Positions 1 to 64,000 of a DNA stretch of 64,000 nucleotides are shown here, piece after piece (the stretch's first letter is position 1; each line of letters opens with the position of its first letter). The stretch is from an uncultured Pelagibacteraceae bacterium (lineage in GTDB: Bacteria; Pseudomonadota; Alphaproteobacteria; Pelagibacterales; Pelagibacteraceae): assembly GCA_902634885.1 (NCBI GenBank), contig CACPLR010000003.1:1-64000 (forward strand), given 5' to 3'. The notes under the pieces were generated by a model. That model had not been told where the DNA came from and did no database searches. It was given only the letters and a program-made list of their open reading frames with translations. The position numbers were made by a program, and so were the translations under genes.

Positions 1-1
1 A

Positions 2-1204
2 CAAATAGTTAGGAGTTTTAAAAAAGACATCATAAGAATAGAGTTTCTAGTTGACGATAAAAAAAATTTAGCAATCAAAAATAATTCTCAAGATAAACAA
101 AATTTAAATAATACTGAAATTAATAATAATATCTCTTTTATAAAAGACTCTTACCTTCAATATAACAGAATAGATCCAAACAAAAATTTTAATAATTTTA
201 TTACAGGACAAAGTAATAAATTAGCTTTTGAAGCTTCAAAAAAGGTATCTCAAGAAATTGCCCATTATAATCCGTTATATTTATACGGTGGTGTTGGAAT
301 GGGAAAAACACACTTACTTAATGCTATAGGTCTTGAACTTAAAGATAAAAATAAGGTTATGTTTATTTCTGCTGAAAGATTTATGTACCAATTTGTAAAA
401 TCAATAAAATCTAATGATATGGTTAAATTTAAAGAATATTTTAGGAATACAGATATTCTTTTAATTGATGATATTCAATTTATGAATGGAAAAGAAGCAA
501 TGCAAGAAGAGTTTTTTCACACATTCAATGCATTGTTTGACAAAGGTTCTCAAATTATTGTGTCTGCAGATAGACCTCCAAATAAACTTACAAGAATCCA
601 GGACAGAATTAAATCAAGATTTTCTGGTGGATTAGTTGTAGATATTCAAAATCCTGATTTTGAATTAAGATCTAAAATTATTAAATCAAAAACAGAAGAG
701 CTAAAATTATTTTACTCTAATCAAGTAAATATCAATGAGGAAATTCAAAAATTTATAAGCACTGAAGTCAGAACAAGTATAAGAGAATTAGTTGGTGCTT
801 TAAATAGAATAGTATCTTTTTCAAGAATTTATAACAAAATACCAAATTTATCTGAGGTAAGAGTTATTCTGAAAGATTTACTTAACTTATCTGAAAATAA
901 AGTGACAATAGATACAATACAAACAACTGTGTGCAAGTTTTTTAAAATAAGTAAAAATGAAATGCTTTCACCAAGAAGATCAAGATATCTTGTAAGACCT
1001 AGACAAACAGCCATATACCTTGCAAAAATGTTAACTTCAAAATCTTTACCTGAGATTGGAAGGGCGTTTTCAAATAGAGATCACACTACAGTTATTCATT
1101 CAGTAAAAACCATTGAAAAGCTGAGAAAAGAGGACAATGAATTAAATATAAACATTGATAGTTTGAAGAACAAAATTTTGTATAACCAAAATAATGAAAT
1201 TTAG
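2..1204 (+). CDS. dnaA: Chromosomal replication initiator DnaA, 5'-truncated by the window edge
   Basis: The frame of ORF 299..1204 is open back to nt 2. Walker A GGVGMGKTHLLN, Walker B LLIDDIQF, C-terminal signature SLPEIGRAFSNRDHTTVIHS. Confidence 0.97.
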   Translation, partial: QIVRSFKKDIIRIEFLVDDKKNLAIKNNSQDKQNLNNTEINNNISFIKDSYLQYNRIDPNKNFNNFITGQSNKLAFEASKKVSQEIAHYNPLYLYGGVGMGKTHLLNAIGLELKDKNKVMFISAERFMYQFVKSIKSNDMVKFKEYFRNTDILLIDDIQFMNGKEAMQEEFFHTFNALFDKGSQIIVSADRPPNKLTRIQDRIKSRFSGGLVVDIQNPDFELRSKIIKSKTEELKLFYSNQVNINEEIQKFISTEVRTSIRELVGALNRIVSFSRIYNKIPNLSEVRVILKDLLNLSENKVTIDTIQTTVCKFFKISKNEMLSPRRSRYLVRPRQTAIYLAKMLTSKSLPEIGRAFSNRDHTTVIHSVKTIEKLRKEDNELNINIDSLKNKILYNQNNEI

Positions 1205-2306
1205 TGTAAACCAACAAGATCTTCAAAAATCCTTAGGCTATTGCCAAGGCGTAATTGAAAAAAGAAGCACTCTTCCAATCTTATCGAATGTGCTACTCGA
1301 AATTAACAGTGGACATTTAATAATTACTGCAACGGATTTAGATTTAATTTTTGTCCATAAAATTTCTGATGTTGAGATTTTAGAAGAAGGCAAAACAACT
1401 ACGTCATCATCAATTATGTATGATATTGTAAGAAAAATATCCTCTGGAAGCAAAATAAGTTTTTCAAATCCTAGTAAAAGTAAACTCCAACTAGAATCTG
1501 AAAAATCAATATTTAATTTAAATTGTATAAGTGCCTCAGAATTTCCTTTAACAGATGAAAATTTTAATCAAAACGAATTTTCAATGAATTCAAAAGAATT
1601 ATTGAAGCTATTAAATAAATGTAAATTTTCAATATCTAACGACGAAACTAGGCATTATTTGAGTGGGATTTTTTTCCACCAGACACAAGTTGAAGGCAAA
1701 GCTTACTTAACAGCCGCTGCAACAGACAGTCATCGTATGTCAGTATCAAAAATTAGATTAAATAATAAAATTGAATTTGAGCCTGTGATTCTTCCAAAAA
1801 AAACTATTTTTCAACTCTGTTCTTTATTAGAAGATTTTGAGGGTGATGTAAAAATTTCAAATATAAAATCTAAAATAAAATTTGAATTAAACAATAGTAT
1901 ATTAATTTCGAAACTTATTGATGGAAAGTTTCCTAATTATATTCAGGTTATACCAAAAGAGAACCAGAAAAAATTAGAGATAGAACTCAAATCGTTCCTC
2001 AATTCAGTTGATAGAGTAGCATCAGTTTCTTTAGACAAAAAAGACGGAGTGAAATTTAATTTAAAGAAAAATATGCTTGATATGTCTGTAAACAATACAA
2101 ATAGTGGAGATGGAAAAGAAAGTTTATCTGTTAAATTTGATCACGAATTAGATATTAGTTTTAATTCAAGATATTTAATTGATGTAGCTTCTCAGTTAGA
2201 CGGGGATCAAATTGAGATTTATTTAAAAGATACTGGTTCTCCAGCTTTAATTAGAGACCCAGCTGATTTTGACAGTATTTATGTAGTTATGCCAATGAAA
2301 GGCTAA
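1194..2306 (+). CDS. dnaN: DNA polymerase III beta sliding clamp
   Basis: 370 aa; MKFSVNQQDLQKSLGYCQGVIEKRSTLPILSNVLLE start and C-terminal YVVMPMKG; overlaps the dnaA 3' end. Confidence 0.97.
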   Translation: MKFSVNQQDLQKSLGYCQGVIEKRSTLPILSNVLLEINSGHLIITATDLDLIFVHKISDVEILEEGKTTTSSSIMYDIVRKISSGSKISFSNPSKSKLQLESEKSIFNLNCISASEFPLTDENFNQNEFSMNSKELLKLLNKCKFSISNDETRHYLSGIFFHQTQVEGKAYLTAAATDSHRMSVSKIRLNNKIEFEPVILPKKTIFQLCSLLEDFEGDVKISNIKSKIKFELNNSILISKLIDGKFPNYIQVIPKENQKKLEIELKSFLNSVDRVASVSLDKKDGVKFNLKKNMLDMSVNNTNSGDGKESLSVKFDHELDISFNSRYLIDVASQLDGDQIEIYLKDTGSPALIRDPADFDSIYVVMPMKG

Positions 2307-3013
2307 TCAATATTATCTAATTCAGAGTATATTTTTTTTTCAATTAAGTCAGTGAATTCTTTAGAATCTAGTCCTGGTTCAATAGCCTTTAGTATTGAAA
2401 TTGTTATAGTTTTATTTTTAATTAAACTTCCCTTTTTTGGCCACACAGTCCCAGAGTTTATTGCTATGGGCTGACACTTTATATTTAATTCAGTGTAAAT
2501 TCTTCCAACACCTTTTTTAAATGGAACTCTTTCATCTGGTAATACCCTAGTTCCTTGAGGAAATATAATAATTGGTCTATCTGAAGTAATTACAGCATTT
2601 TTAATCTTATCTATAAGACCAAAATTATCTTTGGATATTTTATTTCTGTTTACAGAAATTGATCCAATTTTACTTAAATACCAACCAAATACTGGTATTT
2701 TTAATAATTCATATTTAAGTATGAATTTTGGTGAGTTGAAAATAGTTTGTAAAAAAAAAGTTTCAAACATCGATTGATGAGACGAAGCAATGAAAAATTT
2801 TGTATCATTAATAATGTTTTCTTTTCCTATGATATTAATTTTAGTATTCAAGAAAAATTTCAGACAAAAACTTGACCAATATCCAAATAATTTACCACCA
2901 AATAATACAATTTTTTGAGGAAATATTAGAGAGGGAAGAAAGAGAATTGATATAACTACTATTCCAGTAAAGAAAAAAAATGAAAATAATGTATTTCTTA
3001 TCATTTTGTCCAA
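2303..3013 (-). CDS. plsC: 1-acyl-sn-glycerol-3-phosphate acyltransferase (PlsC family)
   Basis: 236 aa; ASSHQSMFET (HX4-5 motif variant) and IIFPQGTRV motifs. Confidence 0.85.
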   Translation of the reverse strand: MDKMIRNTLFSFFFFTGIVVISILFLPSLIFPQKIVLFGGKLFGYWSSFCLKFFLNTKINIIGKENIINDTKFFIASSHQSMFETFFLQTIFNSPKFILKYELLKIPVFGWYLSKIGSISVNRNKISKDNFGLIDKIKNAVITSDRPIIIFPQGTRVLPDERVPFKKGVGRIYTELNIKCQPIAINSGTVWPKKGSLIKNKTITISILKAIEPGLDSKEFTDLIEKKIYSELDNID

Positions 3014-3016
3014 AAA

Positions 3017-4231
3017 TTAGATTATATCTTCTAATTTTTGTCTTTTTTTTAAAATAGTTATTTTGGATTTATTTATTAATATTTCGCTTGGTTTAGGCCT
3101 TATATTATAATTTGAGCTTAAAGATGAACCATATGCACCCACATCACTTATAAAAATTAAATCTCTTTCTTTTAATTTATTAAAATTGCTTACAGATAAG
3201 AATTTATCTGTGGTTTCGCAAATTGGACCAACGAACTCATAACTTTTTTGTGATTTTATTTTATTTTTAAAAGCAGGCAATATTTGATGTTTAGCACCAT
3301 ATAAAGCTGGTCTCATCATATCGTTCATTCCAGCATCTAAAATTACAAAAATTTTTTTACTAGTTTCTTTTAAATATATTACCCTAGATATCAGAATTGC
3401 AGTGTTCCCGATTATTGATCTGCCAGGTTCAAAAATAAGTTTTGAATTATTTTTTCTTAAAAATTTTTCGATTGCTGATTTATATTTTTTATAATTTAGT
3501 TTTTTTTGATTTTTTTCATACGATATTCCCATGCCACCACCTAAATCAATATATTCAAAATTAAATTTTGATTTATTAATTATTTTATCAACAGCTTTAA
3601 GCATTTTCTCATATGGTTTGTGATCAGTAATTTGACTACCAATATGTACACTTAGGCATTTTAATTTGATATTTCTTGATGTTCTTAAAACAGAGACTAA
3701 TTTTAAAAATGTTTTCTCATCCACTCCAAATTTATTTTCTCTTTTTCCAGTTGAAATTTGTTTCAAGGTATTTGCATCAGTATTTGGATTTAATCTAATT
3801 CCAATATTTACAACCACATTTTTTTTCTTGGCTATTTTTTCAATTATTTTTATCTCACTTTCAGACTCAGAATTTATCAGTAATATTTTTTTTTCTATTG
3901 CAAATTTGAGTTCACTCTCAGTTTTGCCAACTCCAGAAAATACTATCTTTTTTTTGTTGATTCCTGCCTTAAGCGCTAGCATAAGTTCTCCTTTTGATAC
4001 TACATCTGCACCAAGTCCAAAATTTTTTATCTCCCTAATTAAATTAAGATTTGTATTGGATTTAATTGCAAAACAAACTAATGGAGAAAACTTTTTAAAA
4101 TATTTAAAGAAATTTATTATATTAATTTTTAATTTATTATATGAATAACAATATAAAGGTGTGGAATATTTTATTGCAAGTTTATCAAGACTTATATTTT
4201 CGATAAAATAATTATTATTTTTATACCTCAT
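3017..4231 (-). CDS. lysA: Diaminopimelate decarboxylase
   Basis: 404 aa; PLP-lysine FAIKSNTNLNL, HIGSQI, GGGMGISY, EPGRSI, GPICETTD motifs. Confidence 0.95.
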   Translation of the reverse strand: MRYKNNNYFIENISLDKLAIKYSTPLYCYSYNKLKINIINFFKYFKKFSPLVCFAIKSNTNLNLIREIKNFGLGADVVSKGELMLALKAGINKKKIVFSGVGKTESELKFAIEKKILLINSESESEIKIIEKIAKKKNVVVNIGIRLNPNTDANTLKQISTGKRENKFGVDEKTFLKLVSVLRTSRNIKLKCLSVHIGSQITDHKPYEKMLKAVDKIINKSKFNFEYIDLGGGMGISYEKNQKKLNYKKYKSAIEKFLRKNNSKLIFEPGRSIIGNTAILISRVIYLKETSKKIFVILDAGMNDMMRPALYGAKHQILPAFKNKIKSQKSYEFVGPICETTDKFLSVSNFNKLKERDLIFISDVGAYGSSLSSNYNIRPKPSEILINKSKITILKKRQKLEDII

Positions 4232-4347
4232 TAGAAGTTATTAGTGACAGTTCTAGTATCATTCGCTTGATATTCAGGATCTCCCTTTCTACCACATGCT
4301 GTCAGAATCACTAAGCACATTAAAATTATAATTATTTTATTTTTCAT
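4231..4347 (-). CDS. Small LptM/YifL-like lipoprotein, 38 aa
   Basis: Not in ORF track. Hand translation MKNKIIIILMCLVILTACGRKGDPEYQANDTRTVTNNF; lipobox LTAC followed by GRKGDP; stop and lysA start share one base (TAATG). Confidence 0.82.
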   Translation of the reverse strand: MKNKIIIILMCLVILTACGRKGDPEYQANDTRTVTNNF

Positions 4348-5734
4348 TATTTTTTTTATATCTTCTTATCATCTTCTTTATATTACCAAAAGATGTTCCA
4401 CCATGAGAAGTTTTCGAATTTATTGAGTAATTCAGTTCAAATATTTTAAGAACATCACTTTTAAGTTTTGGTTCAACTTTGTTTATTTCATTTATTGTAA
4501 GATCACCTAGAGATTTGCCATTTTTTTCTGCAAAGTTTATAATTTTCGCTGTTTGTAAATATGATTTTCTAAAAGGATAGTTTAACTCTCTGACCATGTA
4601 ATCTGCTAGGTCTGTAGCTGTTAAGTAACCTTTATTTGCGAGACTAAGCATTTCTTTTTTATTAACTGAAAAATTTTTAAATATATCATTTAAAAGAGTT
4701 AAGGATATTTTGAGTTGATCATATGATTTAAAAACTAATTCTTTATCATCTTGTAAGTCCTTAAAGTAAGACAAAGGAAGCCCTTTTAAAATCGTTAGCA
4801 TTGAAAAAAAATTCCCGAAAGATGATCCTGTCTTACCTCTTAAATATTCAAGTGGATCTGGGTTTTTTTTTTGAGGCATAATTGAAGATCCAGTTACAAT
4901 TTTATCATTTAAATGAATTAGATTATAAGCATCAGAGTTCCAAATTATAAATTCTTCAGCAATTCTTGATATGTGTATTGAACAGGCTGAACATGCATAG
5001 AGAAAATCTAAAACAAAATCTCTATCAGAAACAGTATCTATAGAATTATCCGTTGGTTTTGAAAAGTTGAGCTTTTTTGTTGTGAAGTTTCTATCAATGT
5101 TAAATGAAGTACCTGATAGAGCAGCCACACCAAGTGGATTTTCATTTAGGGCGTCTAAATTATTCTTAAATCTTTTTATATCTCTTTTGAACATTTCAAC
5201 GTAAGCCATCATATAATGTGCAAATGAAATTGGTTGAGCATTTTTTAAATGAGTAAAACCAGGCATGACTGTTTTTATATTTTTATCTGCAACTTTCAGA
5301 ATTGTATTTATAAGACTATCAAGTGTTTTGGTTATTTGATAAGTTGATTTTTTTAACCATATTTTAAAATCAGTGATTACCTGATCATTTCTAGATCTTG
5401 CGGTATGTATAAATCCAGCATCTTCACCAATCAAATCAAACAATCTTTTTTCAATATTCATATGAATATCTTCAAGATTTTTATCAAAGGGAAATTTTTT
5501 TTTAATAATTTCATTTTTTATTCTATTCAAACCCCACACAATCTTATTTTTAATTTTAAAGTTTATTATTTTTTGCTTAAATAGCATTTCTGTATGAACA
5601 ATAGATACAGATATATCTTCATTAAATAATCTTTTATCTATATCTAGTGATCCTCCAACTTTTCTGAATAGGTTATTAGAGTTTTTTTTTATTCTAGAAC
5701 TCCAAATTGGCTGATTGTTTTTATTTTTAGTCAT
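4337..5734 (-). CDS. argH: Argininosuccinate lyase
   Basis: 465 aa; IHTARSRNDQV, GFTHLKNAQPISFAHY, signature GSSIMPQKKNPDPLE. Confidence 0.97.
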   Translation of the reverse strand: MTKNKNNQPIWSSRIKKNSNNLFRKVGGSLDIDKRLFNEDISVSIVHTEMLFKQKIINFKIKNKIVWGLNRIKNEIIKKKFPFDKNLEDIHMNIEKRLFDLIGEDAGFIHTARSRNDQVITDFKIWLKKSTYQITKTLDSLINTILKVADKNIKTVMPGFTHLKNAQPISFAHYMMAYVEMFKRDIKRFKNNLDALNENPLGVAALSGTSFNIDRNFTTKKLNFSKPTDNSIDTVSDRDFVLDFLYACSACSIHISRIAEEFIIWNSDAYNLIHLNDKIVTGSSIMPQKKNPDPLEYLRGKTGSSFGNFFSMLTILKGLPLSYFKDLQDDKELVFKSYDQLKISLTLLNDIFKNFSVNKKEMLSLANKGYLTATDLADYMVRELNYPFRKSYLQTAKIINFAEKNGKSLGDLTINEINKVEPKLKSDVLKIFELNYSINSKTSHGGTSFGNIKKMIRRYKKNNEK

Positions 5735-5756
5735 GATAATTAATCATTCTTATTAA

Positions 5757-6293
5757 ATGAAATTTAAAAATTTTTATTATTTTACTATTTTTATATACTT
5801 AATATCATCTGGAACTTCATATTCAATAGAGCAACCTGATATTAAAAACTTGATAATTCATAAAGAAAAAAAAATAATTAACGGAGTTTACTTTTTTGAC
5901 TCACTTAATAACAAAAAAACTCTAGAAGAGTTTAACAATAATATAAGTTTAATTAATTTTTGGGCAACTTGGTGTGCACCTTGTAAGGAGGAAATGCCAT
6001 CACTGAATAATATTAAAAATATTTCTGAGTTAAAAAAAATAAATATAATTCCTATAAATATTGGTGAGGAGGAATATGAAAAATCTAAAACTTTTTTTGA
6101 TGAACTTGGCATAGACAATTTAGAAATATATAGTGGCCCAAGCGGAGATCTTGCAAAAAAATTTAAACTAAGAGGCGTACCAACAACTATTATAATAGAT
6201 AAAGAAGGACATGAGATATCTAGAATAATTGGATCAATTGATTTCTTAGATAAACAATTTTTAGAATGGTTAAAGAGTATAGTTAATTTTTAA
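5757..6293 (+). CDS. TlpA-like periplasmic thioredoxin-fold protein
   Basis: Signal-like N-terminus; NFWATWCAPCKEEMPSL CXXC motif; cis-Pro GVPTTIIID. Confidence 0.9.
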   Translation: MKFKNFYYFTIFIYLISSGTSYSIEQPDIKNLIIHKEKKIINGVYFFDSLNNKKTLEEFNNNISLINFWATWCAPCKEEMPSLNNIKNISELKKINIIPINIGEEEYEKSKTFFDELGIDNLEIYSGPSGDLAKKFKLRGVPTTIIIDKEGHEISRIIGSIDFLDKQFLEWLKSIVNF

Positions 6294-6483
6294 AAAAGTA
6301 AGCTAAACCTACTAAGACAATGATAGCAATGAACTGAAGTAAAACTCTTAATTGCATAAGTTTATTTGAATATTTTTTATCTTCATTTCCTTTAAATAAA
6401 GTTTTGATCCCTAAAATCAAAACAACTGCTACTGAAATGAGTAAAATAACTGCTACGATTTTTACTAAAATTTCTGAAACCAT
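6283..6483 (-). CDS. Small twin-transmembrane protein, HIG1-like
   Basis: 66 aa, two hydrophobic segments, charged loop and LMQLRVLLQFIAI. Confidence 0.65.
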   Translation of the reverse strand: MVSEILVKIVAVILLISVAVVLILGIKTLFKGNEDKKYSNKLMQLRVLLQFIAIIVLVGLAYFFKN

Positions 6484-6532
6484 TATTTGATTGTAGTTTC
6501 TTTTTAAAATAAAAAAACATAATTAATTCTCT

Positions 6533-7192
6533 ATGACATTTTGCCTTAATACAACAATTATAAAACCAGAAGAAGGTGAGGAAATTAAAAATGCAGTTAT
6601 TTTACTTCATGGCTATGGTGGTGATGGTAAAGACATTAGCATGCTAACTCTCAATTGGAAAAGGTTTTTAAAAAATACTGTATTCTTATGCCCAGATGGT
6701 CACGAGACCTGCCCTATAAATCCGGTTGGTTTTCAGTGGTTTGATTTATCAAAAGAGGATGAAGAGTATGTTCTTAATGAAGCTCATAAAGCAGAAAAAA
6801 AAATTAATAAATTCATCGAAGAAATTAAGTATGAATATAATCTAAAAAATTCTCAAATCTGTATTTCTGGTTTTAGTCAAGGCTGCATGATGTCATTAAA
6901 TATCGGACTAACATGTGAAGAAAGTTTCAATTGTGTAGTTGGTTTTTCAGGAAAAATTATTAGTAAAGATGATATATCATTAAGATTAAAATCAAAACCA
7001 AATATTATGCTCATTCACGGAAATTTAGATGAAGTAGTATCTCCAAATTACTTATTAGATGCAAAAGACTTTTTAATTAGAAATAAATTAAATATTCAAA
7101 CTTTAATGATAGAAAATTGTGGCCATCATATCCCAATTGAAGCATCAAGTGCGGCATTAAATTTTATAAAAAAGAATCTTGAGATATATTAA
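6533..7192 (+). CDS. Carboxylesterase/phospholipase family alpha/beta hydrolase
   Basis: LLHGYGGDGKD, nucleophile elbow GFSQGCMMS, GNLDEVV, C-terminal GHHIP. Confidence 0.88.
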   Translation: MTFCLNTTIIKPEEGEEIKNAVILLHGYGGDGKDISMLTLNWKRFLKNTVFLCPDGHETCPINPVGFQWFDLSKEDEEYVLNEAHKAEKKINKFIEEIKYEYNLKNSQICISGFSQGCMMSLNIGLTCEESFNCVVGFSGKIISKDDISLRLKSKPNIMLIHGNLDEVVSPNYLLDAKDFLIRNKLNIQTLMIENCGHHIPIEASSAALNFIKKNLEIY

Positions 7193-7251
7193 ATATTTCT
7201 AATTAAAACATCCTGGATTGAAATATAAATTTATATAAGATAAACTTTAGT

Positions 7252-7821
7252 ATGGTTTTTAATTCTGATCAAAATCTATCATTAGAAAAATGTCCAGCAT
7301 TAGTCTTAAATGCTGATTACCGACCATTAAGTTATTATCCATTATCATTATGGAGCTGGCAAGATTCTATTAAGTCTGTTTTTTTAGATAGAGTTTCTAT
7401 TGTAAGCTATTATGATCGAACTGTAAGAAGTCCTTCTTACAGTATGAAACTGCCCAGTGTAATAGCTTTAAAATCATTTATTAAACCCCAAGCAAATCCA
7501 AATTTTACAAGGTTTAACGTGTTTTTAAGAGATAAGTTTAGATGTCAATATTGTGGAAGTAAAAATGAACTAACCTTTGACCATTTGCTACCAAGGTCTA
7601 AAGGTGGAAAAACTGATTGGAATAATGTGGTAACTGCATGCTCTTCATGCAATGTAAAGAAAGGAGGTAGACTACTTAAAAGTTCTGGAATGTCTCTTTT
7701 TCAATGGCCATACGAACCAACTACAGAAGATCTTCATAAAAATGGAAAAAATTTCCCACCTAACTTTTTGCATAAAAGCTGGATGGATTATCTATACTGG
7801 GACGTAGAATTAGAGCCTTAA
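7252..7821 (+). CDS. HNH endonuclease family protein
   Basis: FRCQYCGSKNELTFDHLLPRSKGGKTDWNNVVTACSSCNVKKG, an intact HNH/Zn motif. Confidence 0.92.
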   Translation: MVFNSDQNLSLEKCPALVLNADYRPLSYYPLSLWSWQDSIKSVFLDRVSIVSYYDRTVRSPSYSMKLPSVIALKSFIKPQANPNFTRFNVFLRDKFRCQYCGSKNELTFDHLLPRSKGGKTDWNNVVTACSSCNVKKGGRLLKSSGMSLFQWPYEPTTEDLHKNGKNFPPNFLHKSWMDYLYWDVELEP

Positions 7822-8361
7822 TTATATTTTTTCAGAAATTTTAATTGCAGCTTTAGAGCCAGTTTTAATTATCTTGTCCAATATGGAGTATAAACCTTTT
7901 TTGGTAGCACCTTTTTCATAAGCAATATCTTTATGGTGAAGTTCATCCTGTCTAAATTTAATAATTTTATTTTTTAGCTCTTCTTCATCTGATCCAAGTT
8001 GATCAATTTGATCTTTATAATGTCCATCAATTACTTCTTCAACAGATGCAGTGCACAACATAGCAGCTTTTCTACCTAAAATTGTTGATCCAAATCCTAG
8101 ACCCACACCTAACAAATCCCAGAGTGGTAATAGTTTTGTTGGAGAAATATCCCTTTTTTTTATCTCGGCTTCGAAATAATTTTTATGCTCTAGTTCATGA
8201 ACTTTCATTTCTTCAATTGTTTTTTCAAGCTTGCTATCTTTACAGATTGTTTTTAAAGCTAAGAGTTGTCCCTCATAAATTTTTACTGCACCTCTTTCCC
8301 CGGCATGATCTACACGAATGAACTCTTCTACTTTTTTTGAATTAGTTTTTTTCATAAACAA
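7822..8361 (-). CDS. coq7: Demethoxyubiquinone hydroxylase (Coq7)
   Basis: Di-iron motifs RVDHAGERGAVKIYEGQ, MKVHELEHK, ASVEEVIDGHY, FRQDELHHKDIA. Confidence 0.93.
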   Translation of the reverse strand: MFMKKTNSKKVEEFIRVDHAGERGAVKIYEGQLLALKTICKDSKLEKTIEEMKVHELEHKNYFEAEIKKRDISPTKLLPLWDLLGVGLGFGSTILGRKAAMLCTASVEEVIDGHYKDQIDQLGSDEEELKNKIIKFRQDELHHKDIAYEKGATKKGLYSILDKIIKTGSKAAIKISEKI

Positions 8362-8818
8362 GGGTTCTTACTGAATAAATAAGAATTAATAAAGAGGACA
8401 AAAAGTTTAATCCTGCTAGTGATATACCAAATAAAGTAAAAGATATATCTTTACAAATCGGTAAAGTCTGATTTAAACTTTTTAATAAATCAGCTTTATC
8501 TGTAATATTCAAAGAATTGTTACTGCAACCCTTAAATTCTTCAAAAATATTATTTTCTATACCAAAATGGTATCCAGAAATTATCATACCAACAGCAAAT
8601 GTTGTTATTAGTAAAATCAACACCTCATCTTTTTTTGGAAAATTAAATCCAACAAAACTCACAAAAATTGCTAAAATAAAAGGAACTCTCTGATAAAGAC
8701 ATAATCGACATGGCTGATAGTTCAAATAATACTCTACGTATAAGGCATAGATAATTGCAAAAATAGAATATCCTAAAATTACTAAATATAAACTTTTTCT
8801 GCTCAAAAAAATATTCAT
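8342..8818 (-). CDS. DsbB-family disulfide bond formation protein
   Basis: Four hydrophobic segments and QPCRLCLYQRVPF CXXC motif. Confidence 0.88.
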   Translation of the reverse strand: MNIFLSRKSLYLVILGYSIFAIIYALYVEYYLNYQPCRLCLYQRVPFILAIFVSFVGFNFPKKDEVLILLITTFAVGMIISGYHFGIENNIFEEFKGCSNNSLNITDKADLLKSLNQTLPICKDISFTLFGISLAGLNFLSSLLILIYSVRTLVYEKN

Positions 8819-9426
8819 TAATCTATAAAATTTTCTAAAAAATTGTATATTAATAAAGCGAAAATAATTATTACAATAGATGCAATTATTGAAACTTTTA
8901 ACAATTTTTTTTCAATAATTTTACGCATAGTAGAACCAAAATTTCCTATTAGAAAAGCAATTAAAAAAAATCTAGATCCTCTGGTTAAAAAGGAAATAAT
9001 AATAAAATAAAAAATATTAAAATTCACAAATCCACTTGTTATTGTTAATAGTTTGAAAGGGATTGGTGTAAACCCTGCAATAGCAAGTAAAGTCATCCAT
9101 GCGATTACACCCCCTTCACTAGAAACTTTATCTTTCAAAAAAGATGCATTATCAACACCATATAATTCAAATATTTTTAAACCTATTTCGTTAAAAAAAA
9201 CGTAGCCAATTAAATAACCTAAGCATGCACCCAGCACCGATGATATTGTTGCGATCAGAGCTATTCTGTACCATTCATGTCTTTTAGCAATTGTCATTGG
9301 AATGATTAATACATCTGGAGGTATTGGAAAAATAAAACTTTCTATAAATGATATTATAGCTAGAAAAAATTTTGAACTTTTATGTGCAGCTAATTTAATT
9401 GATTTCCTATATAGCTCTTTTAACAT
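8818..9426 (-). CDS. DedA/YqaA-type SNARE-associated (VTT) membrane protein
   Basis: FIESFIFPIPPDVLIIPM and GYLIGYVFF. Start placed at Met40 of the ORF-track model because the longer model runs over tRNA-Leu. Confidence 0.82.
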   Translation of the reverse strand: MLKELYRKSIKLAAHKSSKFFLAIISFIESFIFPIPPDVLIIPMTIAKRHEWYRIALIATISSVLGACLGYLIGYVFFNEIGLKIFELYGVDNASFLKDKVSSEGGVIAWMTLLAIAGFTPIPFKLLTITSGFVNFNIFYFIIISFLTRGSRFFLIAFLIGNFGSTMRKIIEKKLLKVSIIASIVIIIFALLIYNFLENFID

Positions 9427-9490
9427 ATTTTCTTTTATTATAATAAATGTTTTAATACTATTGTTAAAATCTATGCAGTCTTTAGACCGA

Positions 9491-9577
9491 GGGCGAATGG
9501 CGGAACTGGTAGACGCGTTGGACTCAAAATCCAATAGTAGCAATACTGTGAGAGTTCGATTCTCTCTTTGCCCACCA
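9491..9577 (+). tRNA. tRNA-Leu (anticodon CAA), CCA encoded
   Basis: Acceptor GGGCGAA/TTTGCCC, anticodon arm TTGGA-CTCAAAA-TCCAA, long variable arm, T-loop GTTCGATTC, terminal ACCA. Confidence 0.96.
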
Positions 9578-9584
9578 AAAATTT

Positions 9585-11288
9585 ATGAAAGTAAGTGAAA
9601 TAAATAATTTATTAGAGCTCTTTTTTGAAAGATACAAATTACAAGATAAGAATAGTATTTTTTTAACACCTCTTAATAATAATCAAAGATCTTTTACGTG
9701 GGAGGAAACAAAAAATAAGATTTTAACACTCTCAGAAGAGATAAGTAATATTAATCAAAAGGGAGATAGATGCTTACTAATTTCTGAAAATAGACCAGAG
9801 TGGATGATTTCTGATCTTTCGATAATGTTGTCTGGTTCAATTACGGTTCCAGCCTACACTACATATGTTGAGAAAGATTACGAATATATTATTAATAATT
9901 GCCAGCCAAAAGTTTTAATTGTTTCTAATCAAGATCAATATTCTAAACTTGAAAACATACTTAAAAATAATAATACAATTAAAAAAATTATTTCATTTGA
10001 AGAACTTAATATTGATCAAGATAAATATCTTAATTTTAAAAATTTAAATTTTAGAAATAATGTTTCTAACTCTCCAGTATTTAAAATAGATATTACAAGA
10101 AAGGACCCTGCTTGTATAATTTATACTTCAGGAACACAAGGAAATCCAAAAGGAGTCATTTTAAGTCATGGAGGTATACTTAACAATTGTGAGGGAGCAA
10201 TGGAAATATTGGAACCTATTATTTCTAAAAATTCTAGATTCTTAACATGGTTACCTTTGTCACATTCTTATGAGCATGCGGTTCAATTTGTTCAAATTTG
10301 TATAGGCGCAAAAGTATTCTACGCCGAAAATATTGAGAAATTAATTAAAAATATAAATGATTGTAAACCACATATAATGACAGCTGTACCAAGATTTTAT
10401 CAGAACTTATATCAAAAAATTAATTCGGCATTTAATAAAGCAACAGGCTTGAAAAAGAAATTAATTTCTAAAATGTTACAAATTGGAAAAAAGAAAATCA
10501 ATAAACAACAACTTTCTTTAGTCGATAATGTTTTTGATTTTATCCTAGAAATTATTGTTAGAAAAAAAATAAAGTCTCAGTTTGGAGGAAATCTGAAAGC
10601 TTTTGTTTCTGGAGGAGGTCCTTTAGATAAAGATGTTGGAACATTTCTTAACGCTATCGGACTACCAACATTGCAAGGTTATGGACTAACAGAAACATCC
10701 CCTGTTGTGAGTTGTAATCCATTTCACGATATTAGAGTAGAGACTGTAGGACCACCTTTTAAAGGAAATGAAGTTAAAATTGCTCAAGATGGAGAGATAT
10801 TAGTTAAAGGGGAAAACGTTATGCTTGGTTACTGGAATAATAAAGAGGAGACAGATAAGGTATTAAAAGATGGATGGTTATATACAGGAGATATTGGTTT
10901 ATTTGAAAATGGCTATCTCAAGATTACGGATAGAAAAAAAGATATATTAGTTACACCTGGTGGAGATAATATTTCCCCATTAAAAATTGAAAATGAATTA
11001 GTAAATTCAGAATTTATTGATCAAGCAATCGTTTACGGTGATAATAAACCTTATTTAGTTTCAATGTTAGTTCTCAGTGAAGAAAAAAAAAATATAAATA
11101 TAGATGAAATTCAAAAAGAAATAGAAAAAATAAATAAAAATCTTACAAAAGTTGAAAAAATAAAAAAATTTTTTATTTCAAAAGAAAAATTTTCAATTGA
11201 AAATGGAATGCAAACACCAACAATGAAGTTAAAAAGATATAAAATAATTCAAAAGTTTAAAAATAAGTTTGAAAATTTATATTTGTAA
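9585..11288 (+). CDS. AMP-binding long-chain acyl-CoA synthetase family protein
   Basis: IIYTSGTQGNPKGVILSH, QGYGLTETSPV, DGWLYTGDIG, ITDRKKDILVTPGGDNISP. Confidence 0.92.
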   Translation: MKVSEINNLLELFFERYKLQDKNSIFLTPLNNNQRSFTWEETKNKILTLSEEISNINQKGDRCLLISENRPEWMISDLSIMLSGSITVPAYTTYVEKDYEYIINNCQPKVLIVSNQDQYSKLENILKNNNTIKKIISFEELNIDQDKYLNFKNLNFRNNVSNSPVFKIDITRKDPACIIYTSGTQGNPKGVILSHGGILNNCEGAMEILEPIISKNSRFLTWLPLSHSYEHAVQFVQICIGAKVFYAENIEKLIKNINDCKPHIMTAVPRFYQNLYQKINSAFNKATGLKKKLISKMLQIGKKKINKQQLSLVDNVFDFILEIIVRKKIKSQFGGNLKAFVSGGGPLDKDVGTFLNAIGLPTLQGYGLTETSPVVSCNPFHDIRVETVGPPFKGNEVKIAQDGEILVKGENVMLGYWNNKEETDKVLKDGWLYTGDIGLFENGYLKITDRKKDILVTPGGDNISPLKIENELVNSEFIDQAIVYGDNKPYLVSMLVLSEEKKNINIDEIQKEIEKINKNLTKVEKIKKFFISKEKFSIENGMQTPTMKLKRYKIIQKFKNKFENLYL

Positions 11289-11390
11289 AAAAATTATACT
11301 GATTATTTATCGCAATTTACTTAACTTTTTTTAAATAAAATTTAAAAAAAAATTTCCAAAGTTTATTTTTTTTGTAAAACAAATAAAGAT

Positions 11391-11419
11391 TTGACATAAC
11401 TATTCAAAAAAAATAAAAA
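11391..11419 (+). promoter_or_regulatory. Candidate sigma70-type promoter
   Basis: Exact TTGACA at 11391-11396, 17-nt spacer, weak -10 TAAAAA at 11414-11419. Confidence 0.45.
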
Positions 11420-11430
11420 AAGAATAACTA

Positions 11431-11451
11431 AACGAATCAAAAAGATTCGTT
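11431..11451 (+). promoter_or_regulatory. 5'-UTR hairpin of the basic-peptide gene
   Basis: Perfect 8-bp inverted repeat AACGAATC-AAAAA-GATTCGTT followed by A-tract and GGGAG SD. Confidence 0.55.
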
Positions 11452-11470
11452 AAAAAAAAGGGAGCTAAAG

Positions 11471-11554
11471 ATGGCTAAAAGAAGAAAAAAAGCTGCTAAA
11501 AAGAAAACTAAGAAAAAAGCTAAGAAAAAAGCTAAGAAGAGAAGAAGAAAATAG
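11471..11554 (+). CDS. 27-aa Lys/Arg-rich histone-tail-like peptide
   Basis: Not in ORF track. Hand translation MAKRRKKAAKKKTKKKAKKKAKKRRRK*; SD-like GGGAG upstream and terminator 24 nt downstream. Confidence 0.78.
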   Translation: MAKRRKKAAKKKTKKKAKKKAKKRRRK

Positions 11555-11577
11555 TTTAGTATTCTTTTTAATTGATT

Positions 11578-11616
11578 ACGCTTCTCATGGCGCTTGCGTG
11601 GGAAGCGTTTTTTTTT
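11578..11616 (+). terminator. Rho-independent terminator of the basic-peptide gene
   Basis: ACGCTTCTCA...TGGGAAGCGT stem (10 bp with one G-U) followed by an unbroken T run. Confidence 0.88.
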
Positions 11617-12466
11617 ATTCTGTTACAACTTCTTCAGAGATTTCTTCTGGTGCAGGCTTAGATTCAATTTTTTGAATTTGTTTTTCTAAATTTCTCTTAA
11701 GAGCTTTATCAAGTTTCTTTTGAGTATCTTCTAGATTAGTTCCCATTACAATTTGAAATTCTGTTAGTAACCTGTCGTAAGCTTTTTCAAAAAGTTGTCT
11801 TTCACTATATGATTGATCTATCATCAAATCGTCTCCTTTGTTTAGATCTCTTACTACTTCGGCAAGCTCATATATTTTACCCGATGATATTTTTGCTTCG
11901 TACTCCTGTGCCCTTCTGCTCCACATTGATCTTTTGATTTTAGGTTTACTTTTTAAAATACTAATACATTTGTTTACTTGATTTATTGTTGCAAGTGGCC
12001 TCAAATGCGATTGTTTATTTACTGGGACCATCCCACTAGCTTTATCTTTTTCAAATTTTAAAATATATGTTTCTACATCAATTCCACCGATGTTAATCTT
12101 TTTGAATTCAGTAATCTGACCAACACCGTGTTTCGGGTAAACTACATAATCTTTAACTTTATACTCCCTTTTTTCAGTCTCTTGTTTTTTTACTTTTTTA
12201 ATCTCTGGCTTTTGCTCATTATTTTTAGGAATTCTTAAAGTCTCAGTTTTTACCTGGGCTTTTTCTATCTTTTTTGGTTTAGATGAATTTTTAAATATTT
12301 TACTTGTTTTAGTTTTTTTAAGAACTTTTTTTTTTGGAATTTTTTTTGTTTTTGCTAGTTTTGTTTTTTTTTTAATTACTTTATTTACTTTTACTTTAGT
12401 TTTCTTATTGGGTGTTTTCTTTAAAATATTTTTCAAATTTATCATCTTCGTTTTTAAATTTTTCAT
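11615..12466 (-). CDS. carD: CarD/CdnL-family transcription regulator with long Lys-rich N-terminal tail
   Basis: [48 protein letters not shown]...LRPL, preceded by about 100 residues of Lys-rich low-complexity sequence. Exact start uncertain. Confidence 0.88.
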
Positions 12467-12734
12467 GATCCTCAGGGGGATCTTTTTTTTCGTTTATGTT
12501 TGGCCAAATTTCAGAGTACTTTGTATTCATCTCAAGCCATTTCTCACTACCTGGCTCTGTATCTGAAACTATAGCATCGACTGGACACTCAGGCTCGCAA
12601 ACGCCACAATCTATACACTCATCAGGTTTAATTACAAGCATATTTTTACCTTCATAAAAACAATCAACTGGACAAACTTCAACACAATCCATCAATTTAC
12701 ATTTAATACATTTTTCATTAACAAGATATGTCAT
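12405..12734 (-). CDS. fdxA: 7Fe ferredoxin FdxA
   Basis: [29 protein letters not shown]...[16 protein letters not shown], typical FdxA cluster ligands. Confidence 0.95.
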
Positions 12735-13153
12735 TACAACTTTTTTTTAATTTTTTCTTTGATATCCCCAACTACTTTATTATCTAAATACATCAAGCCT
12801 GATAAACGTCTCATTAAATTGGTTTCATAAACATCCGCATTTTCATCAGAATAAATAATCTTCCATAGCGCTTCTATTATAATTTTTTTTTTATCTTCAC
12901 TTATGTTTTTAACCTTTTTTGTAAAATCTAATATTTGATTTGAATCCTGTTCTTTTTTTTCAGCTTCTTGAATTATCTCCTCTAAATTTTCATCTTTTGC
13001 ACCCATTTCAATTAATGCTTTGATGATTATATTTTTTTCCTTTTCTGTGTAGTTTTCATCAATTTTTGCTGAATGAATTAATAAAGAGCAAATGGCAATT
13101 AAAGAAACATTATTTTCTTTGTTACTCTCATTTTTTTTAAAAAGGTTGAACAT
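12734..13153 (-). CDS. TerB-like tellurite-resistance-domain protein
   Basis: 139 aa; [22 protein letters not shown] and [23 protein letters not shown]. Confidence 0.75.
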
Positions 13154-15639
13154 TAATCTAAATTAAGTTGCTTTAAAACTTGAAAAGGATTGTCTTTAAT
13201 TTCTTTATTTACATTCTTATTCTTAAACACTTTTTTAGACGGTAAATACTTGAAGTAAAGATCTTTTTCTTTTTCGAATGTTTTATAATTCATTTTATTT
13301 AATATTTTTATAAAATTTTCCTTATTACAACCTAATAAATTTAACATGTCAGGTATTAGTTTTATCTCAGTGTCATTGTTTTTGTTTTTTGAATTAAAAA
13401 TCATAAGAAATAGCCTTTCTAGAATATCAATTCTTATATAAAACCTATCAAATTTTTCAAATCCACATAAAAGCATAAATTCTCTATTAGATGGTTTGTC
13501 TTGCTCTAAAAAGTTTAACCCAAACATTGGAGGTTCTAATTTTTCATTTTTTTCATTATAATTTTTCCACAACAGAGTTCTTAATGCGACTGCACTTGGT
13601 TTAAATAATTTAAATAAAAAAATATGATAGCGTCCAAATCTTACTCCCAAATTTCTTAGTTTTTTTCTCTCATTTTGATCAAGCTTTTTAAGATATGATA
13701 AAACATCTTCCCTCTTCACAACCCCATTATTTTCATATAGGTGATATGCTAAGGCCCTAAGGTCTGAGTTTTTTTCTTGAGTATTTTTTAAATCAACCAA
13801 GCTTTTTAATTCCGTGTTTATTTTTTTTTGTATCCATCCTTGAATAAATAAATCAAGTTTACTTTTCTCCTCATTTTCAATCATTTCATCTATAAATAAA
13901 TGTATTTTTGGATTTAAATAATCCTCACCTGGTAATAATTTAGCTATTTGATTATTTTTCCAATAAATTTTAAAATCTTCTTTTAATTCTATTAATCCAG
14001 TGTCAATTATCTGCTTTATTCTTTTTATAATTTCCGGACTTACATTTTGCCTAGCCGCTTTTTTAAGTGATTTTATATCAGCATCTAAAGCATCAACCTT
14101 TAAATCTAAATGCAATTTTAAAGCTTTTAAATTTCCAATATACTGCCTATTAATCATCACTTTTTCATCTTCTATAATTTCCGTACTAAAAGTGATATCT
14201 TGTTTTAACCCTCTAGCTAGCACACTTGCTCTTTTGTCAATAAAAGTTTTTGTTAATTCTTCATGTAATTTATCAGATAGTTTATCTTCAAGATTTTTTG
14301 CTCTTTCAACCCAGTAATCTTGATTTTCTACCCAATTTGCTTTATTTGCAACGTAAGACCATGTTCTAACATTTGCAATTCTATTTGATATAGAGTCGAC
14401 GTTTCCCTCAATTTTATCTAACGAATTTAGCTGTTCTTTCATATATTGATTTGGAATTCTTTTATTTTCACTGGTTAGGAATTTAAAAACTTTACTAATA
14501 ATTTCTAAATGATGTCCATATGTTTTCTTTACAAAATCAGGTATTTGGCAGCATTCCCATAGAATCTTTAAATTATATGAATTTCCCAGAATTTGAAAAT
14601 CATTTGCATCTTTTAAAAAATATTTTAAGGCTTTTTCATCTTCACATTCATAAATTCTTCTAAGCCATTCTTTATCTGGTTTCTCTTCAAGAGATTTAAT
14701 TAGATTTAATTTACTACTAAAGTTTAATTTTGAATTCCTCCAAAATATTTGATTTATTTGTGGAAATTTATGTTGTTCTAATGCTTCAATCTCTTCAGGA
14801 TTAATCTCCCCGCATTCACCAGTTATTCCAAACAAACCATCGTTTAAGTATCTCCCAGCTCGTCCAGCGATTTGTCCTATTTCAGAAATATTAAGTCTTC
14901 TTAATTTTTTTCCATCAAATTTTTTAATATTTGAAAAAAAAACTTGATCTAAGTCCATATTTATACCCATTCCTATTGCATCAGTTGCAACTAAATAGTC
15001 TACGTCCCCAGATTGATACAAACTAACTTGAGCATTACGAGTCTTTGGACTAAGTGAACCCATAACAATAGCAGCCCCACCTTTTTGTCTTCTGATGAGC
15101 TCAGCAATTGCATAAACTTCTTCAGCTGAAAAAGCTATTACAGCACTTTTTCTTTCTATTCTTGATATTTTTTTATGTCCCCCAAATGAAAGTTTTGAAA
15201 ATCTTTCTTTATTAATAAATTCAATATCATCACTCAATTTTTGTATAATGGGTTTTATTGTATTAGACCCCATTAGCATTGTTAATTTTTCACCTCGTAG
15301 ATTTAATAATCTATCTGTAAAAATATGACCTCTTTCATTATCGCTGCACATTTGAATTTCATCTACCCCTACAAACTCAAGATTTTTATCAATAGGCATC
15401 GATTCTACTGTGCAAAGAAAATATTTTGCATTAATTGGTATAATTTTTTCCTCTCCTGTTATTAGAGCAACTTTTGATGGATCAATTTTTTTTATAATTT
15501 TGTCATAGACCTCTCTTGCCAATAATCTTAATGGGAAACCAATCATTCCTGACTGAAAGGAAAGCATAGTTTCTATTGCTAGAAAGGTTTTTCCAGTATT
15601 TGTTGGACCAAGAACAGCTGTAATTTTATTTTTTGACAT
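13153..15639 (-). CDS. SUV3/MgpS-like ATP-dependent RNA helicase
   Basis: Walker A GPTNTGKT, VDEIQM, ATDAIGMGINM, QIAGRAGRY. Confidence 0.92.
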   Translation of the reverse strand: MSKNKITAVLGPTNTGKTFLAIETMLSFQSGMIGFPLRLLAREVYDKIIKKIDPSKVALITGEEKIIPINAKYFLCTVESMPIDKNLEFVGVDEIQMCSDNERGHIFTDRLLNLRGEKLTMLMGSNTIKPIIQKLSDDIEFINKERFSKLSFGGHKKISRIERKSAVIAFSAEEVYAIAELIRRQKGGAAIVMGSLSPKTRNAQVSLYQSGDVDYLVATDAIGMGINMDLDQVFFSNIKKFDGKKLRRLNISEIGQIAGRAGRYLNDGLFGITGECGEINPEEIEALEQHKFPQINQIFWRNSKLNFSSKLNLIKSLEEKPDKEWLRRIYECEDEKALKYFLKDANDFQILGNSYNLKILWECCQIPDFVKKTYGHHLEIISKVFKFLTSENKRIPNQYMKEQLNSLDKIEGNVDSISNRIANVRTWSYVANKANWVENQDYWVERAKNLEDKLSDKLHEELTKTFIDKRASVLARGLKQDITFSTEIIEDEKVMINRQYIGNLKALKLHLDLKVDALDADIKSLKKAARQNVSPEIIKRIKQIIDTGLIELKEDFKIYWKNNQIAKLLPGEDYLNPKIHLFIDEMIENEEKSKLDLFIQGWIQKKINTELKSLVDLKNTQEKNSDLRALAYHLYENNGVVKREDVLSYLKKLDQNERKKLRNLGVRFGRYHIFLFKLFKPSAVALRTLLWKNYNEKNEKLEPPMFGLNFLEQDKPSNREFMLLCGFEKFDRFYIRIDILERLFLMIFNSKNKNNDTEIKLIPDMLNLLGCNKENFIKILNKMNYKTFEKEKDLYFKYLPSKKVFKNKNVNKEIKDNPFQVLKQLNLD

Positions 15640-15802
15640 TTCTACTTTTGGTATGATCTTTTTTTTGCCTACTATATTTTGTTGCCTGAAAAGAACAAAT
15701 ATAGTCTAAAACTAGTCCGAATCAGAGGTGAAAAAGTTCTCATTTTAAATTATTATTGGATAAAGTTATCACAATTAACAAAAATTCAATATATTTTTTT
15801 CG

Positions 15803-17758
15803 ATGCAAAAAAAATTATGGGAAGCTACTATATCCCAAAAAGAAAACTCAAACTTACGTGGTTTTGAAAAATTTTTAACTAATAAATATAATTTTAAAAG
15901 TAATAAAGATTATAACAAACTACTAAAATGGAGTTTACAAAACCAAAGTTCTTTTTGGAGTGATATTTGGGACTTTGCAAAAGTTAAAGGAATTAAATCA
16001 TTAAAATATAAAACCCATAAAAAATTTACTAAAAATCAATTTTTAGTTAACTCAAAATTAAATTTTGCAGAAAATCTTCTAGTGAGAGACAATAATCAAA
16101 AAGCCATTACTTTTATCAGCGAAAATGGTTTTAAAGAAACTAGATCTTGGATTAACCTTAAAGAGAATGTTGAAGATTTAGCAACATTTTTTAAAAAACA
16201 TAAAATAAAAAAGGGTACCCGAATTGCTGCTTACATGCCAAACCAAATTGAGACAGTTGAATGTTTCTTAGCAACTGCAGCTATTGGTGCTATCTGGTCA
16301 TCTTGCTCACCTGATTTTGGAACACCAGGACTAATTGAGAGATTTTCACAGATAAAACCAAAAATTTTAATAATAACTGACAGGTATTATTACAATGGAA
16401 AAGAAATAAGTATTCTAGAAAGATTGTCATCAATTGTTCATAAGATAAAATCCATAAAACATGTTCTTATATTTTCATACCCCGGAAAAAAATTAATTAA
16501 AATTAGCAATTTAAAAAAAGTAAATATTTTTACAAAAAAAAATATTCTTCATTCAAAAAACAAAATTTTTAAGTATGAAAAGTTCGATTTTAATGATGAC
16601 TTAGCTATTTTATATTCAAGTGGAACAACAGGAAAACCAAAGTGTATTTGCCACCGACTTGGAGGAGTCCTACTTCAACACTTGAAAGAACATAAACTTC
16701 ATTGTGAAATTAAACCAGGAGATAATATATTTTATTTTACTACTTGTGGATGGATGATGTGGAATTGGCTTGTAAGTGCACTGGCCAGTGAAGCTTCAAT
16801 TGTTTTATTTGATGGTTTTCCAATGCACAAAAATAAAGATCTTTTATTTAAAATAGCTGAAAACGAAAAAATATCACTATTGGGTGTTAGTGCGAAATTT
16901 ATTGATCAACTTAAAAAATTAAAATTAAATATTAAGTCTAAATTTAAACTAAAATATCTTAAAACTATATGTTCAACCGGTTCACCACTATCATCTGAAG
17001 GTTTTGAATATATTTATAGAAATGTAAAAAAAAATGTGCATTTGTCTTCCATCTCTGGGGGAACAGATATTGTATCGTGTTTTGTTTTAGGAAATATATT
17101 TTCTCCAGTTTTTAGTGGTGAGATTCAAAATAATGGACTAGGTATGGATGTTGATGTTTTCTCAGAAAGAGGGAAAACAATACTTAATCAAAAGGGTGAA
17201 CTTGTCTGCAAATCTCCATTTCCATCAATGCCAAACAAATTTTGGAATGATCCAGGAGGCAAAAAATATCAAAGAGCATACTTCTTAAAATTTAAAAATA
17301 TCTGGCATCACGGAGATTATGCTGAGCGAAAAAAAAATGGAGGTTATATAATTTACGGTCGATCAGACGCAACACTAAATCCTGGGGGTGTTAGACTAGG
17401 GACTGCTGAGATATACTCAGTTATCGAAAATTTTAAAGAAGTTAAAGAATCTATAGTTGTAGGACAAAAATGGGATAACGACATAAGAATAATTCTCTTT
17501 GTTGTTATGAGCAAATCTTTTACTTTAAATGATGATTTAATTTCAAGATTAAAAAAAAGAATAAGAAGTGAGGCATCACCAAGACATGTTCCATCAAAAA
17601 TAATTCAAGTTTCAGATATACCTCGAACAAAGAATGGAAAGATTGTTGAATTAGCAGTAAAAAATACAATTGAAGGAAGTAAAATTAGAAATGTTCAAGC
17701 TTTAGCTAATCCAAACGTTTTAAATGAGTTTAAAAATATAAAGCAGCTTAAATTTTAA
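15803..17758 (+). CDS. Acetoacetyl-CoA synthetase
   Basis: 651 aa; LYSSGTTGKPKCICHRLGGVLLQHLKEH, TTCGWMMWNWLVS, SGGTDIVSCF, RSDATLNPGGVRLGTAEIY. Confidence 0.93.
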   Translation: MQKKLWEATISQKENSNLRGFEKFLTNKYNFKSNKDYNKLLKWSLQNQSSFWSDIWDFAKVKGIKSLKYKTHKKFTKNQFLVNSKLNFAENLLVRDNNQKAITFISENGFKETRSWINLKENVEDLATFFKKHKIKKGTRIAAYMPNQIETVECFLATAAIGAIWSSCSPDFGTPGLIERFSQIKPKILIITDRYYYNGKEISILERLSSIVHKIKSIKHVLIFSYPGKKLIKISNLKKVNIFTKKNILHSKNKIFKYEKFDFNDDLAILYSSGTTGKPKCICHRLGGVLLQHLKEHKLHCEIKPGDNIFYFTTCGWMMWNWLVSALASEASIVLFDGFPMHKNKDLLFKIAENEKISLLGVSAKFIDQLKKLKLNIKSKFKLKYLKTICSTGSPLSSEGFEYIYRNVKKNVHLSSISGGTDIVSCFVLGNIFSPVFSGEIQNNGLGMDVDVFSERGKTILNQKGELVCKSPFPSMPNKFWNDPGGKKYQRAYFLKFKNIWHHGDYAERKKNGGYIIYGRSDATLNPGGVRLGTAEIYSVIENFKEVKESIVVGQKWDNDIRIILFVVMSKSFTLNDDLISRLKKRIRSEASPRHVPSKIIQVSDIPRTKNGKIVELAVKNTIEGSKIRNVQALANPNVLNEFKNIKQLKF

Positions 17759-17764
17759 AATTTT

Positions 17765-18169
17765 TTATAACTTCTTTTTTAATTTTTTCCACACCCCTGA
17801 AGCTATAGCGATTTTATTTTTTTTTGATCTCAATTCACAATTCATAAAAACTAATGTGTTAGTTACTTTTTGAATTTTTACTTCACCTATAATTTCATCA
17901 CCAATCTTTGAGGAACCAATATATTTAATATCTAATGAAATAGTTACACAGACTTTATTTCCTGCAGATCGATATACTGCAGTACCTGCACCAGCATCAA
18001 TTATTGATGCAATATACCCACCGTGAGTAATTCCAACTTTATTAATATGATTTTTTTTTACTTTTGTTTTAAATCGATATCTATCTTTTGTTAAATCTCT
18101 GAAAAATAAACCACCGTTATGTTTCATAAAACCAGGTTTTTTGCTTATTTGGTGATAAATTTTACTCAT
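17765..18169 (-). CDS. PaaI-type hotdog-fold thioesterase
   Basis: KVGITHGGYIASIIDAGAGTAVYRSAG and VTISLDIKYIGSSKIGDEI. Confidence 0.87.
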   Translation of the reverse strand: MSKIYHQISKKPGFMKHNGGLFFRDLTKDRYRFKTKVKKNHINKVGITHGGYIASIIDAGAGTAVYRSAGNKVCVTISLDIKYIGSSKIGDEIIGEVKIQKVTNTLVFMNCELRSKKNKIAIASGVWKKLKKKL

Positions 18170-18246
18170 TAAATAAATACACTAATCATAACAAGAATAA
18201 CTATCACAATTAAAAAAAAATAAATAACTGATTTTTGAAGCGACAA
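18169..18246 (-). CDS. Candidate 25-aa hydrophobic membrane micro-ORF
   Basis: Not in ORF track. TTG start; MSLQKSVIYFFLIVIVILVMISVFI*; AAGGA upstream; stop shares one base with the thioesterase ATG (TAATG). Confidence 0.55.
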   Translation of the reverse strand: MSLQKSVIYFFLIVIVILVMISVFI

Positions 18247-18265
18247 ATTTATTCCTTTCCAATTT

Positions 18266-18342
18266 TGGTGCGCCTGCTAGGAGTTGAACCCAGAACCTCC
18301 TGGTCCGTAGCCAAGCGCTCTATCCAATTGAGCTACAGGCGC
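18266..18342 (-). tRNA. tRNA-Arg (anticodon ACG), CCA encoded
   Basis: Reverse complement GCGCCTGTAGCTCAATTGGATAGAGCGCTTGGCTACGGACCAGGAGGTTCTGGGTTCAACTCCTAGCAGGCGCACCA; loop CTACGGA. Confidence 0.96.
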
Positions 18343-18400
18343 GACTTATTAAAGTATTTTAGTTTAATTTTTAATCTATATTTGTGATTATTCAAATATT

Positions 18401-18424
18401 GATTATTTATTTTTGGAAATAATC
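18401..18424 (+). promoter_or_regulatory. Inverted repeat upstream of aceE
   Basis: Perfect 8-bp arms GATTATTT/AAATAATC around ATTTTTGG, 39 bp before the aceE start. Confidence 0.35.
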
Positions 18425-18462
18425 ATCTATTTTAGAATAAAAGGTATATATAATATTTCAAA

Positions 18463-21400
18463 ATGAACTTAGAATTGCTAGTTCCAGATATTGGAGATTT
18501 TGATCAAGTAGAAGTAATAGAAGTTCTTGTCAAAAAAGGTGATCATTTAAAAAAACAAGATGCAGTAATTACCCTTGAGAGTGATAAATCTAGTGTAGAG
18601 GTTCCATCAACAATTGAAGGTTTCATAAAAGATATAATTGTTAAAGTTGGCGATAAAGTTTCAAAAGGAGATGTAATTTTGTCGGTAGTTGGAACTGAAA
18701 ATAAAGATGAAAAAATACCCCCACTTACTGAAAAAATTATTAAAGAGGCTGAAAATACAATTCAATACAACGACAATTTAAATCAAATAAAAAAATCTGA
18801 GCCAATTGAGAATACAAAAAAAACTAATATAGAGTTTGTCTCAAGTAAAGATGATATTGACCCTGTAGAAACTAAAGAATGGGTGGAATCACTTACAGCT
18901 GTTGTTCAACAAGAAGGATCTGAGAGAGCAAATTTTTTAATTAAGCAACTAATTGATCACGCATACAGACAGGGGTCAAAAATTCCTTACACCCAAAGCA
19001 CTCCATATATAAATACAATTCCTCCTGAGGAAGAAACGAAATCTCCTGGTGACCAAAACATTGAGAGGAGGTTAAGATCATTAATTAGATGGAATGCAGC
19101 AGCGATGGTTGTCAGAGCTAACAAAAAATTTCCTGAACTAGGTGGCCACATTGGAACTTTTGCATCAGCTGCAACCTTATATGATGTTGGGATGAATCAC
19201 TTTTGGAAAGCAAAAAGTGATAATTTTGGAGGAGACTTAATCTATTTTCAAGGTCACAGTGCACCAGGCATGTATGCAAGAGCTTTTCTAGAGGGTAGAC
19301 TTAACGAAAAACAATTAGACAGTTTTAGACAAGAAGTAAATAAAGGTGGACTGTCTTCATACCCTCATCCTTGGCTAATGCCTAATTTTTGGCAATTCCC
19401 AACTGTTTCAATGGGATTAGGTCCTATGCTAGCAATATACCAAGCTCGTTTTATGAAATATCTAATTAATAGAGGTTTAATCAAAGACGAGGGAAGAAAA
19501 GTTTGGGCTTTTCTTGGTGATGGTGAAATGGATGAACCAGAATCATTAGGTGCAATTGGTTTAGCAGCTCGAGAAAAATTAGATAACTTAATATTCGTAG
19601 TGAATTGTAATCTTCAAAGACTTGACGGACCAGTCAGGGGAAATGGTAAAATTATCCAAGAGCTAGAGGGAATATTTAGAGGTGCAGGCTGGAATGTTAT
19701 TAAAGTTATCTGGGGATCTTATTGGGATTCTTTATTAGCCAATGATAAATCTGGTCATCTTGTTAAATTAATGAATGAAACTGTTGATGGTGAATATCAG
19801 GCATTTAAGGCAAGAGATGGTTTGTATGTTAGAGAGAAATTTTTTGGAAAATTTCCAGAGACTTTTCAAATGGTATCTGCAATGTCAGATAAAGATATTT
19901 GGAGACTAAACAGAGGTGGTCACGATCCCCATAAAGTTTATGCAGCTTACGATAAAGCTGTAAAAAATATAGGCAGCCCAACTGTTATTATTGCAAAAAC
20001 AATAAAAGGATATGGCATGGGTAAATCTGGTGAAAGTGTAAATACTACACATCAACAAAAAAAATTAGATGTTGATGACTTAATGTATTACAGAGATAGG
20101 TTTGATGTCCCTTTAACCGATCAACAGGTTAAAAATATAGAATATTTTAAACCTGACGAAAATTCACCTGAAATAAAATACTTAAAACAGCGTAGATATG
20201 ATTTAGGAGGCTTTATCCCAGAGAGAACAACTTTTTCTAAACCAATTAAAACGCCAGAAAAAAATATTTTTGACACTATGACAAAATCAACTGGAGAAAA
20301 AGAAATGTCTACGACAATGGCATTAGTCAGAATGTTAACAAGTTTATTAAGAGATAAACACGTTGCAAAAAAATTAGTTCCAATAATTCCTGATGAAGCA
20401 AGAACGTTTGGAATGGAAGGGTTCTTTCAAAAAATTGGTATCTATGCACACGAAGGCCAAAAATATGAACCAGAGGATGCAGCTCAACTGAGCTCTTACA
20501 GAGAGGAAAAAAGTGGTCAAGTTTTAGAGGAAGGTATTAATGAGGCAGGTGCAATGTCTTCATGGATAGCAGCAGGAACATCTTACACAAATCATGATAT
20601 TGAGATGATTCCAATATATCTATTCTATTCAATGTTTGGATTTCAGAGAATAGGAGATTTTGCTTGGGCAGCTGGAGATAGTCAGGCTAGAGGATTTTTA
20701 ATTGGTGCTACAGCAGGTAGAACAACTTTAGCTGGTGAAGGTTTGCAGCATCAAGATGGACACAGTCATTTATTGGCTTCCACTATTCCCAACTGTGTTT
20801 CATATGACCCAACATTTCATTATGAGTTAGCAGTCATATTTAGAGAAGGCCTGCAAAGAATGCATGAGAATAATGAGAATATATTTTATTACATAACTAC
20901 TATGAATGAAAATTACTCTCATCCTGAAATGCCAAAAGGGTGTGAAGATGGAATTTTAAAAGGTATGTATAGGATAAAGGATTTTACAAAACACAAAAAA
21001 AATAAAATTCAACTTCTCGGTTCAGGAGCTATTTTAAGAGAAATGATTTCTGCTGCAGAAATTCTTCAAAATAATTACGAAATAGACAGTGAAATTTGGA
21101 GTGTTACTAGTTTTAATGAACTTAGAAGAGATGGATTAGAGGTAGAAAGATATAATTTGTTGAACCCTGATAAAGAAAAAAAAATAACCTATCTTGAAAA
21201 GTGTCTTGGTAAAACCGAAGGACCTATACTTGCGGCTTCAGATTATATGAGGATGAATTCTGATCAAATCAGACCTTATGTATCGAAAAGCTTTTACTCA
21301 CTCGGCACAGATGGGTTTGGAAGAAGTGATACGAGAAAAAATTTAAGAAAATTTTTTGAAGTAGATAAAGAGCATATAGTTACATATGGGTTAAGCATTT

Positions 21401-21495
21401 TAGCTAATGAGCAATTAATTGCATCAAAATATGTCAAGGATGCAATTAAAAAATATAAAATTGATCAGGCAAAACCAATGCCAACCAAATTATAA
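18463..21495 (+). CDS. aceE: Pyruvate dehydrogenase E1 (AceE type) with N-terminal lipoyl domain
   Basis: Residues ~1-80 are a lipoyl domain with ESDKSSVEVPS; from about residue 130 a homodimeric E1 (GHIGTFASAATLYDVGMNHFW, FLGDGEMDEPES, GEGLQHQDGHSHL). Confidence 0.95.
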   Translation: MNLELLVPDIGDFDQVEVIEVLVKKGDHLKKQDAVITLESDKSSVEVPSTIEGFIKDIIVKVGDKVSKGDVILSVVGTENKDEKIPPLTEKIIKEAENTIQYNDNLNQIKKSEPIENTKKTNIEFVSSKDDIDPVETKEWVESLTAVVQQEGSERANFLIKQLIDHAYRQGSKIPYTQSTPYINTIPPEEETKSPGDQNIERRLRSLIRWNAAAMVVRANKKFPELGGHIGTFASAATLYDVGMNHFWKAKSDNFGGDLIYFQGHSAPGMYARAFLEGRLNEKQLDSFRQEVNKGGLSSYPHPWLMPNFWQFPTVSMGLGPMLAIYQARFMKYLINRGLIKDEGRKVWAFLGDGEMDEPESLGAIGLAAREKLDNLIFVVNCNLQRLDGPVRGNGKIIQELEGIFRGAGWNVIKVIWGSYWDSLLANDKSGHLVKLMNETVDGEYQAFKARDGLYVREKFFGKFPETFQMVSAMSDKDIWRLNRGGHDPHKVYAAYDKAVKNIGSPTVIIAKTIKGYGMGKSGESVNTTHQQKKLDVDDLMYYRDRFDVPLTDQQVKNIEYFKPDENSPEIKYLKQRRYDLGGFIPERTTFSKPIKTPEKNIFDTMTKSTGEKEMSTTMALVRMLTSLLRDKHVAKKLVPIIPDEARTFGMEGFFQKIGIYAHEGQKYEPEDAAQLSSYREEKSGQVLEEGINEAGAMSSWIAAGTSYTNHDIEMIPIYLFYSMFGFQRIGDFAWAAGDSQARGFLIGATAGRTTLAGEGLQHQDGHSHLLASTIPNCVSYDPTFHYELAVIFREGLQRMHENNENIFYYITTMNENYSHPEMPKGCEDGILKGMYRIKDFTKHKKNKIQLLGSGAILREMISAAEILQNNYEIDSEIWSVTSFNELRRDGLEVERYNLLNPDKEKKITYLEKCLGKTEGPILAASDYMRMNSDQIRPYVSKSFYSLGTDGFGRSDTRKNLRKFFEVDKEHIVTYGLSILANEQLIASKYVKDAIKKYKIDQAKPMPTKL

Positions 21496-22766
21496 TGGAA
21501 AATAAAAATCTTATTGTTCCAAATATTGGAGAATTCAAAGATGTTGAGGTAATTGAAGTCCTAGTAAATGAGGGTGACACTATTAACAAAAATGATCCTT
21601 TGATCACAATTGAAAGTGATAAATCAAGTGTTGAGATACCCAGTTTACTTTCTGGCAAAATTCAAAAATTAAATGTGAAAATCGGAGATAAAGTATCAGA
21701 AGGAAGTTTAATAGCTATCATCGCGTCTGACGAACAAAAACAAAAAATAATTGAAAATATTTCTGAAATTAAAAATGAAAATAAAAAAGAAATACAAGCT
21801 CCTTTAAATATAAATAAAAGTGAAGAAGTAAATATTTCCTCGAATAATCAAAACTCAGCAACCCTTGCTAGTCCAAAAGCAAGAAAATTTGCCCGTGAAT
21901 TAGGAGTAGATGTATCAGAAATTAAGGGATCAGAGAGATTGGGCAGAGTTGTAGAAAGCGATGTTAAAAAATTTGTTGCTGATAGAATTAGCAAACCTAC
22001 TAAGTTTGCGAAGTATGAAAAAAGAGGTGAGATTATAGATGAATATCAACATTCAGAATTTGGAGCTGTAGAGACAAAATATCTTACTAGGATAAAAAAA
22101 ATAGCAGCTCCTCATTTAACAAATTCTTGGAATAAAATACCTCATGTAACGAACCACGATGAAGCTGATATAACTGAAATGGATGAATTCAGGAAGTCTT
22201 TAACAGATATTTACACAGGTAAAAAAAAGAAAATAACACCTTTAGCATTCATCATAAAAGCTTTGGTTTCTGGCTTAAAAAAGTTCCCACATTTTAACGC
22301 TTCCATAGACAATATTGAGGAGGGAAAAATTACACTTAAAAAATATTTTCATATAGGTATTGCAGTAGATACCCCTAATGGACTTATGGTTCCAAAAATT
22401 AGAAATGCTGACATAAAAAATATTGCCCAGCTAGGGGATGAATTAAAAAAAATAAGTAATGATTGCAGAGAATTAAAAATTAATAAAAAAGAATTTTTTG
22501 GAGGTTCTATGACAATTACAAGCCTTGGAGGAATAGGTGGATCTTTTTTTACACCTATAATCAATTTACCAGAGGTAGCTATTCTCGGTATTGGTAGATC
22601 TTATAAGAGACAAACATATATTAATAATAAATTTATGACTAGAACTGTTTTACCTTTATCTTTATCATATGATCATAGAATAATTGATGGTGCAGAAGCG
22701 GCTAGATTTAATAACGAACTGAAGGATAATTTAGGGAAAAATTTTGCTTACAAATTGGCGATCTAA
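21495..22766 (+). CDS. aceF: Dihydrolipoamide acetyltransferase (PDH E2)
   Basis: One lipoyl domain (ESDKSSVEIPS), E3-binding domain ASPKARKFARELGVDVSEIKGS, catalytic LSYDHRIIDGAEAARF. Confidence 0.95.
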   Translation: MENKNLIVPNIGEFKDVEVIEVLVNEGDTINKNDPLITIESDKSSVEIPSLLSGKIQKLNVKIGDKVSEGSLIAIIASDEQKQKIIENISEIKNENKKEIQAPLNINKSEEVNISSNNQNSATLASPKARKFARELGVDVSEIKGSERLGRVVESDVKKFVADRISKPTKFAKYEKRGEIIDEYQHSEFGAVETKYLTRIKKIAAPHLTNSWNKIPHVTNHDEADITEMDEFRKSLTDIYTGKKKKITPLAFIIKALVSGLKKFPHFNASIDNIEEGKITLKKYFHIGIAVDTPNGLMVPKIRNADIKNIAQLGDELKKISNDCRELKINKKEFFGGSMTITSLGGIGGSFFTPIINLPEVAILGIGRSYKRQTYINNKFMTRTVLPLSLSYDHRIIDGAEAARFNNELKDNLGKNFAYKLAI

Positions 22767-22777
22767 TATAAAAAAAT

Positions 22778-23875
22778 ATGATTAAAAATTTCAAAATAAA
22801 AAAAAATAATGTTGAAATTTTTTTTGCGAACAGAAAATCAAAAATATATCCGAATATATGGTTGCGTGATCATATCAAAAATACTGAAAATTGGGATTTT
22901 AGAACAAACCAAAGAAAGACTTTTACAGCTAATCTAATGCCAGATTTAAAGGCAGTTAAGGGCAAAATTTTAGAAAATGGAAAACTTCTCAGTATAACTT
23001 GGTCAGACTCATCTTCGCCAGCAAAATATTCCCATAAATTTTTGTTGAGTAATTCAGAGAAAAAGCAAATAAAGAAAAATATTAAACCATGGATAGCTCG
23101 AAATATCAAAAACCAGATTTACATTGATTATAATAAAATAGATGAAAATAAAAATTTCATAAACTTGCTTGAGAGTTTACATATTTACGGTTTTGCAGTT
23201 ATAAAAAATTGTAAGCCAAATCTTAAATCAGTAAATAAAATCGCTAATAAAATAGGTTATGTAAGAAATTCAATTTTTGGTGGTCTTTGGACTTTTGAAT
23301 CAGATAATAAAAAAGCCGACAGCGCATATTCACAGGAGGAATTAAGACCACATACTGACTCAACATACAGTAATGATGCCCCTGGATTACAATTACTACT
23401 TTGTTGTAAGTATAATGCAAAAGGAGGAGCATCAATTATGGTTGATGGTTTATCTATAGCAAGAGAATTAAAAAAAAATCATCAAAAATTATTTAAAACT
23501 CTCACTGAAATAAAAGTAAAAGGTAAATATTTAGGGGATGGTGTCGATCTTGAGGCGGAGAGACCAGTTTTTAGATTAAATAATCATAAAGAAATTGTAC
23601 AAGTGAGTTTTAATAATTATGATAGAGCTCCCATCGACTTACCATATAAATCAATATTAGAATTTTATAATGCAATTAAAAAATTCGACCAACTAGCCAA
23701 CAGTAAAAAATATCAGTGGAGACATATATTACGACCAGGAGAACTTTTGATATTTAATAATTGGAGAGTTATGCATGGAAGAGGGTCTTTTAGTGGAAAG
23801 AGAAAAATGGCTGGCTGTTATATCAATAAGGAAGACTTTGACAGCTGTTGTAGAATGAACAGCATAATTAATTAA
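22778..23875 (+). CDS. Gamma-butyrobetaine hydroxylase-like TauD/TfdA dioxygenase
   Basis: N-terminal IYPNIWLRDHI (DUF971-like); Fe ligands RPHTDSTYS and distal His in RVMHGRGSF. Confidence 0.82.
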   Translation: MIKNFKIKKNNVEIFFANRKSKIYPNIWLRDHIKNTENWDFRTNQRKTFTANLMPDLKAVKGKILENGKLLSITWSDSSSPAKYSHKFLLSNSEKKQIKKNIKPWIARNIKNQIYIDYNKIDENKNFINLLESLHIYGFAVIKNCKPNLKSVNKIANKIGYVRNSIFGGLWTFESDNKKADSAYSQEELRPHTDSTYSNDAPGLQLLLCCKYNAKGGASIMVDGLSIARELKKNHQKLFKTLTEIKVKGKYLGDGVDLEAERPVFRLNNHKEIVQVSFNNYDRAPIDLPYKSILEFYNAIKKFDQLANSKKYQWRHILRPGELLIFNNWRVMHGRGSFSGKRKMAGCYINKEDFDSCCRMNSIIN

Positions 23876-23887
23876 ATTTAAATCAAA

Positions 23888-24778
23888 ATGAATAAATCAG
23901 CATCATTAATTTGTGCTCTAATAACGACTTTTATTTGGGGGACAGCTTTTATTGCACAAGATACTGGGATGGACAATATTGGCCCACTGACTTTCAACTC
24001 TGCTAGATTTTTTGTTGGTTTCATTTTTATGCTTCCAGTTGCTTTAATAATTGAGAGAAAAAAAATAATCCCTGAAATTAATTCAAACAAAAAACTATTT
24101 TTTAAATATTATATGTTTATGGGTGTATCTCTATTTTTGGGTACTTCGCTTCAACAAGCTGCTTTACAATATACCAATATTGCTAATGCAGCATTTTTTA
24201 CAATTTTTTACGTACCAATTGTCCCGATATTATTATTTTTTTTTTATAAAATCAAAGTTCATTGGAGTATCTGGCCCTCAATAGCAATGTGTATAATCGG
24301 AGTTTATTTACTTAGTAATTTTTCAAACTCACAAATAATGTTAGGTGATGCATTGGTAATTCTGTGCTCTTTATTTTGGGCACTGCATATAATTTTTGCA
24401 GGAAAATTTATGAAAAAATTTGATTTACCTATATTTTATGCTTCTTTACAGTCAATTTTTGTTTTTTCACTTTCTATAATAGCTGCTTATGTATTAGAGG
24501 AAATAGATATTCAAAAAATACTTTTAGAATACAGTTCTATACTTTATGCAGGAATTCTATCAGGTGGTGTTGCTTTTACTCTTCAGATGTATGCACAAAA
24601 AAATATTGATGAAGCTCCTGCAGCTATAATATATTCATTAGAAGGTGTTTTTGCTGCACTTGCAGGCTGGATAATTCTTAATCAAATTTTAAATTTGGAT
24701 AATATTATTGGATGCTTCCTAATATTATTTGCTGTGATTTTATCACAGATTGCTCCTTCAGCTGCTAAGAAAGTTTAA
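23888..24778 (+). CDS. EamA/DMT-family transporter
   Basis: About ten hydrophobic segments; FIWGTAFIAQDTGM start and SLEGVFAALAGWIILNQ near the C-terminus. Confidence 0.9.
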   Translation: MNKSASLICALITTFIWGTAFIAQDTGMDNIGPLTFNSARFFVGFIFMLPVALIIERKKIIPEINSNKKLFFKYYMFMGVSLFLGTSLQQAALQYTNIANAAFFTIFYVPIVPILLFFFYKIKVHWSIWPSIAMCIIGVYLLSNFSNSQIMLGDALVILCSLFWALHIIFAGKFMKKFDLPIFYASLQSIFVFSLSIIAAYVLEEIDIQKILLEYSSILYAGILSGGVAFTLQMYAQKNIDEAPAAIIYSLEGVFAALAGWIILNQILNLDNIIGCFLILFAVILSQIAPSAAKKV

Positions 24779-25545
24779 AAGTAAATAAGTGCAAATAAAA
24801 TAATACTTAGAAAAATTCTATAATAAACGAATAAGTTTAAACTAAATTTACTTACAAAAATAAGAAAATATTTAATTGTTATATAAGAAATTATAAATGA
24901 TAAAATAATAGATAATAAAAAAACGAAATCAAATTTGATTTCATCGCTTATTAAATCTCTTATACCAAGAACACTTGCTCCTGCAAGGGCAGGGATAGAT
25001 AAGTAAAAGGCGATTTTAGTGGAATCAATTCTATCAAAATTTAAAAAACGTGAGGCTGTTATAATCACACCTGACCTACTTACACCAGGTATAACGGCTA
25101 AGGCTTGAAATAAACCAATTATAATTACATTTTTTAAATTAAGATCTAAATCAATTTTTTTTTTAATAGTCTGTTTATCAGCAAAAAAAAGAAGTAATCC
25201 AAAAAGCAAAGTTGTCCATGCAATAACCTCTATAGATCTTAATTTTTCTATAATACTAGTTGAGTGTAAAATAAAACCAACTAAAATTAGAGGAATTGAT
25301 CCTAAAAATATTAAAACAGCTAAAGATTTATTTTCAAACATGTTTATTAAATCTTTTCTAAAATAAAAAATTATTGCTAATAAAGAACCAAGATGAAGAC
25401 AAATATCTAATTGTAGTGAAGCTATCTGAAAATCATTAAATTTTGTAACTACAATTAAGTGTGCAGAGGAACTGACTGGAATAAATTCAAAGAAACCTTG
25501 AATAATTGCTAATATGGAAGTTTCTATGTATTTTGAAATCATCAA
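24775..25545 (-). CDS. uppP: Undecaprenyl-diphosphatase UppP/BacA
   Basis: IIQGFFEFIPVSSSAHLIV and ALAVIPGVSRSGVIITASRFL. Confidence 0.95.
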   Translation of the reverse strand: MMISKYIETSILAIIQGFFEFIPVSSSAHLIVVTKFNDFQIASLQLDICLHLGSLLAIIFYFRKDLINMFENKSLAVLIFLGSIPLILVGFILHSTSIIEKLRSIEVIAWTTLLFGLLLFFADKQTIKKKIDLDLNLKNVIIIGLFQALAVIPGVSRSGVIITASRFLNFDRIDSTKIAFYLSIPALAGASVLGIRDLISDEIKFDFVFLLSIILSFIISYITIKYFLIFVSKFSLNLFVYYRIFLSIILFALIYF

Positions 25546-25719
25546 GAAATTAATAAATAATCAAATTCTAACTAAAATAAAGCAATTACCAAATTGCATA
25601 TCAAGTATGTTAAAAGTGAAAAACCCGTAGAATTTATAAGAAATTGGAAATTATTAGTCAGTAAATATGACCTATATTTTCTTTATCCTTCTATAACAAT
25701 AGTATATATCTCCTCTCCA

Positions 25720-27153
25720 ATGTCAGAAAAAATGTTAAAGTTTGTTGAGATAGGTCAACAAAACCCACCTAAAAGAGACAAAAACTCTAGAAAAGAGGAT
25801 TTTAACGAGATTTATTCAGAATTTATTAAAGGAAAAGCAAATGAGCAATCAAGTAGATGTTCACAATGTGGAGTCCCATTTTGTCAAGTTCACTGTCCTT
25901 TAAGCAATAATATACCTGATTGGCTTAAGTTAACAGCCGAAGGTAGACATGAAGAGGCTTATCAACTATCTCAAAGTACTAATAACATGCCAGAGGTGTG
26001 TGGAAGAATATGTCCCCAAGATAGGTTGTGCGAGGGCAATTGTGTTATTGAGCAATCAGGACACGGAACTGTAACTATTGGATCAATTGAAAAATATATT
26101 ACAGAGACTGCTTGGGAAAATGGCTGGGTGAAGCCAATAAAAGTAATTCATGAGGTAAATCAAAGTGTTGGTATTATTGGTGCTGGACCTGCAGGACTTG
26201 CTTGCGGTGAAGAATTAAGAAAAAAAGGTTATCAAGTTACAATTTATGATCGTTATGATCGTTCTGGTGGATTGTTGATTTATGGTATTCCTAATTTTAA
26301 ACTAGAAAAGCATGTTGTAGAGAGAAGAATTAAGCTTTTAAAAGAAGGTGGAATTCAATTCGTAAACAACTTTGAGGTAGGTAAAGATGCTACCTTAAAA
26401 GAGTTAAATGAAAAACATGATGCAATTTTAATTGCTACTGGAGTTTATAAAGCAAGAGAAGTAAATCTTCCAGGAAACGATCTTAGTAATATATTTCCTG
26501 CTATGGAATTTTTGACTGCATCGAATAAAAAAGGGTTAGGAGATAAAGTTGAACTTTTTGATGATGGAACATTAAATGCTAAAAATAAAGATGTAGTTGT
26601 AATTGGTGGTGGAGATACTGCTATGGACTGCGTTAGAACCTCAATTAGACAAGATGCAAAATCTGTTAAATGTTTATACAGAAGAGATAAAGCGAATATG
26701 CCAGGTTCTGCAAGAGAAGTTGCTAATGCAGAAGAAGAAGGAGTTGAATTTATTTGGCTAAGTAGTCCAAAAGAATTTAAAGGAACAAATAAAGTAGAAA
26801 GTTTACTAGTGGACAAGATAGAGCTAGGCGATCCAGACGAAAGTGGAAGAAGAAAACCAATTATAAAAGAAAATTCAGAATTTAAAATTAAAGCTGACCT
26901 AGTAATAAAAGCGTTGGGATTTGATCCTGAGGAGTTGCCGAAATTATTTCAAGAGGAAAGATTACAAGTTACAAAGTGGGGTACAATTAAAGCTGATTTT
27001 GATACCATGGAAACAAATATCCCTGGTGTTTTTGCGGCTGGCGATATTGTGCGAGGAGCTTCGTTAGTTGTATGGGCAATTAAAGATGGTAGGGATGCAG
27101 CTTTATCAATTTCAAATTATCTTCAATTAAAACAAAAACAAAAAGTTGCTTAA
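25720..27153 (+). CDS. gltD: Glutamate synthase small subunit
   Basis: CSQCGVPFCQVHCPLSNNIPDW, CGRICPQDRLCEGNC, IGAGPAGLACGEELRKKGY. Start moved to internal Met 25720. Confidence 0.95.
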   Translation: MSEKMLKFVEIGQQNPPKRDKNSRKEDFNEIYSEFIKGKANEQSSRCSQCGVPFCQVHCPLSNNIPDWLKLTAEGRHEEAYQLSQSTNNMPEVCGRICPQDRLCEGNCVIEQSGHGTVTIGSIEKYITETAWENGWVKPIKVIHEVNQSVGIIGAGPAGLACGEELRKKGYQVTIYDRYDRSGGLLIYGIPNFKLEKHVVERRIKLLKEGGIQFVNNFEVGKDATLKELNEKHDAILIATGVYKAREVNLPGNDLSNIFPAMEFLTASNKKGLGDKVELFDDGTLNAKNKDVVVIGGGDTAMDCVRTSIRQDAKSVKCLYRRDKANMPGSAREVANAEEEGVEFIWLSSPKEFKGTNKVESLLVDKIELGDPDESGRRKPIIKENSEFKIKADLVIKALGFDPEELPKLFQEERLQVTKWGTIKADFDTMETNIPGVFAAGDIVRGASLVVWAIKDGRDAALSISNYLQLKQKQKVA

Positions 27154-30100
27154 TGAGCATTTATAAAAAAAATCTAAACCAGTTAAAGCAAAATTTGGTT
27201 TACAACGAAACTATGGAGCATGATGCTTGTGGTGTAGGACTGGTAGCATCAACAGAGGGAGTAAAGTCTAGAAAAGTTGTCGAGTATGGAATCCAAGCCT
27301 TAAAAGCCGTTTGGCATCGAGGAGCTATAGATGCAGATGGTAAGACAGGTGATGGAGCAGGAATACATATTGAGATTCCAAAAGATTTTTTTATAGAAAA
27401 AATTGAAATAACTGGCCACAAACATGACGAATCTGATTTGTGTATTGGAATGATTTTTTTGCCAAGAAATGATTATCAAGGCCAGGAGCAATGTAGAATA
27501 ATTGTAGAAAGTGAATTAACAAAAAAAAACTTCAATATTTATGGTTGGCGTCAGGTCCCTGTAAATCCTTCTGTGCTCGGGGAAAAAGCTGAAAATACAA
27601 GACCTGAGATTACACAAGTTTTATTCAAACATAATGATAAAAAATTAATCGGTAAAAATTTAGAGAGAGTTCTATATGAAACAAGAAGAAAAATTGAGAA
27701 GGAGGCTCTAAACAGCCAGCTTAATGGCTTTTATATTTGTTCATTTAGTTCTAAATCAATTATTTATAAAGGAATGTTTCTTGCTGAGGCTTTGTCAGAT
27801 TTTTACACTGATCTTAAAGATGAGAGATTTATTTCAAGATTTGCAATTTTTCATCAAAGATTTTCTACTAACACAGCACCCAGCTGGGATTTAGCACAAC
27901 CTTTTAGAGCAATAGCTCATAACGGAGAGATAAATACTCTTAAAGGAAATGTTAATTGGATGAAGATTCATGAGCAAGAAATGCATAGCCCATTATTTGA
28001 TGATATGGAAAATTTAAAACCTGTAATCCCATCTGGAAACTCAGATTCTGCATCACTGGATAATGTATTTGAATTGCTAAATATTTCTGGACAACCTGCG
28101 CCGTTAGCTAAATTACTTTTAATACCTGATGCGTGGTCAAAAAAAAGTAAAGTTCTTCCAAAGGACCATCTTCAACTATTTAATTTTCTTAATAGCACTA
28201 TGGAGCCCTGGGATGGCCCTGCTGCTATAGCAGCGACAGACAACGAGTGGGTAATTGCAGCTACTGATAGAAATGGTCTAAGGCCAATGAGATACACTGT
28301 TACAAGAGATAGATTATTATTTGCTGGATCAGAAACAGGAATGGTTGATCTTAATGAAAAAAAAATAGTAACAAAAGGAAGATTAGGACCTGGAGAAATA
28401 ATTGGTGTAAGAATTGAAAAAGGAAAAGTATTTACAAACAGTGACATTAAAAATTACCTAGCAAAAGAGTACAAGCGTTTTAATAATCAAATAATAGATC
28501 TAGATAAAAAGTTTCCTATCGAGAATGAAAAAAATTTATTTTTTAATGAAGAGCTAAGAACTAGACAGCATTGTTTTGGATATAGTTTAGAGGATTTAGA
28601 ATTAATTTTACACCCAATGGCAGAGGATGCAAAAGAAGCAACTGGATCTATGGGCGATGATACTCCCTTAGCAGTGCTTTCTGATAAATATAGACCTTTG
28701 TATCATTTCTTTAGACAAAATTTTAGTCAAGTAACCAATCCTCCCATCGACTCTTTAAGAGAAAATAAGGTGATGAGTTTAAAAACAAGATTTGGAAATC
28801 TTGGCAACATATTAGATTTTGACAATCTTACCGAGGAAAACATTTATGTTTTAGATAGCCCAGTTCTATCGAATTCTCAGTTTGATAAGTTTACAGACTT
28901 CTTCGGAAAAAATCAAAGAACTTTAGAGTGTCTGTTTGATAAAAATTCAGATTTAGAAAACGCTTTAGAGAATTTAAAAAGTCAAGCAGAGCAAGCAGCA
29001 AGAGAGGGAATTACACAGCTTATTTTAAGTGATAAAAATATTTCAAGTGAAAAGCTACCAATGCCAATGCTACTTTGTATTGGTGCTGTCAATACTCATC
29101 TTATAAAATTAGGTTTAAGAGGATACGTTTCAATAAACGTCCAAACTGGAGATGCTCTTGACACACATTCATTTGCAACTTTAATTGGTGTAGGAGCGAC
29201 TACAGTTAATCCTTATTTGGCGTTTGACAGTTTATTTGAAAGATATTCAAAAAAATTATTTGGAAATCTAAGTTTTGACGAGTGCGTTTCCAGATTTATC
29301 AAATCTGTTAATTTAGGTTTATTAAAAATTATGTCAAAAATGGGGATCTCTGTTCTTAGTTCTTACAGAGGAGGTTGTAATTTTGAAACAGTAGGTCTTA
29401 GTAGAACAATTGTTAAAGACTTTTTCCCTGGTGTGCTATCTAAAATCTCTGGAATTGGCCTAACAGGTATTGAAAAAAAAATTAGAAATATTCACAAACA
29501 AGCATTCGAAAACCAATCTAATATACTACCAATTGGAGGTATATACCGTTACAGGAAAAACGGTGAGACACATCAATACCAAGGTAAATTAATTCATCTT
29601 TTACAAACTGCAGTTGCTGATAATTCTTTTGAAGTTTACAAGAAATATACAAAAGGAATTTATAACCTTCAGCCAATCAGCTTAAGAGACTTAATTGATT
29701 TTAAATCGAAAAATCCAATCAATATTGATGAAGTAGAAAATGTGCAAGAAATTATGAAAAGATTTGGAAGTGGAAGTATGTCTCATGGTGCTTTATCCAA
29801 AGAAGCACACGAAACATTAGCGATTGGCATGAATAGAATAAAAGGTGCCTCATGTAGTGGAGAAGGAGGCGAAGACGAAGATAGATTTAAAATTAGAGAA
29901 AATGGAGATAGTGCGAATTCAAGAGTTAAACAAATAGCTTCAGCTAGGTTTGGGGTAACAATAAATTATTTAAATAATTGTAACGAGATAGAAATCAAAA
30001 TTGCCCAAGGTGCAAAACCTGGTGAAGGTGGTCAATTACCAGGCTTTAAAGTTACTGATGAAATTGCAAGATTAAGACATTCTACACCTGGAGTTACATT

Positions 30101-31649
30101 AATTTCACCACCACCACATCATGATATCTATTCCATAGAAGATTTGGCCCAACTAATTTATGATCTTAAACAAATAAATCCGAAAGCAAGAGTAGGTGTG
30201 AAGTTGGTAGCTTCATCAGGTATCGGAACAATTGCAGCTGGAGTAGCAAAAGCTAAAGCAGATATAATTTTAATTTCTGGTCACTCAGGAGGTACTGGGG
30301 CTACCCCTCAAACAAGTGTAAAATATGTTGGAATACCATGGGAAATGGGACTTACAGAAGCAAATCAAGTTCTAACTTTAAACAACTTAAGACATCAAGT
30401 TACACTTAGAACTGATGGAGGAATTAAAACAGGTCGTGACGTAGTAATAGCAGCGATGATGGGAGCAGAGGAATTTGGAGTTGCAACTACAGCTCTAGTT
30501 GCTATGGGTTGCATAATGGTTAGACAGTGTCACTCTAATACATGTCCAGTTGGAGTTTGCACCCAAGACGAAAAATTAAGAGAAAAATTTACAGGGACAC
30601 CAGATAAAGTTGTTAACTTATTCACTTTTATTGCACAGGAGGTAAGACAAATTCTATCTGAAATAGGATTTAGATCATTGAACGAAGTTATTGGTAGAAC
30701 AGACTTATTAAGACAAGTTAGCAAAGGATCTCCAAATTTAGATGACCTAGACTTAAATCCACTTTTTGTTCAAGCAGATCCTGGAAAAAATAAAAGATAT
30801 TGTGAACATCCAAAAATCAATGAAGTTCCAGATACCTTAGATCAAAAAATATGGTCAGACATAGAAAAATTAATTGATCAAAATAAAACAATTGAGACTG
30901 AATTTGAAATTAAAAACACTGATAGGGCTGTAGGTACAAGGATTTCTTACCACTTATATAAAAAATTTGGAAACAACAAACTAGATGAAAATTATTTATC
31001 ACTAAATTTTAAAGGCTCGGCAGGTCAATCCTTTGGAGCTTTTGCAATTAAGGGATTAAAATTGAATTTGAAAGGTGATGCAAATGACTATGTAGGTAAA
31101 GGTCTTTCAGGTGGATCTATTTCTATAAAACTACAGGACGAGAGTAATTTGATTTCAAATGAGAATACAATAATTGGAAATACAGTTTTGTATGGTGCTA
31201 CCTCTGGAAAACTGTTTGCAGCTGGACAAGCAGGAGAAAGATTTGCTGTGAGAAATTCCGGTGCCACAGCCGTAGTTGAGGGTTGTGACTCAAATGGATG
31301 CGAGTATATGACAGGAGGAAGTGTTATTATTTTAGGAGATGTTGGAGATAATTTTGCTGCTGGTATGACTGGCGGCATGGCTTTTGTATATGACAAAAAC
31401 AATAATTTTGAGAAGCGTGTAAATTCTGAGAGTGTTATCTGGCAGATACCAGAAACAGATTACTGGAAAAGTTACCTCAAGGAAATCATTTCAGAACACG
31501 CGAGTGAAACTCACTCAGAGTATGCAAAGAAAATTTTAGATAATTTTGAAGGTGAGATAAATAACTTTTATCAAGTTTGTCCAAAAGAAATGCTTGATAA
31601 ATTAGATAATCCTATAACATTGAAGTCAGTCAAAAGCTTTGCAAGTTAA
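27153..31649 (+). CDS. gltB: Glutamate synthase large subunit
   Basis: 1498 aa; N-terminal DACGVGLVAS amidotransferase, SPPPHHDIYSIEDLAQLI, ISGHSGGTGATPQTSVKYVG, CHSNTCPVGVCTQ. Confidence 0.97.
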   Translation: MSIYKKNLNQLKQNLVYNETMEHDACGVGLVASTEGVKSRKVVEYGIQALKAVWHRGAIDADGKTGDGAGIHIEIPKDFFIEKIEITGHKHDESDLCIGMIFLPRNDYQGQEQCRIIVESELTKKNFNIYGWRQVPVNPSVLGEKAENTRPEITQVLFKHNDKKLIGKNLERVLYETRRKIEKEALNSQLNGFYICSFSSKSIIYKGMFLAEALSDFYTDLKDERFISRFAIFHQRFSTNTAPSWDLAQPFRAIAHNGEINTLKGNVNWMKIHEQEMHSPLFDDMENLKPVIPSGNSDSASLDNVFELLNISGQPAPLAKLLLIPDAWSKKSKVLPKDHLQLFNFLNSTMEPWDGPAAIAATDNEWVIAATDRNGLRPMRYTVTRDRLLFAGSETGMVDLNEKKIVTKGRLGPGEIIGVRIEKGKVFTNSDIKNYLAKEYKRFNNQIIDLDKKFPIENEKNLFFNEELRTRQHCFGYSLEDLELILHPMAEDAKEATGSMGDDTPLAVLSDKYRPLYHFFRQNFSQVTNPPIDSLRENKVMSLKTRFGNLGNILDFDNLTEENIYVLDSPVLSNSQFDKFTDFFGKNQRTLECLFDKNSDLENALENLKSQAEQAAREGITQLILSDKNISSEKLPMPMLLCIGAVNTHLIKLGLRGYVSINVQTGDALDTHSFATLIGVGATTVNPYLAFDSLFERYSKKLFGNLSFDECVSRFIKSVNLGLLKIMSKMGISVLSSYRGGCNFETVGLSRTIVKDFFPGVLSKISGIGLTGIEKKIRNIHKQAFENQSNILPIGGIYRYRKNGETHQYQGKLIHLLQTAVADNSFEVYKKYTKGIYNLQPISLRDLIDFKSKNPINIDEVENVQEIMKRFGSGSMSHGALSKEAHETLAIGMNRIKGASCSGEGGEDEDRFKIRENGDSANSRVKQIASARFGVTINYLNNCNEIEIKIAQGAKPGEGGQLPGFKVTDEIARLRHSTPGVTLISPPPHHDIYSIEDLAQLIYDLKQINPKARVGVKLVASSGIGTIAAGVAKAKADIILISGHSGGTGATPQTSVKYVGIPWEMGLTEANQVLTLNNLRHQVTLRTDGGIKTGRDVVIAAMMGAEEFGVATTALVAMGCIMVRQCHSNTCPVGVCTQDEKLREKFTGTPDKVVNLFTFIAQEVRQILSEIGFRSLNEVIGRTDLLRQVSKGSPNLDDLDLNPLFVQADPGKNKRYCEHPKINEVPDTLDQKIWSDIEKLIDQNKTIETEFEIKNTDRAVGTRISYHLYKKFGNNKLDENYLSLNFKGSAGQSFGAFAIKGLKLNLKGDANDYVGKGLSGGSISIKLQDESNLISNENTIIGNTVLYGATSGKLFAAGQAGERFAVRNSGATAVVEGCDSNGCEYMTGGSVIILGDVGDNFAAGMTGGMAFVYDKNNNFEKRVNSESVIWQIPETDYWKSYLKEIISEHASETHSEYAKKILDNFEGEINNFYQVCPKEMLDKLDNPITLKSVKSFAS

Positions 31650-32402
31650 TTAGTACTGAGAAATTATTGATTTTAACTCTCCAATTATTTTTAATTGATA
31701 TTTTTTTGCAAAAAGGCTGTGATCTCCATCTTTAATAATATTAAGTTTCTTCTTTGCGTTATTAAAAATTTTAATAAGTTTCTTTGAGAAAATTACTGGT
31801 ACTGCTTCATCTTTTGATCCATGAAAAAGAGTTACAGGTATTTTAGCATTAATTTTTTTGTTCAATACTAAATTTTTTCTTCCATCCTTAATAATTTGGT
31901 AAGTGATTGGATATTCAAAACCACCATGTTTAAGATTGTATACACCCTTATCTATGGTTTCTTTTTTCATTTTGACGGTAAATTTTTTCCACATTACCCT
32001 CTCCAAAAACTCTGGTGCTGATCCAATTCCTATAAAACCTTTAATCTGTTTTGAAAAAAACTTAAATTGATTCACAGATATCCATGAACCCATACTTGAA
32101 CCAATAAGTATAAAATCTTTTTTTTTTAAAACTCTTTTAATCACTTTTTTGACTTGATTTGTCCATTTTGTTACGTTCCCTTTTGTAAACTTACCTGTTG
32201 ATTTTCCGTGTCCAGAGTATTCAATTGCTAAAAAGCCTAATTTATTGTTTTTACAAAATCTTTTGAAAATCTTTGGTTTCTCACCATTTAAATCAGACAT
32301 AAATCCATGAAGAAAAACAATATATAAATTATTCTTTGAATTATGATGCAGATATCTAATTTTAATGCTTTTAGAAATTTGCAAAAATTTATACTTGTTC
32401 AT
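31650..32402 (-). CDS. Alpha/beta hydrolase
   Basis: FLHGFMSDLNGEK, GSSMGSWIS nucleophile elbow, FHGSKDEAVPV, DGDHSLF. Confidence 0.85.
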   Translation of the reverse strand: MNKYKFLQISKSIKIRYLHHNSKNNLYIVFLHGFMSDLNGEKPKIFKRFCKNNKLGFLAIEYSGHGKSTGKFTKGNVTKWTNQVKKVIKRVLKKKDFILIGSSMGSWISVNQFKFFSKQIKGFIGIGSAPEFLERVMWKKFTVKMKKETIDKGVYNLKHGGFEYPITYQIIKDGRKNLVLNKKINAKIPVTLFHGSKDEAVPVIFSKKLIKIFNNAKKKLNIIKDGDHSLFAKKYQLKIIGELKSIISQY

Positions 32403-32444
32403 AAAAGTTTATACGCTCTATTTATTAATATATAATAACAGTTA

Positions 32445-33599
32445 ATGTCATCAAAATTAAAAGTTCTACAAGTAATACCAAAATTAGGTTATGGAGGGGC
32501 TGAAACAGGTTGTTTTGATATAGCACATTATCTATTTGAAAATAATTGTAGCTCATTTTTAATTACAAATGGTGGACCACTAACTAAATTCATAAATAAA
32601 AAAAAAGTAAAATATATAAGACTTCCTGTAAATTCTAAAAACCCCATTATAATGTTATTAAACACAATTTTGATTTCAGTCATTATCATTTTTTATAATA
32701 TAGACATAATTCATGCCAGGAGTAGGGCTCCGGCATGGTCGTGTTTTTTAGCTTCTAAAATTACTAGAAAAAAATTTGTAACAACTTTTCATGGTACATA
32801 TAATTTTAAAAGTAAGATTAAAAAATTTTATAATTCCATAATGTTAAGATCAGATTTAGTTATAGCTGGATCAAATTTTATATTTTCTCATATTAAAGAA
32901 AATTATAAGGAGTATTTAAATAACTCTAAAAAATTTCTAGTAATTTTTAGAGGAATAAACATCGATTATTTTGATCCCTCAACAACTTTGACTGAAGACG
33001 AAGATAAACTATTTAAATCATGGAGCCTTGAGGTTGAAAAAAAAACAATATTATTACCTGGGAGAATTACTGAGTGGAAAGGTCACGAAATGTTTATTGA
33101 AGCCATGAATAAAATAAATATTCAATTAGGTCATAAGTCGTTTAAAGTAGTGATACTTGGAAGCGATCAAGGAAGAGGTTTGTATAAGAAAAAACTTAAA
33201 AGGTTAGTAGAACAGTACCGAATGAATGATCAAATAAAATTTATTGATCATTGTGAAAATATGCCTTTAGCTTATAAAATTAGTGACTTGATAGTATCAG
33301 CATCAATTGAACCCGAGGCATTTGGCAGAATAGCAGTGGAAGCACAATCAATGAAAAAACCAATTATTGCAAGCAATCTGGGTGGCTCGAAAGAAACTAT
33401 TGTAAATAATAAAACAGGCATCTTATTTGACGCTGGAGACTCAGACGATTTAAGCAAAAAAATAATCGAGTTTTTCAAATTTGATAAATCAACAATTGAA
33501 CAGATGGGAAAAGAAGGTAGAAAAAATGTTTCTGAGAAGTTTAATGTTGAAAAAATGTGTTTTTCTACTTATTCAGAGTACAAAAAATTAATAAATTAA
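32445..33599 (+). CDS. Glycosyltransferase family 4
   Basis: PKLGYGGAETGCFDIAHYL, PGRITEWKGHEMFIEA, EPEAFGRIAVEAQSMKKPIIASNLGGSKE. Confidence 0.92.
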   Translation: MSSKLKVLQVIPKLGYGGAETGCFDIAHYLFENNCSSFLITNGGPLTKFINKKKVKYIRLPVNSKNPIIMLLNTILISVIIIFYNIDIIHARSRAPAWSCFLASKITRKKFVTTFHGTYNFKSKIKKFYNSIMLRSDLVIAGSNFIFSHIKENYKEYLNNSKKFLVIFRGINIDYFDPSTTLTEDEDKLFKSWSLEVEKKTILLPGRITEWKGHEMFIEAMNKINIQLGHKSFKVVILGSDQGRGLYKKKLKRLVEQYRMNDQIKFIDHCENMPLAYKISDLIVSASIEPEAFGRIAVEAQSMKKPIIASNLGGSKETIVNNKTGILFDAGDSDDLSKKIIEFFKFDKSTIEQMGKEGRKNVSEKFNVEKMCFSTYSEYKKLIN

Positions 33600-35516
33600 A
33601 TGCCAAATATTACTCTACCAGACGGAAAACAATTAAGTTTTAGTGAAAGTGTAACTGGTTTTCAGCTTGCTGAAAAAATTAGTAAATCATTATCAAAGCA
33701 AGCATTAATAATTAGTGTAGATGGTCAACTTAAAGACCTTAATTTTAAAATTGAAAAAGATTCCAAAGTAAGAATATTTACGTCAAAAGATAAAGAAGGG
33801 CTTGAAACAATTAGACATGATACCGCTCATATTTTAGCAATGGCCGTTCAAGAGCTTTTTCCTGGTACGCAAGTAACAATAGGTCCAGTAATAGAAGATG
33901 GTTTTTATTATGACTTTGCAAGGAAAGAGCCCTTCACTCAAGAAGATTTAGAAAAGATAGAGAATAAAATGAAAGATATTGTTGATAGAAATGAAAAAAC
34001 TTATAGAGAAGTTTGGAAAAGAAATGATGCTATCAAACATTTCAAAAATAATGGAGAACATTACAAAGCCGAAATAATTAATTCTATCCCAGAAGATGAA
34101 GAGGTATCTATATATTTTCATGGAAAATGGCATGATTTGTGTAGAGGTCCACACTTAAGTTCAACAGGCAAAATTGGAAAGTATTTTAAATTAACAAAAG
34201 TATCAGGTGCTTATTGGAGAGGAGACTCGAATAATGAGATGTTGCAAAGAGTTTATGGCACCAGTTGGTCTACACAGAAAGAACTTGATGAATATTTAAA
34301 TAGAATTGAAGAAGCTGAAAAAAGAGATCATAGAAAGTTAGGAAAAGAAATGGACTTATTTCATTTTAGGGAAGAGAGCCCTGGGTCTGTATTTTGGCAT
34401 GAAAAAGGATGGAACCTATTCCAGAAATTAATCTATTATATGCGAACTAAACAAGATCACGCAGGATACAAAGAAATAAATACACCAGAAATTCTTGATC
34501 GTTCACTATGGGAAAAATCTGGTCATTGGGAAAAATTTGGCGCAAATATGTATACCTCCACAACACCTGATGAAAAAGTTTTTGCAATAAAACCAATGAA
34601 CTGTCCAGGATGTGTTCAAGTGTTTAATCAAGGACTAAAAAGTTACAGAGACTTACCATTAAAAATGTCGGAATTTGGAAAAGTTCATAGATATGAGCCC
34701 TCTGGTGCATTGCATGGATTGTTAAGGGTAAGAGCATTTACCCAAGATGATGCACATATATTTTGTACTGAAGAGCAAATCACTCAAGAATGCTTATCAG
34801 TTACAAATTTAATTTTAGAAATTTATAAAGACCTGGGATTTGAAAATGTAATATTAAAATATTCAGACCGACCAGAGCTGAGAGTTGGAGATGACGCTGT
34901 ATGGGACAAATCAGAAGCTGCTCTTTTAGAGGCAATTAAAGAGACAAAACTAGAATACACTATAAATAAGGGCGAGGGTGCATTTTATGGTCCAAAAATT
35001 GAGTTTGTTTTAAGGGATGCAATTGGAAGAGATTGGCAGTGTGGAACCTTACAAGTAGATTTAAATTTACCTGGAAGATTAGGAGCCACTTACGTTGAAA
35101 AAGATGGATCAAAGAAAATACCTGTAATGCTGCATAGAGCATTGTTTGGTTCCTTGGAGAGATTTATTGGAATCTTAATTGAAAATTATTCGGGTAAATT
35201 ACCTTTTTGGCTAACACCATTACAAGTAGTTGTGATACCAATTTCAAGTGACTTTGATGATTATTCAAAAAAAGTTAATCATGAATTAAAAAAAATTGGT
35301 ATCTCAAGTGAAGTTGATTTAAAAAATCATAATTTAAATTATAAAATTAGAGAACATTCATTGTTAAAAGTACCTTTATTACTTATTTGTGGAAAAAAAG
35401 AAGTTGACTCTAATACAGTAACTATTAGAAGATTGGATTCTAATAAACAAGAAAATATGGATTTTAAAGAGTTTATAAAAAAATACTCTGCTTTAAACAA
35501 AGCGCCTTCAATCTAA
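33600..35516 (+). CDS. thrS: Threonyl-tRNA synthetase
   Basis: 638 aa; TGS domain MPNITLPDGKQL, HDTAHILAMAVQELFP, KPMNCPGCVQVF. Confidence 0.97.
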   Translation: MPNITLPDGKQLSFSESVTGFQLAEKISKSLSKQALIISVDGQLKDLNFKIEKDSKVRIFTSKDKEGLETIRHDTAHILAMAVQELFPGTQVTIGPVIEDGFYYDFARKEPFTQEDLEKIENKMKDIVDRNEKTYREVWKRNDAIKHFKNNGEHYKAEIINSIPEDEEVSIYFHGKWHDLCRGPHLSSTGKIGKYFKLTKVSGAYWRGDSNNEMLQRVYGTSWSTQKELDEYLNRIEEAEKRDHRKLGKEMDLFHFREESPGSVFWHEKGWNLFQKLIYYMRTKQDHAGYKEINTPEILDRSLWEKSGHWEKFGANMYTSTTPDEKVFAIKPMNCPGCVQVFNQGLKSYRDLPLKMSEFGKVHRYEPSGALHGLLRVRAFTQDDAHIFCTEEQITQECLSVTNLILEIYKDLGFENVILKYSDRPELRVGDDAVWDKSEAALLEAIKETKLEYTINKGEGAFYGPKIEFVLRDAIGRDWQCGTLQVDLNLPGRLGATYVEKDGSKKIPVMLHRALFGSLERFIGILIENYSGKLPFWLTPLQVVVIPISSDFDDYSKKVNHELKKIGISSEVDLKNHNLNYKIREHSLLKVPLLLICGKKEVDSNTVTIRRLDSNKQENMDFKEFIKKYSALNKAPSI

Positions 35517-36062
35517 GTGCCAGACTTCAAACAAAACTATTTTCAGAAAAGAACAAAACCAAAAGGACCTAGATCAAACAACAGGATTACTTCACATGAG
35601 GTTCAGGTAATTGCAAGTGATGGTGAAAATCTGGGTATTTTAAATTTAAATGATGCAATTAATCGTGCTAGGGATGAGGGACTTGACTTAATTGAAATTG
35701 CACCAAACGCTAAACCCCCTGTGTGTAAAATAATGGATATGGGTAAATATAAATATGATGCTCAGAAAAAAGCCAACAAAGCAAAAAAGAAACAAAAAAA
35801 AATTGAATTAAAGGAAATAAAATTAAGACCTGTAACAGAGGTACATGACTATACTTTTAAAATAAAGAACGCTCAAAAATTTTTAGCAAAAGGGGATAAA
35901 GTAAAATTTACAATACGTTTTAAAGGCAGAGAACTGCAACACTCAAGTTTAGGAAATGAGTTAATGGATAAAATTAAGCAAGATATGCAAGATATTGGAC
36001 GTGTAGAATTACAGCCAAAATTTGATGGCAAACAAATGATAATGGTTATTCAGCCATTATAA
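35517..36062 (+). CDS. infC: Translation initiation factor IF-3 (GTG start)
   Basis: EIAPNAKPPVCKIMDMGKYKYDAQKKAN; KEIKLRPVTEVHDYTFKIKNAQKFL. Confidence 0.96.
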   Translation: MPDFKQNYFQKRTKPKGPRSNNRITSHEVQVIASDGENLGILNLNDAINRARDEGLDLIEIAPNAKPPVCKIMDMGKYKYDAQKKANKAKKKQKKIELKEIKLRPVTEVHDYTFKIKNAQKFLAKGDKVKFTIRFKGRELQHSSLGNELMDKIKQDMQDIGRVELQPKFDGKQMIMVIQPL

Positions 36063-36116
36063 GTCATATTTCTAGTTGTAAATTAATATTAATATTTGTA
36101 TAAGGCTCCAAAAATT

Positions 36117-36323
36117 ATGCCTAAATTGAAAACAAAAAGCTCAGCAAAAAAAAGATTTAAAATTTCAGCTAAAGGGAAAGTGATTACTGCACAGGCTGGT
36201 AAAAGGCATGGAATGATAAAAAGAACTAATTCTCAAATAAGAAAAAAAAGGGGCACAACTGTGATGTCAAAACAAGATGGAAAAATCGTGAAATCTTACA
36301 TGCCCTATAGTTTAAGAGGATAA
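36117..36323 (+). CDS. rpmI: 50S ribosomal protein L35
   Basis: [22 protein letters not shown]. Start at the ATG at 36117 rather than the upstream ORF-track start. Confidence 0.95.
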
Positions 36324-36324
36324 A

Positions 36325-36681
36325 ATGGCTAGAGTTAAAAGAGGCGTGACCAGCAGAGCAAAACATAAAAAAGTTCTTAAAGCTGTAAAAGGTCAATGGG
36401 GAAGAAGAAAGAATACAATAAGAGTTGCAAGACAAGCAATGGAAAAGGCTATGCAATATGCATATAGAGATAGAAGAAATAAAAAAAGAGATTTTAAATC
36501 TTTATGGATACAAAGAATTAATGCAGGAGTAAGAGAAGAGGGTTTAACTTACTCTAAGTTTATAAATGGTTTAAGTAAATCAGGAATAAAATTAGATAGA
36601 AAAATTCTAGCAGAAATCGCATACGATAACCCACAAGCATTTAAAACGATTGTAAAAAAAGCACAAGCAGCTCTAAATTAA
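36325..36681 (+). CDS. rplT: 50S ribosomal protein L20
   Basis: [67 protein letters not shown]. Confidence 0.98.
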
Positions 36682-36724
36682 TCTTCACTATTGTTTTTCT
36701 TAAGTTAACAAATAATCTATTAAA

Positions 36725-37792
36725 ATGTCTGATATTAAAAAAATAAAAGACGAATATCTTAATATAATCGATAAAGATCATAACATTGAATCTATAAATC
36801 AAATAAAAACTGAATTATTTGGAAAAAATGGAATAGTCTCTAACGAGTTCAAAAAGTTAGGATCAATTTCTCAAAAAGAGCGAAAAAAATTTGCTTCAGA
36901 CTTAAACTTTATAAAAGAAGAGCTACAAAATAAAATTACAAGCAAAATTGAGGACATAGAAACAAAAGAGATAAATCTGAAGTTAGAAAATGAAAAAGTA
37001 GATGTCACTTTACCTGAAAGAGATTTTAAACAAGGAAAGATTCATCCAGTTTCACAAGTAATAGATGAAATTTCATCTATTTTTTCTGAAATAGGTTTTA
37101 GCGTTGAAGAGGGTCCAGATGTAGAAAATGAATATAATAATTTCACAGCACTTAATACGCCTGACAATCATCCAGCAAGAGATATGCACGACACATTTTA
37201 CTTAGATGAAAAAAAAGAATTGTTACTAAGAACACATACCTCTCCTGTACAAGTTCGGACTATGTTAAAAGGCAAACCTCCATTCAAAATAATTGCACCT
37301 GGAAGAACTTACAGATCTGACAGTGATCAAACACATGCGCCTATGTTTCATCAAGTAGAGGGACTACATATAGATAAAGATATAAATATGGGACATCTTA
37401 AAGGTTGTCTAAATTATTTCATTAAAGAGTTTTTTGAAGTGGATAAATTGAAGATGAGATTTAGACCAAGTCATTTCCCATTTACAGAGCCATCAGCTGA
37501 GGTTGATATAGGTTATGAAATTAAAGATGGAAAAATAATCATAGGTGAAGGAGACAAATGGTTAGAAATTTTAGGATGTGGAATGGTTCATCCAAACGTA
37601 CTTAAAAATGTAAATGTTGATCCATCGAAATTTCAGGGATACGCCTTCGGAATCGGAATAGATAGATTGGGTATGCTTAAATATGGAATTAATGATTTAA
37701 GAGCTTTTTTTGAAACAGATTATAGATGGCTAAGCCATTTTGGCTTCGATCCTTTAGATGTACCATCAAGCTACAGAGGATTGAGTAGATGA
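36725..37792 (+). CDS. pheS: Phenylalanyl-tRNA synthetase alpha
   Basis: [56 protein letters not shown]. Confidence 0.97.
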
Positions 37793-40194
37793 AATTTACA
37801 ATTGATTGGCTTAAACAACATCTAGATACAGATCTTAATGATAAAGAAATAATTAATAATTTAACGAATGTTGGTCTTGAGGTTGAGAGTTTTGAAAATG
37901 CACATTCTGAATTAGATGATTTTATTGTTGCAAAAATAATAAATGCACAACAACACCCTAATGCAGACAGATTAAGAGTTTGCGACGTCGACATTGGCAA
38001 AAGTGAAACTGTTAGAGTTGTGTGTGGAGCTCCTAATGCAAAAAAGGGTTTGTTCACAGTATATGCAGGACCGGGTGCAATAATACCAAAAAATCAAATG
38101 AAACTATCAATCAGTAAAATAAGGGGTGTTACTTCTTATGGAATGTTGTGTTCTGAAGCAGAACTTAAATTATCAGATGATAGCGAGGGAATTACAGAGT
38201 TATCAGAAAAATATAAGGAAAAAATTGGTAAAAAATATTTTGATACCAAAACTCCTAAAGTTGTAGATTTATCTTTAACACCAAATCGACCAGATTGCCT
38301 TGGTGTTAGAGGTATTGCAAGAGATCTTGCTGCAGCTGGAGTTGGTACTTTAAAAAAAATAAAAGATAGTAAATTAAATCAAAATATTGATCAGGACTTA
38401 AAAGTAACTATTAAAAAAGAAAAAAACCAAGGCTGCACAATTTTTGGTAGTTGTTTAATAAAGGGGGTTTCAAATCAAGAAAGTCCTCAATGGTTAAAAG
38501 ATAAAATTGTTTCGTTAGGTCAAAAACCAATATCTGCAATTGTAGATATTACAAACTATGTGATGATTGACTTAAATAGGCCACTTCATGCATATGATGC
38601 TGACAAAGTAAGTAAAGAAATTATAGTAAGAAATTCAAAAAAAGGTGAAACTTTTGAAGCACTAGACAATAAAAAATACTCTTTAGATGATGATATGTGT
38701 GTAATCTCTGACCAATCAGGAGTGTTAGGATTAGGTGGAATCATAGGCGGAACACGTTCAGGAACTGAACTAGAGACAAAAAATATATTATTAGAGTCAG
38801 CTTATTTTTTACCAAGATCAATTAGAAAAACTTCAAAAATACTAAATATAGATACAGACGCAAAATTTAGATTTGAAAGAGGAATTGATCCTAAATCAAT
38901 TGAAGCTGGACTAATCAAAGCAGCCTCTCTAATTAAAGAGGTATGTGGGGGCGAAGTAAGTAAATTTGATATTCAAAGATTGGAAAAAGAAAAAACAAAT
39001 AAAGTAAAATTTAAAATTTCTTTATTTAAAAAAATAACAGGATTTAAAATTGAAAAAAAAGAAATAATTAAAATAATTACTAATCTTGGTTTTAAAATCA
39101 ACGAGAATAACGAAAATTTAGATTTAGAAATTCCCTCATGGAGACCAGATATTAAGCAACCAATTGACATTGTCGAAGAGATTGTTCGAATTAAAGGTTA
39201 TGAACATATTCAAACACTAATACCAGAAAAATCTAGACTTAAACCAACTTTAAATAAGCAGCAAAAATTGTTCCATTTCTTACAACGTTCGGTGGCGTCC
39301 AAAGGTTTTTTCGAGACAGTTACTTGGTCATTTACAGACTCTAAAATAAATAATTTATTTAGAGAAAAATATAATGAAATAAAAATTGTTAACCCAATTA
39401 GTTCAGATTTAAATGTTTTAAGAAATTCAATATTTCCAAATTTAATTTTTTATTTAAAAAAAAATATAGACAGAGGATTTAAAGACTTATCTTTTTTTGA
39501 GATAGGGCCAGTTTTTTCAGGTACTAAGCCAGGTGAGCAACTAACAGTAATTGGTGCTTTACAAGCTGGAAAATATTTTAGATTAAATTGGCAAGAAACA
39601 GAGAGAAATGTTGATGTATTTGATGCAAAGAGAGATACTGTTCAAACTTTAGTTGAGGCAGGATTTAGTAAAAATAAACTAATAATAAAAGCTCAATCCC
39701 CATCTTATTATCATCCAGGCAAATCAGGATCAGTTTTTTTAAGCAATGAAGAAGATAAGCCAATTGCTTTTTTTGGTGAAATACATCCAAACATTGTAAA
39801 AAAACTAGATATTAAAACTGATGCTTTAATAGGATTTGAAATTTATTTAGATTTTTTTAAAGAAACCAAGAAAAAACTTAAAGATCAAAAATCTCAATTT
39901 GAATATTCAGATTATCAAAAATCTGAAAGAGATTTTGCGTTTGTAATTGATAAAAAAATTAAAGCACAAGATTTGATAGATATAATTGTATCAATAGATA
40001 AAGATTTAATTAAAAATGTTAAGGTTTTTGATGTTTATGAAGGCGAAAATATTCCAAAAGATAAAAAATCAATCGCACTTAATGTTACAGTACAATCATC
40101 TGAAAAAACTTTAAACGAAAAGGATCTAGAAAAAATTAATAATTTAATTATTTCTACAGTTGAGAGTAAGTCTGGTGCGAAAATAAGATCCTAA
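37789..40194 (+). CDS. pheT: Phenylalanyl-tRNA synthetase beta
   Basis: 801 aa; [51 protein letters not shown]. Confidence 0.97.
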
Positions 40195-40196
40195 TA

Positions 40197-42008
40197 ATGA
40201 CAACCACAATAAATAATATAAGAAATTTTGCTATTATCGCGCATATAGACCACGGTAAATCAACTATAGCTGACAGAATAATTCACAAATGTGGTGGGCT
40301 TACAGACAGAGAAATGAAGGCACAAGTTTTAGACTCTATGGATATTGAAAGGGAAAGAGGAATTACAATTAAAGCACAAACTGTAAAATTAAACTATAAA
40401 GCAAAAGATGGAAAAAATTATGTTTTAAATATAATTGACACACCAGGACATGTTGATTTTAGTTATGAAGTTAGTAGGTCATTATATGCATGCGAAGGCT
40501 CAATATTAATTGTGGATAGCACCCAAGGTGTTGAAGCACAAACACTAGCAAATGTTTATCAAGCACTTGATATAAATCATGAAATTATACCTGTCTTAAA
40601 CAAAATTGATTTACCCGCATCTGATATTGAGAGAACTAATAAACAAATTGAAGATGTTATAGGGATTGATACCACTGGAGCAGTTGCCTGCTCAGGAAAA
40701 ACAGGAGAAGGTATAGAAGATATATTAGAGCAAATAATTAATGTACTTCCTGGTCCAAAAGGAGAGGCGAATAATAAATTAAAATGTCTGTTAGTTGACA
40801 GTTGGTATGACACTTACCTTGGAGTGGTAATTTTGGTTAGAGTTATAGATGGCAAAATATCAAAAAATATGAAAATTAAAATGATGTCTACAAACCAAGA
40901 TTATTTTGTGGAAAAAGTTGGTGTTTTCACACCCAAACCTAAAGACATAAATGAGTTAAACGCAGGTGAAATTGGTTTTATAACAACTGGCATAAAAGTT
41001 TTATCTGATACAAAAGTTGGAGACACTATATGTGACGCAAATTATCCACTTGAAGATGCTTTACCCGGTTTTAAACCAAGTAAACCAGTTGTATTTTGTG
41101 GATTGTTTCCAGTAGATAGTTCAGAATATCAAAAATTAAAAGATGGTTTAGCCAAGTTACAATTAAATGATGCTAGTTTTTCTTATGAGCCAGAGTCTTC
41201 ATCTGCTTTAGGATTAGGTTTTAGATGTGGGTTTCTAGGTCTACTCCATTTAGAAATTGTTACTGAAAGATTAGAAAGAGAATTTGATATCAATCTTCTT
41301 ACAACAACTCCGGGTGTTGTTTATAAAATTTATATGAACAATGGCGATGTAAATGATTTACAGAATCCATCAAGTTTGCCAGATCCTACACTAATAAATT
41401 ATATCGAGGAGCCATGGATAAAAGCAACTATTATCACACCTGATCAATATCTTGGTTCAATTATAAAAATATGCCAAGACAAAAGAGGAATACAAACAAA
41501 TTTAACCTATTCAGGAAATAGAGCAGTTGTAAACTATGAATTACCTCTAAATGAGGTTGTTTTTGATTTTAATGATAGATTAAAATCAATGACAAGTGGA
41601 TACGCAAGTTTTGATTATGAAATAATAGGCCACAGAGAAGGTGATTTAGTAAAAATGAGTATTTTAGTAAATTCAGAGCCAGTAGATGCGCTCGCAATGA
41701 TGATTCATACAGATTTTGCGCAATCAACTGGGAGAGAAGTTTGTGAAAAATTGAAAGATTTAATTCCAAGACATAATTTTATGATACCTATACAGGCTGC
41801 TATTGGTGGTAAAATAATTGCAAGAGAAACCATAAAAGGCTTTAAAAAAGATGTATTAACAAAGATACATGGTGGAGGGGCACTAGATAGAAAAAGAAAA
41901 CTTCTTGAAAAACAAAAAAAAGGTAAAGCAAGAGCTAAACAATTTGGAAAAGTTGAAATACCACAAGAGGCGTTTATAGGTGTATTAAAAATTTCAAAAG
42001 AAAGTTGA
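40197..42008 (+). CDS. lepA: Elongation factor 4
   Basis: [55 protein letters not shown]. Confidence 0.97.
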
Positions 42009-42014
42009 TTTTTT

Positions 42015-42104
42015 GGAGAGGTGGCCGAGCGGTTGAAGGCGCACGCTTGGAAAGCGTGTATAGGGGTAACTCTATCATGGGTTCGAATCCCATTCTCTCC
42101 GCCA
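42015..42104 (+). tRNA. tRNA-Ser (anticodon GGA), CCA encoded
   Basis: Acceptor GGAGAGG, anticodon arm CACGC-TTGGAAA-GCGTG, long variable arm, T-loop GTTCGAATC, terminal GCCA. Confidence 0.96.
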
Positions 42105-42249
42105 TATTAGGGTTAAAAATGCAGATTATTTCACTAAATTTAAATAGAAGAAAAAAAAACTAAAAAATGTCAAAAAAGCTTTGATACTCAACAGTTTTTA
42201 CCTGTTAGATACTTTCTGTATTTTATTAAAAATTTCAAAAATGGTATAA

Positions 42250-44328
<2,079 letters not shown>

Positions 44329-44329
44329 A

Positions 44330-45607
44330 ATGGAGTTTGGAAAAACTTCACAACTTTACTCATTGAATAAGTCTACTTATATAAATTTAAGATGGATAGG
44401 GATCATTGGTCAATTTATAACAATAAATAGCGTTAGATTTATATTTGATTTTGAATTCAATTATATTTTTGCTAACCTTATTATTTTGATTGGCGCAATA
44501 AGTAATCTATTTTTAATTTACTTTTATAAAAAAACACACTTATCAAATAGATCTGCTTTTAATTTTTTATTAATAGATATTATTCAATTAGCGGCTTTAT
44601 TATACTTATCAGGTGGAATATTAAATCCATTTGCTATATTTTTATTAATACCAAGTGTGTTTGCATCATCCAGTTTAGATATTAAAACAAATATTATTCT
44701 TATAGGTTTTACTATTTTATGTATAATTTTACTGACTTTTTACCATGAACATTTACCAGCACCGCTAGACCAATCAATCACAAACATTTACATTTATTAT
44801 TCAATTCCTTTAGCACTAATTATAGCTTTATTATTCCTAAATTACTTTGCTTTATCATTTGGAAAAGAGTCTAATCTAAGAAAAGAAGCTTTAGATAAGA
44901 TACAAGAGGAAATTTCTAAAGAACATGAGCTCATATCTTTAGGAGGTCAAGCGGCTGCAGCAGCACACTCATTAGGAACACCTCTTTCAACAATTAAGAT
45001 AATATCACAAGAATTATTTGGACAATTTAAAAACGATAAGGATGTAAAAAAGGATATTGATCTTCTTGTAAGCCAAGTAGATAGGTGTAATGAGATATTA
45101 AAAAGATTAACATTAAATCCAATCGTTGAAGATGAGTTTATTGATAAAGACTTGAGTTTGCACGACTACGTCAAAGAAATAGTTACATCATTCCAAGAAA
45201 TTTCTGATAAAAATTTTGATATTGATATCGAACAAAATGCTAATTCATTCAATGTTACAAAATCAATTGAGATTGTGTATGGGATAAGAAACTTTATTGG
45301 TAATGCGAATAAATTCGCTAAAAATAACATCTATATTGCAATCAAAAGTGATAGTGAGATCTCTGAAATAACAATCGAAGATGATGGACCAGGATTTCCA
45401 AAAGATGTTTTTAGTAAAATCGGTGAACCCTATATTAAATCAATAAAATCAAAGGATAAAAGTAAGTCTGGCTTAGGTTTAGGGATATTTATTGGCAAAA
45501 CTCTTCTTGAGAAAAACAAAGCTAAACTAATATTTAGAAACTCAGAGACAAGAGGTGGTGCAGAAATTAAAATAGAATGGCTGAATAAAAATTTAGCAAA
45601 TATTTAA
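44330..45607 (+). CDS. RegB/PrrB-like redox sensor histidine kinase
   Basis: Six hydrophobic segments, GGILNPF heptapeptide, H-box [27 protein letters not shown], ATPase [13 protein letters not shown]...[16 protein letters not shown]. Confidence 0.88.
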
Positions 45608-47406
45608 TGTAATTTTTTTTTATTCTCAAATAATCCACTTAATTGTCCAATCATCACATCTCCTAATTCTTGAACATCAGTTATTTTTATTGCTTTTTGA
45701 TAATATCTAGAAACATCGTGTCCAATACCGATTGCTAAAATTTCAATATCACTTTTGTTTTCAATAAACTTAACAATTTTCTTTAAATGTTTCTCAAGAA
45801 AGTCTCCAGAATTTACTGATAAAGTTGAATCATCTACAGGTGCACCATCAGAAATTACCATCATAATTTTTCTTTCCTCTTTTCTTTTTTTAAGTCTATT
45901 AAATGCCCAAGTAATAGCTTCTCCATCAATATTTTCTTTTAGGAGACCTTCTTTAAGCATAAGTCCTAAATTTTTCTTTGATTGTCTCCAATGTGTATCT
46001 GCTGATTTATAAATTATGTGCCTCAAATCATTTAATCTTCCAGGATTTTTTGTTTTACCAGATTTATTCCATTCTTCTCTAGACAATCCACCTTTCCAGT
46101 TTTTTGTTGTAAATCCAAGAATTTCAACTTTTACTGAGCATCTTTCTAAAGTTCTAGATAAAATATCAGCACAAAGAGCGGCAATTGTAATTGGTCTACC
46201 TCTCATTGATCCAGAATTATCAATCAATAATGTTACAACGGTATCTTTAAAATCTAAGTCTTTCTCTTTTTTAAATGATAAGGAATTATACGGATCAATA
46301 ATAATTCTAGGTAATTTAGAGCTATCTAATAAACCTTCCTCTAAATCAAATTCCCATGCTCTGTTTTGTTTTGCTAATAATTGACGTTGTAACTTATTTG
46401 CAAGTTTAGTTATAATATCTTGAAAACTTGTTAGCTGTTGGTCCAAATTTTTTCTGAGTTTGGAAATTTCTTCAGGGCTTTCAAGGTTTTCAGCTTTTGC
46501 AACTTCATCAAATTCGGTTGTAAATACTTTATAATCTTTATCTCCAACACCTAAATTTTTCTTTTGAACAACACTTTCAGATTGTTGGTTTTCATTTTCT
46601 TCACTTGTTGTCTGTTCATCAAGTCGAAATTCGTTTATGTCGTCTAAACCATCCACTCCTTCATTTAAAGAGTCATCCTCTTTTTTATCTTCAGAGCTAT
46701 CTGAATCATTATCATCTTGATTATTGGAGCTTGAATTATCTTGGTTATTATCTTCTAGAGTCTCCTTTTTTTCATTATTTTCTTCATTATCAAAAATTTC
46801 CATATTCTCTAATATTTCTGAAAATTTTGAATTGTAGATCTCTTGATTTTCTAAGTTTTTATTTAAATATGTAATATGTTTATCAAAAGTATCTCTCAAC
46901 TCTTTCTCCCAAAAACTTAAAATTTTTTGAGCCTCTGGCTCAATTTGTACTTTTAAAAATTTGTCTAACATATAAATTTCAAATGCATCTGAAATATTTA
47001 CATCGTCTTTTTTTTTAATTTTTGTAAGATCAATTTTTTTTAATTTATTTGAATAGTTATTTTGGAAATTCTTTGAAATTCCCATTAACATTTCCGATCC
47101 TAACATTTCATATCTAATTTTTTCAGACAATTTATATAACGATTGGCAACCATGATTAGATGGCATACTTTTTTCGAAGATTGATTTATTTGAAAATTTT
47201 CTTTTTAAAGCTTCAGAATCATTTTCTGCTCTTATTTTTATAAATTCATTTTTATCTTTGATATTTTCAATGTTACTTACCTTAAAGTTTTCTTCATTTA
47301 ATCGTTTCCTATCTTTGGGATTTGAAAAGTTATCTTCAGAGATTACTTTAACGGTTGATAATATTGCTTGCTTAAATTTTTCTTTGAAACTGTCTTCTTT
47401 GTTCAT
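45604..47406 (-). CDS. cobT: Cobaltochelatase CobT-like VWA protein
   Basis: C-terminal VWA with [19 protein letters not shown] and [14 protein letters not shown]; acidic low-complexity middle. Confidence 0.88.
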
Positions 47407-48381
47407 TTAAACTTGAACATTTATCATTGACTCGGGCAAATCTTCTCCAAAACATCTTTGATAGTATTCAGCAATAATATTTTTCTCTACATCATCACAT
47501 TTATTTAAAAATGTAACCCTAAATGCATATCCAGTGTCTTTAAATATTTCTGAATTTTCTGCCCAATGCAAAACAGTACGTGGGCTCATAACAGTTGAAA
47601 TATCACCAGCCATAAAACCTTTTCTCGTAAGTGTTGCTACTTTAATCATATTAGAGACTTTTTCTTTACCTTTAGCATTATTAAGATTTTTGTTTTTGCT
47701 TAAAATGATTTCCATTTCCTTCTCTAAACCTAGATAGTTTAGTGTGGTAACTATATTCCATCTATCCATTTGGCCTTGATTTATCTGTTGTGTTCCATGA
47801 TATAATCCGGTTGTATCGCCCAAACCAACAGTATTTGATGTTGCAAATAATCTAAAAAATTTATTTTGCTTTATTATTTTATTTTTATCTAATAATGTAA
47901 AATTACCTTCTGCTTCTAACACTCTTTGAATTACAAACATTACATCTGGTCTACCAGCATCATACTCATCAAAAACAAGAGCAATTGGATTTTGAATAGA
48001 CCAAGGAAGGATACCTTCTTTAAACTCTGTGACTTGCTTCCCGTCTTTAATTACAATTGAATCTTTACCAATTAAATCTATCCTACTAACATGACTATCT
48101 AAATTAATTCTAATACATGGCCAATTTAATCTCGCAGCTATTTGCTCAATATGTGTGGATTTTCCAGTACCATGATAGCCTTGAACCAAAACTCTTTTAT
48201 TAAAAGCAAAACCGCTTAAGACTGCTAAAGTTGTTTCTTTATCAAATTTATAGCTTTTATCTATTTCAGGCACATATTCTGACTTTTCAGAAAATGCATC
48301 CACTTCCATATCGCTTTCAAAACCAAAAGTTTGGTTAACTGATAATTTTATATCTGGAGTTTTTTCAATATTAGGTGTCAA
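47407..48381 (-). CDS. cobS: Cobaltochelatase CobS-like MoxR-type AAA+ ATPase
   Basis: VLVQGYHGTGKSTHIEQIAARLNWPCIRINLDSHVSRIDLIG; LVFDEYDAGRPDVMFVIQRVLE. Confidence 0.92.
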   Translation of the reverse strand: MTPNIEKTPDIKLSVNQTFGFESDMEVDAFSEKSEYVPEIDKSYKFDKETTLAVLSGFAFNKRVLVQGYHGTGKSTHIEQIAARLNWPCIRINLDSHVSRIDLIGKDSIVIKDGKQVTEFKEGILPWSIQNPIALVFDEYDAGRPDVMFVIQRVLEAEGNFTLLDKNKIIKQNKFFRLFATSNTVGLGDTTGLYHGTQQINQGQMDRWNIVTTLNYLGLEKEMEIILSKNKNLNNAKGKEKVSNMIKVATLTRKGFMAGDISTVMSPRTVLHWAENSEIFKDTGYAFRVTFLNKCDDVEKNIIAEYYQRCFGEDLPESMINVQV

Positions 48382-48898
48382 TTCTATCCTTATAAGTATT
48401 TTTAAGTTGAGTATAAGCTAAAGTTATTACTTTAAGTTTATCTTCAAATTTTTTATTTCCAGAATTCATATCAGGGTGAAATTTTTTAACAAGTTTTTTA
48501 AATTTTTCCTGAATTTTTTCCCATTTTAGTCCTACCGATACTCCAAGTATTCCAAATGCTTTAATATCGTTACTATTAAACTTAAATTTATTCATATGGT
48601 TAAATTCATTATCAAATTTCATTTTATCCATTTCATCTTTTAGCGCGTTATTCCATAAAACTTTAAAAAAATTATCTGACGAACTAAAGCTCTGCGTCGG
48701 TTTGTGCCAGGTTAAATCTGATCTCAAAAAATCCATTATCTGCTGATCATTCATACCAGAGAAATAATTCCAATTTTTATTGAATTCTTTTACATGTTCT
48801 AAACATAGTAATCTAAAATTTTTACTATTATCTCTTTCTTTGGGTGCTTTATATAACCCTTCCTCAAAACAATTGTTCCAATCACAGATATTTTTCAT
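48371..48898 (-). CDS. J-domain (DnaJ-like) protein
   Basis: C-terminal ALGILGV-like KAFGILGVSVGLKWEKIQEKFKKLVKKFHPDMNSGNKK with HPD motif. Confidence 0.88.
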   Translation of the reverse strand: MKNICDWNNCFEEGLYKAPKERDNSKNFRLLCLEHVKEFNKNWNYFSGMNDQQIMDFLRSDLTWHKPTQSFSSSDNFFKVLWNNALKDEMDKMKFDNEFNHMNKFKFNSNDIKAFGILGVSVGLKWEKIQEKFKKLVKKFHPDMNSGNKKFEDKLKVITLAYTQLKNTYKDRIDT

Positions 48899-48918
48899 GT
48901 AATATAATATTTATTTAA

Positions 48919-49179
48919 ATGGATATTAATCAACTTTCAGAAATAGTAAAAAAAAAAATCCTAGAAAATCAATCAGTCGAAGAAATTTATTTAGAAGATA
49001 AATCCTTTTTACATAAAAATCATAAAAATAATGATCCTAAAAAATTTCATATAAAATTAAAAATTAAGTCAGAAAAACTAAAAAAAATGAATAAAGTGCA
49101 ATCTAATAGACTAATTTTTAAAATATTAGAGAATGAAATGAGAGAATATATACATTCGTTACAGATTTTAATTACTTAG
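48919..49179 (+). CDS. BolA-family protein
   Basis: 86 aa; KFHIKLKIKSEKLKKMNKVQSNRLIFKILENEMREYIHSLQI. Confidence 0.8.
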   Translation: MDINQLSEIVKKKILENQSVEEIYLEDKSFLHKNHKNNDPKKFHIKLKIKSEKLKKMNKVQSNRLIFKILENEMREYIHSLQILIT

Positions 49180-50274
49180 CTGCGAATTTAAAAATTTTTT
49201 TAAAGAAAATTCAGTGATTTGAAAATCGGTTTTTATTTTCCCAAAATTTTTAAATAGTATTAAGTTAATTTTTTTTGAACTATTTTTTTTGTCAGATTTC
49301 ATAAATGATATAATTTTATTTATATCTTTTTTCTTAAATAATGATTTAAAACTTTTATTTAACGGTATTTTATTTATATGATTTTTTATGAACTTATAAG
49401 ATTTGTTATTTATTAAACTTTGATTTTTACTAAATTCGATTGAATTCTTAATTCCAATTATAACTGCCTCACCATGATTTAGTTTTTTTGAAAATCCTAG
49501 ACAACTTTCATAAGCATGTGCAAATGTATGTCCTAGATTTAAAACTTTTCTTAAATTTTTCTCTGTTTCATCCTTTTGAACTATTTTTTTTTTTAAATTA
49601 CAACTTTTGAGAATAGCTTTGTTTATAAATGGCTCTTTAAGCTTTAAAATATCTTTAATATTTTTGTCTAAGTAGTTAAAACTTTGATAGCCCTCTAATA
49701 GGCTACTTTTTAATATTTCAGCATATCCACAAATAATTTCCCTGGTAGTTAGTGATTTTAGTAAATTTATATCTGATACCACAGCGTCAGGTTGATAAAA
49801 ACTTCCAATTAGATTTTTGCCATATGAATTATTAATACCTGTTTTCCCACCTACAGAGGAATCTACTTGAGCCAACAAAGTTGTGGGAATGTTAACAAAT
49901 TTAATACCTCTTTTATATGTGCTTGCAGAATATGCAGCGACATCTCCAGTGATACCTCCTCCAAATGCAATTAAACAATCATCCCTATTAAATCTATTCT
50001 TAAAAAGAATGTTTTGAATAATTTCAACAGTTTTTTGACTTTTATTCTTTTCACTAGGGTTAAATACATGAATCTTTTTCAGGTCAGTTTTTAAATTACT
50101 GATTAACCTTTTTTTAAATTTAATAGGAACATTCTTGTCCACTACAATCAAAATTTTAGAAAATGATAATTTTTGTGATGTAAAAATTCTGTTTATATTT
50201 GAGATTAAATTTGAACCAATAAAAATAGAATATTTTTTTGTTTTAGTATTAATACTTAGATTATGAGCCTTCAT
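49168..50274 (-). CDS. aroB: 3-dehydroquinate synthase
   Basis: AFGGGITGDVAAYSASTYKRGIKFVNIPTTLLAQVDSSVGGKTGIN; NLGHTFAHAYE. Confidence 0.96.
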   Translation of the reverse strand: MKAHNLSINTKTKKYSIFIGSNLISNINRIFTSQKLSFSKILIVVDKNVPIKFKKRLISNLKTDLKKIHVFNPSEKNKSQKTVEIIQNILFKNRFNRDDCLIAFGGGITGDVAAYSASTYKRGIKFVNIPTTLLAQVDSSVGGKTGINNSYGKNLIGSFYQPDAVVSDINLLKSLTTREIICGYAEILKSSLLEGYQSFNYLDKNIKDILKLKEPFINKAILKSCNLKKKIVQKDETEKNLRKVLNLGHTFAHAYESCLGFSKKLNHGEAVIIGIKNSIEFSKNQSLINNKSYKFIKNHINKIPLNKSFKSLFKKKDINKIISFMKSDKKNSSKKINLILFKNFGKIKTDFQITEFSLKKFLNSQLSN

Positions 50275-50773
50275 ATATATCTTTTATTTTTTTTACAATT
50301 TCAAATTTATCAAGCTTATCACAATTAATTTTATAGTCAGACGAAATATATATTTTTGATCTTTCATCTATCAATTTCTTTATCTCATTTATTTTTAAAT
50401 TTAAAACTAATGGTCTTTTTTTGTTATCTTTAATTCTTTTTATCAGTGTAGATGAGTTCCAGTTTAACCAAAAACTAGTTGATTTAGCTAAAGTTTGTTT
50501 TCTGATATTTCTATTTAAATATGCACCTCCACCTAAGGCAATGACTTGATTAGTATTTTTAAGTTTTTCTATTGAAATCTTTTCCTCTAAATTTCTAAAA
50601 TACTTTTCACCATTTATTCCAAATATTTCTACAATAGTTTTATCTTCTTTTTCCTCAATTAATTTATCGATATCAACGAAATCAAATCCAATTTTCTTGG
50701 ATAATAATTTTCCAATTGAGGATTTTCCAGCTCCCATCATACCGACTAAAACGATGTTTTTATTTGATTTCAT
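50261..50773 (-). CDS. aroK: Shikimate kinase
   Basis: NIVLVGMMGAGKSSIGKLLSKKIGFDFVDID; EKISIEKL; VIALGGGAYLN. Confidence 0.94.
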   Translation of the reverse strand: MKSNKNIVLVGMMGAGKSSIGKLLSKKIGFDFVDIDKLIEEKEDKTIVEIFGINGEKYFRNLEEKISIEKLKNTNQVIALGGGAYLNRNIRKQTLAKSTSFWLNWNSSTLIKRIKDNKKRPLVLNLKINEIKKLIDERSKIYISSDYKINCDKLDKFEIVKKIKDIYEGS

Positions 50774-50829
50774 AGGTTTCTATATTGAAAAAACACAAAT
50801 ATGTCTTATTCTGAAATTACTTAAACTAT

Positions 50830-51015
50830 ATGCAATTCACAAAAAAAACAAGCACAGGTGGAATATTTGCTATAGGAAAATTTTTAATTAAACTTATTTT
50901 AGTAGTTATTGTTCTTTTTATTGGAGTTGTTCTTGTTGCTAAAGTTGATTTTCCAGCACCAAATAAAAAAATTGAAAAAGTAATACCTAATGAAAATTTT
51001 AAAACAATTAAGTAG
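50830..51015 (+). CDS. Small single-pass membrane protein, unknown function
   Basis: 61 aa with one hydrophobic segment LIKLILVVIVLFIGVVLVA; overlaps start of the next gene. Confidence 0.65.
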   Translation: MQFTKKTSTGGIFAIGKFLIKLILVVIVLFIGVVLVAKVDFPAPNKKIEKVIPNENFKTIK

Positions 51016-52726
51016 TTTCTTTTTTGTATTTTTAGTTTGTAATCCAATAAATAATATAAAAGCCAATGAGCCAGTAGATATTTGGAATATTGAAAAAAGA
51101 GAAATCCCTGAAGATCAATCTATAATTCAAAATAAAAATGAAGATAGCACTGACGTTATTCAAGGAATAAAAATTGAACAACAAAACGAAAAAATATTAG
51201 TAAACAATTCCTTAAGTGTATCAGACATCAAACTAGCTGGTTTATATGATCCTGAAGAAAATGGACTATCAATAGATATGTGGTCAAATAGCAATGGAGA
51301 AGATATCAAAAGCACTTTAAAAAATTTAACTTCAAAGGATTTGTCTAAATTTTCAGAAAAGATCCTTGATATTGCATTATTAACAAATTCTTACATTCCA
51401 AATACAAATATTTCCTCAAAAGAATTTTTGGACTTTAAGTTTGATTATTTAATTAAAAAAGAAAATTTCGATTTAATAAAAGAATTTCTAATTAAAAACC
51501 CAAATTTAATTGAGGGTGAAAAATTAATCAAATTTTATACGGACCATTATTTGTCAAACTCTCAGTTAGATAAATCATGTGAAATATTTGAGATAACAAA
51601 TTTAATTTCTAGCGATTACCTCACAAATTTTAAAATGTATTGTTTAATACATCAAGATAGGAGAGACGAAGCGCAATTATTATTCGATCTTAAAACTGAA
51701 CTTGGTGATCTAGATAAATTTTTCGTAAATAAATTTAATATTTTAATGGGTTATAAAAAATCAAATGAAGAACTATCAGAAAAAAATATTCTTTATTTCC
51801 ATTTATCCCACAAAACCATCAAGAATTTTGAGTATGAACCCAAAATTGAAACTCCTAAATTTATATGGAACTATTTAGCGACATCCAATTTACTTAAAAA
51901 TGCAGAGTTTGTTGATATAGAAAATGAAGAACAAATTAAATTAATTGAGATAGCAACTAATGATGAAGTTTATAATGAAGAAGATTTGTTTAAATTATAT
52001 ATGAGATTTCAATTTGATATCAATCAACTACTAAATTACAGAAATGCATATAAACTGCTAGAAGATTACGAAGCAAGAGCATTATTATATCAAAGATTAT
52101 TATTGACCAGCGAAATCCCTAAGAAATTAAATTTGCTTTCTTTACTAAAAAAATCATTTGATCAATCAAATCTACCTAATGCTTTTGATGAAAAACTTGC
52201 AAGTCTTTTAAAAAATATACCAGAGGATGAAATACCCTCAAATTACACAACTTTTTTTATGAAAAATAAGGAGCCAGAGAAACTTGCTGAGCTCAAAATT
52301 AAATTGAATAATAAAGTTTTTCATCAATCAAAAGTTTTGAACTATTTTCAAAATAAAACAAGTCTTCCCCAGGTAGAAAAGGAGACCAATGATTTACTCA
52401 AAAAAATAAAAAAAAACAAAAAATATGTTTTTTCTTTAAAGGATATAATTGCAGTAGAGTCACTAAAATCAGACGGAGTTCAAATATTGAGAAAATATCA
52501 AAAGTTGTATGATTACAACAATAATTTACCATCTGAAATAAATACCATGATTGTAAATGGAGAAACTGGATTGGTACTTTTAAAAATTTCTGAAATTATT
52601 GGAGAAGATAATTTAGAGGATCTTGGCATAGAATCTGTAGATTACATTGTTAGTATTTTGAATGAATTAAAACTGGTAGATTTGAGGAATGAAATTTTAC
52701 TAAAAGTTCTGCCTTTAAAAGTCTAA
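50990..52726 (+). CDS. Conserved-type hypothetical exported protein
   Basis: 578-aa ORF with signal-like start MKILKQLSSFFFVFLVCNPINNIKA; no family motif recognised. Confidence 0.78.
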   Translation: MKILKQLSSFFFVFLVCNPINNIKANEPVDIWNIEKREIPEDQSIIQNKNEDSTDVIQGIKIEQQNEKILVNNSLSVSDIKLAGLYDPEENGLSIDMWSNSNGEDIKSTLKNLTSKDLSKFSEKILDIALLTNSYIPNTNISSKEFLDFKFDYLIKKENFDLIKEFLIKNPNLIEGEKLIKFYTDHYLSNSQLDKSCEIFEITNLISSDYLTNFKMYCLIHQDRRDEAQLLFDLKTELGDLDKFFVNKFNILMGYKKSNEELSEKNILYFHLSHKTIKNFEYEPKIETPKFIWNYLATSNLLKNAEFVDIENEEQIKLIEIATNDEVYNEEDLFKLYMRFQFDINQLLNYRNAYKLLEDYEARALLYQRLLLTSEIPKKLNLLSLLKKSFDQSNLPNAFDEKLASLLKNIPEDEIPSNYTTFFMKNKEPEKLAELKIKLNNKVFHQSKVLNYFQNKTSLPQVEKETNDLLKKIKKNKKYVFSLKDIIAVESLKSDGVQILRKYQKLYDYNNNLPSEINTMIVNGETGLVLLKISEIIGEDNLEDLGIESVDYIVSILNELKLVDLRNEILLKVLPLKV

Positions 52727-52746
52727 AATTTGTTATAAAATTAGTT

Positions 52747-53271
52747 ATGTCAATTAAAACGATAATCACAGAACCTAATAAAATATTAAGGCAAAAATCC
52801 AAAGATGTAATTTCGGTTGGTAGAGATGAACAGAAATTGATGGATGACATGCTAGACACAATGTACGCTGCAAATGGAATAGGTTTAGCCGCAATTCAAA
52901 TAGGTATACCAAAGAGGATTATTGTTATGGATATTTCTAAAGGTGAAGAAAAAAAAAATCCTTTGTACTTTGTAAATCCAGTTATCAAAAATAAAAATAC
53001 CGAACTTTCAACATATGAAGAAGGTTGTTTATCAGTTCCAAATTATTTTGCAGAAATTGATCGCCCAAAAAAATGTGATGTTGAATACTTAGATTATAAC
53101 GGTAAGAAAAAAGTTTTGAATGCAGAAGGTTTGTTGGCAACTTGTATTCAACATGAAATGGATCATTTAGAGGGAATACTATTTATAGATTATTTATCAA
53201 AATTAAAAAAAACAATGATTATCAAAAAGCTCTCAAAACAAAAAGAGAAGCCCGATAGAATTATTGTTTGA
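52747..53271 (+). CDS. def: Peptide deformylase
   Basis: GIGLAAIQIGIPKRI, EEGCLSVPNYFAEI, CIQHEMDHLEGILFIDYLS. Confidence 0.97.
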   Translation: MSIKTIITEPNKILRQKSKDVISVGRDEQKLMDDMLDTMYAANGIGLAAIQIGIPKRIIVMDISKGEEKKNPLYFVNPVIKNKNTELSTYEEGCLSVPNYFAEIDRPKKCDVEYLDYNGKKKVLNAEGLLATCIQHEMDHLEGILFIDYLSKLKKTMIIKKLSKQKEKPDRIIV

Positions 53272-53274
53272 TAA

Positions 53275-54195
53275 ATGGATAAAAAAATAGCTTTTTTAGG
53301 GACCCCTAATTTTGCAGTTCCTATCTTAAAATCTATTCATCAAAGTAATTACAAAATATCTTGTGTATTCAGTCAACCTCCAAGAAAGTCTAATAGAGGA
53401 CATAAATTAAATAAATCTCCTATACATCTATTATCTGAAGAATTAGGCATTGAAATAAAAACACCTGAAAATATAGAAAAAGAAATTGATTTCATAAAAT
53501 CTTTAAATTTAGATTTAGCAATTGTAGTTGCTTATGGACAAATTCTTTCAAAGAATATTTTAAGTTTAAGCAAAAATGGTTTTATAAATATACATGCATC
53601 TCTGCTGCCTAAGTGGAGAGGAGCAGCACCCATACAAAGATCGTTAATCAATATGGATAAAATTACAGGCTTAAGTATTATGAAAATAAATCCAAAGTTA
53701 GATGAGGGTCCAGTTTGTAACAAATATCCATTAGATATTTTGGAAAACGAAAATGCTAAGAGTTTGGCTGATAGGCTTTCAAATTTGGCTGCTGAAAAAA
53801 TATTAACTAATATTGAAAATATTTTACAACAAAAAGCTAATTTTGAAGAACAAGACTCTTCAATGGCTACATATGCAAAAAAAATTCAAAAAATCGAAGG
53901 TAAAATAAACTGGAATAATGAAGCTGATGAAATTTTGGCAAAGATAAATGGATTGTATCCACAACCTGGTGCTTGGTTTAGTTTCGAGAATGATAGGCAC
54001 AAAATATTGAGAGCCACTTTATCAAAAAATACTATGAGACCTGGTGAAATAATTGACGATGAACTAACGATTTCTTGTGGCAATAAATCAATCAAAGTAA
54101 CTGAAATTCAGAGAGAAGGGAAAAAGCCAAAAAAAACTAGGGATTTTCTTTTAGGTAGCAAACTAAAAAAAGGGATCATCTTAAAAAATGAATAG
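53275..54195 (+). CDS. fmt: Methionyl-tRNA formyltransferase
   Basis: IAFLGTPNFAVPIL, INIHASLLPKWRGAAPIQRSLI. Confidence 0.96.
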   Translation: MDKKIAFLGTPNFAVPILKSIHQSNYKISCVFSQPPRKSNRGHKLNKSPIHLLSEELGIEIKTPENIEKEIDFIKSLNLDLAIVVAYGQILSKNILSLSKNGFINIHASLLPKWRGAAPIQRSLINMDKITGLSIMKINPKLDEGPVCNKYPLDILENENAKSLADRLSNLAAEKILTNIENILQQKANFEEQDSSMATYAKKIQKIEGKINWNNEADEILAKINGLYPQPGAWFSFENDRHKILRATLSKNTMRPGEIIDDELTISCGNKSIKVTEIQREGKKPKKTRDFLLGSKLKKGIILKNE

Positions 54196-54928
54196 ATATC
54201 AAATACTCATAGAATACGTTGGTACTTCATATATTGGTTGGCAAACTCAGAAAAAGGGAAATTCAATTCAAAAAACAATTCAAAATGTTATTTCAAAACT
54301 ATTAAAGGAAAATATTAAACTTCATGGATCTGGAAGAACTGATAAGGGTGTTCATGCTTTAGAACAATCAGCCCACTTTGACTGTCAAAATAAAATAAAA
54401 GATATTAATAAACTAGTCAAATCCCTTAATTTTTTTTTAAATAAAAAAAGTATTTCAATTCTTAAAATAAAATTAAAAAAGAATGATTTTCATTCAAGAT
54501 TTTCTGCAAAAGAGAGAACTTATTTATATATAATTAGAAATGATCAATCTCCGTCAACAATAAATCATAATAGAGAATGGAATATCCGAAATAAATTAGA
54601 TCTCAATTTGATGAAAAAAGGTGCTAAAAAATTAGTCGGAACACACAATTTTTCTACCTTCAGAGCAGCAAATTGTGGTGCGAAAAGCCCAATAAGAACT
54701 ATAAAAAAAATACAAATTTTAAAATCAAAAAAACAAATTAAAATTAGAATTCAATCCCAGTCCTTTTTAAAAAGCCAGGTCAGATCAATGGTAGGGTCAT
54801 TAAAATATTTATCTGAAAATAAATGGAATTTAAAAAAATTTGAAGATGTCTTAAATTCAAAAGATAGAAAAAATTGTGCACCACTAGCCCCAGCACATGG
54901 GCTTTATTTAGAAAAGGTTAGCTATTAG
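54188..54928 (+). CDS. truA: tRNA pseudouridine(38-40) synthase
   Basis: GSGRTDKGVHALEQSAHFD, RTYLYIIRN, QSFLKSQVRSMVGSL. Confidence 0.96.
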   Translation: MNRYQILIEYVGTSYIGWQTQKKGNSIQKTIQNVISKLLKENIKLHGSGRTDKGVHALEQSAHFDCQNKIKDINKLVKSLNFFLNKKSISILKIKLKKNDFHSRFSAKERTYLYIIRNDQSPSTINHNREWNIRNKLDLNLMKKGAKKLVGTHNFSTFRAANCGAKSPIRTIKKIQILKSKKQIKIRIQSQSFLKSQVRSMVGSLKYLSENKWNLKKFEDVLNSKDRKNCAPLAPAHGLYLEKVSY

Positions 54929-55397
54929 CTTTCTTATTACTCATTGCAAATTTTTTATTTATTCTCCACCTTGATTCTGCTCTAACTATATAGCCACAAC
55001 AATTTTTTGATCTACATTTACAAGGAAACTGCCTGTAATCTTTGTCATATCCGAACCCATAATCACAAGTCAGCTCTTCACCTTTTTTAATATCTTTGAT
55101 AGCAGTAACCCATATTTTCAAACCTTTTCCTTCATATTCACAATTATTTTCACATGAATGATTTATTAATCCCGCTATGTTCCAAGAGAAATCTCCATCC
55201 AAAGTATATCTCTTGTTTAGAGTGAAAAGATAAATAGGCTTTGAATTATCATATTTATCTGACTCATCGATTTGTTTATTGGTAACTATTTTTCCTATGT
55301 AATCTATTATTTTTGTTCCAGCTTTAATATTCTTTGATGCATAAAGACCTTTACCTTTTTTATCAATGTCAGATTTTTTAATTTTGTACAATTTCAT
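54918..55397 (-). CDS. SET-domain protein (putative protein-lysine methyltransferase)
   Basis: KGLYASKNIKAGTKIIDYIG, GLINHSCENNCEY, KKGEELTCDYGFGY, post-SET-like CKCRSKNCCGYI. Confidence 0.93.
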   Translation of the reverse strand: MKLYKIKKSDIDKKGKGLYASKNIKAGTKIIDYIGKIVTNKQIDESDKYDNSKPIYLFTLNKRYTLDGDFSWNIAGLINHSCENNCEYEGKGLKIWVTAIKDIKKGEELTCDYGFGYDKDYRQFPCKCRSKNCCGYIVRAESRWRINKKFAMSNKKANS

Positions 55398-55429
55398 TAA
55401 GTTTCTATTTAGATATATGAATTAATTAA

Positions 55430-56359
55430 TCAATTAAATTCGATAAGTGCATCTACATGACGTTGAGTACTTTCTTGAAGGGCCCTAAGGTCATATCCAC
55501 CTTCTAGTATAGATACAATATTTCCATTACAAAAAGGTTTTGAAACTTCCAATGTTCTTTTTGTAATCTTATAAAAGTCCTCTGAACTTAATCTTAATTG
55601 AGCAAGTGGATCATCAATATGCGCATCAAAACCCGCTGAAAATAGTAAAAATTCTGGTTTAAACTCTTTTAATTTATCTAAAACTTTTTCATAAGCATTA
55701 AGATACTCATTCCCAGTAGTGCCCGCTTCTAGAGGAATATTAAGAACATTATTATATTTTCCACTTTCTTTTTCAGAGCCAGAACCTGGATAGTAAGGAT
55801 ACTGATGGGTGGATATATATAAAACATTTTTGTCATTATAAAAAATATCTTGAGTACCGTTTCCATGATGTACATCAAAATCAATGATAGCAATTTTTTT
55901 ATATTTGTATTTCTCTATTAAATAATTTGCTCCAACCGCAACATTATTAAATATACAAAATCCCATGGCTTTCTCTTTTTCAGCATGATGTCCAGGAGGT
56001 CTTACACAACAAAAAGCGTTTTTAAATTCTTTTTTTTCAACACCGTCAATTGCTGATATAATTGATCCAACAGCATCTTTCGTTGCATCTTTACTACCTG
56101 GAGAGACAACTGTATCACCGTCAAGAAATTTTAAACCACTTTGAGGAAAAGATAAGTTAACTTGTTTAATATAATCCTTTGTATGCGTTTTAATTAAAAT
56201 GGACTGCTCAAAACTTGATGGTTTTTTCCAAACAAGATTTCTGTTATCTAATTTTTTAAAATTTTCTATTACAGCCGTAACACGATCTATTTTTTCTGGA
56301 TGCCCTTCTCCAGTATTATGATTTTGATAAGTATCTGAAGTAATTAGACCAGTTTTCAC
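55430..56359 (-). CDS. Histone-deacetylase-family amidohydrolase
   Basis: NTGEGHPEKIDR, RPPGHHAEKEKAMGFCIFNNVAVG, IIDFDVHHGNGTQDIFY, EGGYDL. Confidence 0.95.
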   Translation of the reverse strand: MKTGLITSDTYQNHNTGEGHPEKIDRVTAVIENFKKLDNRNLVWKKPSSFEQSILIKTHTKDYIKQVNLSFPQSGLKFLDGDTVVSPGSKDATKDAVGSIISAIDGVEKKEFKNAFCCVRPPGHHAEKEKAMGFCIFNNVAVGANYLIEKYKYKKIAIIDFDVHHGNGTQDIFYNDKNVLYISTHQYPYYPGSGSEKESGKYNNVLNIPLEAGTTGNEYLNAYEKVLDKLKEFKPEFLLFSAGFDAHIDDPLAQLRLSSEDFYKITKRTLEVSKPFCNGNIVSILEGGYDLRALQESTQRHVDALIEFN

Positions 56360-57513
56360 TTAAAATAATTTTCTAAAATATTTGAGTATATTAAAGTTAA
56401 TTTTTTTAAATCTTTAAGCGCAACAACTTCATCCACTTTATGCATTGTTTTTCCTACTAAACCAAATTCTAAGCATGGAGAAATCTTTCGAATAAATCTT
56501 GCATCAGATGTACCACCAGTTGTTGATAGCCTAGGTTTAATCTTTGTTATTTTTTTTATTGTATTTTGTATCATATAGGTAGTCTCATTTGGACTCGTTA
56601 AGAATGCTTCACCAGAAACATTATATTCAATTTTATATTTTGATTTATTTTTATTACAAATTTTTTTAATAATTTTGTTAATTTTACTCTTCAACGTATT
56701 AGATGAATGTTTGTTATTAAATCTAATATTGAAGCTAGCGCACGCTAAACCAGGAATTACATTATCAGCTGAATTATCAATATTAATTTTAGTTATTTCT
56801 AAGTTTGTAGGTTGAAAATCTTTTGTTCCTTTATCAAATTTAATTCCTTTTAATTCTTTTAGAATTTGAACTAAAGCTGTGGATGGATTATTTGCTCTGT
56901 TTGGATAAGCAACATGACCCTGTACCCCAATGACAATTAGTTTCCCAGTTATACTACCTCTTCGACCGATTTTAATCATTTCTCCAAGTTTATTTGGATT
57001 AGTTGGCTCACCCACTAAACAAAAATTTATTTTTTCTTTTTTCTTTTTTAAATATTCTACAACTTTTTTAGTTCCATTAATTGCAACACCTTCTTCATCT
57101 CCAGTGATCAGTAGACTGATGGAGCCATTAAATTTTTTATTTTTTTGAATAAACTTGCTTACAGCTGTAACAAATGCTGCAATAGAACTTTTCATATCAT
57201 TGGCACCTCTACCAATTAAATGACCTTTTTTAATGGATGGTTTGAATGGATTTACCGTCCAATCTTTTAAATTTCCAGCTGGAACCACATCTAAATGGCC
57301 TGCATAGCAAAAATTTGGACTTTTGTTACCAAGTCTTGCGTAAAGATTTTTTACAGGTTTTGTATTTTTTTCCCTAAATTCAAGTATTTTTGTTTTAAAT
57401 CCAAGTTTTTTTAATTTCTTTTCAAGAAAACTCATTACACCTGCATCAACTGGCGTAACAGAAGGAAATCTAATTAGCTCTTTAGCTAATTGAAGTTCAT
57501 TTAGTCTTAACAT
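56356..57513 (-). CDS. dapE: Succinyl-diaminopimelate desuccinylase
   Basis: AGHLDVVPAGNLKDW, GRGANDMKSSIAAFV, TGDEEG, TTGGTSDARF. Confidence 0.95.
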   Translation of the reverse strand: MLRLNELQLAKELIRFPSVTPVDAGVMSFLEKKLKKLGFKTKILEFREKNTKPVKNLYARLGNKSPNFCYAGHLDVVPAGNLKDWTVNPFKPSIKKGHLIGRGANDMKSSIAAFVTAVSKFIQKNKKFNGSISLLITGDEEGVAINGTKKVVEYLKKKKEKINFCLVGEPTNPNKLGEMIKIGRRGSITGKLIVIGVQGHVAYPNRANNPSTALVQILKELKGIKFDKGTKDFQPTNLEITKINIDNSADNVIPGLACASFNIRFNNKHSSNTLKSKINKIIKKICNKNKSKYKIEYNVSGEAFLTSPNETTYMIQNTIKKITKIKPRLSTTGGTSDARFIRKISPCLEFGLVGKTMHKVDEVVALKDLKKLTLIYSNILENYFK

Positions 57514-57514
57514 T

Positions 57515-58342
57515 TTATTCTCTTAAAAGATCGTTGATAGATGTTTTTGATCTTGTTTTTTCATCAACCTGTTTGATTATCACTGCACAATATAATGAGG
57601 GTGCTGAAGCATTATTTTTATCTGGTAATGAGCCTGGGACAACTACTGAATAAGGTGGAATTTTTCCATATGTTATATCACCAGTTTTTCTATTCACTAT
57701 TTTAGTAGATTGACCTATGTACATTCCCATGCTTAATACTGAACCCTCACCTACAATAACTCCCTCGACCACCTCTGACATTGCTCCTAAGAAAACGTTG
57801 TCTTCAATAATTGTTGGTAATGCTTGTGCTGGTTCTAGTACACCTCCTACACCACTACCTGCTGAGATATGGCAGTTTTTTCCTATTTGACAACAGCTGC
57901 CTGCTCTTGCAAAAGTATCTATCATTGTGCCCTCATCAATATAAGCTCCAATGTTAACATAGCATGGCATCAAAACTGCATTTTTTCCAACAAATGAACC
58001 TTTTCTTACTGGAGAATTAGGCACCATTCTAAATCCAGCTTTTTCATGATCTTCTTTTGTCCAGCCAGCTGTCTTTCCTTTTAATAAGTGGGCTTTATCA
58101 TACCAACTACTGTATGGGCCATTTAAATTTTCCATTGGATACATTCTGAAACTTAGCATAATTGCTTTTTTAATATGTTGATGTGTAACCCATTCACCAT
58201 TTATTTTTTCAGCTACTCTTACTTTTCCACTATCTAGATCATCAATAATTTGATTAATCGTGTCTTTTAAATTTTGATCAGAGTCTTGATTTACTTGATC
58301 TCTTTTCTCCCAAGCTTCATTTATAATATTTTCTATACTCAT
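57515..58342 (-). CDS. dapD: Tetrahydrodipicolinate N-succinyltransferase
   Basis: 275 aa; left-handed beta-helix hexapeptides; RVAEKINGEWVTHQHIKKAIMLSFR. Confidence 0.96.
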   Translation of the reverse strand: MSIENIINEAWEKRDQVNQDSDQNLKDTINQIIDDLDSGKVRVAEKINGEWVTHQHIKKAIMLSFRMYPMENLNGPYSSWYDKAHLLKGKTAGWTKEDHEKAGFRMVPNSPVRKGSFVGKNAVLMPCYVNIGAYIDEGTMIDTFARAGSCCQIGKNCHISAGSGVGGVLEPAQALPTIIEDNVFLGAMSEVVEGVIVGEGSVLSMGMYIGQSTKIVNRKTGDITYGKIPPYSVVVPGSLPDKNNASAPSLYCAVIIKQVDEKTRSKTSINDLLRE

Positions 58343-58346
58343 AATT

Positions 58347-59018
58347 TTATGAGTTTTTTAATAACCTTATTTCTTTTAAAAATAAAGAGAGATTTTCAAT
58401 TTTGTAATCAATATAATCTTTTTCAGACTCTTTTTTACCCCAGTATTCATCGTTGATTAACCATGCTGTAATTGTTCCTCTTTCTTTTCCAATGGACAAA
58501 TTTTTTGCAATATCTTCTATATACAGAGTTTCATTTGGATCAATTTTGAATTTTTGAACCATAAGATCAAATGCTTTTGCTTCTGGCTTTGGATGGTATT
58601 CTGCATCCACTATATCAAATACACCGTCGAATTGGTCATCTATTCCAAGATGTGTGGTTATATTTTTAACATGCTCTTTACTTCCATTTGTAAAAACAAA
58701 TTTATTTATTTTTATATTTTCTAATTCATACCTTAAAGTTTTGTCTTTTTCTAAAAACGACAAATCTATATCATGAACATAATCTAAAAATTCTCTAGGA
58801 GGGATATCATGATGTATCATAAGACCATTTAGACTTGTATTATATTTATGAAAATAGTTTGTTTGTAGTTCTTTGGCTTTTTTTAAATCAATATTTAATT
58901 TTTTAGAAATATACTCTGTCATTTTTTTGCTGACTTGACCAAAAACTGCCTCTAAATCCTGGTATAAAACACCATCACAATCAAATAATATATTTTTAAT
59001 ATTAGCTAAATTTTTCAT
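58347..59018 (-). CDS. HAD-family pyrimidine 5'-nucleotidase
   Basis: NILFDCDGVLYQDLE, FTNGSKEHVKNI, YIEDIAKNLSIGKERGTITAWL. Confidence 0.88.
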   Translation of the reverse strand: MKNLANIKNILFDCDGVLYQDLEAVFGQVSKKMTEYISKKLNIDLKKAKELQTNYFHKYNTSLNGLMIHHDIPPREFLDYVHDIDLSFLEKDKTLRYELENIKINKFVFTNGSKEHVKNITTHLGIDDQFDGVFDIVDAEYHPKPEAKAFDLMVQKFKIDPNETLYIEDIAKNLSIGKERGTITAWLINDEYWGKKESEKDYIDYKIENLSLFLKEIRLLKNS

Positions 59019-59863
59019 TTTCTTATTAAAGTGCCAGCTCCTTTATCTGAGAAGATTTCAAATAATATAGAATGTTGTTTTCTGCCATCGACAATGACAA
59101 CACCAGTAACACCATTATTAACAGCGTCTAAACATGTTTTTATCTTAGGTATCATTCCACCTGCGATCGTTTTATTTTCAAGCATTTCATTTGCCATTGA
59201 AGAATTTATCTCAGAAATTAGATTTTTGCTTTTGTCTAATACACCTTCAACATCGGTCATTAATAATAACCTTCTGGCTTTTAACTCCTTTGCAATTGCA
59301 CCAGCTGCTACATCTGCATTGATATTATAAATATTGTTGTCTTCACCAATTCCCATTGGAACAATTAAAGGAATTTTCTTTTCATTTATAATTTCTAGAA
59401 TTATATCTTTTTTGATTTCAGTAGGTGTTCCTACAAAACCAAGTTCTTTTCTCTCAGGGGTTACTCTTATGATATTGTTTTTTTTTGGGCTGATTGACAC
59501 AGAATTAGCGTGATGATTGCTTATCTCACTTAAAATTTCAAAATTAAGTTCTAATAACGCTTCCTCTACAATTTTAATAGTTTTTTCATCAGTTACTCTC
59601 AATCCATCGATAAATGCAGATTTTAAATTATGCTCATCAAGTTTCTTTTGAATATTTTTTCCACCACCATGAACTACAACCACAGAAAGACCTAATTTAT
59701 TAATTACCGAGATATCTTCAATGAATTGATTAAATAAATTCTTCTCTAAAAGTACAGATCCTCCACATTTTATAACAATGATGTCGTTTGAGTATTTATT
59801 TGAATATTTCTTTACCTCATCAATGGAAGGTCCATTGTTAGGTAGAATTTTTTCTAATTCCAT
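59015..59863 (-). CDS. argB: Acetylglutamate kinase
   Basis: IVIKCGGSVL, VVVHGGGKNIQKKL, GLRVTDEKTI, AGGMIPKIKTCLDAV. Confidence 0.96.
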   Translation of the reverse strand: MELEKILPNNGPSIDEVKKYSNKYSNDIIVIKCGGSVLLEKNLFNQFIEDISVINKLGLSVVVVHGGGKNIQKKLDEHNLKSAFIDGLRVTDEKTIKIVEEALLELNFEILSEISNHHANSVSISPKKNNIIRVTPERKELGFVGTPTEIKKDIILEIINEKKIPLIVPMGIGEDNNIYNINADVAAGAIAKELKARRLLLMTDVEGVLDKSKNLISEINSSMANEMLENKTIAGGMIPKIKTCLDAVNNGVTGVVIVDGRKQHSILFEIFSDKGAGTLIRK

Positions 59864-61546
59864 CTATTGAGCAGTTTTTACAGTAGTTCTTTTTATTATG
59901 ACGTACTGCTGTGCCATAGTAAGTATGTTGTTAATTGTCCAATAAATTACCAAGCCTGACGGGAAAGGTGCTAAAATAACTGTAAGGAATAAAGGAAAGA
60001 ACGCAAATATTTTTGCCTGAATTGGATCAGGAGGAGTTGGATTTAGTTTTTGCTGTAGATACATACTTAAACCCATTAAACACGGCCATACACCAATAAG
60101 TAAAAATGATGGTGGGTCCCATGGGATAAGTCCAAATAAATTAAATATTGAAGTTGGATCACGTTCGCTTAAGTCTTTTATCCATCCATAAAATGGCTGA
60201 TGTCTCATTTCTAAAGTTACAAATAAAACTTTATAAATTGCAAAGAAGAAAGGTATCTGTATAAAAATTGGAAGGCATCCGCTTACAGGATTTACTTTTT
60301 CCTTCTTATACAATGCCATCATTTCTTGCTGCAGTTTCATTTTATCTTCTTTATGAAGCTCTTTTAGTCGTGTCATTTCAGGTTGTAGAACTTTCATTTT
60401 TGCCATTGATTTAAATGAGTAATTTGCAAGTGGGAAAAATACTATTCTAATACAAATAGTTATTAGAATGATTGCTATACCAAAATTACCAGTTAGTTTG
60501 AAAAAATAGTCTATTAAGAAGAAAAGTGGTTTAACTAAAAAATAAAACCAACCCCAATCAATCGCCAAGTCATATTTACTAATATTAAGATTTTCAGCGT
60601 ATCCATCAATAATGTCAACCTCTTTTGCTGCTATTATAATCTTAATCTCATTAGATTTTGTTTCATTAGCTCCAATTTCTGTTGCACTTGTTTCAATAAA
60701 GTTTGCTCTAAACTTATTTTTATAGTCAAAGTCAGTTCTAAATTTTCTATTTTCTTGTGGTATTAAACTTGTAATCCAGTACTTGTCAGTAATTCCCAAC
60801 CATCCTTTATCAGCATTAATTGAAAATTTTTTTTCTTCTATATCATCATAGTCTTCCTCTACTAATTGATCATCAAATACACCTATGAGACCTTCATGTA
60901 GAATAAAAAAATCAATTATTTCTGGTGCTAGGTTTCTTATAATCTGGCCATAAGGGTAAAAATTATAAGTTTTTTCAGAATTATTAATTATTGTTTGGTT
61001 TACTCTAAATAAATATTGATCATCAATACTAATATCTTTTATAAATTTAATATTTTGATCATTGGTCCATGAGAGCTTTATTGGAGAATTAGGGGTTAAC
61101 TTATTATTGCCCTCAATTGTCCAAATTGTTTTTGAATTAGGAAGATTAATATTTTTGTTTGCTGTTGCCCACCCGGTTTCAATATAATAACCATCCTCTA
61201 CCTTTTTTGGATTTAACAAAATAACGTTATCATCACCATTTAGGGTATTAGTGTACTTTTTAAATGTTAAATCATCTATAGATGCACCAACTAAAGAAAT
61301 TGATCCAATTACTGTGCTATTTTCAAATTGCACCCTATCTTCATTTTCAATAGCCTCTTTTCGAGAAATTTTTGAAACCTCTATATTTTGATCTAATGAT
61401 GGTGCTTCACTAGTTGACTCAATAACATTATTTTTTCCATTATTTATTTTTTTTGGATCTGGAGGTGGAGGTGCAAAAAATAATCCATAAATTATTATCA
61501 CTGCTGCACTCAATGAAATTGCGGCTATTACATTTTTAGAGTCCAA
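59864..61546 (-). CDS. yidC: Membrane protein insertase YidC
   Basis: 560 aa; periplasmic domain, then FGIAIILITICIRIVFFPLANYSFKSMAKMKVLQPEMTRLKE and NPVSGCLPIFIQIPFFFAIYKVL. Confidence 0.97.
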   Translation of the reverse strand: MDSKNVIAAISLSAAVIIIYGLFFAPPPPDPKKINNGKNNVIESTSEAPSLDQNIEVSKISRKEAIENEDRVQFENSTVIGSISLVGASIDDLTFKKYTNTLNGDDNVILLNPKKVEDGYYIETGWATANKNINLPNSKTIWTIEGNNKLTPNSPIKLSWTNDQNIKFIKDISIDDQYLFRVNQTIINNSEKTYNFYPYGQIIRNLAPEIIDFFILHEGLIGVFDDQLVEEDYDDIEEKKFSINADKGWLGITDKYWITSLIPQENRKFRTDFDYKNKFRANFIETSATEIGANETKSNEIKIIIAAKEVDIIDGYAENLNISKYDLAIDWGWFYFLVKPLFFLIDYFFKLTGNFGIAIILITICIRIVFFPLANYSFKSMAKMKVLQPEMTRLKELHKEDKMKLQQEMMALYKKEKVNPVSGCLPIFIQIPFFFAIYKVLFVTLEMRHQPFYGWIKDLSERDPTSIFNLFGLIPWDPPSFLLIGVWPCLMGLSMYLQQKLNPTPPDPIQAKIFAFFPLFLTVILAPFPSGLVIYWTINNILTMAQQYVIIKRTTVKTAQ

Positions 61547-61784
61547 TTTTTTTACCTCTTATCTTTTCAACAGGATCATGCCCTCCATGACCAAACCACG
61601 GATTACATTTTAAAATTCTAAGAAACGATTTGTAGATTGCTTTAATAAAGTTGTATTTTTCAAAACATTCTAAACAATAAGTGCTACAAGTTGGATGGAA
61701 TTTACACGAATTATAAAAAAAAGGACTTAAAAAGAACTTATAAACATTAATAAGAAGAATAAAAATATAATTTATAATTTTCAT
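61536..61784 (-). CDS. yidD: YidD membrane protein insertion efficiency factor
   Basis: CKFHPTCSTYCLECFEKY and LRILKCNPWFGHGGHDPV. Confidence 0.94.
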   Translation of the reverse strand: MKIINYIFILLINVYKFFLSPFFYNSCKFHPTCSTYCLECFEKYNFIKAIYKSFLRILKCNPWFGHGGHDPVEKIRGKKIGL

Positions 61785-62125
61785 TATTTTATTTTTTCAA
61801 AATCTTGAAAAACTTTCTCTTTTATAATTTTATAATTGTCATCCAAAACAGATTTTCGAGAGATCAAAAGATATGAATAGTTAAAGTTTATATTTATTGA
61901 TTTCACAGCATCATTCATAATATTTTTAAGTCTTCTTTTTATTTTGTTTCTACTAACAGCGTTACCAATTTTCTTTTTAGTCACAAAGCTAATATTTAAT
62001 TTTTTGTTGTTCTTACCAGATAATCTCTTAAAAAAAATTGTTAAATATTTATTGGATATTTTTTTTCCACTAAGGATTGATTTAAATTCTTCGTTTTTAG
62101 AAAGGCTTACTATTTTGCTTTTCAT
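61784..62125 (-). CDS. rnpA: Ribonuclease P protein component
   Basis: SFVTKKKIGNAVSRNKIKRRLKNIM, directly downstream of rpmH. Confidence 0.94.
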   Translation of the reverse strand: MKSKIVSLSKNEEFKSILSGKKISNKYLTIFFKRLSGKNNKKLNISFVTKKKIGNAVSRNKIKRRLKNIMNDAVKSININFNYSYLLISRKSVLDDNYKIIKEKVFQDFEKIK

Positions 62126-62262
62126 TAAGCATTAGTTAACTTTTTTCTACCTTTAGCTCTTCTTCTTTTAAGAACTTTTCTTCCACCTTTGGTTTTCATT
62201 TTAGCCCTGAACCCCACAGATTTTTTACGAACTCGATTACTTGGTTGATATGTACGTTTCAT
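62125..62262 (-). CDS. rpmH: 50S ribosomal protein L34
   Basis: Not in ORF track. Hand translation [45 protein letters not shown]. Confidence 0.98.
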
Positions 62263-62288
62263 GGTTAGTCAATTTATTGTTAAATTCA

Positions 62289-62318
62289 CGTACTTATACA
62301 AATAAATATATATAAGTA
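62289..62318. promoter_or_regulatory. Inverted repeat between rpmH and VTT-domain gene
   Basis: Perfect 9-bp arms GTACTTATA (62289-62297) and TATAAGTAC (62310-62318) in a divergent intergenic region. Confidence 0.4.
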
Positions 62319-62345
62319 CAGCGATTTTTAATAAATTAAAGATCA

Positions 62346-63065
62346 ATGAATAAAGAAAAAAAAATTAAAATATTTTTAGGTTCTGCTTATATTTTGATTG
62401 TATCTATTTTTTTATGGTTCTTTTTTAGCAAATTTTCATTTCAAGATTTCTCAAGTTATGAATTAATCAGAGACAATAGAGATACATTAGAGCAAGTTAA
62501 AAATAGTAATATTTTTATATCAAGTATTTTATTTCTATTAGGAACAATTATTTGGGTCTTATTATTAGGATTTGGGTCCCCAGTTTTTTTGGTAGGGGGT
62601 TTTATCTTTGGTAAATGGCTAGGTACTTTAATAATTGTTTTTGGATTATCAATTGGTGCAACATTTTTGTATATGTTTGCTAATTATTTTTTAAAAGATT
62701 TAATTGAAGATAAGTTTTCATCTCGTTTTAATAATTTAACTGAAAAATTTAAAGAGAATGAATTCACATTTTTTTTAATTTATAGATTTATAGGTGGTAT
62801 ACCTTTTTTCATATCTAATATTTTACCTACAATTTTTAATGTTAAGATAAGAAATTTCTTTCTAGGTTCAGTTATTGGAATGACGCCCCAATTGTTTGTA
62901 GGAGCTTCTCTAGGAGCTGGCCTAAATAAAATTTTGGAGGAAAATTCTGAGGCACCTAGTCTTTTACAATTACTTTTGACACCAGATATCTATTTACCAA
63001 TTATAGGAATTATAACTTTAGTTTTGATTGGATTTCTTTTAAGAAAAAAATTTTACTCAAAATAA
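62346..63065 (+). CDS. TVP38/TMEM64-like VTT-domain membrane protein
   Basis: GSPVFLVGGFIFGKWLGTLIIVFGLSIGATFLYMFANYF; RFIGGIPFFISNILPTIFNVKIRNFFLGSVIGMTPQLF. Confidence 0.88.
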   Translation: MNKEKKIKIFLGSAYILIVSIFLWFFFSKFSFQDFSSYELIRDNRDTLEQVKNSNIFISSILFLLGTIIWVLLLGFGSPVFLVGGFIFGKWLGTLIIVFGLSIGATFLYMFANYFLKDLIEDKFSSRFNNLTEKFKENEFTFFLIYRFIGGIPFFISNILPTIFNVKIRNFFLGSVIGMTPQLFVGASLGAGLNKILEENSEAPSLLQLLLTPDIYLPIIGIITLVLIGFLLRKKFYSK

Positions 63066-63068
63066 TTC

Positions 63069-63142
63069 TGGTGCCCCCACCCAGAATTGAACTGGAAACT
63101 CATCCTTACCATGGATGTGTTATACCATTTAACTATAGGGGC
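63069..63142 (-). tRNA. tRNA-Thr (anticodon GGT), CCA encoded
   Basis: Reverse complement GCCCCTATAGTTAAATGGTATAACACATCCATGGTAAGGATGAGTTTCCAGTTCAATTCTGGGTGGGGGCACCA; anticodon arm CATCC-ATGGTAA-GGATG. Confidence 0.88.
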
Positions 63143-63239
63143 TAATTCTATTTTAAATTTAGTGTATAAAATTAATTTTTTCAAATTATTGCCTTAATTT
63201 TTTTCAAAAATGAGTTATATCTATTTTTAGGAAAATGCT

Positions 63240-63437
63240 ATGGGAATTCACTATGACTATAAATCTACTCGAGGCGCAAAAGCCATGGAGAAGCAAGCTA
63301 AAAGAGAAAAGAAGCTTGCTGAAAAAAGAGCTAAAAAACAACAAAAGCATGGAGAAGTAAAAAAAGAGGAAGATAAAACAATTCCTATAGACCAAGTTAT
63401 AACTTTAGATCACCTTACGAATCCTGATAAAAAGTAA
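63240..63437 (+). CDS. Small Lys-rich hypothetical protein
   Basis: 65 aa MGIHYDYKSTRGAKAMEKQAKREKKLAEKRAKKQQKHGEVKKEEDKTIPIDQVITLDHLTNPDKK. Confidence 0.72.
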   Translation: MGIHYDYKSTRGAKAMEKQAKREKKLAEKRAKKQQKHGEVKKEEDKTIPIDQVITLDHLTNPDKK

Positions 63438-63441
63438 TTCA

Positions 63442-63546
63442 ATGAATTCTAAGAAGGATAAGCTTAGTAAACTTGAACTTGCATTAAAAAAAAATTTAAA
63501 AAAGAGAAAAATTTTTCAAAAGAAACAAAAGAAAAATAATAAATAG
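63442..63546 (+). CDS. 34-aa basic small ORF between the 65-aa ORF and dcd
   Basis: Not in ORF track. [34 protein letters not shown]; 4 nt after the previous stop and 2 nt before the dcd ATG. Confidence 0.62.
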
Positions 63547-63548
63547 AT

Positions 63549-64000
63549 ATGTCCATTCAACCTGATACTTGGATTAAAAAAATGTGTAAAGAACACAATA
63601 TGATCGAACCATTTTTAGATCATCAAGTTTCTGCGGGAAAAATATCTTATGGATTAAGTAGCATGGGTTATGATGTTAGAATTTCAGATGAATATAGAAT
63701 TTTTACAAATGTAAATAGTTCTTTAGTAGACCCAAAAAACTTCTCTGATGAGAATTTTATTGAGAGAAAGGGCCCTCACTGCATAATTCCACCTAATTCT
63801 TTTGTTTTAGCAAAAACAGTTGAATATTTTAGAATTCCAAAAGATGTCCTCTGTATTTGTGTTGGGAAAAGTACTTACGCAAGGACTGGTATTATTTGTA
63901 ATGTAACTCCAATTGAAAATGAGTTTGAAGGCAATATTGTTATAGAGCTAAGTAATACAACACCTAATCCTGCGAAAATTTATTCTAACGAAGGAATAGC
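63549..64000 (+). CDS. dcd: dCTP deaminase, 3'-truncated by the window edge
   Basis: Hand translation ...[21 protein letters not shown]...[71 protein letters not shown]. Confidence 0.94.

Follow-up and report, generated by a model that had tools for sequence, protein, structure and literature searches.

A conserved micro-ORF beside tRNA-Arg(ACG) in SAR11 bacteria and its predicted single-helix membrane protein

AcrZ, CydX, KdpF and MgtS are small accessory proteins, each a single helix, that belong to membrane complexes of bacteria, whereas the type I toxins IbsC, TisB and DinQ are hydrophobic membrane peptides repressed by antisense RNA. The predicted micro-protein described here, encoded in a 64,000-nt stretch of DNA from an uncultured Pelagibacteraceae bacterium (the window), appears to resemble the first set in that it is tiny, consists of one mostly hydrophobic helix and has its own short gene, as those proteins have near or within operons; it resembles the toxins in length and hydrophobic composition. 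It differs from the accessory proteins in matching no solved chain or family model and in being family-restricted, and from the toxins in being single-copy and near-universal within its clade, with a strong N-terminal motif and no antisense RNA found. Specifically, Pfam, NCBIfam and PDB yielded no relative of the micro-protein, and none of the known small subunits of membrane complexes there matches it in sequence. Likewise, PHROGs gave nothing convincing and a search of IMG/VR with a degenerate pattern retrieved no viral copy, and on these results a viral or mobile origin was rejected. The similarity of one relative's peptide to phospholamban (PF04272; E 0.07–0.09) was also set aside, as it lies far below the curated cut-off and at chance level; phospholamban is an animal protein with no meaningful homology to the micro-protein. 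The papers searched contain no earlier description of it.

The micro-ORF occupies positions 18169..18246 on the minus strand, where it reads TTG TCG CTT ... ATT TAA and encodes 25 amino acids (MSLQKSVIYFFLIVIVILVMISVFI) with one predicted transmembrane helix. Directly upstream is a gene for tRNA-Arg(ACG) (18266..18342, minus strand), and downstream is a gene for a 134-aa thioesterase of the 4HBT or hotdog fold (PF03061; 17765..18169, minus strand), the last A of the micro-ORF's TAA, at 18169, serving also as the A of the thioesterase ATG. A Shine-Dalgarno-like AAGGA (18253..18257, minus strand) stands 6 nt 5′ of the TTG, and motifs of the AAGGA/AGAGG type precede the start in many relatives. 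The coordinates, frame, start codon, AAGGA and shared A are all as given in the preliminary description of this DNA, whose statement that TAATG junctions recur at many operon junctions of the window is a fair one: the 1-nt stop/start overlap is found in 6 of 27 closely spaced same-strand gene pairs.

The window's nearest relatives are SAR11 (Pelagibacteraceae) genomes, from which 110 thioesterase loci were recovered. The micro-ORF lies immediately upstream of the thioesterase gene in 106 of these; in the other four it lies about 1.1 kb upstream, with a gene of about 1 kb inserted between, and in the three of the four that were examined it is 14 nt from tRNA-Arg. The frameshifts, stops and absences from close relatives that the preliminary description had named as possible counter-evidence did not appear, the core being exactly 24 codons in the 106 loci, with no indel and no internal stop. 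This core begins with the motif S-L-[QE]-K-[SA]-V-[IV]-x-F-F, in which S1, L2, V6, F9 and F10 are invariant among the 106 loci. Total length is 27 aa (76 loci), 32 aa (20), 25 aa (9) or 33 aa (1): the relatives start at ATG and reach 27–33 aa, whereas the window's clade starts at TTG and has 25. In that clade (L006, L036–L043) ATA or ATT replaces the relatives' ATG two codons upstream of the TTG, and the TTG start, peculiar to the clade, is kept in nine of nine members.

The substitutions within this frame are of the coding type. A check of codon-level conservation, suggested earlier, gives pN/pS values of 0.14–0.17 in close pairs, which indicates purifying selection; entropy at the three codon positions is 0.92/0.20/1.18, and stops interrupt the two alternative frames of that strand in 85/85 and 27/85 sequences. 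The expectation that the TAATG junction would be preserved across relatives held in part: the 1-nt overlap with the thioesterase gene is frequent (about 61 of 106 loci), but the remaining loci have gaps of 0–13 nt. Because the frame is kept in 106 of 110 loci and evolves as coding sequence does, the micro-ORF is coding rather than a product of chance, and a chance ORF is ruled out by the conservation and the codon statistics together. The alternative that the element is a structured RNA and not a protein was also rejected, as Rfam returned nothing beyond the tRNA itself and an antisense match to that tRNA below threshold, and the codon pattern fits a protein. Protein coding is thus established by comparative evidence, and that the micro-ORF is a protein-coding gene under selection is, on this evidence, close to certain.

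The distribution of the gene was followed with a profile (A1) searched over 197 Pelagibacterales genomes. Within the window's genus (g1) it matches almost all of the near-complete genomes, and it also matches g8 and g9, with essentially one strong copy per genome. Four genomes (G188, G214, G175 and G186) have no strong match; because their thioesterase gene is missing too and tRNA-Arg(ACG) was not found, they are probably incomplete at this locus owing to assembly gaps. A broader profile (A2) extends the family to g7 (E 2e-7 to 6e-4) and g6 (6e-5 and 6e-4); the matches in g5 are weak (E 0.006–0.009) and otherwise rest on position after a DoxX-family gene. Profile-profile comparison (hhalign) of the g1 peptides with those of g5–g7 gives P 5e-7. 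The real g5–g7 peptides outscore all full shuffles against A2, but shuffling the hydrophobic part alone still gives some high scores, so that much of the signal resides in the N-terminal motif. Neither profile found anything convincing in the sister family f2, and about 287 alphaproteobacterial genomes outside the genus gave zero matches at E<=0.001. Vertical inheritance throughout the Pelagibacteraceae appears to be the best explanation for these observations.

It is informative to compare the genes that surround the micro-ORF in these genera. The gene downstream in g1 is the thioesterase, while in g8 and g9 the micro-ORF follows tRNA-Arg(ACG) and converges on uppP, which was identified by eye from the sequence, the two stops overlapping or abutting. 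A uppP-like gene is also present in the window, about 6.5 kb from the micro-ORF (24775–25545, minus strand); that it is distant there but convergent in g8 and g9 is a local rearrangement. In g5–g7, all eight copies (L194–L199, L201, L202) come directly after a DoxX-family gene (PF07681), the junction being TAATG with a 1-nt overlap in g5 and g7 and a 3-nt gap in g6; the micro-ORF is a separate protein there, without a DoxX domain. The gene order in g6 is tRNA-Arg(ACG), DoxX, micro-ORF, which links these copies to the g1 locus by location in addition to sequence. A search of 15 genomes of g1, g8 and g9 detected no DoxX, which means that the micro-gene outlived its DoxX neighbour, and the simplest history would be one in which the ancestor of g1, g8 and g9 lost a DoxX gene that had stood between tRNA-Arg and the micro-gene. 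In the rest of the class, DoxX genes lack a micro-ORF beside them. Since the micro-gene persists without an adjoining thioesterase in g5–g9, the link to the thioesterase is local, and no constant neighbour gene emerges as a candidate partner, as the neighbours vary by genus (thioesterase, uppP, DoxX). Two further features of these flanks can be recorded: the region beside tRNA-Arg(ACG) in L008, L059, L148, L162 and L163 resembles an insertion spot, and in L180–L183 the micro-ORF and the thioesterase gene are separated by an inserted ORF of about 336 aa, the start of which (MKKKILSLFFIFVCSVANAEIKC...) is signal-peptide-like.

The proximity of the tRNA raises the question of how the micro-ORF is transcribed. 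In most g1 relatives its start lies 4–19 nt from the CCA end of the tRNA and no terminator-like site was found between the two, for which reasons tRNA-Arg(ACG) and the micro-ORF are probably co-transcribed. Upstream of the tRNA the sole sigma-70-like match (18434..18461, minus strand; TTGAAA-16-TATTCT) is weak and not above chance. The micro-ORF would then be read from the tRNA transcript, with 3′ processing of the tRNA leaving a short leader on its message. However, the adjacency is broken in several lineages, where other genes intervene or the tRNA and the micro-ORF have ceased to adjoin (L008, L059, L148, L162 and L163), and this counts against such a model.

All members contain a hydrophobic stretch of about 18–19 residues, as judged from sequence. 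In the commonest form lysines occur only towards the N-terminus, and the positive-inside rule accordingly predicts that this end is cytoplasmic; the segment K-[IV]-S-L-Q-K would thus stay in the cytoplasm, with the single helix crossing the inner membrane to leave the C-terminus at its periplasmic face (N-in/C-out). Conservation along the helix has a period of about 95 degrees, although the permutation p of 0.033 is modest and the aligned sequences share ancestry. The stripe so marked (V6, F9/F10, V13, L17 and T21 in core numbering) fits packing against a partner, in the manner of AcrZ, which is described as binding AcrB (PMC7267776). We favor, with somewhat better than even confidence, a genuine gene for a 25–33-aa single-pass inner-membrane protein that acts as an accessory subunit. 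The stripe would pack against a larger membrane protein shared by the whole family, which the micro-protein might assist or stabilize; for this role by itself we would put the chances at even or a shade above. The gene orders indicate that the partner is in general neither the thioesterase nor DoxX, because the micro-protein is retained where either is missing nearby, and even where DoxX is missing from the genome. A bolder proposal, which we offer only tentatively and think rather more apt to fail than to hold, is of an undescribed family of 25–33 residues, at least as old as the Pelagibacteraceae, that forms a constant subunit of a SAR11 membrane machine and has a processed tRNA transcript as its message. 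If that last element were true, tRNA maturation would create the 5′ end of the mRNA for the micro-protein.

Other roles are conceivable for so small a gene. The close spacing to the thioesterase gene in the 106 loci is what one would expect of a leader whose translation brings ribosomes to the overlapping ATG, the peptide itself being irrelevant; yet selection acts on the amino-acid sequence, a gene of about 1 kb separates the two in four loci, and the persistence of the micro-gene where no thioesterase adjoins it rules out this function as a general role, so that we regard such coupling as very unlikely to account for the gene. The tight junctions with DoxX in g5–g7 might instead mark a former dedicated partner, the micro-gene having been kept after the loss of DoxX through another partner or an activity of its own. 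The clade of g1, g8 and g9, in which DoxX went undetected and the micro-gene remains, is compatible with this history, but losing the partner without losing the micro-gene suggests that DoxX was not the main one, and DoxX genes across the class lack such a neighbour; we consider this possibility unlikely.

It is also worth considering that the micro-protein works without any partner and, as a homo-oligomer, adjusts the permeability or curvature of the membrane. A whole protein consisting of one helix with a conserved stripe is compatible with self-packing, but there is no polar pattern that could line a pore, the one exception being position 21 with its small T/S/A residue, and the idea seems decidedly unlikely. 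More improbable still is a toxin of the IbsC, TisB or DinQ kind. Such toxins are of similar size and have a single helix rich in I, L, V and F; nonetheless, the very conserved N-terminal motif and a near-universal, vertically inherited gene with one strong copy per genome are unlike sporadic, multi-copy toxins, and Rfam, which covers described RNAs, gave no antisense RNA match.

Few free-living cells have genomes as streamlined as those of SAR11, and a tiny gene that almost all near-complete genomes in the main genus retain, even as the genes around it change, is likely to matter to the cell. Across the Pelagibacteraceae, among the commonest groups of ocean bacteria, a near-identical micro-protein with one predicted helix is encoded at an equivalent place. 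The usual minimum for gene finders is about 90 nt (Prodigal), and the micro-ORF of the window, at 78 nt, falls below this length and sits inside a tRNA-containing spacer. A survey of intergenic regions in Ca. Pelagibacter ubique removed tRNA-containing spacers from its table (PMC2704228), while a global catalogue of small proteins, with ORF predictions reaching down to 30 nt (PMC11364881), may list the micro-protein without a function. The present case suggests that further genes of this kind may be hidden beside tRNAs in SAR11 genomes. ORFs antisense to tRNA-Arg are of a kind often mis-annotated as conserved proteins, and the window contains one of these as well, a 50-aa ORF (MKRQIYSFPILVRLLGVEPRTSW...) at 18235–18387 on the plus strand.
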